A stretch of 49,577 bases of DNA, taken from NCBI GenBank assembly GCA_025350045.1, contig JANXYM010000111.1, positions 1 to 49,577 of the forward strand, given 5' to 3'. Position 1 is the stretch's first letter; every line of letters starts with the position of its first letter. Below the pieces are notes generated by a model that was not told the origin of the DNA, searched no databases, and saw only the letters and a program-made list of their open reading frames with translations. This DNA comes from Methanomicrobiales archaeon (lineage in GTDB: Archaea; Halobacteriota; Methanomicrobia; Methanomicrobiales; Methanospirillaceae). Below, in pieces: positions 1-49,577 of this stretch. The translations under genes and the position numbers were made by a program.

Positions 1-198
1 ATGTTATCACGATTCGGTGATCGTATCAAAGTCCATAAAAAAATATATTCCCGTGCCAGTCTCGCGGGAATGGAAGATGCCCTTGTGGATATGTATTGTC
101 TTGCCGCAACTCAACGCCTCTACACCAGCTGGTGGAGCTCATTTTCCACGATTGCCAGCCAGATCAACAATCGTGAGATGATCACCGTGTATGAATAA
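1..198 (+). CDS. C-terminal fragment of a possible GT-B (fucosyltransferase-like) glycosyltransferase
   Basis: The reading frame is open at the window edge, so this is the last 65 codons of a longer gene; the ATG at base 1 need not be its start. The tail has a D-M-Y-C-L-A segment followed by an S-W-W-S-S-F-S-T-I-A core. This resembles the donor-site end of fucosyltransferase-like and related polysaccharide glycosyltransferases, where an acidic residue precedes a cysteine and an S-S-F-S segment. That would imply surface glycan synthesis. No other domain is visible and the match is short, so the family call is tentative. Confidence 0.4.
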   Translation: MLSRFGDRIKVHKKIYSRASLAGMEDALVDMYCLAATQRLYTSWWSSFSTIASQINNREMITVYE

Positions 199-294
199 CG
201 GTCCAGGGGGGGGGAACATCCCGGGAGATTATGTTATTCTGCGGATTCGGTGGAGGTGTTCGATCCGGGAACCCGGAGAAGGCTGGTGGCGCTC

Positions 295-302
295 AAAAAA
301 AA
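295..302 (-). terminator. oligo-T terminator behind the thioredoxin reductase gene
   Basis: Eight consecutive A on the given strand read as a T8 run about 30 nt past the stop of the leftward gene ending at 331. Archaeal RNA polymerase terminates at such U-runs without needing a hairpin. No strong stem was seen next to it. Confidence 0.4.
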
Positions 303-330
303 GTTTGAAACGGTTTTTCCAGACACCCTG

Positions 331-1491
331 TTATTCCTTATATACCGTCATAAGGTACTCAAACGCTTCGAGTGCCGCCTTTGCCCCATCTCCTGATGCA
401 ATGATGATCTGTTTGCTCTTTACTGAAGTAACATCACCTGCAGCATAGATACCCGGGGTGTTTGTGTGGGCATTGATATCAACAATGATCTCCTTCTTCC
501 CGTTCAGCTGCACCAGATTCTCTACCATATCAGTGTTGGGCAGCCAGCCGATCTCTATGAAAATTCCGTCGAGGTTTATCAACTGCTCTTTTCCCTGATC
601 ATCCTTGATTGTCACACCAGAGAGGAACTTCTCACCATGCAGTTCTGAGACATGAGAACCCGTATGCACCGTGATGTTCTTTCGTTCTTTGAGCTTCTCG
701 ACATAGACAGGATCTGCCCGTATGGTGCTGCGCACAATCAGGCTGACAGACTGGGCGATATCGCTCATCTCCACTGCCGTCTGGAGTGCGGAATTGCCCC
801 CGCCAACCACGGCAACCCGCTTTCCTTTGTAGAGCGGACCATCGCAGGTAGAGCAGATCGAGAGACCCCGCCCGAGATACTGCTCTTCGTTCGCCACCCC
901 CAGTTTTTTCGGCCGGTTGCCCTGCGTGAGGATAACTGCCTTTGCCTTTAACGTGTTTCCGGCAACTGTGCTGAGGGTGAAAAGTGCGTCATCCTTTGTA
1001 ATGGCTGTTACCTTGTCGAGCTCAAGACGGATATTGAGGTTCCTGACCTGTTCCTCAAACTTCTTCATCAGGTCCTCACCAGTGACCATACGGTAACCCA
1101 TGTAGTTCTCGATCGCCCATGATTCGAGTGCCTGTCCACCTATATTTTCGCTGATGATGATCGTATTGAGCATCTTTCTGGCACAGTAAACTCCCGCTGT
1201 AAGCCCGGCAGGGCCGGCACCGACAATCACCACATCGTAACTGCTGCCGGTCGGGGGTTCGCCGAAGAGTTCATTGAGGCGTTCTGAATCAAAGCCCACA
1301 ATCACCTCCTCCTCAACCGTTATCACCGGCACACCCCGCTGACCTGATATATCGATCATCTTCTGTGCTGCCTCCAAATCCGAGCCTACATCAACGCTCT
1401 CGTACGGAACACCGTGTTTTTCAAGAAATGCTTTGGCCATCCGGCAGTAGGGGCAGTTTTGCGTTGAATAGACGGTGACTTTTGTCATCAT
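331..1491 (-). CDS. glutaredoxin-thioredoxin reductase fusion flavoprotein
   Basis: An N-terminal glutaredoxin-like domain (about residues 1-78, redox pair C13-P-Y-C16) is joined to a low-molecular-weight thioredoxin reductase (about 83-386). The reductase shows the FAD dinucleotide fold G91-A-G-P-A-G, the active-site pair C213-S-T-C216-D, the NAD(P)-site glycines G-G-G-N-S at 230-234, and a C-terminal A-A-G-D-V FAD motif. Family knowledge says electrons pass from NAD(P)H or a reduced deazaflavin through FAD to the C-x2-C; here the attached glutaredoxin is probably the direct acceptor, making a self-contained disulfide reductase. Two adjacent ATGs (1491 and 1488) are equally good starts. A cytosolic role in thiol homeostasis fits the nearby rubrerythrin and peroxiredoxin. 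Confidence 0.9.
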   Translation of the reverse strand: MMTKVTVYSTQNCPYCRMAKAFLEKHGVPYESVDVGSDLEAAQKMIDISGQRGVPVITVEEEVIVGFDSERLNELFGEPPTGSSYDVVIVGAGPAGLTAGVYCARKMLNTIIISENIGGQALESWAIENYMGYRMVTGEDLMKKFEEQVRNLNIRLELDKVTAITKDDALFTLSTVAGNTLKAKAVILTQGNRPKKLGVANEEQYLGRGLSICSTCDGPLYKGKRVAVVGGGNSALQTAVEMSDIAQSVSLIVRSTIRADPVYVEKLKERKNITVHTGSHVSELHGEKFLSGVTIKDDQGKEQLINLDGIFIEIGWLPNTDMVENLVQLNGKKEIIVDINAHTNTPGIYAAGDVTSVKSKQIIIASGDGAKAALEAFEYLMTVYKE

Positions 1492-1604
1492 TTGCAGAAA
1501 CGTGCTGGCTTCATATAAACATTTGGACGGGGGTAAGCCCGTCTTGTACCTGCTGATAGCAATATTCTTTTTCCATGAGCCCCATAAACCACTGATCGCA
1601 TACT

Positions 1605-2957
1605 ATGAGCACCATGTGGAGCAGAAGGGGACAGCATATACCGGCACTTTTTTGTCTCTTCCTTCTGCTGATTGCAGGAACGGCTTCCGCGGCTGCGGGG
1701 CAGATAGATACGACATCAGATCCGTCTGTATACTTCAGTTTTAATGAGGGCAGCGGCACATTTGTCATTGATGGATCAGGACATGGGAATGGCGGGACAC
1801 TGAACAATGCTGCGCGGATCGGGAATGGCGGATGTGGCGGTGCGCTCCAGTTCAACGGGATAAACAGCTATGTGGCCATACCCCATACTTCCCGCAACCA
1901 TCCTGAAAAAGCTATCACTGTTTCAACATGGTTTTATTCAGACTCTTTTCACCCGCAAACATTGATCTCATCCTACCGTGAGGGGGGTTACCAGCTGGGG
2001 ATTGGTGACGGGGGTGATCTCTGGTGGACAGTAAATCTCGAAGGGTACGGGGACCTCGGGATCCCTGTGCAGCATGAAGGTATCTCTTTGAACCAGTGGC
2101 ACCATGTCACAGGAACCTATGATGGGCAGAGCTCGAAGATCTATCTCGACGGGGTGTTGAGAAACCAGCAGAACGCAACGGGGTTGATCCATTACTCGTA
2201 TCCCAATTACGTTATACTCGGAGCAAATGCAGGAACCGGGGAACGGCCGGATGCCGGATGTGCGGATTACCTCCTGGGGGGACTCGATGAGGTGAGGATC
2301 TACCCGAGGGCCCTTGCCTATGGCCAGGTCATGGACGACCGGTTCCGCTGCTCGCAGGAGCCGGTTGCTCCCCCGATACCGGGAATATCTGAAGAACCGG
2401 CTGCGATCTGCTATCCGATATCGGGAGTTGTGCAATTGGGGGAGGGCGAAACGGTCAATCGGATCCTTTCCTTTTCAAATAAGAGTGAGAACGGAATCTG
2501 GAAGGTGGGCTTGCCGGCGGGTTCAAAACTCAGCGTAAATGCCCGGGATCTCTCCGCAAAGGCATATCCTGATGCATGGTATATCGAAATCGGCGATGAA
2601 CACGGCAGGATCACCCGGACCATCGCATTTCCCAACACCAACAACGCACCGGCAGAAGGTGTGGTTCGCTCCGGAAATGCCACGATAATCATCCGCTACT
2701 TTGACGGGAAAGAGCGGTTCCCTTCCCGCGTTGCCGTCCAGTTTGAGAGCATCGCGCAACCGGCCCAGCCCGAGTCAATTATTCCGCGGAACATGTTTGC
2801 CAACCCGATCATCATCATCTACTCTGCATCATGGGCTACCCTGATCGCTCTAATTCTCGTCGTTGTGTGGCTCCACAGGCGCAGAAAGGAGGGGAGAGAA
2901 GAGAAAGAAAATAAGAACGGTGAAAACGGAAAAGACGAGGAAAAAATTATAGAGTGA
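1605..2957 (+). CDS. secreted LamG/concanavalin-like surface protein with C-terminal membrane anchor
   Basis: An N-terminal signal peptide (hydrophobic core about residues 12-30, ending A-S-A) is followed by a LamG-like jelly-roll domain (about 38-245). Its marks are Y-F-S-F-N-E-G-S-G, A-L-Q-F-N-G, a W-H-H-V-T-G-T-Y-D-G strand, and the terminal L-D-E-V-R-I-Y-P-R-A-L typical of the family. A second beta-rich region of unknown family runs about 265-390. A transmembrane segment near 402-422 and a charged Lys/Glu tail place the bulk outside the cell. LamG domains usually bind glycans or mediate adhesion; the ligand is unknown. The start at 1605 is chosen because it gives a complete signal peptide; ATG 1614 is an alternative. 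The last 11 bp overlap the convergent rubrerythrin gene. Confidence 0.75.
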   Translation: MSTMWSRRGQHIPALFCLFLLLIAGTASAAAGQIDTTSDPSVYFSFNEGSGTFVIDGSGHGNGGTLNNAARIGNGGCGGALQFNGINSYVAIPHTSRNHPEKAITVSTWFYSDSFHPQTLISSYREGGYQLGIGDGGDLWWTVNLEGYGDLGIPVQHEGISLNQWHHVTGTYDGQSSKIYLDGVLRNQQNATGLIHYSYPNYVILGANAGTGERPDAGCADYLLGGLDEVRIYPRALAYGQVMDDRFRCSQEPVAPPIPGISEEPAAICYPISGVVQLGEGETVNRILSFSNKSENGIWKVGLPAGSKLSVNARDLSAKAYPDAWYIEIGDEHGRITRTIAFPNTNNAPAEGVVRSGNATIIIRYFDGKERFPSRVAVQFESIAQPAQPESIIPRNMFANPIIIIYSASWATLIALILVVVWLHRRRKEGREEKENKNGENGKDEEKIIE

Positions 2958-3450
2958 TTTCCCGGAACTGCTTCCCGAAAACACCGCAGATGGGGCACTT
3001 GTCGGGGGCTTTGCCGGTTTCGATGTTCCCGCAGACCGGACAGAGGAAGATCTTTTCCCGCCCCAGGTCATTTCCTGCCTTAACCGCATCGAGTGCTTTC
3101 TTGTACAGGTTTGCATGCACCTGCTCAGCTTTCATCGCATGGGTAAACGCAAGCATGGCATCACTTCTCCCTTCTGTTTCAGCCAGTTTGACAAACTCAG
3201 GGTACATGTGGGTAAACTCGTGCGTCTCACCGGCGATGCTCACTTCAAGATTCTTTGCAGTGGGTTCGATTGCTGCGAGCACTTTTAAGAGTTTTTTTGC
3301 ATGAATCGCTTCTGCTTCGGAAGCGGCCTTATACAGCGTTGCAATGTTTTTAAAGCCTTCTTCTGCGGCTTTTTCGGAAAAGGCAAGATATTTCCGGTTT
3401 GCCTGTGACTCACCGGCAAATGCCTCCTTTGCATTCTCAATAGTTGCCAT
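2947..3450 (-). CDS. rubrerythrin
   Basis: This is a 167-residue classic rubrerythrin. An N-terminal ferritin-like four-helix domain carries the di-iron ligands (E-S-Q-A-N-R-K-Y near residue 14, E-A-E-A-I-H near 46-50, and a later E-Q-V-H-A). A C-terminal rubredoxin-like knuckle carries C137-P-V-C140 and C152-P-I-C155. It is a cytosolic peroxidase that reduces hydrogen peroxide using electrons from rubredoxin-type donors, a main peroxide defence of strict anaerobes. It is transcribed alone, from a TATA-like element at 3476-3483 that would give a leader of only a few nucleotides. It belongs with the wider redox defence genes of the first 8 kb. Confidence 0.95.
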   Translation of the reverse strand: MATIENAKEAFAGESQANRKYLAFSEKAAEEGFKNIATLYKAASEAEAIHAKKLLKVLAAIEPTAKNLEVSIAGETHEFTHMYPEFVKLAETEGRSDAMLAFTHAMKAEQVHANLYKKALDAVKAGNDLGREKIFLCPVCGNIETGKAPDKCPICGVFGKQFREITL

Positions 3451-3475
3451 AAGGATAGGATATTGAGAGATTCTG

Positions 3476-3483
3476 ACTTAAAG
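3476..3483 (-). promoter_or_regulatory. TATA-like element of the rubrerythrin gene
   Basis: The sequence reads CTTTAAGT on the minus strand, centred about 30 nt before the ATG at 3450. With the usual archaeal TATA-to-start distance of about 26 nt, transcription would begin around 3454, leaving almost no leader. Confidence 0.4.
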
Positions 3484-3613
3484 ATTCTTCATGGGGCAGA
3501 GTAGTACACGATTCTCATAATATCAAAAAGAAAATTTTTTATATTTCAGAATTTATTCCGGACATGCCACAGGATCGCGGGTTCTCCCATCTCCTGCATG
3601 CCGGGTTATTACC

Positions 3614-4285
3614 ATGAAAAAGATGAAAGATGTCCCTGAGCGGGACAGGCCACGCGAGAAGATTGCAAAGAAAGGAGTGGCATCACTTGCGGACCAGGAA
3701 CTGATCGAATCGATTCTTGGCAGGGGCACACGGAACAAGGATGTCCGCGAAATTTCAAAGGAGATCTGCGGGCTCTTAAAGGAACGTCCGGGCACTATCC
3801 AATACGAGGATCTCATCTCTGTCATGGGAATTGGTCCGTCAAAGGCTTCCCAGCTCATGGCATGCTTTGAGCTGGGAAGGCGCTACCATGCATCAGCTGA
3901 AAGTAGTATTAAGGTAACAAAACCGCAGGACATCCTGTCACTCTCCATTATTGCTGAAATGCGAGACAAGCGACAGGAGCATTTCATTTGTATCACCCTC
4001 AATGGTGCGGGAGAGGTGCTTGACAGCAGGATCATCACCGTAGGACTGCTCAACCACAGCCTTGTCCACCCCCGGGAAGTTTTTGCCGATGCGATCACTG
4101 ACCGGGCTGCATCGGTCATCTGCGTCCATAACCATCCATCCGGTTCGCTCGAACCCAGCCCGCAGGACATTGCGATCACCACCCAGCTTAAGGAAGCCGG
4201 GCTGCTGCTGGGGATCCAGCTGATCGATCATATCATTGTGACAAAGACCGGTTACCTGAGCATGAAAGAGCGGGGACTGCTCTAG
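3614..4285 (+). CDS. radC: RadC-family JAMM/MPN+ protein
   Basis: The protein has 223 residues. An N-terminal helical UPF0758 region (R-E-K-I-A-K-K-G-V-A-S-L-A-D-Q-E-L) contains a helix-hairpin-helix-like M-G-I-G-P-S-K-A near residue 75. It is followed by a JAMM metalloprotease-fold domain with the motif H172-N-H174-P-S-G-S and D185, the complete H-x-H-x10-D zinc-binding set. RadC proteins are widespread in bacteria and patchy in archaea. The historical link to DNA repair is disputed, and many copies travel with mobile DNA. A TATA-like stretch near 3538-3545 lies upstream. It stands alone between the rubrerythrin and flavoprotein genes. Confidence 0.9.
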   Translation: MKKMKDVPERDRPREKIAKKGVASLADQELIESILGRGTRNKDVREISKEICGLLKERPGTIQYEDLISVMGIGPSKASQLMACFELGRRYHASAESSIKVTKPQDILSLSIIAEMRDKRQEHFICITLNGAGEVLDSRIITVGLLNHSLVHPREVFADAITDRAASVICVHNHPSGSLEPSPQDIAITTQLKEAGLLLGIQLIDHIIVTKTGYLSMKERGLL

Positions 4286-4355
4286 CGGGGGCGAAAGAAA
4301 ATCCCGGGCGATTCCGCACTGGAATTGCAAGGTAAAATGAGGTGTATGGAAGAAA

Positions 4356-4949
4356 TTATGAAGTGAGCGATTTTCCGAGAGCATACCCCTTCTGGTAGGC
4401 AGCGTCGAGCAGTGCCGGGTGTGCTGTAACATCACGAATCGCGTCCATATCGTTGATCAGCAGTTCGTCCGTATACTGGCAATCAATGATGTCAAAAAAA
4501 GCCTTAACAGTCAGTTTTGCTCCCACAAAAACCTCAGGGATCTTCATGCCCGAGATACAGATAAACAATCCCCTGCGTTCCACTCTCCGTTCCTTTGAGA
4601 TAAACGACTTTTTGCGCATGTACTTGGCCATAAAAAAGACCTGGAACCGGTCCATCATCGATTTAAGTTTTCCGGGAATTCCCATCGTCATGACCGGTGT
4701 GGCGATGATGAGGCTGTTCATCTCACGGAATTTAGGGTAGAGCTGCTGCATGTCGTCGTCCATGATGCAGGTTTCATGGTCTTTGCAGAACATCATTTCC
4801 ATGCAGGCCTGGAAATCGAGACTGGCAACTTCAATTTTTTCTACCGTGCAGCCGGCATCCTCCGCTCCCTTGAGCGCACGGTCCAGCAGTTTTGCCGTGT
4901 TGCCATCAGAGAGGGGACTCCCGAGGAGGCCGATAACCTTTTTTCCCAT
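4356..4949 (-). CDS. flavodoxin-fold NAD(P)H-dependent FMN reductase / iron-sulfur flavoprotein-like
   Basis: The start is placed at the ATG at 4949 because G-L-L-G-S-P-L-S-D-G-N-T, the phosphate-binding loop for FMN, then begins a few residues in as in the family; an upstream ATG at 4988 would add 13 unrelated residues. The A-T-P-V-M-T-M-G-I-P-G-K-L-K segment corresponds to the conserved P-x-Y/M flavin loop. The cysteine cluster is unusual: C-x5-C-x5-C instead of the compact C-x2-C-x2-C-x4-7-C of the two relatives at 6876 and 7496, so it may hold only FMN, or a cluster bound differently. Likely a cytosolic flavin-dependent reductase; substrate unknown. Confidence 0.75.
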   Translation of the reverse strand: MGKKVIGLLGSPLSDGNTAKLLDRALKGAEDAGCTVEKIEVASLDFQACMEMMFCKDHETCIMDDDMQQLYPKFREMNSLIIATPVMTMGIPGKLKSMMDRFQVFFMAKYMRKKSFISKERRVERRGLFICISGMKIPEVFVGAKLTVKAFFDIIDCQYTDELLINDMDAIRDVTAHPALLDAAYQKGYALGKSLTS

Positions 4950-5052
4950 AGAACAGTAGATGTGAAAAACGAGGATATAGCTTTGCATTACTATATGCGC
5001 CGGTCACATTACAGGGAGGGGGAATCAAAAACCGGTAGCACTAACACAACCC

Positions 5053-5060
5053 ATATATAT
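5053..5060 (+). promoter_or_regulatory. TATA box of the zinc-ribbon gene
   Basis: The sequence is ATATATAT. Its centre predicts transcription from about 5083. That lies downstream of the ATG at 5072 and matches the in-frame GTG at 5084, so it decides the start codon in favour of a near-leaderless GTG (or the TTG at 5093). Confidence 0.5.
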
Positions 5061-5083
5061 CTTTGACGTGAATGAGAAGTTTG

Positions 5084-5323
5084 GTGAATCATTTGACCGA
5101 AAATAAGTCGTACAATGCAGGACAGAAAGTCGGGCCCGGTAAGTATGTCTGCTTAGACTGCGGAAAGGAACTCACACTTGACAAGAGCGAACAGGACCTC
5201 AGAAAGTGTCCCGCCTGCTCCTGTGAAGAGTACCAGTGCTTCCCGATGACCCACATCCGCCCGGACATCAAGACTGCGGAAGATGTAAAGAACCCGCCAA
5301 AACGCGGCAAAAGCAACATTTAA
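5084..5323 (+). CDS. small zinc-ribbon protein
   Basis: This protein of about 79 residues has one zinc ribbon: G-P-G-K-Y-V-C-x2-C-G-K-E and, 17 residues on, K-C-P-A-C, then C-x5-C (S-C-E-E-Y-Q-C). The G-P-G-K-Y-x-C-x2-C-G opening is typical of small rubredoxin/zinc-ribbon proteins found beside stress genes. The ATG at 5072 lies upstream of the transcription start predicted from the TATA box at 5053-5060, so GTG 5084 is preferred and TTG 5093, preceded by a GGTG-like element, is the alternative. Whether it binds zinc or iron cannot be told from sequence. It lies 106 bp before the desulforedoxin gene and may belong to the same redox group. Confidence 0.7.
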   Translation: MNHLTENKSYNAGQKVGPGKYVCLDCGKELTLDKSEQDLRKCPACSCEEYQCFPMTHIRPDIKTAEDVKNPPKRGKSNI

Positions 5324-5429
5324 TTTAATATTTTTCTTTTCGGGCACAAGTACAGCAGTGTGACTTCTGGGGGTTCCTGCGATCAAAAACAGTGAGCGGG
5401 ATTCCTGCTCCCAGGTTTATCTGTCGTAT

Positions 5430-5573
5430 ATGAGTGATCTCTACATGGTAAATGTCTCAAAAGAGGGGCAGATCTTTAAGTGTGAGATCTGCGGTAATGT
5501 TGTTGTGGTAAAAGAGAGCGGCGGCGGCGAACTGATATGCTGCGGCGAGCCCATGCAACTGGAGAGTGCGTAA
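5430..5573 (+). CDS. desulforedoxin-type Fe(Cys)4 protein
   Basis: This is a complete 47-residue gene. The protein has C18-x2-C21-G near the N-terminus and a C37-C38-G-E-P-M ending, the diagnostic arrangement of desulforedoxin and of the N-terminal domain of desulfoferrodoxin, where four cysteines hold one iron. No superoxide reductase domain follows. In methanogens such proteins are thought to carry electrons for superoxide and peroxide reduction. The stop codon lies 2 nt before the ATG of the CMD-fold gene and peroxiredoxin follows, so the three genes almost certainly form one operon. It should donate electrons to a neighbour, but the partner is inferred. Confidence 0.85.
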
Positions 5574-5575
5574 TT

Positions 5576-5995
5576 ATGGTTGTAAAAAAGGCAATTACTA
5601 AAAAAACAGTAACCAAAACACAACCGGCAAAAAAACCGGTAGCAACGAAAGGATCGGAAAAGAAGCTCAAAACCCTTGAGAAGAAGATCGGCAAAGTGCC
5701 GAAGTTTTTCAAGGAGCTGACCACCAAAGAACCCGAGATGTTCAATCTGGTTATGAGATTCGAGCAACACATCTGGGATGATGGCAAGATCTCGGGTAAG
5801 ACTAAAAAACTGATCGCGATTGCAATTGCAGCTGCCATGCGTGACCAGCACGCCGTGCGAGCCCAGCTGGCCGGTGCAAAGAATATCGGGGTCACGAAAG
5901 GAGAAGTCGAAGAGGCACTCCGTGTCACCTTCCTGCTGTCGGGTATGCCTGCGTATGTCTACGGTAAGGCCCAGCTCGATGAGGTTATGCCATAA
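5576..5995 (+). CDS. carboxymuconolactone decarboxylase (AhpD-like) fold protein lacking catalytic residues
   Basis: This 139-residue protein is read from the ATG 2 nt after the desulforedoxin stop. Residues 1-40 form a very Lys/Thr-rich, probably disordered basic tail. The CMD core follows (about 42-135), recognisable by P-x-F-F-K-E-L, K-T-K-K-L-I-A-I-A-I-A-A-A and G-V-T-K-G-E-V-E-E-A-L. At the active site, where AhpD-like members have C-x2-C-x3-H, this protein reads D90-Q-H-A93-V-R-A-Q97, so both cysteines and the histidine are gone. It cannot do thiol peroxidase or AhpD chemistry and may be a structural or binding partner. An earlier in-frame start at 5537 would overlap the desulforedoxin gene and is not preferred. 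Confidence 0.8.
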   Translation: MVVKKAITKKTVTKTQPAKKPVATKGSEKKLKTLEKKIGKVPKFFKELTTKEPEMFNLVMRFEQHIWDDGKISGKTKKLIAIAIAAAMRDQHAVRAQLAGAKNIGVTKGEVEEALRVTFLLSGMPAYVYGKAQLDEVMP

Positions 5996-6018
5996 CCCAC
6001 GTTACGAGGTGAGACATC

Positions 6019-6663
6019 ATGGAAGACGATCCCTGTATCACATTCCCGGTTCTCGGGGAACCGGCGCCGGATTTCGAGGCTGAGACTACCCAGGGGCCCA
6101 TTACGCTCTCATCCCTGAAAGGGAAGTGGGTGGTGCTCTTTTCGCACCCGGCGGACTTCACACCGGTGTGCACCACAGAGTTCATGGCTTTTGCGCAGAT
6201 TTATGACGAACTGCAGGCACTCAATGTCCAGCTGATCGGCCTGTCGGTTGACAGCATTTCGGCCCACCTTGCATGGGTGCACGCGATCAAGGAGAAGATG
6301 GGAGTTACCATTCCCTTCCCGATCATCGCCGATCTGAACATGAAAGTGGCAAAGAAGTATGGCATGATCCACCCGGGGCAGTCTTCGACTGCTGCGGTCC
6401 GCTGCGTCTTCTTTATCGATGACAAAGGCATCATGAGGGCGATGATCTATTACCCGCTCCAGAACGGACGGTTCATGCCCGAGATCATCCGGCTGGTCAA
6501 GGCACTCCAGACTACAGACAAGTTCAAAGTCTCAACTCCGGCGAACTGGCAGCCGGGCGAGAAAGTGGTTGTACCCCCACCAAAGACGACAGCGGAGATG
6601 GACAAGCGTCCGACCGAAGGGTACGAGTGCAAGGACTGGTATCTCTGCTTCAAGAGGGTGTAA
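6019..6663 (+). CDS. archaeal peroxiredoxin (Prx6/AhpC-TSA type)
   Basis: This 214-residue thioredoxin-fold peroxidase has peroxidatic C51 in the motif D-F-T-P-V-C-T-T-E-F and two further cysteines near the end (C204 and C210 in Y-E-C-K-D-W-Y-L-C-F). The same three-cysteine pattern occurs in ring-forming archaeal peroxiredoxins such as the Aeropyrum enzyme, where the C-terminal pair takes part in resolution. It reduces peroxides to water or alcohols in the cytosol. A strong ribosome site GAGGTGA at 6006-6012 fixes the ATG at 6019. It is the last gene of the desulforedoxin/CMD-fold/peroxiredoxin operon and is followed by a hairpin-plus-T7 terminator. Electrons may come from desulforedoxin or the glutaredoxin-reductase fusion. 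Confidence 0.93.
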   Translation: MEDDPCITFPVLGEPAPDFEAETTQGPITLSSLKGKWVVLFSHPADFTPVCTTEFMAFAQIYDELQALNVQLIGLSVDSISAHLAWVHAIKEKMGVTIPFPIIADLNMKVAKKYGMIHPGQSSTAAVRCVFFIDDKGIMRAMIYYPLQNGRFMPEIIRLVKALQTTDKFKVSTPANWQPGEKVVVPPPKTTAEMDKRPTEGYECKDWYLCFKRV

Positions 6664-6666
6664 AGC

Positions 6667-6685
6667 AGGGAAAAACCCTTTTTTT
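6667..6685 (+). terminator. hairpin plus T7 terminator behind peroxiredoxin
   Basis: A short stem (GGG, loop of five A, CCC) is followed directly by seven T, a few bases after the peroxiredoxin stop codon. It marks the end of the redox operon. Confidence 0.5.
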
Positions 6686-6875
6686 GAAAAATTTGCAGGC
6701 AGATTGTGCATATGCACAGGTAACTGTTTTTGTAACAGATTCCGAAGTACTTCTTCCCGTATAGTCTCCACAGGAATGGAGTGTAGAGGGCACACTATAG
6801 GGAGGGGCACGGGAAGGGGCGTTCCTTTCGGGAACAATCCAATCCTTTTTTACGGCGCATGACAAAGATACGGTT

Positions 6876-7490
6876 ATGCCGATCAAAGTCCTCGCCTTTG
6901 CCGGAAGTCCCCGCAGGCATGGCAACTCCGAAACGCTGCTGGACTGGGTGCTGGGGGGGATGATCGCTGACCCGGATGTGGTCATCGAGAAGATCGCACT
7001 GACTGAAGCCGATATCAATCCCTGCAAAGGGTGCAATGCGTGCGAGAAACTCAATAAATGCGTGCAGCGCGATGGCATGGACATCTATCATGACAAGATC
7101 GTTGCTGCGGATGTCATCTTACTCTCTTCTCCCATCTACTGCATGGGTATCGCCTCACAGCCAAAGGCCTTAATCGACCGTGCGCAGGTATTCCGCTCAC
7201 GGAAATACGTGCTCAAACTCCCCATTGTTCCTCCCGAACGGAAAGGAAAACGCCTTGGGGTGTTCCTCGCTTCTGCAGGACAGGACTGGGACCATGTCTT
7301 TGATGCTGCCATCCCATCCGTGAAATGCTTCTACCATGTCATTGATATCAAGGATGCTGATATCAGCTACCTGATGATCAACAATGTTGATGAGAAAGGA
7401 GCGATCGACAAGCATCCCACTGCCAGGACAGATGCCGAAAAACTCGGTAAAACCGCGATTGCCGAGATAAAAAAACGACTCGCCGGGTGA
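6876..7490 (+). CDS. iron-sulfur flavoprotein (Isf-like), first of a tandem pair
   Basis: This 204-residue flavodoxin-fold protein has the FMN phosphate loop A-G-S-P-R-R-H-G-N-S-E-T near residue 9. The compact cysteine motif C-K-G-C-N-A-C-E-K-L-N-K-C (C-x2-C-x2-C-x5-C) near 49-61 is the signature of iron-sulfur flavoproteins that bind one 4Fe-4S cluster beside FMN. The S-S-P-I-Y-C-M-G-I loop completes the flavin site. Characterised methanogen members accept electrons from ferredoxin and can reduce oxygen or peroxide. It is followed without a gap by a paralogue (stop at 7488-7490, next ATG 7496), so the two are cotranscribed and may be heteromeric or of different specificity. Confidence 0.88.
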   Translation: MPIKVLAFAGSPRRHGNSETLLDWVLGGMIADPDVVIEKIALTEADINPCKGCNACEKLNKCVQRDGMDIYHDKIVAADVILLSSPIYCMGIASQPKALIDRAQVFRSRKYVLKLPIVPPERKGKRLGVFLASAGQDWDHVFDAAIPSVKCFYHVIDIKDADISYLMINNVDEKGAIDKHPTARTDAEKLGKTAIAEIKKRLAG

Positions 7491-7495
7491 TCGCC

Positions 7496-8101
7496 ATGAC
7501 CATAACCGTTCTTGGCATTTCGGGAAGCCCGCACCGGCACGGGAATACGGAAACCCTGCTCGATAGTTTCTTGGAGGGTGCCCGGGCGGCCGGTGCAACG
7601 GTAGAGAAGGTTGTGCTCAAGGATCTGGATTATGCCCCCTGCCGGGGATGCAATGCCTGCCATAAAACCGGTGAATGCGTAGTGAAAGATGATGCAATCC
7701 TTCTCTTTGAAAAGATATTGTCAGCCGATTGTATCGCCGTGGCTTCTCCGATCTATACAATGGGAATCACTGCAGAACTCAAGGGGTTGATCGACCGTGG
7801 GCAGTATCTCTGGGCCCGGAAATTCATCCTGAAAACGCTCTATTTCTCCGAAGAACATATCAGACGCCACAAAGGTCTCTTCATCTCAACTGCCGGGCAG
7901 AACTGGGACCATGTCTTTGATGGGGCGTTTCCTGCAATAACCGCCATCTTCAACGGAACCGGGTTTGAATATTACGACAATATCATTGCCAATAACATGG
8001 ATGAATTCAAGGGGATCAGAAATCACCCGACTGCGCTGAAAGATGCGGTTGAAAAGGGGCAGAAGGTAGTCGGGGTGCTTGGGACATTGAAAACGAAATA
8101 A
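7496..8101 (+). CDS. iron-sulfur flavoprotein (Isf-like), second of a tandem pair
   Basis: This is a 201-residue paralogue of the gene before it: FMN loop S-G-S-P-H-R-H-G-N-T-E-T, cluster motif C-R-G-C-N-A-C-H-K-T-G-E-C, flavin loop A-S-P-I-Y-T-M-G-I, and the shared S/T-A-G-Q-x-W-D-H-V-F-D segment that both copies carry in their second half. The ATG at 7496 is preferred because GGTGAT, overlapping the upstream stop, sits at ribosome-binding distance; a GTG at 7487 would overlap that stop. Tandem duplication followed by divergence is the simplest history. Probable role: FMN/4Fe-4S electron transfer to oxygen, peroxide or another small acceptor. Confidence 0.87.
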   Translation: MTITVLGISGSPHRHGNTETLLDSFLEGARAAGATVEKVVLKDLDYAPCRGCNACHKTGECVVKDDAILLFEKILSADCIAVASPIYTMGITAELKGLIDRGQYLWARKFILKTLYFSEEHIRRHKGLFISTAGQNWDHVFDGAFPAITAIFNGTGFEYYDNIIANNMDEFKGIRNHPTALKDAVEKGQKVVGVLGTLKTK

Positions 8102-8129
8102 CGAACACGTCATTTGCAATTTTGTGAAT

Positions 8130-8136
8130 AAAAAAA
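8130..8136 (-). terminator. oligo-T terminator behind the M50 peptidase gene
   Basis: An A7 run on the given strand reads as T7 a few bases past the stop at 8145 of the leftward M50 gene. It is preceded on that strand by a CCCTCC stretch but no clear stem. Confidence 0.4.
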
Positions 8137-8144
8137 GGAGGGAA

Positions 8145-8798
8145 TCAGAGCAGATAGAATGATGCTACAAGCGTACCGAACGATGCAATAATCAGCAGGG
8201 CAAAGATCGGAATATTCCAGGCCATCACTTTTCTGCCATCGAGAATGCTGACCGGGATCATATTGAATGCTGCAATCATGGCATTGATCTGGATCCCGAA
8301 GATACCGATCTGGGTGAGCAGGGTACCGGAAGTGATTATAAGAGAGGCGCCAATCAAAACCAGCGCGGCGAACGGGATACAGAGCAGGAGGTTGACAACC
8401 GGCCCTGATGCCGAAATGATACCATTCTCCCTCCGGGTTAAACCCTGGCCGCTCCCGGAATTGCTGTATATGACGGTTGCTCCCGGGGCTGCAAAGACAA
8501 ACCCAACAAGTGCTGCAAGGAGCACAGCAAACAGCAGCATCGTGTTATCTTTCCGGAATTCGGCCCAGTACCCGAATTTTATCGCGGTAAACTTGTGGGC
8601 CATCTCATGCAGGATAAACCCGATACCAACCGTAAGAAGGGCAATACCAAAAGATACCAGTGCGACAACGGGATCTATCGATCTGACGGGGCCGGTTATT
8701 CCATAGGGCGCGATCTTGATGATCGCAAACGAGATGGATATCGCTATCCACGCTATAAAAAGATCAAATTCTTCTCTACGGGATATGCGTTCGAGCAT
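8145..8798 (-). CDS. M50-family (site-2 protease-like) membrane metalloprotease
   Basis: This 217-residue polytopic membrane protein has about six hydrophobic segments. The zinc motif H64-E-M-A-H68 lies in a transmembrane helix, and the second-site N-x-x-P-V-S-I-L-D-G-R-K-V motif near residue 180 supplies the aspartate ligand, so both catalytic elements of site-2 proteases are present. No PDZ or CBS domain is attached. Such enzymes cut membrane-bound substrates, often transcription regulators, within the bilayer; the substrate here is unknown. It is divergent from the chorismate mutase gene across about 100 bp. Confidence 0.85.
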   Translation of the reverse strand: MLERISRREEFDLFIAWIAISISFAIIKIAPYGITGPVRSIDPVVALVSFGIALLTVGIGFILHEMAHKFTAIKFGYWAEFRKDNTMLLFAVLLAALVGFVFAAPGATVIYSNSGSGQGLTRRENGIISASGPVVNLLLCIPFAALVLIGASLIITSGTLLTQIGIFGIQINAMIAAFNMIPVSILDGRKVMAWNIPIFALLIIASFGTLVASFYLL

Positions 8799-8864
8799 GA
8801 AATCACAGGATCAGATAGGGTGCTCCTGCGATATCTGCTTTAGTGTTAAGGCGATGATAAACAC

Positions 8865-8876
8865 GTTTATGTAAAT
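8865..8876 (+). promoter_or_regulatory. TATA box giving a leaderless chorismate mutase mRNA
   Basis: GTTTATGTAAAT is centred 26 nt before the ATG at 8896, so the predicted transcript begins at the start codon. No ribosome-binding sequence is seen upstream of the ATG, which agrees with this. Confidence 0.45.
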
Positions 8877-8895
8877 AACCGGACATGTACATCAT

Positions 8896-9180
8896 ATGTC
8901 CCTCGAGACCGTACGGGCAGATATTACGAAAACCGACACAGAGATTATCCGGCTCATTGCACACCGGCAGGAACTGGCTGGAAAGATCGCCAGGATAAAG
9001 ATCCATGCTGGAATTCCTGTCCACGATGAATACCGGGCTGCTGAAGTGCTGAACACCGTTTTTGACCAGGCGGTTGAGGCAAGAATTGATCCTGTTGCGG
9101 TCCAGAAAATATTCGAGCAGCTCATTGCGATGAGTGAAGAGCGCCAGCGGGAATGTTCCGGGGACGGAAATCTTCCCTGA
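8896..9180 (+). CDS. chorismate mutase, AroQ type
   Basis: This 94-residue all-helical protein matches monofunctional AroQ chorismate mutases: R-A-D-I-T-K-T-D-T-E-I-I-R-L-I-A-H-R near the N-terminus (the R and the D/E-x2-L-I-x-L-I-A-x-R pattern line the active site), then K-I-A-R-I-K, and V-F-E/Q-K-I-F-E-Q-L-I near the end. It converts chorismate to prephenate, the branch to phenylalanine and tyrosine. The predicted leaderless promoter at 8865-8876 supports this ATG. It stands alone, convergent with the thioredoxin-CcdA gene. Confidence 0.88.
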   Translation: MSLETVRADITKTDTEIIRLIAHRQELAGKIARIKIHAGIPVHDEYRAAEVLNTVFDQAVEARIDPVAVQKIFEQLIAMSEERQRECSGDGNLP

Positions 9181-9217
9181 TTCTGCTTTTTTAAAAACCC
9201 TACGACAAGGGGGTGGT

Positions 9218-10375
9218 TTACCCCATCCACCCAAGAAGGATTGCTGCACCGAGAGCAACCAGTATCCCTCCGATAACCATCCTGAGCGTACGCTTGTACT
9301 TTGTCCTCATGCCGTCAGCTCGGTCCGGGGATATACCATACGCAACGAGAAGGGTGATCACAACAAGGGGGAGGATATAGACAAGGTTGTACAGCACGAG
9401 CCATGGCAACCCGGCCATTACCGTCATCTCCCTGCCCATGAGACCGAGTATGCTGATGTAGATGCCCCCGGTACAGGTAAAACCGAGGATACCGGCAAGG
9501 ATCCCGAGAATAAATGCTGCGGGAAGGGACGCGATGCGGATATAGTTTCCGAGCATTCCTTTCTGCGATTCCGGTATGGACAGGGTAAAGGTCTCCTTGT
9601 TCCGGAGCACATCGACTATTGTTACGATCCCGAGAAGAAGAGCAATGGCCCCCCCGATAAGAGCGAACGGGCGTGAGAACCCGGATAGCGAGATTACTGA
9701 AAAAAGTCCGATTCCTACGAGAAGATGGAACAGGAACATTGCGGCGATATAGGCGCCCCCGACAAGCAGGATGCGCCTTCTGCTCCCGGCTGCAGCCATG
9801 GGAATCAACAGGAAGACCAGCACGGACAGACCGCAGGGATTGGCACTGTCAACAATTGCTGCAAAGATAACCAGGGGCAGACTGAGTTGCGGGGATTCCG
9901 GCGTGCAGACGGGCTCTTTTTCCGGGATTGCCGGTTGTGCGGTGCTGTTACAGGACAAAAGCCGCTGTTTCTCGATGAGGATCTCGGACTCAAACCGGTT
10001 GGTAATTTCAGTATCTCCGAGCAATGAGACATTTCCGATGAAAATGAGGGGAACTCCGGGACTGACAATACCGTACTGCCGGCTCATTTCCGACATCCTC
10101 TGCCGGTTTTCGGCATTGTTATAGATCTCAAGCTGGGTGAGGTTGAGTTCGGGATACTGTGTTTGAAGTGCGGCGAGGAGAGGTTTTACCTTTTCACAGT
10201 GACTGCATCCATCGCCATAAAAATAGAATGCGGTTACCGGGCCCGATGACTGGATTGCAGGGGGAAGGGGAGCAGGGGTACTGACAGGATTGAAACCGGG
10301 GGCAGCGAGAAAAAATGCTGTGCTGAGGATGATTGCTGTCAGTAATATCAGGAGAATTTTTTGTGTTTTTTCCAT
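9218..10375 (-). CDS. membrane thiol-disulfide protein: extracytoplasmic thioredoxin domain fused to CcdA/DsbD transmembrane domain
   Basis: Of 385 residues from the ATG at 10375 (an upstream start would add 18 unrelated residues), the first segment is a signal anchor (about 6-26). A thioredoxin-like domain with C57-S-H-C60 and a cis-proline V-S-P-G-V-P follows, then a CcdA/DsbD domain of six or more membrane helices. The CcdA cysteines are in S-A-N-P-C-G-L and G-F-T-C-T-G-G. Known CcdA/DsbD proteins move reducing equivalents from cytosolic thioredoxin across the membrane. Having the acceptor thioredoxin on the same chain resembles a miniature DsbD. It probably keeps secreted thiols reduced. 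The gene's start lies inside a TTGATAA inverted repeat shared with the next redox gene. Confidence 0.87.
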   Translation of the reverse strand: MEKTQKILLILLTAIILSTAFFLAAPGFNPVSTPAPLPPAIQSSGPVTAFYFYGDGCSHCEKVKPLLAALQTQYPELNLTQLEIYNNAENRQRMSEMSRQYGIVSPGVPLIFIGNVSLLGDTEITNRFESEILIEKQRLLSCNSTAQPAIPEKEPVCTPESPQLSLPLVIFAAIVDSANPCGLSVLVFLLIPMAAAGSRRRILLVGGAYIAAMFLFHLLVGIGLFSVISLSGFSRPFALIGGAIALLLGIVTIVDVLRNKETFTLSIPESQKGMLGNYIRIASLPAAFILGILAGILGFTCTGGIYISILGLMGREMTVMAGLPWLVLYNLVYILPLVVITLLVAYGISPDRADGMRTKYKRTLRMVIGGILVALGAAILLGWMG

Positions 10376-10396
10376 TGATAAGAGTCCTATTATCAA
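10375..10396 (-). promoter_or_regulatory. putative operator: inverted TTGATAA half-sites, 8-nt spacer
   Basis: TTGATAA (10375-10381) and its inverse TTATCAA (10390-10396) flank an 8-nt spacer and touch the start codon of the thioredoxin-CcdA gene. A TATA-like ATATAT at about 10417-10424 predicts transcription from around 10395, so a bound protein would cover the start site. The same half-site occurs in front of the next redox gene (10992-11005). Confidence 0.45.
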
Positions 10397-10545
10397 TTGT
10401 TCAGGACGATAAAAGAATATATTGTTCAACCATTTTTAATTCAGCCATTTTTAAGAAAAAATACTTTTACTTATTAGCGGGGGGTTGTATTGAGGCGCCT
10501 GAAGTGTTTAAAGGAGAGGCGCATTTGTGGGATCCGGCCTGTCAG

Positions 10546-10962
10546 TTACCGGTTTTTTTTAATTTCTCCAATGATTGCATTTTCAAGTTTTGCAGGAATA
10601 TCCACTTCACCAATCAGGACAACATCGCCAACAACCACTTCGGGAACACCGGTACTTTTTACGCCAAGTTTCTGGTTCAGCGAAGTGAAAAGCGCCTGAT
10701 TTTTCTGGTTGTGCCATGTTTCGAGGATCTGGAAATCCACATCCGGGTATTTTGTCTTAAGCGACTCAATAAAGGGCATTATTTTGTGGCAGTGCGGGCA
10801 TTCTTCGCCGTAGAAGAAGTATACGGTCACCGTGCCCTGCAATGGACTTCCTGTTCCTGCTACGGGTGTTTTTGCAGTCTGCTGAGGTATAACTAAGAAA
10901 ATTGCGCATACGAGAACCACAACAATAACGAGTCCGGCAGAGATTTTTACGAGTTTTTCCAT
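10546..10962 (-). CDS. membrane-anchored thioredoxin-like protein
   Basis: This 138-residue protein has an N-terminal signal anchor (about 7-26) and one thioredoxin-fold domain with the redox pair C55-P-H-C58 in V-Y-F-F-Y-G-E-E-C-P-H-C, and the cis-proline segment S-T-G-V-P-E-V. It resembles the thioredoxin part of the downstream thioredoxin-CcdA fusion and is probably a partner that receives electrons from it outside the membrane. The ATG at 10962 is chosen because the signal anchor starts there; an upstream in-frame start would run through the putative operator. The two genes are in the same direction, about 170 bp apart, each with its own TTGATAA element. Confidence 0.82.
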   Translation of the reverse strand: MEKLVKISAGLVIVVVLVCAIFLVIPQQTAKTPVAGTGSPLQGTVTVYFFYGEECPHCHKIMPFIESLKTKYPDVDFQILETWHNQKNQALFTSLNQKLGVKSTGVPEVVVGDVVLIGEVDIPAKLENAIIGEIKKNR

Positions 10963-10991
10963 CCTCAAAAACCTTGTAATGGTAGTATTGA

Positions 10992-11005
10992 TTATCAATT
11001 GATAA
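10992..11005 (-). promoter_or_regulatory. putative operator: perfect 14-bp palindrome TTATCAATTGATAA
   Basis: The palindrome is built from the same TTATCAA/TTGATAA half-sites as 10375-10396 and overlaps a TATA-like TTTTAT on the minus strand, 30-43 nt before the ATG at 10962. Overlap with the TATA element suggests repression. Confidence 0.5.
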
Positions 11006-11034
11006 AATTCCTGTCCAACCACTGTAAAAAAAGA

Positions 11035-11910
11035 TTATTTTAAGGATAACATCGTCCCGACACCGTCACGGGTAAAGAGCTCGAGGATAAGGTTGTGCTC
11101 AATGTTACCATTGATGATATGGGCAAAATTCACCCCGTTCTCCACGGCCTTGATCACCGAGCTCACTTTCGGGATCATACCTTCACCAATAGCCCCGGAT
11201 TTCCGCATGGCATTTGCTTCACTGATCGTCAGTTTCCGGTATACCATGGTCCGTTTTGCGTCCATGACCCCGTCCACATCGGTCATATTGATGAGTTTGT
11301 AGGCTTTGAGCGCAATGGCAATGTCACCGGCAGCCGTGTCGGCGTTGATATTCAGGCTCGCGCCCGTCCGGTCAATTGCAATCGGTGAGACAACCGGGAT
11401 ATACCCCGTATCGAGAAGGGTGTTGAGGATTGCCGGATCGATCCATTCAATCTCGCCGACATGCCCGAGATCAACTTCTTTCTGCACGCCCCCGACATCA
11501 ATTTTCTGGAGATCCATCTTCTTTGCGATGATCATGTTGCCGTCACTGCCCGAGAGCCCGACACCCCGGGCACCGCATTTCGCAATCAGCGAGACGATCC
11601 CTTTGTTGATCTTACCTACGAGCACCATCTGGGCGATCTCCAGGGTTTCCGGATCGGTTACCCGGAGACCACCGACAAAGACAGATTCCTTGCCCATCGC
11701 CTTCATCTTCTCGGATATCTCGGGCCCTCCGCCGTGCACCAGAACGACACGGATACCAACATAGTGCAACAGCACGGCGTCGCGGATTGCATTCTCCAGA
11801 ACCACCGGGTCCACCATCGCATGGCCGCCCAGCTTGATCACGATAGTCTTGCCATGGAACTGCTGGATATAGGGCATGGCTTCCATGAGCACATCTTCGC
11901 GTTTCATCAT
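11035..11910 (-). CDS. argB: acetylglutamate kinase
   Basis: This 291-residue amino-acid-kinase fold protein has K-L-G-G-H-A-M (ATP-phosphate lysine), V-H-G-G-G-P-E-I (acetylglutamate site), N-I-N-A-D-T-A-A-G (ATP site) and a C-terminal [15 protein letters not shown]. It phosphorylates N-acetylglutamate in the second step of arginine synthesis. The extra N-terminal helix before the first strand ([14 protein letters not shown]) is the mark of the hexameric, arginine-inhibited class, so feedback control by arginine is likely. It overlaps argJ by 4 bp (ATGA) and is the last gene of argC-CBS-argJ-argB. Confidence 0.96.
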
Positions 11911-13064
11911 GTGGTGTACCTCCCGTTGATCTCTACATACTTCTCGGTCAGATCACAACCCCAGGTGGTTGCTTCAGCCTTTCCTGCTGCAAGATCGAGA
12001 ATAAAGATCACCTTTTTGCCATGCATCGCCGCCTTCGCATTCTTGAGATCGGCAATGATCTCTCCGGATTTCACGAGAGGATACTTTACGTTGCCATCAC
12101 TGATCCAGAGCGATACGGCATTGGGATCGAACTTCACCCCGGCGCGACCTGCTGCGGCAACCACGCGGCCCCAGTTGGGATCCTCTCCATACACTGCAGT
12201 TTTGACGAGCGGGGATTCGATCACCGTGCGGGCAACCTTTGCTGCGTCATCCTCTCTGGGTGCACCGGTGACCGTCACTTCGAGCAGTTTCGATGCCCCT
12301 TCCCCATCAGCGGCAATCTGCATGGCGAGGGAGCGGCAGCACTCCTCGAGCGCCGCAGAGAACTCCTTTGAATTCACTTTGCCGGCGGCTCCGGTTGCTG
12401 TGCAGAGCGCAATATCGTTGGTGCTCATGTCGCCATCGACAACTACACGGTTGAATGTCCTCTTTGTGGCCATCTTCAGGGCCCCGGAGAGTGGTTTTGC
12501 CCCGATCTCGGCATCGGTGTAGAGGAATGCAAGCATCGTACCCATGTTGGGGGCGATCATGCCGCTGCCTTTTGTAATACCGCCGATACAGAACGACTCT
12601 TTCTCCACCAGTGCATGCTTGGGGTAGAGATCGGTGGTCATGATAGCCTGTGCAGTAAGGGTTTCTGCCTCGAATGTACGATCGAGTTTCGGTGCAAGCT
12701 CTTTACACTGGCGCTCAATGAGCGGGAGATCGAGATACCGCCCGATAACCCCGGTACTGGCAATACCGATCTGATTCGCTTCAACCCTGAGAGCATCGCC
12801 GGCAAACCTGGTCATCGCAACCGCATCCTCATACCCGCGTTTCCCGGTATAGGCATTGGCACAGCCACTGTTTGCGATAACAGCTTCCATTGTGCCTTTT
12901 TTTATCTGCTTGCGCATGAGTTCAATCGGTGCTGCCTTGACAAGATTTTCGGTAAATACCCCTGCTGCAGTTCCGCTTGCGCGGATCAGGGCAAGACCGA
13001 ACTTACCTTCTTTCATACCATACGCAGTTACACCCTTGACTGCACAGATACTCCGTAACGTCAT
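11907..13064 (-). CDS. argJ: glutamate N-acetyltransferase / ornithine acetyltransferase
   Basis: This 385-residue ArgJ precursor shows the self-cleavage site G-M-I-A-P-N-M-G-T176-M-L, where the threonine becomes the N-terminal nucleophile of the beta chain, and the conserved [11 protein letters not shown] near residue 65. It transfers the acetyl group from N-acetylornithine to glutamate, recycling it in arginine synthesis; some members also use acetyl-CoA. Whether this one is bifunctional cannot be decided from sequence. It shares a base with the stop of the CBS gene upstream and overlaps argB by 4 bp, so translation is tightly coupled. Confidence 0.95.
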
Positions 13065-13567
13065 TATTCTCCCGCCCCATCGGTATCCGGATAGGATGCA
13101 CCGATTGCATTGATGATATCTGAACGGGTCAGAATCCCGACAAGTTTTTTGCCCTGCATCACTGGCAGGCGGGTGACGCCTTCTTTGAGCATTAAGGATG
13201 CTGCCTCTTCTACTTCCCTGTCTTCAGGTATCGTGATCACGTGGTGCGTCATCACCTTCTTCGCCGGCATATCGCCGATATTGCGCAGGGCATGCTTGGT
13301 CTTTTCCCAGTTCACATACTCGCGTATCGGTATCTCGATGAGCTCAAAAGGCGACGGGAGCCAGAGGTCATCGGAAATCCTCTCTGATTCAAGGAGAGAT
13401 ATGAGGTCAGACTCGGTAAGCATCCCGACTAGCTCCGTACCTTCCATAACCGGAAGGCCACCGATGTGGTGCTTGCGGAACAGCCCGACCGCATCGCGGA
13501 GAGGGGTGGCGGCAGAGCAGACCACCGGGTTTTTCGTCATTGCGTCTTTTACCAGCATTTTAGTCAC
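13064..13567 (-). CDS. CBS-domain pair protein inside the arginine operon
   Basis: This 167-residue protein is made of two CBS motifs (a Bateman module) and little else. The first has K-D-A-M-T-K-N-P-V near residue 8 and G-G-L-P-V-M-E-G-T-E-L-V-G-M-L-T-E-S-D-L. The second has K-K-V-M-T-H-H-V-I near 105 and R-L-P-V-M-Q-G-K-K-L-V-G-I-L-T-R-S-D-I. CBS pairs bind adenine nucleotides, SAM or similar ligands. With no catalytic domain, it is probably a sensor acting on a partner. It lies exactly between argC (1 bp upstream) and argJ (1-bp overlap), so a role in tuning arginine synthesis to energy state is plausible but unproven. Confidence 0.9.
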   Translation of the reverse strand: MTKMLVKDAMTKNPVVCSAATPLRDAVGLFRKHHIGGLPVMEGTELVGMLTESDLISLLESERISDDLWLPSPFELIEIPIREYVNWEKTKHALRNIGDMPAKKVMTHHVITIPEDREVEEAASLMLKEGVTRLPVMQGKKLVGILTRSDIINAIGASYPDTDGAGE

Positions 13568-14554
13568 CTACGGGAGCATCCCTGCACTAACGAGCCCGTC
13601 CTGTTCGGAAAGCCCGCACATAAGGTTCATGTTCTGGATCGCCTGTCCGCTTGCGCCTTTTACAAGGTTATCAATCGCGGAGGCTGCAACGACACGCATC
13701 CCTTCGCTCTCTACCATCAGGTCACAGAAGTTGCTCCCACGGACTGCGGCAAGCGAGGGTTTCTGGTACCGGACGAAATATTCACCGTTATAGAAGTCCC
13801 GGTAGAGTTTTTCCACCTCTTTCTGCTCAAGGGGTTCATTGAGCAGGATATGGGCAGTTGTCAGGATACCGCGGTTCACCGGTACGAGATGGGGGGTGAA
13901 GTAGACGTTCGCCTTTGAACCCAGACCGGCAATCTCCTGCTTCATCTCGGCGAGGTGGCGGTGGCTTGTCCATTTGTAGGGTCCAACATTGTCACCAACA
14001 TTGGGGTAATGGGTGGTGGCAGACGGGTTGTCACCCGCTCCACTCACGCCGGTCTTGGAGTCAAAGATGACCGTGTGGGCGTACTTCGCGAGAGGGGCAG
14101 CTGCAAGGGTTGCTCCCGTGGGAAAACATCCGGGGTTTGCAACGAAGCTGGCATTGATACACTCCTTGCGGTGGAGTTCCGGAATACCGTAAGGTGCGGA
14201 GAAATAATCGGTGTGTGCAACACCATACACCTTTTCATAGATCTCTTTTGGCAGCCGGTAATCTGCACTGAGATCCACAACTTTGATACCCCGTTCCAGC
14301 AGCTTGCCGGCATAGGTCATCGCTGCCGTATGCGGGACGGCAAGAAATGCCACATCGGCATCGATGGCATCCATCCCGGGATTTTCGAATTTAAGGTTCG
14401 TAAACCCTTTCAAGTGGGGATGGACCAGGTCAAGGGGGGTTCCAGCCAGTTTGCGGGAAGTGGCACACGTGACTTTTGCCGTTGAGTGATGAACCAGCAG
14501 GCGGACCAGTTCACCACCGGCATAGCCGGAGGCCCCGATAATCGCAATTTTCAT
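13568..14554 (-). CDS. argC: N-acetyl-gamma-glutamyl-phosphate reductase
   Basis: This 328-residue protein has a Rossmann start [16 protein letters not shown] for NADPH and the catalytic cysteine in [10 protein letters not shown]. The K-T-G-V-S-G-A-G substrate loop and the H-R-H-L-A-E-M segment follow. It reduces N-acetylglutamyl phosphate to the semialdehyde in the third step of arginine synthesis. It is the first gene of the operon. An AT-rich TATA-like element at 14577-14584 is centred about 26 nt from the ATG at 14554, suggesting a leaderless operon mRNA. No separate ribosome site is apparent. Confidence 0.96.
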
Positions 14555-14576
14555 ACAAAGAGTATCCGATTGTCAA

Positions 14577-14584
14577 AATTTAAT
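14577..14584 (-). promoter_or_regulatory. TATA-like element of the arginine operon
   Basis: The sequence reads CATTAAAT on the minus strand, centred about 26 nt upstream of the argC ATG, within an AT-rich stretch following TTAAAAAG. It would place the transcript start on the argC start codon. Confidence 0.4.
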
Positions 14585-14634
14585 GCTTTTTAAGAGCGCG
14601 ATTACGCTGACGATGAATTATACCAGAAAAAAGG

Positions 14635-15549
14635 TTATACCTGATCCCGTTTGCGGGAATAGACACTGAAAAGGCGCTGACCGAGCAGCTCGATGCGCTG
14701 GCGGTCTTCAAGACCTTCGAGCAGATCGACAGGCAGTGCTCCAATCCCCTTAGCCGCGCCGAGATATGCGCCACATATACACGCTATGGTATCGGTATTT
14801 CCCCCGGTATTGGCGGCAACGGTGAGGAGGTCCGGGGGATGGGAATACCTGCTGATTAAGAAGAACGCCATAGGAAGGGTCTGGAAGACAGAGACATCGT
14901 TCCCAATCTTGAGCAGGGCGGTCTCGGTCTCCATCCCCTCTTTTTCGAGCAGGATGGCATTCCTGATCTTTCCGCCAAGCACCTCATCTTCTGCCTGTGC
15001 CTTATGCATGGCCTTTCCGACAGGGGCGGGGCTGTCATGAAGGGCATGGTAAAGGAGAGTAACAACCGTGGAGACCGCTGCATGGGCAGCCGGGTGCGAG
15101 TGGGTGACATTGCATGCCCGGACTGCCCGTTCACATCCCTCGCTCATATCAGGAAATGCGAGGGCAAACGGGACTGCAATCGGGAGGCAGCCGGAAGTGG
15201 TAGACTTCACCCCTTTCTGGGGAACGTTCTCTTTCACCGGGTGCTCACATGCCGTGGAAACGGATCCATCGGGAAAACGGAGATTTCCCCTCGTATAGAG
15301 TTCCCGGAGTGCGGTCAAATAGCGCTCTTCGTTGAATTTTCCGTCAGCAAGAAGGGTGGCGACAAGGATCATCATCTGGGTATCATCAGTATATTGTCCG
15401 GGGTTCAGGCCCTCGTTGGGATGGCCTTTGTAGGGGCGGCGGTACCCGTACTTCATCTTGTTTAAGTTAGGAGCACCGCTCTCGTTGGGCATACCCAGCG
15501 CATCGCCAATCGCTGCACCCAGCAGGCACCCCTTGAATTTCTCGAGCAT
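14635..15549 (-). CDS. ADP-ribosylglycohydrolase (DraG/MacroH family)
   Basis: This 304-residue protein is read from ATG 15549 (the codon before it is TTG). It has the hallmark G-C-L-L-G-A-A-I-G-D-A-L-G-M-P near the N-terminus, the di-metal motif Q-Y-T-D-D-T-Q-M, a middle T-H-S-H-P, and the C-terminal G-G-N-T-D-T-I-A motif. All metal-binding elements of the DraG fold are intact. Members remove ADP-ribose from protein arginine, other residues or small molecules; in diazotrophs DraG reactivates nitrogenase reductase. No DraT partner is visible in this window, so the substrate remains open. A TATA box at 15586-15593 predicts a short leader. Divergent from acs. Confidence 0.9.
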   Translation of the reverse strand: MLEKFKGCLLGAAIGDALGMPNESGAPNLNKMKYGYRRPYKGHPNEGLNPGQYTDDTQMMILVATLLADGKFNEERYLTALRELYTRGNLRFPDGSVSTACEHPVKENVPQKGVKSTTSGCLPIAVPFALAFPDMSEGCERAVRACNVTHSHPAAHAAVSTVVTLLYHALHDSPAPVGKAMHKAQAEDEVLGGKIRNAILLEKEGMETETALLKIGNDVSVFQTLPMAFFLISRYSHPPDLLTVAANTGGNTDTIACICGAYLGAAKGIGALPVDLLEGLEDRQRIELLGQRLFSVYSRKRDQV

Positions 15550-15585
15550 CAATCCTATATTGAAAAACCCGGACAGATAATCCTT

Positions 15586-15593
15586 TTTATATA
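15586..15593 (-). promoter_or_regulatory. TATA box of the ADP-ribosylglycohydrolase gene
   Basis: The minus strand reads GTATATAAAAAGG around this position, a strong archaeal TATA consensus, about 40 nt before the ATG. Transcription would start near 15563, leaving a leader of about 14 nt. Confidence 0.5.
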
Positions 15594-15729
15594 CAACCCA
15601 CGGACAGCAGACTCCTCTGCGCGCCGGGTATTAATCCTATAATAACCGCAGAAAAATCAAGCTTTTTTTCTCTTCACCCGCCGAAAAACGATCGCCGGGT
15701 ACATATTTGACGAATGGCACTTCGACAAA

Positions 15730-15738
15730 TTATATATA
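15730..15738 (+). promoter_or_regulatory. TATA box of the acs gene
   Basis: TTATATATA is followed by GG. Its centre predicts transcription from about 15761, a few bases before the ATG at 15767. The region between here and the divergent gene at 15549 holds only the two promoters and AT-rich sequence. Confidence 0.5.
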
Positions 15739-15766
15739 GGATGTTTAGCATGATTAATAATGTTAA

Positions 15767-17674
15767 ATGGGTTCGACCATGACCGAGGATTTTAATGTCA
15801 GACTCGTCGAGGACGTGAAAACATACACTCCCGACCCACAGTACAAGAAGAACGCATGGATGGGAGACTACCAGAAAGCCTACAACGATTTTCTGGCTGA
15901 CAAGGATGGGTTCTGGGCGAAAATGGCCTCAGAGCTGGAATGGATCCGACCCTGGACTTCGGTGAAGGAGTGGAACTACCCGTACGCAAAGTGGTTCATC
16001 AAAGCACAGCTCAACATCACCGCAAACTGTCTTGACCGTCATGTGAAAGGTCAGCGCCGTAACAAGGCAGCACTCATCTGGCGGGGGGAAAATGGTGCAG
16101 AGCGGATCTTTACCTACCAGCAGTTACTCGGCAAAGTGATGCGGTTTGCAAATGCACTCAAAAAGATCGGGGTAAAAAAAGGAGATCGTGTCTGTATCTA
16201 CATGCCTCTCGTGCCCGAACAGATGATCGCCATGCTTGCCTGTGCCCGCATCGGTGCAGTCCACAGCGTAGTGTTCGGAGGATTTGGATCCGCAGCACTC
16301 AAGATGCGTATTCAGGACGCTTCTGCAAAAGTGGTCATCACCGCAGATATCGGTATGCGTCGCGGTAAAACAATCCAGCTGAAATCGATTGTTGACGAAG
16401 CGATCGTTGATTGCTCATCGGTAGAACACGTCATTGTGCTCCGGCGACAGGACCCCCAGATCGATCTGAGACCCGGCCTTGAACTGGATTTCAGGGAGAT
16501 CATGGCAGGTGCGCCGCAGGAATGCCCCGCTGAAGTCATGGACGCAGAAGATCCGCTCTTCACGCTCTACACCAGCGGATCCACCGGCAAACCCAAAGGG
16601 ATCGTGCACACCTGCGGGGGCTATATGGTCGGGACCTACTACACCAGCAAATATGTCTTTGATATGAAGGACGAGGATATCTTCTGGTGCACTGCAGATC
16701 CGGGCTGGATCACCGGCCACAGTTACATAGTATATGGCCCGCTTGCCGTCGGGGCTACAGTATTCATGTCCGAGCTCACGCCGGATTACCCGGATGCCGG
16801 CAGTTACTGGGGCTTAATCGAGGAGCAGAAGATCACCATCTTCTACACTGCACCGACAGCAATCAGGATGTTTATGAAACTGGGCGAGATCTGGCCGAAC
16901 AAGTATGACTTAAGCTCACTGCGGATTATCGGATCGGTCGGAGAACCCCTCAATCCTGAAGCATTCGAGTGGTATTACCATGTCATTGGTAAGGACAAGA
17001 TCCCGATCCTCGACACCTGGTGGCAGACCGAGACCGGCATGCACATGATCACTACGATGATCGGTGAGCCCATGCGGCCGGGTTTTGCCGGCCGACCCAT
17101 TCCCGGTGTGGAAGTGGATGTTGTAGATAAAGACGGAAACTCTGTCCCACCCGGCACCGGAGGGTTGCTTGTGGTCAAATCCCCTTGGCCATCCATGCTC
17201 AGGATGGTCTGGAAGGATGATGCACGGTACCGTGTATACTGGGAGACGTTAAAAGGCGTTTATACGGTAGGCGATCTCGCGGTGAAAGGTAAGGATGGAT
17301 ATATCATGATCCTCGGCAGGTCCGATGACATCATCGTGGTTGCCGGCCACAATATCGGCACTGCAGAAGTCGAGAGCTCGCTGGTCTCCCACCCGGCGGT
17401 GGCGGAATCGGCAGTGATCGGAAAACCTGATGAGCTCAAGGGCAACTCCATCAAGGCATTCGTGATCCTCCGGGTTGGATTTTCATCCAGTGACAAGCTC
17501 AGGCAGGACCTGATGTATCACGTGCGCATGACCTTAGGGCCGATCGCGGTTCCGCAGGAGATCGATTTTGTTGATAAACTCCCCAAGACCCGGAGTGGCA
17601 AGATCATGCGCCGCGTATTAAAAGCAAAGGAGATGGGTATGGACCCCGGCGATATTTCAACGCTGGAGGAATAA
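15767..17674 (+). CDS. acs: acetyl-CoA synthetase, AMP-forming
   Basis: This 635-residue ANL-superfamily enzyme has the P-loop Y-T-S-G-S-T-G-K-P-K-G near residue 268, P-G-W-I-T-G-H-S-Y, the D-T-W-W-Q-T-E-T-G motif whose tryptophans shape the acetyl pocket, the hinge G-R-S-D-D-I, and the adenylation lysine K612 in T-R-S-G-K-I-M. It makes acetyl-CoA from acetate, ATP and CoA by way of acetyl-AMP, with pyrophosphate released. K612 is the residue acetylated in regulated homologues. The ATG at 15779 is an alternative start. A T-rich stretch follows the stop, but the transporter gene begins only 27 bp on, so acetate uptake and activation are probably linked. Propionate use cannot be excluded. Confidence 0.95.
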   Translation: MGSTMTEDFNVRLVEDVKTYTPDPQYKKNAWMGDYQKAYNDFLADKDGFWAKMASELEWIRPWTSVKEWNYPYAKWFIKAQLNITANCLDRHVKGQRRNKAALIWRGENGAERIFTYQQLLGKVMRFANALKKIGVKKGDRVCIYMPLVPEQMIAMLACARIGAVHSVVFGGFGSAALKMRIQDASAKVVITADIGMRRGKTIQLKSIVDEAIVDCSSVEHVIVLRRQDPQIDLRPGLELDFREIMAGAPQECPAEVMDAEDPLFTLYTSGSTGKPKGIVHTCGGYMVGTYYTSKYVFDMKDEDIFWCTADPGWITGHSYIVYGPLAVGATVFMSELTPDYPDAGSYWGLIEEQKITIFYTAPTAIRMFMKLGEIWPNKYDLSSLRIIGSVGEPLNPEAFEWYYHVIGKDKIPILDTWWQTETGMHMITTMIGEPMRPGFAGRPIPGVEVDVVDKDGNSVPPGTGGLLVVKSPWPSMLRMVWKDDARYRVYWETLKGVYTVGDLAVKGKDGYIMILGRSDDIIVVAGHNIGTAEVESSLVSHPAVAESAVIGKPDELKGNSIKAFVILRVGFSSSDKLRQDLMYHVRMTLGPIAVPQEIDFVDKLPKTRSGKIMRRVLKAKEMGMDPGDISTLEE

Positions 17675-17701
17675 TTTTAATTTTTTACCATTGAGGGAAA
17701 A

Positions 17702-18967
17702 ATGAGCGAATCAGTACAGGAAAAATTATTCGGCATGGAACCGGAAAAAGGGCGCTGGATGCTTGTCGTACTTGGCATGGTCATCAACCTGTGCTTAGGC
17801 TCGATCTATTCGTGGAGTGTCTTTGTCAAGCCGCTCACCGAGTATTTTACCGGCACTCTGGGACAGCAGGTAACGGCCAGCGATATCCTGTTGCCATTCT
17901 CGGTCTTTCTCGCATTCTTTGCTATCGCCATGCCGTTCACCGGTAAATACATAGAACAGTACGGGCCACGGAATGTGACCATTGTTGGCGGGGTTCTGAC
18001 CGGCCTTGGCTGGCTGCTGGCATCATTTGCAAACTCTGTCCCGATGCTTTACGTGATGTATGGTATCATCGGGGGTATCGGTGTCGGTATTGCCTATGGG
18101 GTGCCGGTCGCAGTATCGGCCCGCTGGTTCCCTGACAGACGAGGGCTTGCGGTAGGTCTTACCGTCCTCGGGTTCGGGTTTTCTGCCCTCATAACAGCCA
18201 ACCTTGCAGGCTATTTCATCGGCGCCTATGGTGTGATGAACACGTTCCGGATCTTCGGGGTTGTGATGATCATCTTAACGATACTGTTAGCCATGCCCCT
18301 GAAATTCCCGAAGACCGGGTGGAAACCTTCTGGATGGACTCCTCCTGCACCCGTGGCAGGGCAGCATATCACCCTTGAATTCAACCGGTCGCAGATGCTC
18401 AAAACGTCATCGTTCTATGCGCTCTGGGCCTGCTACTTCATCGGGTGTCTGGCCGGCCTTATGGCCATCTCGATTGCAAAACCGGTAGGTACCGATGTAG
18501 GCATCGAGACAGGACTTGCGACCATGCTGGTCGGGTTCTTTGCGGTCTTCAACGGCGGCGGACGGCCCGTCTTTGGTGCACTGACGGATAAGTTTACGCC
18601 AAGAAATGCGGCGATGGTCTCGTTTGTCCTCATTGCACTCGCATCCCTGCTGATGTGGCAGGTGCAGTCCGTGCTGGTGTACATCATCGCGTTTGCGGTA
18701 CTCTGGGGATGCCTCGGGGGATGGCTCGCCATCGCCCCAACAACGACCGGCAGCTACTTCGGCACGGGAGACTACCCGAGATGTTACGGGGTTGTCTTCC
18801 TTGCCTATGGTGCAGGCGCAATCGCCGGACCACAACTCGCAGGGTTCATCAAAACATCAACCGGCTCGTATATGGGTGTGTTCCCGTATGTGCTCGCGCT
18901 TGCCGCTATCGGGATTGTGATCGCCTTTACGATGCTCAAACCGCCGCAGGTACCCCGGAAAAACTAA
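17702..18967 (+). CDS. OFA-type major facilitator, probable monocarboxylate/acetate transporter
   Basis: This 421-residue protein has twelve predicted membrane helices. The oxalate/formate antiporter group is indicated by G-R-W-x-x-V-x-L-G-x-x-I-N-L-C-L-G-S-I-Y-S-W-S-V-F near the N-terminus, G-G-I-G-V-G-I-A-Y-G-V-P in helix 4, and A-R-W-F-P-D-R-R-G-L-A-V-G-L, the family's loop signature. OFA members carry oxalate, formate, lactate or other short carboxylates. Directly downstream of acs, acetate or a similar acid is the likely substrate, by inference. GAGGG a few bases before the ATG serves as ribosome site. It is convergent with the NAD kinase-like gene, with only a T-rich gap of 7 bp between. 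Confidence 0.85.
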   Translation: MSESVQEKLFGMEPEKGRWMLVVLGMVINLCLGSIYSWSVFVKPLTEYFTGTLGQQVTASDILLPFSVFLAFFAIAMPFTGKYIEQYGPRNVTIVGGVLTGLGWLLASFANSVPMLYVMYGIIGGIGVGIAYGVPVAVSARWFPDRRGLAVGLTVLGFGFSALITANLAGYFIGAYGVMNTFRIFGVVMIILTILLAMPLKFPKTGWKPSGWTPPAPVAGQHITLEFNRSQMLKTSSFYALWACYFIGCLAGLMAISIAKPVGTDVGIETGLATMLVGFFAVFNGGGRPVFGALTDKFTPRNAAMVSFVLIALASLLMWQVQSVLVYIIAFAVLWGCLGGWLAIAPTTTGSYFGTGDYPRCYGVVFLAYGAGAIAGPQLAGFIKTSTGSYMGVFPYVLALAAIGIVIAFTMLKPPQVPRKN

Positions 18968-18969
18968 CC

Positions 18970-18976
18970 TTTTTTT
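18970..18976 (+). terminator. T7 run between convergent genes
   Basis: Seven T directly follow the transporter stop codon. The run also covers the stop of the opposing gene, so the two genes end back to back here. Confidence 0.4.
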
Positions 18977-20084
18977 ATCCACGCTCCGGCTGGTAGATGC
19001 GTTTTTTCTGGGCCATGCGATACCCGGAGACCACGAGCACCGTATCGCCAAATTCTGCATCAAGCGATGGATCCCCGGAGTCCATATAGAGGACGGGTGT
19101 TTCCCGGAGTTTATGTGGCGTGGCAACTACGATTATATTCTCCCTGCCCACCTTTCGCACGATCCGGGCGCTTATCTGCTGGTTGCCCCGCCCGAGAATG
19201 AATCCCTGCGCCCCGATCGGGCTTAGGAGGATTTTTGCCTCCTGCACCTGCTCAAGCAATGACCAGAGTGTTTTTTCATCGAGATCCTTGGCAACGGTCC
19301 TGCCATTTTTTATTGCATCCACACCGAGAAGGGTTTTGCTCACCCCCAGCTCGCGGGCTATGGATTCGGTGGTTGTTCCTGCACCAAGGATGTAGAGCAC
19401 ATCCGGTATCATGATCTCGCGGGCAAAGCGGGCAATCTCTTTTTTTGCCCGTTCCTCATCCTTTTCTTCAAATATATGCTTGGAGAACTGAACTTTTCCT
19501 GCCAGAGCAGGAGTGCGGGCAATACCGTACAGACGGGTCTTGAGCTCGCCGTTCCGGTACGCATCCTCGTCCACATCCATCACTTCGGAATCCCGCAGGG
19601 ATGTTGCATCATACCGCATAACGAGTTCTGCAGCGGTGGATGGATCAACCGCAAAGACGGCAGAGTACATCTTCACTCCTGCAGGGATTCCCAGGATTGG
19701 CACGTCCCGGCCTACTGCGTCAAAAAGGTCCCGGGCGGTCCCATCCCCTCCACAAAAAAGGATCAGGTCAACACCGGCTTTGCGAAATGCCTGTGCTGCC
19801 TGCCGGGTGTTCTCCGCGCTGCTCTCACCACGGTAATGATAGAGGATTTGGTAATCTGGTACCCCGGCTTTTTTGAGTGTTTCCTCTCCCATTGCTCCCG
19901 AACAGGCGAGAAAACATAACCCGGCTTCTCGTGAGAGAAGTGCGAGTGTAATCAATGCCCGGTCCTGTGCCTGCGGTGATGCTCCCCGAAGGCGGGCTTC
20001 TTCCACATTACCATCGGTTCCCTTCAGCCCCACTGCACCGCCCATACCGGCAACAGGATTGATGAGAAAACCGATGCGCTTCAT
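18975..20084 (-). CDS. ATP-NAD kinase-like (AcoX/COG3199 type) protein
   Basis: This 369-residue protein opens with M-K-R-I-G-F-L-I-N-P-V-A-G-M-G-G and has the diacylglycerol/NAD kinase-superfamily motif F-C-G-G-D-G-T-A-R-D near residue 114, then I-P-A-G-V-K-M-Y-S-A-V-F-A. These place it with the archaeal and AcoX-type NAD kinase-like family rather than canonical NadK. It probably phosphorylates NAD or a related nucleotide, but AcoX-type members have uncertain substrates. It starts 11 bp after the trpB2 stop and is probably cotranscribed. No link between the two functions is obvious. Confidence 0.8.
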   Translation of the reverse strand: MKRIGFLINPVAGMGGAVGLKGTDGNVEEARLRGASPQAQDRALITLALLSREAGLCFLACSGAMGEETLKKAGVPDYQILYHYRGESSAENTRQAAQAFRKAGVDLILFCGGDGTARDLFDAVGRDVPILGIPAGVKMYSAVFAVDPSTAAELVMRYDATSLRDSEVMDVDEDAYRNGELKTRLYGIARTPALAGKVQFSKHIFEEKDEERAKKEIARFAREIMIPDVLYILGAGTTTESIARELGVSKTLLGVDAIKNGRTVAKDLDEKTLWSLLEQVQEAKILLSPIGAQGFILGRGNQQISARIVRKVGRENIIVVATPHKLRETPVLYMDSGDPSLDAEFGDTVLVVSGYRMAQKKRIYQPERG

Positions 20085-20095
20085 AAAAAAGGATT

Positions 20096-21454
20096 TCAGG
20101 AAATTTTTGGGATCCGGGCAAGTGATTCCTTGATCAGTGCATCCGGGTATTCATAATCCACGAGTTCGCCTGCATAATATGCATCATAGGCAGACATATC
20201 GAAGTTGCCATGGCCGGAACAATTGAAGAGGATCGTCTTGTCCTCCCCGCTCTTTTTGCATTTGAGCGCCTCGTCAATCGCTGCTTTTACCGCATGGGAT
20301 GTCTCGGGGGCGACAATGATTCCTTCCGTCCGGGCAAAGGTCTGGGCTGCATCAAAAACTTCGCTCTGGTGATAGGAGACCGCCCTCATGACACCATCAT
20401 GAACAAGACGCGAAACAATCGGTGAATCGCCATGATAGCGGAGACCGCCTGCATGCATGGAGGGGGGAACAAAATCATGACCGAGGGTGAACATCTTGAG
20501 GAGGGGAGTATAGCCGGCTTCATCGGCAAGATCGTAGGTGAACAATCCTTTCGTCAGCGTGGGGCAGGAAGCCGGTTCGGCCCCGATGATATCCACATCC
20601 TTGTGTTTTCCGGTCAGTTTGTCACCGGCAAACGGGAACCCGATCCCGGCGAAATTGGACCCTCCGCCGACACACCCGATAACAACATCCGGGTAGTCAT
20701 CGACCATTGCCAGCTGTTCGCGGCATTCGAGTCCTATGACCGTCTGGTGAAGACAGACATGGTTCAGCACCGAGCCTAGCGCATAATTGGTATTGCTGTG
20801 GCTGGCGGCATCTTCCACCGCTTCAGATATCGCCATCCCCAGGCTTCCCGGGGTATCGGGATCCTTTTCGAGCATGGCACGACCGGCATTCGTCTTGGTG
20901 CTCGGGCTCGGGATACATTCTGCTCCCCAGACATGCATCATCGACTTCCGGTAGGGTTTCTGCGTATAGCTCGATCTGACCATGTACACCGTGCATTCCA
21001 GATCATAGAGCATGGTTGCAAAGGACATGGCAGATCCCCACTGCCCTGCACCGGTCTCGGTGGCGATCCTCTCGATCCCTGCCTTCATGTTGTAATATGC
21101 CTGCGGGATGGACGTATTCGTCTTGTGACTGCCCGCGGGACTGACACCTTCCCACTTGTAGTAAATTTTTGCCGGGGTCTTGAGGAACTTCTCAAGCCTG
21201 TGGGCACGGTACAGGGGGCTTGGCCTCCAGAGACGCAGCACATCCTGCACCTCTTCGGGAATATCGATATGACGGTCGGTTGTCACTTCCTGCCGTATCA
21301 GCTCCATCGGAAAGATGGCTGACAGATCCGCAGGACCTATCGGTTTGTGAGTTTGCGGATGGAGTGGTGGTGCGAGCGGAGACGCTAAGTCAGCCTGCAC
21401 ATTGTACCACTTCTTTGGCATCTGCTCCTCATCGAGGAGGATTTTTGTCTGCAT
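20096..21454 (-). CDS. trpB2: tryptophan synthase beta chain, TrpB2 type
   Basis: This 452-residue fold type II PLP enzyme has the Schiff-base lysine K111 in [19 protein letters not shown], the phosphate-binding G-C-V-G-G-G-S-N-F, and H-A-G-G-L-R-Y-H-G. The long N-terminal extension and the motif forms are those of TrpB2, which works without the usual alpha subunit and condenses serine with indole, probably as an indole-salvage enzyme. No trpA is nearby, which fits. The promoter has a TATA box and a TGTACA element immediately before the ATG at 21454 (see 21470-21483), implying a leaderless, tryptophan-controlled transcript. An ATG at codon 12 is a less likely start. Confidence 0.94.
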
Positions 21455-21469
21455 ACATAATAGTTACAG

Positions 21470-21483
21470 TGTACAAATATATA
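21470..21483 (-). promoter_or_regulatory. trpB2 promoter: TATA box with adjacent TGTACA (TRP-box-like) operator
   Basis: TATATA at 21478-21483 is centred 26 nt from the trpB2 ATG, predicting a leaderless start. The palindrome TGTACA (21470-21475) sits 2 nt downstream of it. TGTACA is the reported core of the TRP box bound by TrpY, the tryptophan-dependent repressor that controls trp genes including trpB2 in Methanothermobacter. The geometry fits repression by blocking polymerase. No trpY gene is in this window. Confidence 0.5.
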
Positions 21484-21584
21484 CATTGTTGCACAATTTT
21501 TAAGCAGCGAGGGATGCCTGTCCATCAAAAAACCGATTGCAATCGTGCCCAAACGGATACAGCCGCATGGCAGGGTAAAGCCAA

Positions 21585-22259
21585 ATGATGAGATTCAAAC
21601 ATACCGATGAGCAGGGGCATCTTGATATTGCTGTCGAGAATGAAAACGTCAGGGTCTCCAATATCGTGGATCGTGAAAGAGAAGAGATCAGCAAAGGAGT
21701 CATGGGGGCAATCGCCGGAGCGGGACTTGGGGGTCTTATCGGCAGCGTACTCAGGCGCGATCAGAGTGCCGGGGATGCAATCACCGGCGCAATCGGGGGA
21801 GCAGCAGCCGGCGGTGCCTACGGTGCATATGACGGGTGGGAGGAATCCAAGAACGAACGGACTGAATTTGCCGGAGTCCTTGCCCAGACGATAAAAGAAG
21901 TCGAAGACGAGCTCCAGTATATTATCCGGGGACAGCAGGAAGCAAAAGAGGCAATACGTGAAAAGGGGCGCCAGAAACTCGAAGAAGATTCTGCAAAATC
22001 CGAAGAATTCAGAAATATGTTAGAAAATCTCTACGGGCAGGTGCTTGCAGTGCTGGAAGAAGTGGATATGGCAAAGAGCGAGGGCACCAATACCACCAAG
22101 GCCAAGGGACGGATTGATCGTGCTGATGCCCTCTACAAGGAAGCACAGGCATCCTTTGATAAGAACGAGTACAGCACTATCAAACCCAGGATCACCGCTG
22201 CCGAGAATATGGTGCAAAAAGCACGTGAAGCACTATCAGAAGCCCAGAACGCAGGGTAA
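21585..22259 (+). CDS. glycine-zipper plus coiled-coil protein of unknown function
   Basis: This 224-residue protein is of no recognised family. Residues about 38-80 form a Gly/Ala-rich zipper (A-G-A-G-L-G-G-L-I-G, then A-I-G-G-A-A-A-G-G-A-Y-G-A-Y-D-G) like the glycine-zipper segments that insert in or line membranes. Residues about 95-220 are highly charged with heptad-like Leu/Ile/Ala spacing and probably form a long helical hairpin or coiled coil. There is no signal peptide, so a cytosolic or membrane-inner-face scaffold is likely. The two first codons are both ATG. It is alone on the plus strand, with about 210 bp of AT-rich DNA before the next gene and no partner visible. Confidence 0.65.
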   Translation: MMRFKHTDEQGHLDIAVENENVRVSNIVDREREEISKGVMGAIAGAGLGGLIGSVLRRDQSAGDAITGAIGGAAAGGAYGAYDGWEESKNERTEFAGVLAQTIKEVEDELQYIIRGQQEAKEAIREKGRQKLEEDSAKSEEFRNMLENLYGQVLAVLEEVDMAKSEGTNTTKAKGRIDRADALYKEAQASFDKNEYSTIKPRITAAENMVQKAREALSEAQNAG

Positions 22260-22471
22260 AAATATCAGCCATTCTTTTTTCAAGCAATACTGACGAAATA
22301 ATCGATATAACAATTCACTGCCTGCCCGGCTTTGAGATATAAATCGATTGATGAGAGCAACAAATTTTTGATGCCGTCAGCCATATCATTATTATCCTCA
22401 ACACAGTACCTGTAATGAAGTTGTTATTCCTACAACAACAGATAGGTTCAAAATAAGATGGAGAACATCAG

Positions 22472-23140
22472 ATGAAACATTCAATCGTTGATCTGCTCAT
22501 CAGACCGGGTGCTTTCTTCCAGGATGCGATGAGTAAGAAGGAGAGCCTGACACTTCCGGCACTTGTTATCCTTGCCGGGGGTATTGCCGGCGCAATGTAC
22601 GGGTACCTTATCGGAGATTTGACCGGACAACTGCTTAATGGGATGATGCCCGGCATGGGCACGATCGTCACACTTTCAACGGTACTTGGTGCCCTTATCG
22701 GTACATTCATATTCTGGGGGATCTGGACCGGCGTGATGTATGTATTCTCATTCGTTTTCAAAGGCGAGGGAACGTTTCGAAGAACGCTCGAATTCATAGG
22801 TTACGGCTATCTGCCACAGGTGTTTGGAACCCTCATTACCTTTGTCATCGCACTGTACTATATTCCCCGGATTCACGTCCCCTTGCTCTCTGCAGCAGCG
22901 GCCCAGAATCCCGATATTGTGACGGGAGCAGTAAAAGCCCTGATGCATGATCCCGCGATGATGGAACTCAGCCAGATTGCCATGATCATCTCGATGGTCT
23001 TTCTTCTTTGGAGTGCCAATATCTGGATCTTTGGCATGCAGCACGCCCGGAAGCTCTCACCCCGTGATGCAGCGCTCTGTGTAGGGATACCGGTTGTCCT
23101 CTATATTCTCTATATGGTCTACTCAATTACGGTGATGTAA
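22472..23140 (+). CDS. Yip1-family membrane protein
   Basis: This 222-residue protein has about five membrane helices and the Yip1 layout: a short cytosolic N-terminus with L-I-R-P-G-A-F-F, a Gly-rich first helix, F-K-G-E-G-T-F-R-R-T-L-E-F-I-G-Y-G in the middle and a final helix pair. In archaea such genes often adjoin ABC transporters and CARDB-like secreted proteins. The role is unknown, perhaps membrane assembly. Its stop codon abuts the ATG of the next gene, and the transporter genes follow, so the four form one operon. A truncated relative lies at 27159-27569. Confidence 0.8.
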   Translation: MKHSIVDLLIRPGAFFQDAMSKKESLTLPALVILAGGIAGAMYGYLIGDLTGQLLNGMMPGMGTIVTLSTVLGALIGTFIFWGIWTGVMYVFSFVFKGEGTFRRTLEFIGYGYLPQVFGTLITFVIALYYIPRIHVPLLSAAAAQNPDIVTGAVKALMHDPAMMELSQIAMIISMVFLLWSANIWIFGMQHARKLSPRDAALCVGIPVVLYILYMVYSITVM

Positions 23141-24310
23141 ATGAAAACAGTCCGATTAATATCTCTCATATGCCTGATTCTTCTCGCAGGCGCAATGGTT
23201 GGCGTTGTTGCTGCCGATTATACCACTCCCGAATCAATTGTTGCTGCTGACAAAGTATACGTGTCCGGTGCCACCTATGATCCAGCGGTTTTTTTCCCGG
23301 GGGACAAAGGTACCCTCACCGTTGACGTAACAAACGGCAATACGGTCACGGGAATTGTGGTGAACCATGCCTCGCTGTCCAGCGACACATTACGGACAAC
23401 GAGCCGCCCCTATGATACCTCAACCAGTCTTGGTCCAGCTCAAAAACAATCGTTTGTTTATTCCGTAACCGCTGATGGTCTTGACGGGACGTACTTCCCA
23501 ACCTTTTCCTTAAGTTTCCGCGATGCGGACAGCCTCTATTACCGGGCAATGGTCAGGATTGATGATACGCCCATTGAGCTGACCATCCTGGATAAGCCGG
23601 ACACCTTCTCGCAGGGTAAGAAAAAGACCATCTATGCTCAGGTTGCAAACCCCCGGGAGAATACAGTAAAGAATGTAATCCTTGATGTTTCGGGTACAGG
23701 TATTACTGCAACACCATCCCGGGTGTTTGTAGGCAATGTTGTTTCCGGTGCCAGAATACCCGTAAATTTTTCCGTAACTGCAGATCAGGCAACAACCCTC
23801 TATCTCGTCCTGAACTATGACAACGGTGACAATCCTCATACGGTGAATATGGATGTGCCGATCACCTTTGGTGTTGATAAGAAGCAGGCAAATCCCGTTA
23901 TCAGTAATGTACTGGTGAAAAGTGATGCAGGTACCTACCATATCACCGGCGATGTTAATAATGCAGGTCTCGAAGCTGCGAACACGGTGATGGTAACTGC
24001 TCTATCACCTGCAGTCCCCCAGGATCCGTACAAGACCTACGTGGTCGGCGCACTCAAACCCGATGATTTCGGCAGCTTCGAAGTGACGTTCACCGCAACA
24101 AACACAGAGAGCATTCCCCTCCAGTTATCCTACAAAGATGCCGATGGGAATGTGTATACCGCTCTGCAGGATGTGAAGATACCGGTATCCGGGGCAGCAG
24201 CGGATGCAAAGAGCACGGGTCTTCCCGTAATCCCGATCGTTGCAGCGATTGTGGTTCTCGCAGTATTCATAGGTGGGTGGATTATCTACCTGAGAAAAAA
24301 TAAGAAGTGA
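23141..24310 (+). CDS. secreted CARDB/COG1361-like protein with C-terminal anchor, part of an ABC export operon
   Basis: The protein has 389 residues. A signal peptide (about 1-26, ending V-V-A-A) is followed by repeated beta-sandwich modules with the F-F-P-G-D-K-G-T-L-T-V-D-V-T-N and V-K-N-V-I-L-D-V-S-G patterns of COG1361/CARDB domains, then a membrane helix (about 365-384) and a basic K-N-K-K tail. The bulk is therefore outside the cell and attached. Proteins of this kind sit upstream of MacB-type transporters in many archaea and may be the periplasmic-side adaptor replacing MacA. It starts directly at the stop of the Yip1 gene; the ATPase gene follows after 7 bp. Confidence 0.8.
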   Translation: MKTVRLISLICLILLAGAMVGVVAADYTTPESIVAADKVYVSGATYDPAVFFPGDKGTLTVDVTNGNTVTGIVVNHASLSSDTLRTTSRPYDTSTSLGPAQKQSFVYSVTADGLDGTYFPTFSLSFRDADSLYYRAMVRIDDTPIELTILDKPDTFSQGKKKTIYAQVANPRENTVKNVILDVSGTGITATPSRVFVGNVVSGARIPVNFSVTADQATTLYLVLNYDNGDNPHTVNMDVPITFGVDKKQANPVISNVLVKSDAGTYHITGDVNNAGLEAANTVMVTALSPAVPQDPYKTYVVGALKPDDFGSFEVTFTATNTESIPLQLSYKDADGNVYTALQDVKIPVSGAAADAKSTGLPVIPIVAAIVVLAVFIGGWIIYLRKNKK

Positions 24311-24317
24311 CATCCCC

Positions 24318-24995
24318 ATGAACGAACAGCCGGTCATGGTATTTCGGGATGTAACCAAGGTATACCCATTACCCGCAGGTGGCGTGACTGCACTTGACGG
24401 TGTTTCATTCCAGGTAGATCGGGGAGAATTTATCTCGGTCATGGGGCCTTCAGGTTCAGGAAAATCCACTCTCCTGAACCTGATGGGGTGCCTCGATATA
24501 CCAACTACCGGTGACATCTTCATCAGTGGTTCCCGCATTGGGGATATGTCGGATACCGAACTGACATGCCTGCGACGGGATCGCATTGGCTTTATCTTCC
24601 AGTATTTCAACCTCTTCCCGCTCTTAAACACCCTTGAGAATGTCACCTTCCCCCTGATGCTGAAATCAGGAAAAAAAGCAGATACTGAACGAGGACGGCA
24701 AGTCCTCAGGTCTGTACAGCTCGAGGAATCGCTCTACAGCCATACTCCCACCGAACTTTCCGGGGGGCAGCAGCAGCGCGTTGCGATTGCACGGGCACTC
24801 ATCAATGACCCGGATATCCTGCTCTGCGATGAACCAACCGGTAACCTGGATTCAAAGACCGGGGCCGGCATCATGGACCTGATGACGGAGCTTAACCGTA
24901 AAGGTACGACGATCATCATGGTCACGCATGATCCGCATATCGCCGAGTATTCAAAAAGAACCATCAGGATCGCTGACGGGAGGATTGAATCATGA
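24318..24995 (+). CDS. ABC transporter ATP-binding protein, LolD/MacB type
   Basis: This 225-residue ATPase has Walker A G-P-S-G-S-G-K-S, the Q-loop in F-I-F-Q-Y-F-N-L-F-P, signature L-S-G-G-Q-Q-Q-R, Walker B I-L-L-C-D-E-P-T-G-N-L-D and the H-loop M-V-T-H-D-P. The Q-Y-F-N-L form and the T-G-N-L-D extension are those of the MacB/LolD/FtsE group that drives mechanotransmission or export rather than import. The stop overlaps the permease start by 4 bp (ATGA), so the two are made in equal amounts. The substrate is unknown; the linked secreted beta-sandwich protein suggests a surface role. Confidence 0.95.
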   Translation: MNEQPVMVFRDVTKVYPLPAGGVTALDGVSFQVDRGEFISVMGPSGSGKSTLLNLMGCLDIPTTGDIFISGSRIGDMSDTELTCLRRDRIGFIFQYFNLFPLLNTLENVTFPLMLKSGKKADTERGRQVLRSVQLEESLYSHTPTELSGGQQQRVAIARALINDPDILLCDEPTGNLDSKTGAGIMDLMTELNRKGTTIIMVTHDPHIAEYSKRTIRIADGRIES

Positions 24996-26188
24996 GCGGC
25001 GGGATCTTTTGGGAGATCGCAAAACGGAACGTACGGATTCACCTGCTCCGCTCATCTCTGGCCATGCTTGGGATCATTATCGGAGTCGTGGCAATTGCTT
25101 CGATGGGGATCCTGGGAAACAGCCTTGTGCTCACCGTCTCTGACAGTCTCAAAACTGTCGGGGACAGTGTTATTGTCACTCCCCACGTGGGAGGAAATAC
25201 CCGCGGTTTTGGCAGCGGTGGCGGAGGTGCTTCATCACTCACCCTGTCAGAACAGGATTTCCTGCAGATAAAACGGGTATCTGCGCCGAACCTGGCAATC
25301 CCCGTTCTTCAGACATCTGATCGTATGCAACTTGGGGTAGGCAGCGATGAGATCGTGGCGGCCGTTTACGGCCTGAATCCTGATGATGTTCCCGACCTGC
25401 TCAAATTAAAAGAGGGGGGATACAGCCGGGGTAACTCAGGTTGTCTTGTGGGATCAACTTTCGCCAAAGACCACAATGTCAAGGTCGGTTCCCGGATCAG
25501 TATCGGGACGGATGGAAACAAGGGAACCCTGCGTGTCACCGGCATCATAGAGGAGCGCGGGATGGCTTTTGATGTCAGCACTGATTCCGCGGTAGTGACT
25601 ACAAAAGACTGGTTTGATGCTGCATACAATCGTGACAGCTATGATAAGATCGTAGTAAAGGTGAAAAATCTTGATGATCTTCCGGTCGTTAAAACTGCAA
25701 TAGAGAAACAGATGAACAAGCGTGATACCGTCGTCGACGTGATGGATACGCGAAAGACCATGGATACCATATTCCAGGCGTTTGGCCAGATCACTACGTT
25801 TGTATCTGCCATCGGCGGGATTTCCATGCTGGTCGCAGGAGTCTCCATCCTCAATATCATGATGATGTCGGTCACGGAGCGGATCAAGGAGATCGGCATC
25901 ATGCGCAGTATCGGGGCACAGCGCAAAGAGGTCATGGCGATGTTCCTCTATGAAGCGATCATCCTTGGCGTTGTCGGGAGTGTTCTGGGCGGGGTGATGA
26001 GCCTGATTGGCGGGTATGCCATCAGCACCCTGATGCTCCAGACCACCAAGTACCTGTTCGTGCCATCGAGCCTGATCCATATCGTGTACGGGATGACGTT
26101 TGGCATCATCATCTGTGTAATCTGCGGTATCTACCCTGCATGGCGTGCCGCCAATCTCAATCCTATCGATGCACTCAGGCACGAATAA
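24992..26188 (+). CDS. MacB/FtsX-type ABC transporter permease
   Basis: This 398-residue protein has an N-terminal membrane helix (about 20-42, after R-S-S-L-A-M-L-G-I-I-I-G), a large extracytoplasmic MacB-core domain (about 50-270) including a Gly-rich G-S-G-G-G-G loop, then three membrane helices with the FtsX-like E-R-I-K-E-I-G-I-M-R-S-I-G-A segment that contacts the ATPase. The C-terminal P-A-W-R-A-A-N-L-N-P-I-D-A-L-R is the usual ending. It forms a homodimer with two copies of the preceding ATPase. T7 at 26192-26198 ends the operon. Confidence 0.94.
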   Translation: MSGGIFWEIAKRNVRIHLLRSSLAMLGIIIGVVAIASMGILGNSLVLTVSDSLKTVGDSVIVTPHVGGNTRGFGSGGGGASSLTLSEQDFLQIKRVSAPNLAIPVLQTSDRMQLGVGSDEIVAAVYGLNPDDVPDLLKLKEGGYSRGNSGCLVGSTFAKDHNVKVGSRISIGTDGNKGTLRVTGIIEERGMAFDVSTDSAVVTTKDWFDAAYNRDSYDKIVVKVKNLDDLPVVKTAIEKQMNKRDTVVDVMDTRKTMDTIFQAFGQITTFVSAIGGISMLVAGVSILNIMMMSVTERIKEIGIMRSIGAQRKEVMAMFLYEAIILGVVGSVLGGVMSLIGGYAISTLMLQTTKYLFVPSSLIHIVYGMTFGIIICVICGIYPAWRAANLNPIDALRHE

Positions 26189-26191
26189 TTC

Positions 26192-26198
26192 TTTTTTT
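26192..26198 (+). terminator. T7 terminator of the Yip1/CARDB/ABC operon
   Basis: A run of seven T lies 4 nt after the permease stop codon, immediately before the promoter of the next gene. Confidence 0.45.
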
Positions 26199-26224
26199 AC
26201 CATCCGCATCCGTGAGGGCAGATA

Positions 26225-26233
26225 CTTTTAACC
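26225..26233 (+). promoter_or_regulatory. TATA-like element of the methyltransferase gene
   Basis: CTTTTAACC is centred about 26 nt upstream of the ATG at 26256, again predicting a leaderless transcript. Confidence 0.4.
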
Positions 26234-26255
26234 GGCCACGTACATACTCAATGCT

Positions 26256-27128
26256 ATGAGCCCGCCACTCCCCCTATCCACCGACCCGGACTGGAATGCG
26301 ATCTGGAAAGCACGACAGGTCCTGCACGAATCATCCAAGCATCACGATGATCCCTCGCATAACTGGAACAAGCGTGAGAATGCTGAGCGGTACGATTCCA
26401 CGTCCCGCAGTGAATATGACGAACGGATAGAGAGGACCATTCATGGCCTGGATATAACCAGAGAGTCCCGGGTGCTGGATATCGGTGCGGGGCCGGGCAC
26501 GCTTGCGATTCCGCTTGCAGCACTGGTAAAGGAGATTACCGCGATCGAACCGGGGGAGGGGATGACGGCAATCCTGAGCGAGCGGATGATGAAGGATGGT
26601 TTTTCCAATATTACCGTCATCCGCAAACGCTGGGAGGACATCGAATCTTCCCGTGATCTTGCCGGGCAGTATGATGTGGTGATCGCCTCGCTCTCTCTCA
26701 CGATGGAAGATATCCGGCTGGCACTCCGGAAGATGGATGCGGCTTCGCGGGGGTCTGTGTACCTGTTCTGGTTTGTAGACATGCCGTTCTGGGAGCGGAT
26801 GTATGCTGATCTCTGGGAACCGCTTCACGGATTGCCCTACCATCCCGGGCCCAAGGCGGACTGCCTTTTTGGTGTCCTGTACCAGATGGGAATCTACGCA
26901 AACGTGGAGATGCTGCCGCTCAAAAAAGAGTACCGGTTTAAAACAATGGATGAGATGACCGCTTTTTTCCGAAGGCGGTTCAATGTCACGATGCCGGAAC
27001 AGGAACGGGTACTGGATGACTATCTCAAACCGCTAATCCGGACAGACGAATCTGAAATTGTTATATCAGGAGATTCTACCTTTGCAAAGATCTGGTGGAA
27101 GAAGAACCAGTCCAAGAACGAAAAATGA
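26256..27128 (+). CDS. class I SAM-dependent methyltransferase
   Basis: This 290-residue protein has SAM motif I V-L-D-I-G-A-G-P-G-T-L-A near residue 69, the acidic end of strand 2 A-I-E-P-G-E-G-M, and motif IV-like Y-D-V-V-I-A-S-L-S. An N-terminal D-W-N-A-I-W-K-A-R segment and a long C-terminal alpha/beta region are typical of archaeal small-molecule methyltransferases. The acceptor cannot be named. It is the last intact gene before the accessory region; its end is 30 bp from the end of the opposing Yip1 remnant. Confidence 0.85.
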   Translation: MSPPLPLSTDPDWNAIWKARQVLHESSKHHDDPSHNWNKRENAERYDSTSRSEYDERIERTIHGLDITRESRVLDIGAGPGTLAIPLAALVKEITAIEPGEGMTAILSERMMKDGFSNITVIRKRWEDIESSRDLAGQYDVVIASLSLTMEDIRLALRKMDAASRGSVYLFWFVDMPFWERMYADLWEPLHGLPYHPGPKADCLFGVLYQMGIYANVEMLPLKKEYRFKTMDEMTAFFRRRFNVTMPEQERVLDDYLKPLIRTDESEIVISGDSTFAKIWWKKNQSKNEK

Positions 27129-27158
27129 GATCCGGAGATCCATTCGGTCTCCTGTTCT

Positions 27159-27569
27159 TCATGGCAACTGTAGGTAACAAATCAGTGAAGAATCTGCATA
27201 TACGAGGAGTATGTGGTAAACCAGATATATCCCAAACGGTACTGCGACTGAAACTGCTGCCTTCACCAACGACAGATTGCGAACATACTGCAATCCAACA
27301 ACCATCAGGCACGCGATCCACAGAGTGATAAGGAGAAAACCAGCCGTAATGATCATTACAAAAAGCGAATTGGTGCCCGGGCCGGGTCCGTAATTGATGA
27401 GGGAAACACGCAAGAGGGTGGCGATAACCGCAACGACAAACATGAACACTCCTAATCCGATAAGACCAAATGCTTCGGCATATCCGATGTTTTGTGCGGT
27501 CCTGATTAAAAGACCGGTTCCTTTGAAAAGGGCGGTGATTGCATAGAGCACCCGGGGCATAGAAGGCAC
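27159..27569 (-). pseudogene. N-terminally truncated Yip1-family gene fused to an aminotransferase remnant
   Basis: From about codon 15 the 136-codon frame matches the second half of the Yip1 protein at 22472. F-K-G-T-G, then N-I-G-Y, parallels F-K-G-E-G and F-I-G-Y-G there, and L-W-I-A-C-L-M-V-V-G-L-Q-Y-V-R-N-L-S parallels L-W-S-A-N-I-W-I-F-G-M-Q-H-A-R-K-L-S. Three membrane helices remain. The first half of a Yip1 protein is missing, and the first codons (M-P-S-M-P) are a shifted reading of the aminotransferase 3' remnant at 27552-27660. It is therefore a recombinant leftover, although the open frame could still make a three-helix membrane protein. Confidence 0.65.
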
Positions 27570-27660
27570 TGCCCGGGGTTACCGCCATGTGCCCCTGTCC
27601 GAGCGCGTCACTTCCAAGCAGTGCTGGTCACCTTTGAAGTGCATCGAAGAAATCATTTCT
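27552..27660 (-). pseudogene. remnant 1 of an aspartate aminotransferase 3' end
   Basis: Read on the minus strand, about 100 bp match codons near the 3' end of the intact aminotransferase at 41216-42349. One frame gives [13 protein letters not shown] against [13 protein letters not shown], and another gives F-K-G-D-Q-H-C-L-E-V-T against V-K-G-D-D-M-E-V-A. The best stretch (about 27560-27590) is nearly identical at the DNA level. The reading frame is broken, and similarity stops at P-G, where the truncated Yip1 sequence begins. Confidence 0.65.
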
Positions 27661-27674
27661 ACGGAGCATAAATT

Positions 27675-27910
27675 TGTAATCAAAGTCTTATTGAATTTTT
27701 TTGAGCCGGGTCCGGTCAAAAGATCAAAATCAGCATCCGGTTGAGAATCTGAAATCAGGATCCGATTGAGCCGATAACGGTTTTCAAACACGATCAGGTA
27801 CGCGGTAAAAATTTTTCATTCAAGGTTCGATAAAAAAATCGAAATCAAAGTCTGCCCGGAATTTTTGAATCGAGATCCGGTTTCAAATATTTTTTTGAAA
27901 ATAACCTTTT
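27675..27910. repeat. gene-free AT-rich stretch with degenerate short repeats
   Basis: Between the remnant and the decarboxylase gene lies about 310 bp without a gene. It contains loosely repeated units: AATCAAAGTCT occurs twice (near 27678 and 27850), AATCAGNATCCGNTTGAG occurs twice (near 27730 and 27755), and GAATCGAGATCCGGTTTC is a further variant near 27870. Spacing is irregular and the copies are imperfect. It looks like decayed tandem duplication rather than a CRISPR. Confidence 0.4.
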
Positions 27911-27969
27911 GAGCCAAAATTTAGGGCGGACAGCCACGGTCATTGTTGCCGATAACTTTCCACGCAACA

Positions 27970-29469
27970 TCAGGCCAGCCCGTTCCCGATCCGGATCACT
28001 TCCCGCACCAGCAGATCGAAGTCGTCCCGCCGGCTGCGGTGGTTGGTGATGGCAACGTGCAGGTACTTCCGGCCATGGATGGTTACCGTTGAGGGGACCG
28101 CGATTCCCTGCTCCTGGAGTTCGACCTCGATCTGCTTGTTCAGCGCATCGAGCCGGGTTTCCGAGAGACTTGGGCGCACATACCGGAAGTTCACGATGTT
28201 CAGCGAGACAGGCAGGGCGAGCTCGAGCTCCCCTGCATCCTGCACCAGCCCTTCGAGATAGTGGGCCTGGTCGATGTTCTGCTGGATGAGCCTACCGTAC
28301 TTCTCCATCCCCTGCTCCCGGATGGTCATCCAGGCCTTGAGCGCGAAGAATCCTCTTGAGAGCTCGAACCCGTAATCGGATAACCAGGGCACATCCACAC
28401 CGGTCAGGCCGGCCGTACCCTCCCCGTGGGCGAGATAGGTCGGGGTCAGCGAGAAGGCGTTGCGGTGATGAGCCACGTCCCGGATCAGGATGCAGGCAAT
28501 GGGGTAGGCCAGGTACATCCACTTGTGCAGGTCGAACGCGAGCGAGTCCGCTCGCTCCATGCCGGCAACCAGGTGCCGGTACTCCGGGGCAATGGCAGCC
28601 CAGGCACCGAAAGCGCCGTCCACGTGGAACCAGCACCGCTCTTCGGCGCAGATGTCCGCGAGGGCGTTGAGGTCATCGATCGCCGCCGTGTTCGTGGTCC
28701 CGGCAACCCCGACGATGCAGAGCGGATGGCAGCCGGCCGCCCGGTCGGCCGCAATCGTCTCTCTGAGAGCAACAGTATCGATCTGCAGCGATTCGTTCAC
28801 AGGGATCCGGCAGAGCGCATCGCTCCCGAACCCGAGCAGCTCGACCGCCTTCTGGACCGACGAGTGCGCCTCCTCCGAGCAGTACACGGTCATCTGCTTG
28901 CCCGCGACGTGCATCCCCCGGGCCCTGATGTCGTATCCTGCCATGGTGTTCCGGGCCACGGCCAGACCGATCAGGGTCGAGGCCGAGCAGCCGCTCGTGA
29001 TGAGCCCGCTTGCCCCGGCCGGGAACCCGAGGAGCTGCCGGCACCAGTCCACGACCTGCATCTCGATGTAATTGTTGCTCATGTACGAGAACGACCCGCT
29101 GACCGCATCGGTCGAGGCCGCCAGCATCTCGGCGTACATTCCCATCACGGTCCCGCACCCCGTGACCCAGCCCCAGTACCGCGGGTGGCTGTTGCCGAGC
29201 TGGTACGGGCGGACTGAGCGGAGGTACTCGTCATAGACCGCGGAGGGAGTCTCGGGTTTGGCCGGGGCCGGTCCGCTGAACCGGGCCTTCACTTCCGGTG
29301 GCGCATGCTGCCAGACCGGCCGGTCCCGGAGGGTCTCGATATAGTCCATGGTGTCGTCAACCATGCGGTGGCCCAGCGCCCGCATGGCCGCCCAGTCTTC
29401 CGGATCCAGCGTCTCTTCTGCCGGACCTCCTTTTTGTGTCGTCTTCATGAACATCAACTTCCCGGGCAC
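27970..29469 (-). CDS. PLP-dependent group II amino-acid decarboxylase (aromatic-L-amino-acid type)
   Basis: This 499-residue fold type I PLP enzyme of the Pfam pyridoxal-dependent decarboxylase family shows H-P-R-Y-W-G-W near residue 95, the I-T-S-G-C-S-A-S-T substrate-cofactor loop, H-V-D-G-A-F-G-A-W (PLP aspartate), and the Schiff-base lysine K316 in F-D-L-H-K-W-M-Y. Relatives decarboxylate tryptophan, tyrosine, DOPA or glutamate; specificity cannot be read with confidence. Three in-frame ATGs (29469, 29454, 29448) leave the start open; the last two follow a GGGAAG. The gene is much more GC-rich at third positions than the housekeeping genes, and it lies directly inside the accessory region, so transfer is likely. 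Confidence 0.88.
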   Translation of the reverse strand: MPGKLMFMKTTQKGGPAEETLDPEDWAAMRALGHRMVDDTMDYIETLRDRPVWQHAPPEVKARFSGPAPAKPETPSAVYDEYLRSVRPYQLGNSHPRYWGWVTGCGTVMGMYAEMLAASTDAVSGSFSYMSNNYIEMQVVDWCRQLLGFPAGASGLITSGCSASTLIGLAVARNTMAGYDIRARGMHVAGKQMTVYCSEEAHSSVQKAVELLGFGSDALCRIPVNESLQIDTVALRETIAADRAAGCHPLCIVGVAGTTNTAAIDDLNALADICAEERCWFHVDGAFGAWAAIAPEYRHLVAGMERADSLAFDLHKWMYLAYPIACILIRDVAHHRNAFSLTPTYLAHGEGTAGLTGVDVPWLSDYGFELSRGFFALKAWMTIREQGMEKYGRLIQQNIDQAHYLEGLVQDAGELELALPVSLNIVNFRYVRPSLSETRLDALNKQIEVELQEQGIAVPSTVTIHGRKYLHVAITNHRSRRDDFDLLVREVIRIGNGLA

Positions 29470-29740
29470 GATGCCGGCGGCCGTTGCGAGACTGTTGCCA
29501 GGCAGGTGTGCGATGATAGTAATCGGGCGACAGTTGAGAAAATTATTCCGAAACGAGGCTGCTGTCCGGGGAGATGCCGGATAATGGTTCAGGAGATTTT
29601 TGTGGACCCCCCCGATTAATGCCGCCGCCCGGTCCCGCTGCCCCTTTCGGGCACGTTCAAGGTTATTGTGGCGAACCTGTCACTCCAGAGGGGAACAATC
29701 CTTAACACCTTTCGCACCAATCCGCATGTGCGAACGTTTT

Positions 29741-32074
29741 ATGAAAAAAACAGGCCTCCTCTTAATCTGCATTCTCTTTCTGTCCACCCTGGCCGTGCTT
29801 TGCGCCGGCTGCGTATCCGCCCCCCCGGCTTCCCACCCACCCCCGGCCGCGGTTACTGGGGATAACCCGCCCCCGGCGGATGTCAGTTCGGATCTCCAGC
29901 GGCTTCTCGATGACGGCGTCAGAACCACCGGGGTCCCGGGAGTCCAGGCCGGGATATCGACCCCGCAGTGGACCTGGAACGGAGCGGCCGGCAATGCCTC
30001 CCCCATCACCGGGGAACGGGCAACGCCGGGCATGCAGTTCTTCATCGCAAGCGTCTCGAAGGTCTTCACGAGCATTGCAGTCCAGAAACTTGCAGAGGAG
30101 GGGAAGCTCTCGCTCGATGATCCCATTGACCGCTGGCTGCCGGCAGACCTGGCGGCACGGATCCCAAACGGCCATGTCATCACGGTCCGGCAGCTGCTCG
30201 ACCACACGAGCGGCATTGCGGATTACGATGAGGACGCGATCATTGCCCTGGAGCTGCAGGATCCGTCTGTCCCGGTCCCGTACACCACCGGTATCGACAT
30301 GGGCCTGAACAAAAGCCCGCTCTATCCGCCCGGTACGAACTACACGTACTCGAACGTGAACTACAATCTCCTCACCCTGATCGTGGACAAGGCGGCCGGG
30401 ATGCCGTACGAGGAGTACGTGAACCGGACCATCCTTGTCCCCGCCAGGATGAACGATACCTACCTCTCCCGTACCAATTATTTCACCCGGCCGCACATGC
30501 AGGCTACCGACCAGCTCGCGGACGGGGTGCGGTATGACTTCACCGGGCTCTACGTGCAGTTCGACCGGGGGGCAGGCGAGATCGTGAGCACGACTGCGGA
30601 TCTCGACCGCTTCCACCGGGCGTTACGGGACGGCAGGCTGATCACCCGCGGCTCGTTTGCACAGATGGAGAAGGTCAACCCGGTCTCGGTGCGGGTGAAG
30701 GGCACTACTACGTCCGGGTACGGGCTCGGGTACTCCATGCAGCGGATGACGGATGAGAACTTCACGCTGGGGGGGCACAGCGGGGGATACTTTGGATCTG
30801 CCACATTCTTTTACTATGTCCCGGAGCAGGACGCCTATGTCACGATGAATGCAAACTCGGCGGTCAAGGCGGCAGATGCCTACCGGGAAATCTATCTCCC
30901 GATCCTCCGGTACCTGGATCACCGGAAGGCTGCCAGTGCAGGGCCTGGTTCCCCGGCACTGGACATGGCTGTCCCGGTTGCTCCGGTACCCGTCCCTGCC
31001 GGGAGCGGGATACAGCTGGCGTACGAGCTCGGGTTCGTGCCGGCAGACGGCAGGATGCCGGAGATCGGGATGGTGGAGGTACTCGATCCTGCAACCGGGA
31101 CCGTTCTTTTCGAGGCTGATGGCGAACTGCTTGCCGCCCTTTACCACCCGGCTGCCGTCCCGCCCCCGACACCCGGCGAACTCCGGAGCGGAACGGGAAA
31201 AGTGCCCGCACCCCGCGTATCGATCTGGTTCACGGTCCCGCCGGGCACAGTGCCGGACCGGCTCGTCCACCGGGTCACCCTGAACCGGTCGGCAACCGGC
31301 CAGCCCCCGGTCACAGTAACCGGCGGTGAAGTTGCCGTGCGGAAAGACGCTGCTCCGGTCATCATCGCAGCCCCGATGGCAGGAGCGGGCTGGCTGGCCA
31401 TGGAGACCACATCGCCCTTCACCCACCACTTCAGTGCCCAGATCACGATGAACGGGATAACCCGGGTCCCCCAGCGGTACGCGCAGGACTGGATCCTGCT
31501 GGACGAAAAGACGGGAGCGGCGGCAGCCGGCAATGTCTCCCTTGCCCGGAATTATTTCGGGTTTGGGAAGGAGATCCGTGCAGGAGCGGACGGCACGGTT
31601 GTTGCGACATTAGATGGCCTGCCGGACATCGAGACGATCTACTCTGCCCCGCCGGCAACCCTTGAGACTGCGGCAGGAAACTTTGTGATCCTTGACATCG
31701 GGAACAAAAAATACGCCTGCTATGCCCACATGGTCAACGGGTCGGTCCGGGTGAAGCCCGGCGATGTTGTGAAGGAGGGGCAGGTTATCGGCCTTGTCGG
31801 CAACAGCGGGAACTCTGATCTCCCGCACCTCCATTTCCAGGTCGTGACGGATACGCCCTCGTTTTTGGGCGCAGAGGGATACCCCCACGTGTACCGCTCG
31901 TTCGAATCGCTCGGCATGGTCAACCAGTCCCGGGCCGGGGAGCGGCAGGCCAATCCGGCATATACGCTGACTCAGCTCTGGTCGGATATGGGGGACTTCG
32001 TAGAGTTTGTTAAAACACCGGTGTCACGGCAGGACATGCTGCCGGACAACAACGAGATCGTCAGGTTCCCCTGA
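29741..32074 (+). CDS. lipoprotein with serine beta-lactamase/PBP-type domain and M23 peptidase domain
   Basis: This 777-residue protein starts at the ATG where a lipoprotein signal peptide begins (lipobox-like L-C-A-G-C24). Residues about 45-385 form a class C beta-lactamase/penicillin-binding-like serine hydrolase with S104-V-S-K107, Y203-S-N205 and H346-S-G348, all three catalytic motifs. A Pro-rich linker and a beta-rich part follow. The last third is an M23 (LytM) domain with T-H-H-F, Q-R-Y-A-Q-D-W, the Y-A-H663 strand and H696-L-H698-F, so the zinc site appears complete. M23 enzymes cut peptidoglycan peptides and the serine domain family handles D-Ala peptides, yet methanogens of this kind have no murein. 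It is GC-rich like its neighbours and exposed outside the cell. Confidence 0.85.
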   Translation: MKKTGLLLICILFLSTLAVLCAGCVSAPPASHPPPAAVTGDNPPPADVSSDLQRLLDDGVRTTGVPGVQAGISTPQWTWNGAAGNASPITGERATPGMQFFIASVSKVFTSIAVQKLAEEGKLSLDDPIDRWLPADLAARIPNGHVITVRQLLDHTSGIADYDEDAIIALELQDPSVPVPYTTGIDMGLNKSPLYPPGTNYTYSNVNYNLLTLIVDKAAGMPYEEYVNRTILVPARMNDTYLSRTNYFTRPHMQATDQLADGVRYDFTGLYVQFDRGAGEIVSTTADLDRFHRALRDGRLITRGSFAQMEKVNPVSVRVKGTTTSGYGLGYSMQRMTDENFTLGGHSGGYFGSATFFYYVPEQDAYVTMNANSAVKAADAYREIYLPILRYLDHRKAASAGPGSPALDMAVPVAPVPVPAGSGIQLAYELGFVPADGRMPEIGMVEVLDPATGTVLFEADGELLAALYHPAAVPPPTPGELRSGTGKVPAPRVSIWFTVPPGTVPDRLVHRVTLNRSATGQPPVTVTGGEVAVRKDAAPVIIAAPMAGAGWLAMETTSPFTHHFSAQITMNGITRVPQRYAQDWILLDEKTGAAAAGNVSLARNYFGFGKEIRAGADGTVVATLDGLPDIETIYSAPPATLETAAGNFVILDIGNKKYACYAHMVNGSVRVKPGDVVKEGQVIGLVGNSGNSDLPHLHFQVVTDTPSFLGAEGYPHVYRSFESLGMVNQSRAGERQANPAYTLTQLWSDMGDFVEFVKTPVSRQDMLPDNNEIVRFP

Positions 32075-32152
32075 CCCGTCATCATTTTTCTAAGAAGGTT
32101 CCCGGAGGATGCGGCCGGCGGCCATGATGGTGCAGCGGGCACCGGAACAAAG

Positions 32153-32159
32153 TATAAAT
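32153..32159 (+). promoter_or_regulatory. TATA box of the alpha/beta hydrolase gene
   Basis: TATAAAT in otherwise GC-rich DNA is centred about 30 nt before the ATG at 32186, so transcription would start within about 4 nt of the start codon. Confidence 0.5.
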
Positions 32160-32185
32160 CAGTTCCCCGCCCGGCAGGAATCAGG

Positions 32186-33274
32186 ATGAACAGATCACAA
32201 AACCACGTTCCCGTCATCGCTCTCATGCTTCTGCTCCTCACCGGGTCCGTCCTTGTTGCAGGATGTTTTCAGGAGAGGGCTCCTGCAGCACCGGACCGGG
32301 TTGCGGAGCTCGCAGCACAGTACCCGCCCCCGGGAGAACTCGTGATGGTCAACGGGAGCCGGATGCATATCCGGTGCGAGGGTTCCGGAAGCCCGGTGGT
32401 CGTGATGGAGGCCGGGTCCACGGACATCTCCCTCTCATGGGCACCGGTGCAGCACAATATTTCTGCATTCACCCGGGTTTGTGCGTATGACCGGCTTGGC
32501 TACGGGTGGAGCGATCCCCTCACCGGGCCGGTCACCGCCCGCGACGTGACCGGGCGGCTGCATGCCCTCCTCTCGGCTGCGAACATCACCCCGCCCTACA
32601 TTCTCGTCGGGCACTCGCTGGGTGGGGAATACGTGCGGTACTATGCACACCAGTACCCGGGCGAGGTTGCCGGGATGGTTCTTGTTGACCCGGGCTCGGA
32701 GTGGCAGATGGTTCGCACCGGTGAGAACTTCACCCGGCAGCAGAAGGCCGCGATTGCGGATGCGGTGAGCGGGATCCAGGCCACCGGATCAAAGGCCGCG
32801 GATGGCACGCTCGCCGCCAACCTCTCGCTCGTGCCAGTGGATCCCCGCCTTCCCCCGTACGAGTTCCGGGCCTATGGGGCGCTCCTCGCAACCCGGCCGT
32901 ACTTCTGGGAGGCGCGGGCGGTCGAGGCGGAGAGTGCATTTGCCATGTTTGACGAGATGAGACAGGAGAATGTCACGTACACCAGCCCGGCCCCGCTCAT
33001 CGTCATCTCATCGGGCCGCGATATGGGGTTCGCGGAGGACCCGGCAGAGAACCGGCATGCAAACGAGGTGTTCCGCACCCTGCAGCAGGAGATGGCCGCG
33101 GAATCGCCGGCCGGTGTGTACCTGGTTGCCCCGGATACCTCCCACTATGTGCAACTGGACCGGCCGGATATTGTCATCGGTGCAATCCGCTCGGTCGTGA
33201 ATACCAGCGCCGGGCAGAGTGGGACCGCGGGGACAAGGCTGCCCCAGTCGGGTCCACCCCTGGCAGGTACGTAG
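32186..33274 (+). CDS. alpha/beta-hydrolase lipoprotein
   Basis: This 362-residue protein has a lipoprotein signal peptide (lipobox L-V-A-G-C27). The alpha/beta-hydrolase fold follows with the nucleophile elbow G-H-S144-L-G-G, an oxyanion-side E-A-G-S-T-D, an acid candidate in the S-S-G-R-D-M segment, and a late H in P-D-T-S-H-Y-V-Q. It would be tethered on the outer face of the cytoplasmic membrane and hydrolyse an ester, amide or similar bond; the substrate is unknown. It has its own TATA box and follows the beta-lactamase/M23 lipoprotein gene by 111 bp. Both are GC-rich surface hydrolases. Confidence 0.85.
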   Translation: MNRSQNHVPVIALMLLLLTGSVLVAGCFQERAPAAPDRVAELAAQYPPPGELVMVNGSRMHIRCEGSGSPVVVMEAGSTDISLSWAPVQHNISAFTRVCAYDRLGYGWSDPLTGPVTARDVTGRLHALLSAANITPPYILVGHSLGGEYVRYYAHQYPGEVAGMVLVDPGSEWQMVRTGENFTRQQKAAIADAVSGIQATGSKAADGTLAANLSLVPVDPRLPPYEFRAYGALLATRPYFWEARAVEAESAFAMFDEMRQENVTYTSPAPLIVISSGRDMGFAEDPAENRHANEVFRTLQQEMAAESPAGVYLVAPDTSHYVQLDRPDIVIGAIRSVVNTSAGQSGTAGTRLPQSGPPLAGT

Positions 33275-33365
33275 AGAGGATGCATCCGGGGGCGGGTCTG
33301 GCGGGAGAACACCGGTCTCGTCGGGCCCGGCCGGATCTGCCCGGACCGGGTTGTTCCCTTTTTTT

Positions 33366-33761
33366 TCAGCCCGTGGCTTTCTTCACGAGCTCCGCGATTA
33401 CCGTCTCTTCTTCAGGAGTGAGATCCTTAAGCGCAAATGCGATCGGCCACATGGCGCCTTCGTCCAGGTGCGCTGCATCGTTGAAGCCGAGCGTCATGTA
33501 CCGCTCCCTGAACTTATCACCGCCGCGGAAGAAGCAGATGATCTTCCCGTCCCGTTCATACGCCGGCATGCCGTACCAGACTCTCGGCGAGAGGCCCGGT
33601 GCACCGGCCCTGATGATCGCATGCAGCCGTTCACCCATGGCGCGGTACGGGTCCGGCATCGCGGCGATCTTTGCAAGCACCGCACCTTCCCCATCCATCG
33701 GGTCCGCGGACGAATCAGTACGCTGCTGCGGGTTTGACGATCGTTTCGGTGGAGTCTTCAT
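33366..33761 (-). CDS. DUF1801/YdhG-like small protein
   Basis: This 131-residue protein is read from the ATG at 33761, after which a Lys/Arg/Ser-rich tail (about 1-25) precedes a compact DUF1801 domain: the helix [12 protein letters not shown], then [11 protein letters not shown], and a strand K-I-I-C-F-F. The W-Y-G-M-P-A-Y form is the family signature. Relatives have been proposed as iron chaperones or small-molecule binders; no function is established here. The upstream extension to 33860 adds 33 codons without family similarity. It is convergent with the lipoprotein gene to its left. Confidence 0.75.
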
Positions 33762-33826
33762 GGGGGTTTCCCTGTCATCTCCATGGATCAGGAAACCAAT
33801 AAAGGTATTACTTTCTGCAGTTTCTC

Positions 33827-35272
33827 CTACGACACCCGCAGCAGCGGGGGCTGTTTCCACGTACCGTTGAGCGCTTCTTGTTCCGGCCAGTAAAAGCGCA
33901 TGGACATATCGAACGGCCCCTCCGGAGCGGGCAGCCAGTTCGATTCCAGGTCCGCGCCGGGGGATTCGTGCCGGATATACAGCGTGATCCCGCCGTCGGC
34001 GTCGGTTTTCAGCTGCGACAGCATCGGCGAGTTGATCAGGTAGCGGTTGATGGGATTTGCCACCAGCTGCCTCTCTGGCAGTTTATACATGGTCAGCGAC
34101 CAGAATGCGTTGACCGGCGGCAGCTGACCCGGCCCGAACCGGAGGGTGTAATTACGGGCCCCGCTCAGTGCCTGCCCTTTGGAGTCAACGGTATAGAGTG
34201 GATACAATGCTTCCTCTTTCGAATTCCCATAGATCCCGAGCACAGCGCCGGCCATGCGGTAGAGGTAATTACCGTTCAGGTATTCCCGTGTGCCAAAAAA
34301 GTCGCTCGCGGTATGTTTCCCCGTATCGATCCTGGTTGTTTTAAAAAGATCAAATTCGACCCAGGCTTCGGCCATTCCCTGCGTGACCGCTGTCCGCATT
34401 TCCGGCGAGAGGTTGTCATAGCCAAAGTTTCTGCCCGGGCCGACGCCGATCCGGGAGAAATTCGCCATCAGGTCTTTCTCGGACGGGTTTGTCGGCTGGC
34501 AGAACTGCAGGACAAAGTTCAGCTCGTCAAAAAACTCCGGATCGGTCTTCCCTGCATCGGGCGTCAGTGGCCTGATAAAATGAATCGCCGGCGCAGCAGC
34601 GGGTGCCGGGGAGCCGAGGAACGTCGAGAGCGGCTGTACGGTATAACCTGCCTGGATCTTCTTTACATTTTCGATATCGCTCGCGTTGAAAAGCTGGGTG
34701 CGGTACACGGCGAGTACCAGGCTGGTCTCGGAGCGGAACACCTGCTTCACCCCGGGAGGAGTCGGGCCCTGCCAGTCCGGCCCGGCAACCATGAAGCTGC
34801 CGCCATTATTGCCGGTGGTGCGGCTCCCGATATAGGCAAAGTTGAAGGTATAGGCATCGATGAGCTGGACGCTGAAATAGCGCCCTTCATCCATCGGAGG
34901 CACGGTGAGCACGAGGGGTTCGGTACGCAGATCCATGCCGAGCATCGAGTACGGTGTATCCGAGTTCGGGGTCTGGACGGTCGTGTCATCCGGCGTGTAA
35001 ACGCGGGCCGTGCTTTCGATCTGGTTCCACGCCACCTTATGGCCGGGGTCCGTGGTATTCACGAAATAGGAGTACTCGATGCGGTAGTTGTCCACCATCG
35101 GGAAGCCGTAGATATAGGCTTCTTTGGCGATGGCACGGACTTCTGCCGGGGTTGGCGTGGTCGGGACAGGATTTCCCTGATTTGTTGAGATGCAACCGGC
35201 AACGATAATGCCAATGACCATGAACATGACAGCAGCCAGGCTGATATAGGTCAATTTTAATCCTTTGTTCAT
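33827..35272 (-). CDS. DUF1254/DUF1214 lipoprotein
   Basis: This 481-residue secreted lipoprotein (signal peptide, lipobox I-V-A-G-C27) has an N-terminal DUF1254 domain ([21 protein letters not shown]) and a C-terminal DUF1214 domain ([20 protein letters not shown]). The two domains together are common in bacteria and scattered in archaea, and their biochemical role is unknown. GAGAGGG just before the ATG at 35272 is a clear ribosome site. A 15-bp palindrome lies about 130 bp upstream (35398-35412). It is one of three lipoproteins in this accessory region. Confidence 0.88.
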
Positions 35273-35397
35273 TTTTCCCTCTCATTCACCAATACTCCTC
35301 CGGGAGATTAAACGTTACGACCACGCTTCAAAATTACGAGGGAACAATCCGGATTTCTCCACGATTTGGACAGCCAGAAGAATCCTCACCCCCCAAC

Positions 35398-35412
35398 CTG
35401 TTTTCAAAACAG
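35398..35412. promoter_or_regulatory. perfect inverted repeat CTGTTTT-C-AAAACAG
   Basis: Seven-base arms around one central base lie 126-140 nt upstream of the DUF1254 lipoprotein gene, in a 300-bp stretch with no gene (35273-35574). It could be an operator or merely a hairpin; nothing else in the stretch was recognised. Confidence 0.3.
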
Positions 35413-35579
35413 TGATATCAGAATTGACGGGTTGCAAAATGCGAGATAACAATACCCTGAAAGACCCATCCCGCTCCCTGTGGCCAGTCCTCTCCGCCAG
35501 CAAGAGGGATCCCTTATCCCCTCCCCCACCTTGGGGTCATGCGTACGGTGACCGGCCCCCTTGCCCCTAGGTGATTTCC

Positions 35580-35780
35580 CTCCACCAACCTTCCGGATCC
35601 GGCCCATCCCCTCTTTCAGCCGGTCCATTGACGCCGCATACGATAGCCGGATCCAGCCCGGTGCGTCGACCCCTAGCGTTGCCGCGACATGGCCTTCTCC
35701 AGCCACGGGGTCGCAATCGCCATGTTGTTGCCGTCGACCTTGACGAAGGCCTAGAAAACCCCTTGTGCCGGGCCTCTGAA
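35580..35780 (-). pseudogene. remnant 2 of an aspartate aminotransferase 3' end
   Basis: About 200 bp on the minus strand align with the last 60 or so codons of the intact gene at 41216. Before a frameshift near 35690 one frame reads A-F-V-K-V-D-G-N-N-M-A-I-A-T-P-W-L-E-K, against [19 protein letters not shown]. After it another reads G-H-V-A-A-T-L-G-V, then [23 protein letters not shown]. Nucleotide identity looks to be about 70 percent by eye. There is no start, no upstream part and no stop at the expected place, so it is a dead fragment. Confidence 0.75.
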
Positions 35781-35924
35781 ACTCCTGGACCGGCTTCCGG
35801 CTCGTCCGGCATAAAACCCGCACCTTCATCAGCAACCCGGAATAATATGGGAGTGTAATACTCCAGCCGGGATCCCTGTGCGCATCCCCGCCAACGGACC
35901 TAAGTCCCCCTTCAGGCGATATAT

Positions 35925-37379
35925 ATGATCCAGAAAGACAGGCTTGCCATCGGAGCCCTCGCCCTCGCTGCATTCCTTGGTACAGCCGCGCTTGGGAGCG
36001 TCAACATCGCTATACCCCTGATCACCGAGGATCTCAATACCTCGCTGAGCATCGTCTCGTGGGTCATCAGCGGTTACCTGCTCATCATTGCCGGGTTCGG
36101 TGTCATCATCGGGAAGGTCGCAGACTTCCGCGGCCTGAAACGGACATTCCTTGAAGGACTCCTTGTCTTCTCGGCAGCATCGCTCCTCTGTTTCTCTGCC
36201 GGGGATATTTACGTCCTGATCGCGGGCCGTTTCCTCCAGGCGGCCGGCGCTGCCATGTTCATCGCAACGGGACTGGCACTCGTTGCTGCCGGCTTACCAC
36301 TTTCGGAGCGGGGGGCCGGGCTCTCCTGGATCAGCGCAGCTTCCCTGTCCGGGTCTGTAGCCGGGGTCGGCATTGGAGGCATCGTCAGCGGTATCTTCGG
36401 ATGGCGGGGGCTCTTTCTCCTGATGGTCCTCCCGGGACTTGCAGCGTTCCTGGTCGGGAGGAAGTATATTCCCGAAATCCCCGCGCGGCCGTCCGGATCC
36501 TCCTTTGATATCGCCGGATCCGTACTCCTCTTTTCTGCCCTGACAACGCTTCTTGCCGGCCTCTCGCTGGACTACCAGCCGGCGGTATCTGATCTGATAC
36601 CGCATTCCCTGTACCTTGTCTCGATCCTCCTTTGGGCTGCTTTTATCCTGCATGCCCGGCGCACACCCGAGCCAGTCCTGGACATCGCCCTTTTTAAGAA
36701 CCGTCAGTTCTCATTCGCAATCATCTCGAAGACGATCATGGACATCACACTGGGCGGGATCATGTTCTTCTTTCCGTTCATTCTCACGCTGGGCCTTTAC
36801 CTGTCCACATCAACCGCAGGCCTCATCCTGATGGCGGCGGCCGGCTTTGCGATCCTCGTCTCACCGGTTGCCGGGCATCTTTCCGACCGCTTCGGGTCAC
36901 GCCCGGTCTGCATAGCCGGAGTGCTCCTCACGCTCGTCACCCTTGCCGGGCTCACTCTGGCGAACAGGGAGTTATTCCTTCCGGGGATCCTGCTCATCGT
37001 CCTCTTCCGGATCAGCTTTGCTGTCTACTCGTCCCCGTCCGCCAAACTCATCCTCGACCACTGCCCACCGGGCCAGGAGGGAGCCGCGTCCGGGATTCTG
37101 CAGACAAGCCGGAACGCAGCCTATACGGTCGGGATCGCCCTCTTCGTCCTCATCTTCGAACAAGCGGTCTACGGCGCCGGCCTTACGAATGACGGGACGC
37201 CCATCCTCCCGCGCCTCACGGAAGAGCTGATGCGGACCGGCTACCATGCCACATTCGCCGCCGCCATCCTCATAACCCTGCCGGCGCTCTTCTTCAGTCT
37301 CCTCGCACGGGACCGGAAGGTGGGCAGGAAGGAGGGAGCGGAACAGGAAGAGGAGGATGCGGCCATGGCCGGATTCTGA
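35925..37379 (+). CDS. 14-helix major facilitator (DHA2-type drug/proton antiporter)
   Basis: This 484-residue protein has about fourteen hydrophobic segments, as in the DHA2 branch of the major facilitator superfamily. Recognisable are the start A-A-F-L-G-T-A-A-L-G-S-V-N-I-A-I-P-L-I, loop 2-3 G-K-V-A-D-F-R-G-L-K-R, the helix 4 R-F-L-Q-A-A-G-A-A-M-F, and the antiporter-type G-x-G-x-G-G segment (G-V-G-I-G-G-I-V-S-G-I-F-G-W-R). It probably exports hydrophobic or cationic compounds in exchange for protons. GC-rich, in the accessory region, about 150 bp after the aminotransferase remnant. No regulator gene is adjacent. Confidence 0.85.
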   Translation: MIQKDRLAIGALALAAFLGTAALGSVNIAIPLITEDLNTSLSIVSWVISGYLLIIAGFGVIIGKVADFRGLKRTFLEGLLVFSAASLLCFSAGDIYVLIAGRFLQAAGAAMFIATGLALVAAGLPLSERGAGLSWISAASLSGSVAGVGIGGIVSGIFGWRGLFLLMVLPGLAAFLVGRKYIPEIPARPSGSSFDIAGSVLLFSALTTLLAGLSLDYQPAVSDLIPHSLYLVSILLWAAFILHARRTPEPVLDIALFKNRQFSFAIISKTIMDITLGGIMFFFPFILTLGLYLSTSTAGLILMAAAGFAILVSPVAGHLSDRFGSRPVCIAGVLLTLVTLAGLTLANRELFLPGILLIVLFRISFAVYSSPSAKLILDHCPPGQEGAASGILQTSRNAAYTVGIALFVLIFEQAVYGAGLTNDGTPILPRLTEELMRTGYHATFAAAILITLPALFFSLLARDRKVGRKEGAEQEEEDAAMAGF

Positions 37380-37532
37380 CCGGTTTCATGGCCGGCAGGA
37401 CCCGGCGGCCTGACATCGCACCCTTGAGGACACTGCAAGGACCACGGGCCGAAAACTTTATCCCTGCCCGTTTTGTGTACTCTCACCGGGACGTATATCC
37501 CGGCCTGATTAAGAGATTTTGGAGAATCCACC

Positions 37533-37931
37533 ATGACTCAGACGTTACCACCAGCAATCAGCCATGTCACGTATCACCGGATTTATGCAGATGCAAAAGG
37601 TGGCTCGCACTTCGATACCGTGAGTGTCCGACAGAGCCTTGCAGCCGGAGCACCGCCCGCTGCCCCGTTCTATGTCTCCGGGGACAGCCCCGCCTCGAAA
37701 TACCGTTTCTACACGTTCCAGCCCGGCTGGGTCGGTGACTGGCACCCATGTCCGGCCCGGCAGTTCCTCTCCCTCATGACAGGTGCCGTGGAGATGGAGA
37801 CGACCGACGGGACCGTCCGGCAGCTGGGGCCGGGAGACCTCGTCCTGCTTGAAGACACGACGGGCAAAGGGCATGTGACGAGAAATATCGCGGACGGTTA
37901 CACCATGTTCTTTGTCGTCCCCGTTCTGTAG
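37533..37931 (+). CDS. single-domain cupin protein
   Basis: This 132-residue beta-barrel protein has W-H-P-C-P-A-R-Q-F near residue 69, corresponding to the first cupin motif, the central strand L-S-L-M-T-G-A-V-E-M-E-T, and G-P-G-D-L-V-L-L-E-D-T-T-G-K-G-H from the second. The remaining H residues could hold one metal, although the first motif is reduced. Function is unknown. A TATA-like AACTTTATCC near 37455-37464 lies upstream. Copy A of the 264-bp repeat begins 36 bp after its stop codon. Confidence 0.8.
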   Translation: MTQTLPPAISHVTYHRIYADAKGGSHFDTVSVRQSLAAGAPPAAPFYVSGDSPASKYRFYTFQPGWVGDWHPCPARQFLSLMTGAVEMETTDGTVRQLGPGDLVLLEDTTGKGHVTRNIADGYTMFFVVPVL

Positions 37932-37966
37932 CAAAGAACCCCTGCCAGCGGAACCACCACCCCCGG

Positions 37967-38230
37967 CCCGGGCACCCCTTCCCGGACCAAAGGGCTTAGC
38001 CGATGCAGGTATGCTCCGGGCGGAGGCTGCTGGAACGTTGCTACATATTACCTCACCAATTCCCTCCTGAAAACCCCGAATTATTCCGGGAGAATTACCG
38101 CGTTTTTCCGAATTATTGCCTCTGCCAGAAAGGGAGATGAGGCAAAACTCGTACAACAGAGCTCTCTACGGGCCCGGATTTCCCTCCTCCGATGATGGGG
38201 TAAAATCAGGGGGTGTCCGACGGAGGGGGG
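37967..38230 (+). repeat. 264-bp intergenic repeat, copy A (MITE-like)
   Basis: Nearly the whole of this segment reappears at 39656-39917 in the same direction, with blocks of 18-25 identical bases (for example around the central CGTTGCTACATATTACCTCA and CGGGAGAATTACCGCGTTTT). Its ends are imperfect inverted repeats: CGGGCACCCC near the left and GGGGTGTCCG near the right, 9 of 10 positions complementary. Inside are two conserved stems: CTCCG-GG-CGGAG and GCCTC...GAGGC. No open frame is shared by the two copies, so it is non-coding; a miniature transposon or a structured RNA are the alternatives. Confidence 0.7.
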
Positions 38231-38283
38231 TGGAGGCTGACAGTCTTTGGATCACCGGTCATACAGGAAATACAACAAATCCC

Positions 38284-38293
38284 CTTTTATAAG
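38284..38293 (+). promoter_or_regulatory. TATA box of the CDGSH gene
   Basis: CTTTTATAAG is a good archaeal TATA box. It predicts transcription from about 38314 and a leader of about 70 nt that carries the ribosome site GGGAGG (38373-38378) six nt before a TTG start. Confidence 0.5.
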
Positions 38294-38384
38294 ATACAAA
38301 ACGTTTATCGGCTCACCCGGATATTCACAATCGTAATAACCGACCGTACTGAATGCACGACATACCTGTGCAGGGAGGAATACA

Positions 38385-39080
38385 TTGACCACGCGATCAG
38401 AAAAGACCGGAACAACCGATGCAATGAAGATCACCGTCACGAAGAACGGTCCGTACCTCGTGACCGGGAATGTCCCCCTCATCCAGGAGGAGATCTGCAA
38501 TGATGAGGGAGGCTACTGCCGGACCTGGAAGAAAACAAAGGAGTTTCCAAAGGCGGAGCAGTACGCCCTCTGCCGGTGCGGGCACTCGGGAGACAAGCCG
38601 TTCTGCGATGGTACGCACGCGAAGATCGGATTTGAGGGCACCGAGACTGCCGGAAGCGAACAGTACCTGAAGCACCCGCGGATCATCCGTGGGCCGGAGC
38701 TGGAGCTGCTGGACTACGAGAACCTCTGCGTCCATGCCCGGTTCTGCATGCGGGCCGGCGGGATCTGGAACCTCACGGAGCATTCGGATGATCCAGGGGC
38801 GAAGGCAACCGCGATCGAGGAGGGGTGCAACTGCCCCTCCGGGAGGCTCGTGGTCCGGGACGCGGAGACAAAGGAGGCGATCGAGCCGGCGCTTGCAAAA
38901 TCCATTGTCGTGATCGAGTACCCGCCCCGGGGCGAGCACGGGCCGCTCTGGGTACGGGGCGGGATCCCGGTCGTCTCCGCGGACGGCACGCAATACAAGG
39001 TCAGGAACCGGATGACGCTCTGCCGGTGCGGGCGGTCGGGGAACAAGCCGTTCTGTGACGGGAGCCATGTGCAGAAGTAA
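38385..39080 (+). CDS. iron-sulfur protein with two CDGSH domains and a middle Fer4_19-like domain
   Basis: This 231-residue protein is read from a TTG start, chosen because GGGAGG lies at the right distance before it; the ATG at 38424 lacks one. The first CDGSH domain has C-R-C-G-H-S-G-D-K-P-F-C-D-G-T-H (about 65-80). The last has C-R-C-G-R-S-G-N-K-P-F-C-D-G-S-H at the C-terminus. Each can hold a 2Fe-2S cluster with three Cys and one His. The middle part, with C-V-H-A-R-F-C and E-G-C-N-C-P-S-G, resembles the divergent iron-binding DUF1271/Fer4_19 domain. Probably an electron carrier or cluster-transfer protein in the cytosol. With the next gene it forms a pair between two copies of the 264-bp repeat. 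Confidence 0.85.
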   Translation: MTTRSEKTGTTDAMKITVTKNGPYLVTGNVPLIQEEICNDEGGYCRTWKKTKEFPKAEQYALCRCGHSGDKPFCDGTHAKIGFEGTETAGSEQYLKHPRIIRGPELELLDYENLCVHARFCMRAGGIWNLTEHSDDPGAKATAIEEGCNCPSGRLVVRDAETKEAIEPALAKSIVVIEYPPRGEHGPLWVRGGIPVVSADGTQYKVRNRMTLCRCGRSGNKPFCDGSHVQK

Positions 39081-39188
39081 TGAACACACCCTTCCAGACC
39101 AGCGATCTGTGGTGAACATGTGAGAATGCCGGTCCCGGCCCGGTGATATCCTGTCGGGAAATTGTAAAAAATATAACGAGGGAAAATT

Positions 39189-39635
39189 ATGGAAAAATCA
39201 AATGCAAATGTTGAGCGGAACTTGAAAGTATTCGATGACTTGGACTTCCGGGTCTACACCGGGCAGAAGTGGGAGGACCTTGGCGAGAGCCATGCAAAGG
39301 ACATTCTCGTCCACTGGCCGGACGGCCACACCACAAAGGGCATCGACACGCACATCAAAGACCTCGATGCCATGTTCGTCTTTGCCCCGGACAACCGGAT
39401 CAAAAAACATCCCGTGAAATTCGGGTCCGGGGAGTGGACCACGGTGATCGGGGAGATGGAGGGCACGTTTACGAAGCCGATGCCGCTTCCAGACGGCAAG
39501 GTGATCCCGCCGACCGGGAAAGCCTACAAGATCCCGATGTGCACCATCGGCCGGTGGAAGAACGGGGTCATGGTCGAGGAGTACCTCTTCTGGGACAACC
39601 AGACCTTCATGCAGCAGATCGGCCTTGCACCGTGA
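39189..39635 (+). CDS. SnoaL-like (ester cyclase family) protein
   Basis: This 148-residue protein has the cone-shaped NTF2/SnoaL fold pattern: an N-terminal helix V-F-D-D-L-D-F-R-V-Y-T-G, then H-A-K-D-I-L-V-H-W-P-D-G, a T-K-G-I-D-T-H-I-K-D-L-D-A-M helix, and a closing strand V-E-E-Y-L-F-W-D-N-Q-T-F-M-Q-Q-I-G-L, which is typical of ester-cyclase-like members. Members include polyketide cyclases and many proteins of unknown activity; no polyketide genes are nearby. GAGGG before the ATG and an AT-rich AAAATATAAC upstream support the start. Repeat copy B starts 20 bp after its stop. Confidence 0.8.
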   Translation: MEKSNANVERNLKVFDDLDFRVYTGQKWEDLGESHAKDILVHWPDGHTTKGIDTHIKDLDAMFVFAPDNRIKKHPVKFGSGEWTTVIGEMEGTFTKPMPLPDGKVIPPTGKAYKIPMCTIGRWKNGVMVEEYLFWDNQTFMQQIGLAP

Positions 39636-39655
39636 GGGAATTTCTTTTTTTTATC

Positions 39656-39917
39656 CCCGGGCACCCCCTCCCGGATCTCAGGGCTTAGCCGATACAGGTG
39701 TGCTCCGGGCGGAGGCTGCTGCAACGTTGCTACATATTACCTCAATGATTCCCGCCTTAAAACCCTGATTTGTTCCGGGAGAATTACCGCGTTTTTCCGT
39801 TTCATTGCCTCTGCCAAAAGGGGGGGGTGAGGCAAAACACATACAACGGGGCTCTCTGCGGGCCTGGATTCTTTATCGTCGTGGAGGGGGTGAAAGCGAG
39901 GGGTGTCCGACGGGGGG
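39656..39917 (+). repeat. 264-bp intergenic repeat, copy B (MITE-like)
   Basis: This is the second copy of the element at 37967-38230, same direction, with a few indels. The terminal inverted repeats and both internal stems are kept, including GCCTC...GAGGC although its loop has changed. Like copy A it sits just past a rightward gene. The rest of the gap to 39981 holds no gene. Confidence 0.7.
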
Positions 39918-39981
39918 TAGTGAGGGTGGGTGCTACAATTAAAAGTTACACTCTCACTTGGAAAAAATTGAGCAATCGTCT

Positions 39982-40875
39982 CTAACTTTCCTCTCGAATT
40001 TTTTTAATATTCTGTAATCTTCTTTCAGATGATGGATGATCGTAAAAGATCAAATCAAATAGCAATCCATGATCGGGCTGAAAAAATTCTTTAATTTGAA
40101 AAAATGATTCAAAGGATTGGATAGATTTTATTTTTTCAGCTCCATAGTAGTCGGCAGATAACTCCTCATACCAAAAAAGATAGTGGAGTATCATTATTCC
40201 CAAAATATAGAGAACGAATGTCGTGATTACAAAGTAAATAGCATTCGTTACAATTAATGCCGACGTTAATTCCCCCACAAAACAAGTGAAAATTAGGTAT
40301 CCCATCATAACTACAACAAATAGTATCCGATAGTCACGGCTTTTATAATGCGCAACTTCATGAGATAATGTAAAAAGTAATTCAGATTTGTTTACGAGTT
40401 TTAAGAAATTTTTTCCAACGTGAATAATGAGATTCCCTTTTGATATTTCTCTTTGAACATTTGGACAGTTGCCGTCATCATAGACAATTATTTTAATTTG
40501 TTCCGGTTTTAAATTCCAAATTTTAACGATATACTCCTTTGTGTCATTATCCACAAAATCTTCGACTTTAACATTGGTTTTATTCGAAAAGACATTGTAG
40601 ATATTCAACAATGCCAGGAATAAGAAAAAATAAAAAATGCTGAACATTACCGCAACAGGAACCGGGGTATAGAGCAGCGGAAAATAATTAAAAAATGTTA
40701 TGGGAATCGGAAAAGTCAGAGAGAAAAGTAGTCCCTGAGCATACGACATTATCAAAAAGAGATACGCCCATTTCCGTGATAGTGACACTCGGTCTATTGC
40801 ATATTTCGATATCAACAATAAAATTCCGAAACAAATCAGCCAAATAAAAATGTTAAAAACTAACACATAGGGCAT
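39982..40875 (-). CDS. M48-family membrane metallopeptidase
   Basis: This 297-residue integral membrane peptidase has two N-terminal membrane helices, a third near 80-95, the zinc motif H172-E-V-A-H176 with the trailing Y-K-S-R-D, two further helices, the downstream glutamate in E-E-L-S-A-D-Y-Y-G, and the closing D-H-P-S-S-E-R-R-L motif of HtpX/Ste24 relatives. All catalytic residues are visible. Such enzymes cut misfolded or signal-bearing membrane proteins. The gene is strikingly AT-rich compared with everything around it. It shares a short AT-rich promoter region with the divergent small membrane protein gene. Confidence 0.85.
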   Translation of the reverse strand: MPYVLVFNIFIWLICFGILLLISKYAIDRVSLSRKWAYLFLIMSYAQGLLFSLTFPIPITFFNYFPLLYTPVPVAVMFSIFYFFLFLALLNIYNVFSNKTNVKVEDFVDNDTKEYIVKIWNLKPEQIKIIVYDDGNCPNVQREISKGNLIIHVGKNFLKLVNKSELLFTLSHEVAHYKSRDYRILFVVVMMGYLIFTCFVGELTSALIVTNAIYFVITTFVLYILGIMILHYLFWYEELSADYYGAEKIKSIQSFESFFQIKEFFQPDHGLLFDLIFYDHPSSERRLQNIKKIREES

Positions 40876-40911
40876 AACAAAACAATTTCTCCATCATTCT
40901 TTCATTTGCAG

Positions 40912-40927
40912 AATTATTATTTAATAA
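40912..40927. promoter_or_regulatory. shared AT-rich divergent promoter
   Basis: TTATTATTTAATAAAA contains TATA-like elements on both strands. To the right it is about 26 nt from the ATG at 40946 (leaderless); to the left it would start the M48 mRNA about 17 nt before its ATG at 40875. Confidence 0.4.
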
Positions 40928-40945
40928 AACCTTGAATTAATTCTT

Positions 40946-41164
40946 ATGAGCGCGGATGATGAGTCCAGAAAAATGCTAGTATTTGGAGTGGCGATGGGCG
41001 CAGCGATCGGAATTTTTGGAAATTTATGGGTCGGGGCCCTTCTAAATTTTTTTGGTAATAATCCAACAATCGATTTTGTATTGTTCATTATTGGTTTTTT
41101 ACCATGGTTATGGGCTCTTTATCAAATTTTAAAGATTCTTCCACAACCGAACCAATCCAAATAA
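40946..41164 (+). CDS. small two-helix membrane protein
   Basis: This 72-residue protein is of no known family. A charged N-terminus (A-D-D-E-S-R-K) is followed by a Gly-rich helix (about 11-34) and a second helix (about 43-64), with a short P-Q-P-N-Q-S-K tail. Both ends are probably on the same side of the membrane. It is AT-rich like the divergent M48 peptidase and probably arrived with it. A cofactor, substrate or regulator of the peptidase is possible but not shown. The promoter fit supports this start. Confidence 0.6.
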   Translation: MSADDESRKMLVFGVAMGAAIGIFGNLWVGALLNFFGNNPTIDFVLFIIGFLPWLWALYQILKILPQPNQSK

Positions 41165-41215
41165 TTTCGCTAAATAGCCATTTATTTTGTAATTTTTTTA
41201 AAAGGTATTAGAGAA

Positions 41216-42349
41216 TTACCCCACCCTCTTGATCCTTGCCATCGCCTCTTTCAGCTTCTCCATCGAGGCCGCGTACGACAGCCGGACCCATCCCGGCGCA
41301 TAGAACGCACTGCCCGGGGTTGCCGCCACATGGCCTTTGTCAAGCCACCGGGACGCAACTTCCATATCGTCGCCCTTCACCTTCACGAAGGCATAGAACG
41401 CACCCTCGGCCGGGGCCGTCTCGTAACCCATCGCTTTGAGCTCTGCGATGACGTACTTCCGCCGCTTGTCAAACTCCTGCCGCATCTCCTCCACGCACTT
41501 CTGGTCGCCCTTAAGCGCTGCAACCCCGCCGAACATGGCAAAGGTCGTGACCTGGCTGATGGAGTGCTGCTGCACCTTGGACATCTCAGCGATGATCTCC
41601 TTGGGGGCCACCGCGTACCCGAGCCGCCAGCCGGTCATCGCGTAGGCCTTCGAGAAGCCGTTGATGGTGATGGTCCGGTGGTGCATGTCGCCAATCGCCG
41701 CGAGCGAGATGTGCTCCTTGCCGTAGATCATCTTCTCGTAGATCTCATCCGACATCGCGTACAGGTCGTTGTCCTCGCAGAGGTCCGCGATGAGCTGCAT
41801 GGACTTCTTATCAAAAACAGCGCCCGTGGGGTTCGAGGGCGAGTTGACGATGATCATCTTCGTCTTTTTGGTGACCTTCTCTAAAAGGGAGTCGTCGAGC
41901 TGGAACGTTTTCGGGTTGATCTCGTGGAAGACCGGCTTCCCGCCCGCGATCTGGATGCAGGGCTCATACGAGACCCAGGCCGGCGTGAGGATGATCGTCT
42001 CGTCGCCCGGGTTCAGCACGGCCTCGCAGGCCTCGTAGATGGCGTTCTTGGCCCCGCAGGCAACGATCACCTGCTGCGGCGTGCAGGGGAACTTGTTTTC
42101 CTTCGTGATCTTCTCGGCAATGGCGCCGGTCAGCTCGGGGATACCGTTGCTCGGGGCGTAATGGGTCTCGCCTTTCTTCAGCGCCGCGATGCAGGCATCG
42201 GTGATATGCTGCGGGGTGTCGAAGTCCGGCTCGCCGATCGAGAGGCTGATGACATCGATCCCCTGCCGCTGCATGGCCTTGGCTTTGTTGGAGATCGCGA
42301 TCGTCGCCGACTCGGTGACGGCGGCGATCTTTTTGGAGAGCGGTTTCAT
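41216..42349 (-). CDS. aspartate/aromatic aminotransferase, class I
   Basis: This 377-residue fold type I PLP enzyme of the AspC/AlaT type-I-gamma group has [10 protein letters not shown] near residue 37, N-S-P-S-N-P-T-G (about 165), the Schiff-base lysine K234 in [13 protein letters not shown], and the carboxylate-binding R in P-G-W-V-R-L-S-Y. It exchanges amino groups between aspartate or related amino acids and 2-oxoglutarate. It overlaps ribH by 4 bp and is the last gene of a leftward run from the class V aminotransferase. Its 3' end is the sequence found again in decayed form at 27552 and 35580. Confidence 0.92.
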
Positions 42350-42765
42350 TTCAACCGCTTGACAAGCTTGATGGCCGACTCAACGGCCCGCTTGGCATAG
42401 TCGATCCGCTCGTTCGCTTCGAGGCGGGTCATACCGGGCCCGGAGATGCCAAGGGTTACGGGCTTTCCAAACTCTAACGAGAGGTCGATGATCTTCCGGG
42501 CTGCGTGCTGGACGACAATCTCATCGTGCTGCGTATTACCCTCGATCACGCACCCGATCGTGATGACTGCATCGACTTTTCCACCCTGGAGCATCTTCTT
42601 GATCGCAAGGGGCATGTCGTACGCGCCCGGCACGTAGATGCATTCCGTCACTTCAGCGCCGAGGAATGCGGCATGTTCCCTGCCTTCGATCTCCATCATG
42701 TACGTGATGTCCCGGTTGAATTCCGCGACAACAAATCCCAGTTTTATTGGTTGTGAATCACACAT
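42346..42765 (-). CDS. ribH: 6,7-dimethyl-8-ribityllumazine synthase
   Basis: This 139-residue protein has V-A-E-F-N-R-D near residue 13 (substrate strand), V-P-G-A-Y-D-M-P near 47, and [11 protein letters not shown] with the catalytic histidine. It condenses the pyrimidine with 3,4-dihydroxy-2-butanone 4-phosphate, the penultimate step of riboflavin synthesis, and forms a hollow multimer in relatives. Riboflavin feeds FMN, FAD and probably F420, all heavily used by the flavoproteins in this window. It lies 75 bp after ribC and overlaps the aminotransferase by 4 bp. Confidence 0.95.
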
Positions 42766-42800
42766 AGCTGATCATCTCTTTTTTTATTGAACTTCATAAA

Positions 42801-42830
42801 CCCGTACGCTTCTGTTCCCGTACGGTTCTG
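42801..42830. repeat. tandem 14-bp repeat in the ribC-ribH gap
   Basis: CCCGTACGCTTCTG (42801-42814) is followed two bases later by CCCGTACGGTTCTG (42817-42830), 13 of 14 identical with a 16-bp period. It fills the centre of the 75-bp gap between ribC and ribH and is 36-65 bp upstream of ribH. It could be an operator or a recent slippage product. Confidence 0.5.
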
Positions 42831-42840
42831 ATTTTTTAAG

Positions 42841-44429
<1,589 letters not shown>

Positions 44430-44475
44430 GTGGATCTGCTCATAGTATATCTATAAAGGCACAATATATGTTTGG
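44430..44475. promoter_or_regulatory. 46-bp divergent promoter with one shared TATA element
   Basis: The near-symmetric TATATCTATAAA at about 44446-44457 lies midway between the two start codons (44429 leftward, 44476 rightward), about 24 nt from each. Read either way it is a good archaeal TATA box giving an almost leaderless mRNA. There is no room for separate promoters unless the weaker AATATAT at 44463-44469 is also used. Confidence 0.5.
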
Positions 44476-44877
44476 ATGGCAAGTATGGCTGACGTAGCTA
44501 TCATCTCGGGATCTGCATCGGACGCGGCAATTACCGACAAGGTAAGAAAAGTCCTAGACGAGAACAAGGTGTCGTATGACGCCCAGATCATCTCCGCTCA
44601 CCGCGATCCTGACAAGCTGGATGCATATATCAAGTCCAGCAATGCGAAAATTTTCATCGCGATTGCCGGCCTTTCTGCAGCGCTCCCCGGAGTAATTGCA
44701 TCCAAGTCCGACAAGCCGGTCATCGGTGTCCCGGTGAGCGGGACGTTAAACGGCATGGATGCCCTGCTCTCAATTGCCCAGATGCCAAAAGGGGTCCCGG
44801 TTGCCTGCGTTGGCGTGGACAACGGGGATAATGCGGCATGGCTGGCGGTCAGGATACTGAAGTTAACAAGAATGTGA
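44476..44877 (+). CDS. purE: N5-carboxyaminoimidazole ribonucleotide mutase (archaeal short PurE)
   Basis: This 133-residue protein has S-G-S-A-S-D near residue 11 (phosphate site), S-A-H-R-D-P with the catalytic histidine, and [16 protein letters not shown]. It is shorter than bacterial PurE because the final helix is reduced, as in other archaea. It interconverts N5-CAIR or AIR plus CO2 with CAIR in purine synthesis. One oddity: the usual A-x-x-A-H-L-P-G loop reads G-L-S-A-A-L-P-G, so the conserved histidine is alanine. ATG 44485 is an alternative start. T6 follows at 44890. Confidence 0.9.
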
Positions 44878-44889
44878 TTCTCACAATCC

Positions 44890-44895
44890 TTTTTT
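44890..44895 (+). terminator. T6 run behind purE
   Basis: Six T are located 13 nt after the purE stop codon, in the 47-bp gap between convergent genes. It is weak but well placed. Confidence 0.35.
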
Positions 44896-44924
44896 CTCCA
44901 ACGATCAGAAGAACAATATTTGCT

Positions 44925-45643
44925 TTATTGACGGTACTCTTTTCCGGATTTCCTTTTGTGCGGACAGATATACAGGCACAGGCCGCAGACGGCAACACCC
45001 TTGGATCTCTCGACTTCCTTAAAATACCGGTCACAGGCTGCAGCATCGTACCATGCCTCCCGGGGTTCATCGTGGTGGAACGGTCTGCCGGTAAAGGCGT
45101 GCTGCGGGCAGATATCCACGCATGCAGTACATTCACCACACCGCTGCTCCATGGGAGAACCGGTAGGGTTAAGCAGCGCATTGGTAAGGACAGTGACCCA
45201 CCGGACCCGGGGGCCGTGTTCAGGAGTGACCAGCAGGCAGCTCTTCCCAATCCAGCCCAGCCCTGCAAGGTGCGCTGCGAGTTTATGGGAGAAGATGCCA
45301 CAGATGTGCTCATCGTCCGCTTTGAGGCCGGGATCGGGAACGCATCGAACCCGGCCCGCTGGAGCGTGTTTGCTACCCGGAGTGCCATCTGGTCAAGGGC
45401 AAGGTTGACGACATCGTAACTGTTGTGTTTGTAGAGAATTGCTGCCGCTTTGTCGTCATCCGGAAGGAGGTCCACGAGGCTGTCCTGCAATCTCATGCCG
45501 ATGGTGACCGCTCTCGGGTACCGGGCAACCCGTTCCCCTCCCTGCGCCAGAATGGCGTTATGGGCAGATGAGAGATCGGCGACACCGAAATAGTCTGCAT
45601 CAAGGGAAAGTGCAAGTTCTCTGATGTTTGCATCCAGATCCAT
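44925..45643 (-). pseudogene. frameshifted 4Fe-4S protein of the QueG-like family
   Basis: The first 109 or so codons read M-D-L-D-A-N-I-R-E-L-A-L-S-L-D-A-D-Y-F-G-V-A-D-L and onward in one frame to F-P-I-P-A-S-K. The rest is in another frame: [20 protein letters not shown], then [12 protein letters not shown]. After this come [12 protein letters not shown] and C-G-L-C-L-Y-I-C-P, a typical pair of 4Fe-4S sites. One missing base at about 45313-45322 explains the break. The whole would be about 240 residues, like epoxyqueuosine-reductase-related double-cluster proteins. Either a recent pseudogene or a sequencing error. Confidence 0.75.
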
Positions 45644-45754
45644 GGGTATCAGGTATGTTCGGAAGGATGTGCCGATATTTCAGAATAGTGGTCGGTATGA
45701 GAAGATGGGGGATGTCCCCTCTGAAGATCTCCCCCAACCTCTTTTGCGATGCCA

Positions 45755-46501
45755 TCACCCGTTCTGCATCACAAAGAACGTGTACCCGTAATACCGTTTG
45801 TACTGCCGGTACATCTCCGCTTCGTGATCCAATGCGTCAAGGATAGCGGCAGAGGAGGGATCTGATCCATGGGTTGTTCTCAAATCTGCAATCCGGGCCA
45901 ACATCGGGACATAGTAGTTATCCCACCACCCGGCTTCCGGCAGCCGGTACGTTCTGATGAGACTGAGTCCGGCGTTCTTCACCAGCTCCCTGAGCTGATC
46001 CTCCGTTTTGGGAATTTCCCCCTCCGTCTCCCACCACCGGACCAGTTCCTCAGGAGGATTGGGTTCAAACCATGCCGCATCGGAGACGACCATATACCCG
46101 CCCTTCTTCAACAGGGGTTTCCATGCAGCCAGTCCCTTCTCAAAACCCATGATGAAAATGGCTCCTTCAGACCAGATGAGGTCGAACTGTCCCGGATCAA
46201 AGGGGAGGGAATCCATGGAAGCGCATACGGTTTTGATTCGTCCCACAGTACCGTCCTCCTTTGCTTTTTTGCTGACCGCATCGAGGAACGGCTGGTGATT
46301 GTCCACTGCCGTGATGGTACCGGTGGTGAGCAGGGCAAGGTCCCGGGTCTGAGTTCCTGAACCACATCCAATATCGAGGACCATCGCGTCCTGAGGGAGA
46401 CGGGGAATATATGAAAATGCTTTCCTTGTTGCACCCGTGCACCCGGGACCCTGCCGTGGCAGGGACTCGAATACCTGGTAAAAAAACTGATCGAGTGTCA
46501 T
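45755..46501 (-). CDS. class I SAM-dependent methyltransferase
   Basis: This 248-residue protein is read from the ATG at 46501 (the upstream TTG at 46510 is less likely). Motif I is V-L-D-I-G-C-G-S-G-T-Q near residue 43, strand 2 ends I-T-A-V-D-N-H, and the motif IV-like F-D-L-I-W-S-E-G-A follows. C-terminal Tyr/Trp-rich segments (G-W-W-D-N-Y-Y, Y-K-R-Y-Y-G-Y) are characteristic of small-molecule methyltransferases of the UbiE/Methyltransf_25 kind. The acceptor is unknown. It starts 27 bp from the divergent DUF3795 gene. Confidence 0.85.
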   Translation of the reverse strand: MTLDQFFYQVFESLPRQGPGCTGATRKAFSYIPRLPQDAMVLDIGCGSGTQTRDLALLTTGTITAVDNHQPFLDAVSKKAKEDGTVGRIKTVCASMDSLPFDPGQFDLIWSEGAIFIMGFEKGLAAWKPLLKKGGYMVVSDAAWFEPNPPEELVRWWETEGEIPKTEDQLRELVKNAGLSLIRTYRLPEAGWWDNYYVPMLARIADLRTTHGSDPSSAAILDALDHEAEMYRQYKRYYGYTFFVMQNG

Positions 46502-46528
46502 TATGCTCAAAAGGTTGGAGAAGGGGGA

Positions 46529-46939
46529 TTGAGTGCTTTGTGGTTGAATGACCCCTATGTCCTCCTTAACGTATCGCTCATCACTTTCACATCCCTTATA
46601 CCCGCTCTTTATCCTGCCAGCGGATTATTTCCGTATATAGCAACAAAAAAGATCGAAACCGTCTGCGGGTATTCCTGTAGCGGGTGCGATCACCACAAAA
46701 AAGAGTGTCCCGGGTGCGAAGCGACAAAGGGGAAACCATTCTGGACGGCGTATATCGGCATTGATCGCTGTGCGATCTATGACTGTTGTACCAACGATAA
46801 GAAGTTCCCGCACTGCGGGAAATGCCCGGAGTTAGTGTGCCAACGGTTCAACCGCATTAAGGAGGATCCGAATCTGAACGAAACTGATGCTGTGGCATGC
46901 CTTGCTGCTATGGAAAAGGAGCTCCGGGAAAGGAAGTAA
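46529..46939 (+). CDS. DUF3795 cysteine-rich protein
   Basis: The recognisable part begins at about codon 40: V-C-G-Y-S-C-S-G-C, C-P-G-C, then D-R-C-A-I-Y-D-C-C and C-G-K-C-P-E-L-V-C, the regular cysteine pattern of DUF3795 proteins, which probably bind a metal or iron-sulfur cluster. Function is unknown. No ATG lies in frame before this core. The TTG at 46529, with GGAG 8 nt before it, gives 136 codons, but the first 38 are hydrophobic and unlike the family. The true start is therefore uncertain or has been lost. Confidence 0.7.
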   Translation: MSALWLNDPYVLLNVSLITFTSLIPALYPASGLFPYIATKKIETVCGYSCSGCDHHKKECPGCEATKGKPFWTAYIGIDRCAIYDCCTNDKKFPHCGKCPELVCQRFNRIKEDPNLNETDAVACLAAMEKELRERK

Positions 46940-47006
46940 ACCAGTGATATCCTCTCCCTGCATGGCTTTTTCTGTGGTGGAATAATTACCATACGATGGA
47001 GATACC

Positions 47007-47316
47007 ATGACCCAATGTAAGATTACCGTAATCAAGAAGACAATCAACCCGGAACTGGCGAAACAATACTGTGTCGACAAGGTCTCACCCTGCCCATGTT
47101 TTAAGGGGGCAGGAGTTTTTCTGCGAGCTCGGAAAGCCCGGGAATTTCTGTGACTGGGCATGGCGGGACATCCACCCGATGGTTGCCTCCCTGCTTACCG
47201 GAGGAAATTTCTCGCACGGGCTTTTTGAAGGGTGGATGAAGGATGACAGGACCATGATCGGGTGCTGTTCAGATGGTATCAGGCCCGTGATCTTCCGGAT
47301 AGAACGGATCGATTGA
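47007..47316 (+). pseudogene. frameshifted TIGR04076-like cysteine protein
   Basis: From the ATG at 47007, preceded by GGAG at good distance, the frame reads M-T-Q-C-K-I-T-V-I-K and continues to C-P-C-F-K. After the GGGGG run at 47105-47109 the similarity continues in the +1 frame: G-Q-E-F-F-C-E-L-G-K, then F-C-D-W-A-W-R-D-I-H-P, ending S-D-G-I-R-P-V-I-F-R-I-E-R-I. Together these match TIGR04076 proteins over their whole length (about 100 residues). As given, translation stops early. The homopolymer suggests an indel by slippage or a sequencing error. Confidence 0.7.
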
Positions 47317-47391
47317 GTGAGTCAGGCACCCGCGAAAAGGTTGCCGGCAGTACGGACAGCATTATCACTCTGCCTGCCGAACGTGTGTACG

Positions 47392-47829
47392 ATGCCTGTC
47401 CTGCACGACCCGGTTATTACCCTTGAAGATGTCAGGATCCGGGCCTTCTCGCTCTCCTCCCTTGTCCTTGAGGTGATGATCCGTGTGGAGAATCCAAATC
47501 CCCTTGGCATCACCCTGCGGCAACTGCCGTTTACGGTCCTGTACAATCAGGGAGACAAACAGACTGAGATTGCATCCGGGGATCCCGGCAGGACAAAGAT
47601 TCCCGCCCGGGGCAGTACCGTGCTCCGCATCCCCATCACCTCCCGGAACGCAGCGCTCATCGGGGCACTTGCGAGTTTTCTCGCCCGGGGTGGCCTGCAG
47701 GTGACCATCCGGGGAACGGCAACCATCGATGCCCTCCTGTTCGGCTGGTCAATCCCGTTTTCAAAAACCCTGCCGGTCACGATGGCACAGGTTGCAGGAG
47801 CGGTATCCCCTAAGGAGACCGGAGAGTAA
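47392..47829 (+). CDS. LEA14/WHy-domain protein
   Basis: This 145-residue protein is read from the ATG at 47392; an upstream GTG at 47317, which directly abuts the stop of the previous frame, would add 25 residues without similarity. The single WHy domain shows the amphipathic strands L-E-D-V-R-I-R-A-F-S-L, V-M-I-R-V-E-N-P-N-P-L-G-I-T-L (the N-P-N-P turn is diagnostic), and T-V-L-R-I-P-I-T. LEA14-like proteins occur in many archaea and are thought to act in desiccation or membrane stress. No signal peptide is seen. Confidence 0.82.
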   Translation: MPVLHDPVITLEDVRIRAFSLSSLVLEVMIRVENPNPLGITLRQLPFTVLYNQGDKQTEIASGDPGRTKIPARGSTVLRIPITSRNAALIGALASFLARGGLQVTIRGTATIDALLFGWSIPFSKTLPVTMAQVAGAVSPKETGE

Positions 47830-47945
47830 ACGCACACCACCCGGTTGAGATGCAAAGAGAGCCGGGAAGAGCAGAAGATTATCGCTATACTACAACTATC
47901 TAAAAAAACACCTCACTGCGAGCAACAAATGGATAAAATCATATT

Positions 47946-48593
47946 ATGCTGCGATCATTTTTTATCATGGATCTTCGTTCTGCAGCCAGGTGCATTCTCG
48001 TCCTTTTCCTTGTCGTTATTGTATATTTCCCCTCGGTGAGTGCAGATACCATTCCCGGCAATGGCGCACCGGAGTCCGCAATCTCTCCAGAAAAGATTGC
48101 TCAAATCAACATTCTCCAGGATACCAACAAGGCCGGATGGAATGATCAGCAGTGGCTGAATTACGCGAACCAGATGAAAAGCAAAGGGTCCGTCAACGAG
48201 GCAAAAGAGGCCTACTACAAAGGATATGATATTATGACCAAATCGGGATCGCGTACCATGGATAAAGAGAGCGACTTTGTCTCAAATATTGCAGCGATCG
48301 AGACCCAACAGGGAAATATCCAGACTGCACGGGAGATCTATGATAAAACCTGCAATGATAATGACTGTGGGAGAAACTGGAAGCTGATGCAGATTAAGGC
48401 CGGATGGCTCCTACAGAGGGGCGAATTCGCCAGGTCAGCTACGCTGAGTCAAAGAGCACAAAGTATCAGGACAGCGGACGAGGAGGCGAGCCACAACGGA
48501 ATTTTCGACATGCCTCTCAATCCTAGTATCATAATCCTGGGAATTCTCGGTGCTGTGCTCATATTTTGCCGGGGCACCGTCAGGAAAGAATAA
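47946..48593 (+). CDS. secreted helical-repeat protein with C-terminal anchor
   Basis: This protein of 215 residues (208 if the ATG at 47967 is used) has a signal peptide (core about 14-30, ending S-V-S-A), then an all-helical region about 50-170 with TPR-like spacing (W-L-N-Y-A-N-Q-M-K-S-K-G, then N-E-A-K-E-A-Y-Y-K-G-Y). One C-x4-C pair (C-N-D-N-D-C) and a final membrane helix (about 190-208) with a short basic end follow. The helical part would lie outside the cell. The family is not recognised; a protein-binding surface role is plausible. Confidence 0.7.
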   Translation: MLRSFFIMDLRSAARCILVLFLVVIVYFPSVSADTIPGNGAPESAISPEKIAQINILQDTNKAGWNDQQWLNYANQMKSKGSVNEAKEAYYKGYDIMTKSGSRTMDKESDFVSNIAAIETQQGNIQTAREIYDKTCNDNDCGRNWKLMQIKAGWLLQRGEFARSATLSQRAQSIRTADEEASHNGIFDMPLNPSIIILGILGAVLIFCRGTVRKE

Positions 48594-48640
48594 CTCTTCT
48601 TTCATTAAAAAATCATAAAAAATTTACGTTTTTTCTTACG

Positions 48641-49018
48641 TTATATGATACGGGGTGGCGGGAAGATCTGGAGGTAGAACAGGTCTACTGTTATCGCTGC
48701 AACGGCGATCACAATAACAAGTGCCCCCAGCCAGCTCTTCTTCTTCAGGGCAACCGCCCCGATAATGATGGCTATGATGCCGAGAACATACGGGTACACG
48801 AAAAATGCTGCAATTGCGGGGATGAGACCGATGATCGCCAGGACATGTTTCATTATCGCGGAGGGCTTTTTGGGTTCCTGGACCGGGGCGGCTGGAGGGG
48901 AAATTACCGGGGGTTGTGCAGGTGCTGATACCGGCTGAGTTTTTTTCAGGGGTTTTCCGCAGTTTTTGCAGAACTGATTTGTATTGGGGTTTTCTGTGCC
49001 GCACTCACCACAAAACAT
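48641..49018 (-). CDS. zinc-ribbon membrane protein
   Basis: This 125-residue protein starts at the ATG of M-F-C-G-E-C-G. The double-knuckle zinc ribbon C3-x2-C6-G...C17-x2-C20-G is followed by a Pro-rich linker (P-A-Q-P-P-V-I-S-P-P-A-A-P) and two or three membrane helices from about residue 56. This zinc-ribbon, proline linker and small membrane domain layout is common in archaea and bacteria, and the role is unknown. The frame stays open far upstream through the G-rich segment, but that extension is Pro/Arg-rich and low in complexity, so it is not part of the gene. Confidence 0.78.
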   Translation of the reverse strand: MFCGECGTENPNTNQFCKNCGKPLKKTQPVSAPAQPPVISPPAAPVQEPKKPSAIMKHVLAIIGLIPAIAAFFVYPYVLGIIAIIIGAVALKKKSWLGALVIVIAVAAITVDLFYLQIFPPPRII

Positions 49019-49577
49019 GAACGTACTCCAGACGAAAATGTTGATGTGAGCCAATAAGAATATTGTGTTTTTTTGATTTGATGACGGTTCGATGCACCCT
49101 TTCTGTGACGATGACGCAGGTTGCGGATGCGGTTGCCGGGAAGGACCCGGTGAAATAAGCAGACCGTTCCCGGTCTTCCGGGTCACATGGGGGGGTAGGA
49201 GCCTGTCCTGCGCAAGAGAGGGGGTACCCTGTCTTTTCCCGTAGGGGGGGTAGGGTAGGGGGTCCCCCTCTCTTATTTTGGAGAGGGGGTAGGCATGGGG
49301 GGGTCTTACTGAGGGAGGGGGTACCACCTCCATGACCTGATAGGGGTACCCACCCCCGTCCCCGGATTTTTCTTTTCCATGAATATATTGCATCACCGAC
49401 GGAGACTCCATGAGAAGCGCAGCACAGGTACGTGCAGCCAAGGGGGGGGTGGGTACCCCTCTTGTGCTAAGACAGGGGGGGAGGGGTCCCCTGCTCGTAT
49501 TTTGGAAAGGGGGTGGGGTACCCCCCCTCAAAGTTTGGACAGGCTCCTACCCCCCCTCCCGGGACGGGCCGGATATC
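49019..49577. other. G-rich intergenic segment without recognisable genes
   Basis: Over 550 bp are dominated by G and C runs of 5-8 and repeated GGGGGTACC or GGGTAGGG motifs. A near-duplicate, TATTTTGGAGAGGGGGTAGG near 49275 and TATTTTGGAAAGGGGGTGGG near 49498, lies inside. No coding frame has believable composition. It contains the inverted repeat listed separately. Confidence 0.5.
49189..49556. repeat. 368-bp segment bounded by a 20-bp perfect inverted repeat
   Basis: Seven G followed by TAGGAGCCTGTCC (49189-49208) is the exact reverse complement of GGACAGGCTCCTA followed by seven C (49537-49556). The inner sequence is G-rich and non-coding. It may be a small non-autonomous mobile element or the remnant of an insertion. 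No transposase is present. Confidence 0.55.

Follow-up and report, generated by a model that had tools for sequence, protein, structure and literature searches.

A stretch of 49,577 nucleotides from a Methanomicrobiales archaeon (contig JANXYM010000111.1 of assembly GCA_025350045.1), hereafter the window, carries two long, similar, non-coding sequences on either side of a pair of genes, which raises the question of what this repeat is and how it spreads. Both copies lie on the forward strand, the first (264 bp) at 37967..38230 and the second (262 bp) at 39656..39917. Pairwise alignment gives 84% identity over 262-265 nt and a score of 246 bits, against a top match of 32.5 bits among 200 dinucleotide-shuffled windows. 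The two copies described by the initial annotation are therefore real and far beyond chance. The upstream genes are a cupin-type gene (37533..37931, forward; Cupin_2, 24 bits, slightly under the cut-off), whose stop lies about 35 bp before copy 1, and a SnoaL-like gene (39189..39635, forward), whose stop lies about 20 bp before copy 2. Both spacings fall in the 20-35 bp past a rightward gene that had been proposed. Domain matches likewise bear out the naming of the bracketed pair, which consists of a CDGSH iron-sulfur protein gene (38385..39080, forward) and the SnoaL-like gene. A tandem duplication of gene and element is rejected, since the genes beside the copies, cupin and SnoaL-like, are unrelated. 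Also rejected is a 3' regulator bound to the cupin gene, since most of its other fetched relatives had no detected element in the fetched flank, the exceptions being L033 and L055.

The first of these exceptions, a relative of the window with 97% identity, departs from it at 37947, which leaves 20 bp to the element; beyond that point, its element copy and its genes are not those of the window. This switch fits gene turnover beside elements, among other readings. Movement of the bracketed 1.4 kb as a unit, suggested earlier, stays conjectural. Downstream of the element in this relative, two genes recognised by eye as a nucleotidyltransferase/HEPN-like pair occupy L033:2602-3319, where the window has CDGSH-SnoaL. 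Elsewhere in the window, decayed copies of the 3' end of an aminotransferase gene (41216-42349) occur at 35604-35772 and 27551-27587, and six genomes have elements in the vicinity of this gene that, judging from coordinates, point to its 3' end. Relatives show the same decayed 3' ends (L059:8042-8117; L061:8455-8615, 9443-9646 and 10863-10908), which therefore suggests that the region is a hotspot of integration or duplication, used repeatedly at the gene end in several genomes. At 39982-41164, the window is markedly AT-rich relative to its surroundings; genes for an M48 peptidase and for a small membrane-protein-like product lie there.

A DNA search, followed by a sequence model built from 62 copies, placed the element in a family that extends well beyond this contig. 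The core model (HMM/CM) matches in 32 of 39 Methanoregula-like genomes, which make up the genus, with 1-19 copies each and eight in the window's own genome; further copies, whose absence would have spoken against a mobile or RNA element, are thus plentiful. Outside the genus, one sister genus of the same family contributes two genomes with copies; the 150 genomes searched across the order otherwise yielded a single marginal match (E 9e-4). The named relatives returned by the searches are Methanoregula and Methanomicrobiales assemblies. A core of about 150 nt is conserved, and extensions like those of the window at the 5' and 3' ends are found in a subset of copies. In copy 1, the core (about 150-160 nt kept across the genus) spans 38024..38183, with model matches at 38024-38184; in copy 2, it spans 39713..39875. 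Placement is extragenic, with only 2 of 136 collected copies overlapping a predicted gene. Many copies are solitary in closed genomes, and those in clusters mostly share one orientation. No Rfam family matches the element, so a known Rfam family is rejected, in keeping with the initial annotation, which had recognised no named family. Among the papers searched on archaeal REPs and Methanoregula repeats, none describes this family.

Several observations accompany the family survey. At L065 and L071 (G028), the element is followed on its 3' side by units of about 52 bp in tandem, which contain small palindromes (GAAGAACCATCAGGTTCTTC). Three core copies (L074:3335-3543, L080:239-447 and L109:2872-3081) are split by about 40 bp, and model positions 85-91 recur on either side of the interruption, such as a short insertion with a 7-nt duplication would leave them. 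Genes for a PemK/MazF-like toxin and an AbrB-like antitoxin, both named by eye, adjoin elements in several genomes, at L059:3431-3989, L061:6010-6568 and L066:241-627; upstream of the element at L031 and L106, only an antitoxin-like gene was picked up.

Selection on structure, which had been read from the conserved stem, finds no support in the alignment of the family. The stem formed by TTGCCTC (38116..38122, 5' arm) and GAGGCAA (38139..38145, 3' arm), both on the forward strand, is real but near-invariant in sequence within subfamily A, and across the wider family about one third of copies lack two of the seven pairs. Neither this stem nor the terminal repeats showed covariation in excess of shuffles, and the 62 copies contain no base-pair covariation; RNAalifold predicted 0 pairs on the family alignment, and single copies fold with ordinary energies (z -0.09 and +0.49). 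A structured RNA is accordingly rejected on covariation and the lack of an Rfam match. The 10-bp terminal complementarity (CGGGCACCCC/GGGGTGTCCG, with one G-U) exists in the window copies and does not extend to the family: among 16 full-length relatives, the ends pair in only 53-58% of cells and are broken in nearly half. Two main subfamilies are distinguished by linked changes in a motif, TTRCCTC or TGACCTC, present twice in direct orientation and once inverted. In copy 1, the first direct copy is TTACCTC (38048..38054, forward; columns 28-34 of alignment A1), and the two stem arms supply the second direct copy and the inverted one. Columns 29, 102 and 129 show correlated, non-base-pairing changes across the three motif copies, and these changes separate the subfamilies. 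They resemble what a shifting site of protein binding would produce more than they resemble RNA structure, and the columns may be co-evolving protein-recognition positions.

A tree of 127 cores bears on how the copies multiplied. Copies from one genome tend to group together (72 label changes versus 106 after shuffling, 0/200), and some orthologous sites are common to close species. One supported clade joins two gene-less copies of genome G060 with a copy linked to a gene of the family described below. This clade and the clustering by genome fit spread within genomes, although regional or tandem duplication could account for part of the pattern. A search over about 200 loci brought to light neither a clean empty site nor a target duplication nor an excision product. 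The fetched loci, where it had been proposed to look for target duplications, included no empty site; an apparent gap in L144 relative to L146/L147 has a boundary that is not interpretable. Between the alternatives first offered, a mobile element or a structured RNA or 3' regulator, the dispersed extragenic copies favour the former, and the missing covariation weighs against selection on RNA structure. As a dispersed, extragenic, non-coding repeat, the element is best explained as mobile or amplifying.

The genes near the 136 collected copies are dominated by one orphan protein family of about 120-150 aa, for which we coin the name EAP. Neither window copy adjoins an EAP gene, so this cognate family was invisible from the window alone. 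EAP has no match in Pfam, NCBIfam or PHROG, and none was found in viruses or plasmids. It is present in 38 of 39 genomes of the genus, mostly as several paralogues, and a wider profile, run against 393 genomes of the phylum, detected it in 32, of which a single one falls outside the family to which Methanoregula belongs. With dN/dS of 0.11-0.45, EAP is a real protein under purifying selection. The gene reads towards the element, and the distance from its stop to the element is often 19-35 or 60-90 bp and reaches a few hundred. Among close members, defined as genes scoring at least 139 bits (n=30), 28 have the element in antisense orientation within 400 bp of the stop; given about eight copies in 2.5 Mb, proximity by chance is well below 1% per gene.

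The pairing is general, because more divergent EAP genes that were tested carry scattered 3' repeat families of their own; in all, three repeat families are dispersed. In genome G021, the sequence 3' of a divergent EAP gene occurs at nine places, six of them without a listed EAP within 500 bp, whereas the control, the upstream flank of the same gene, recurs there only beside EAP genes. Another EAP gene, from the window's own genome, has a 3' flank found at nine places in that genome, seven of which lack a listed EAP. For a third (L193), the 3' flank gives mostly short dispersed matches of the hairpin end, not whole copies. Of 39 divergent EAP genes, 15 have an element-end motif, GGCYCSGWTT, in the 3' flank and none (0/39) has it in the 5' flank, against a background of 2% per window scanned. 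Many divergent EAP genes have no 3' element recognisable by the models used. Distances between EAP proteins and between their linked elements correlate (Mantel r 0.88, 0/5000 permutations). This co-divergence shows stable pairs and not interaction, because linked loci are expected to correlate by common descent.

Structure prediction suggests a fold for this orphan family. A model built from 35 divergent members has a mean pLDDT of 87.6. Hjc-type resolvases take all of its first 15 places in a Foldseek search (E 1e-4 to 9e-4); superposed on 1gef, the model aligns 103 residues at an rmsd of 3.5 (VIA Z 10.3). The model of the window-type EAP is weaker and also points to Hjc and splicing-endonuclease folds. 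The predicted fold is thus that of the archaeal Holliday-junction resolvase Hjc (PF01870; PDB 1gef, 2wcw and 1ob8), which EAP also resembles in size and in the beta-2 aspartate retained by most members. EAP differs from Hjc in being multicopy and repeat-linked and in its sequence: none of the 35 members matches the PF01870 profile, and an EAP profile searched against solved structures found nothing credible. A PF01870 search for an annotated Hjc in the window's own genome also gave no match. Archaeal tRNA-splicing endonuclease subunits share a related nuclease-like fold (VIA Z about 7), with a similarity below that of Hjc and without a sequence match. Many divergent members have KxK on beta-3, and the glutamate of ExK is missing in all aligned EAPs (KxK or RxK, or lost), as read from the alignment without superposition of side chains. 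Because this glutamate of PD-(D/E)XK nucleases is absent throughout, nuclease activity of EAP appears doubtful.

These observations are best accommodated by a protein-plus-repeat system comparable to REP/RAYT, built on an unrelated protein of Hjc-like fold and encountered so far in Methanoregula and its family, a reading to which we assign a probability of roughly 0.55. At EAP loci, the element lies antisense right after the stop of the gene, and different EAP lineages have different repeat families at that place. EAP would most likely recognise a structured form of its own repeat, hairpin or cruciform DNA, and would promote in trans the copying or recombination of the repeat into other intergenic sites. 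Copies without a gene, including both in the window, would then be non-autonomous. In the bacterial REP/REPIN systems with RAYT (TnpA_REP), a gene, an adjacent repeat and scattered gene-less repeats occur together; the RAYT proteins belong to the HuH/Y1 nucleases, and a REP is a short palindrome that carries a GTAG motif (PMC3116915, PMC8266576). The likeness lies in a cognate gene beside a repeat that is also dispersed, in several gene-repeat lineages and in an excess of gene-less over gene-linked copies. The EAP system is nevertheless not a member of REP/RAYT (REPtron), because its protein is not a HuH nuclease and its repeat is not a short GTAG palindrome: EAP has no HuH or Pfam transposase match and is predicted to resemble Hjc where RAYTs are of the IS200/IS605 type, and the element, 3' of its gene, measures about 150-265 bp with a core of about 150 nt that is not one short palindrome. 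A more specific proposal, that a lineage-restricted, catalytically altered Hjc-fold protein fills the role that HuH transposases have for bacterial REPs, through recognition of a cruciform or hairpin in its own 3' repeat, is tentative and falls somewhat short of even odds.

Other readings account for parts of the same evidence. The element could belong to the EAP message as its 3' UTR, or be an antisense RNA convergent with it, and be bound by EAP for self-regulation, with gene-less copies placing other genes under the same control. Its position 19-90 bp past the EAP stop at many loci, its frequent location 3' of genes other than EAP and the closeness of the predicted fold to tRNA-splicing endonuclease subunits agree with such a role, which is nonetheless unlikely: the 62 copies conserve sequence and not base pairing, gene-less copies mostly have unrelated neighbours, and copy number differs widely between congeners. 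The same range in copy number, 0 to 19, also counts against a chromosomal site that a junction-binding EAP occupies and that host selection retains, with a function in the control of the nucleoid, the replication fork or recombination. Strong sequence conservation, extragenic placement and a protein of predicted Hjc fold under purifying selection would suit such a site, but copies cluster by genome and there are several separate repeat families, and we consider it improbable.

Two further alternatives concern mobility itself. In an integron-like system, the element would be a recombination site and the small neighbouring genes its cassettes, as the shared orientation of clustered copies, their frequent position after genes, the duplicated 3' ends at the aminotransferase hotspot and the change of content at the element edge in L033 might suggest. 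Yet many copies are solitary in closed genomes, EAP, the sole neighbour that is constant, is found on the opposite side and reads in the opposite orientation, and no integrase was incidentally noticed beside copies; a cassette system is improbable. An ordinary MITE moved by a conventional transposase, with the EAP linkage a relic of an old hitch-hiking event, would match the length (150-265 bp, within the 100-400 bp of archaeal and bacterial MITEs), the non-coding, extragenic character and the several dispersed copies per genome. Against it count terminal inverted repeats that are not conserved, the fact that no target duplication or parent transposon was seen, and an EAP linkage that recurs with different repeat families; it is very improbable.

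Under the preferred reading of a protein-plus-repeat system built on EAP, the finding reaches beyond this locus. In bacteria, the proliferation of short repeats has been linked to HuH nucleases; an Hjc-fold protein in that role, if true, would be a new protein route to it. An archaeal gene-plus-repeat system with a resolvase fold and many paralogous pairs would show that such a lifestyle evolved more than once, and the EAP-repeat pairs would offer a testable system for repeat recognition. For the Methanoregulaceae, a multicopy orphan protein family now has a name, and unannotated intergenic DNA of these wetland methanogens has an explanation.
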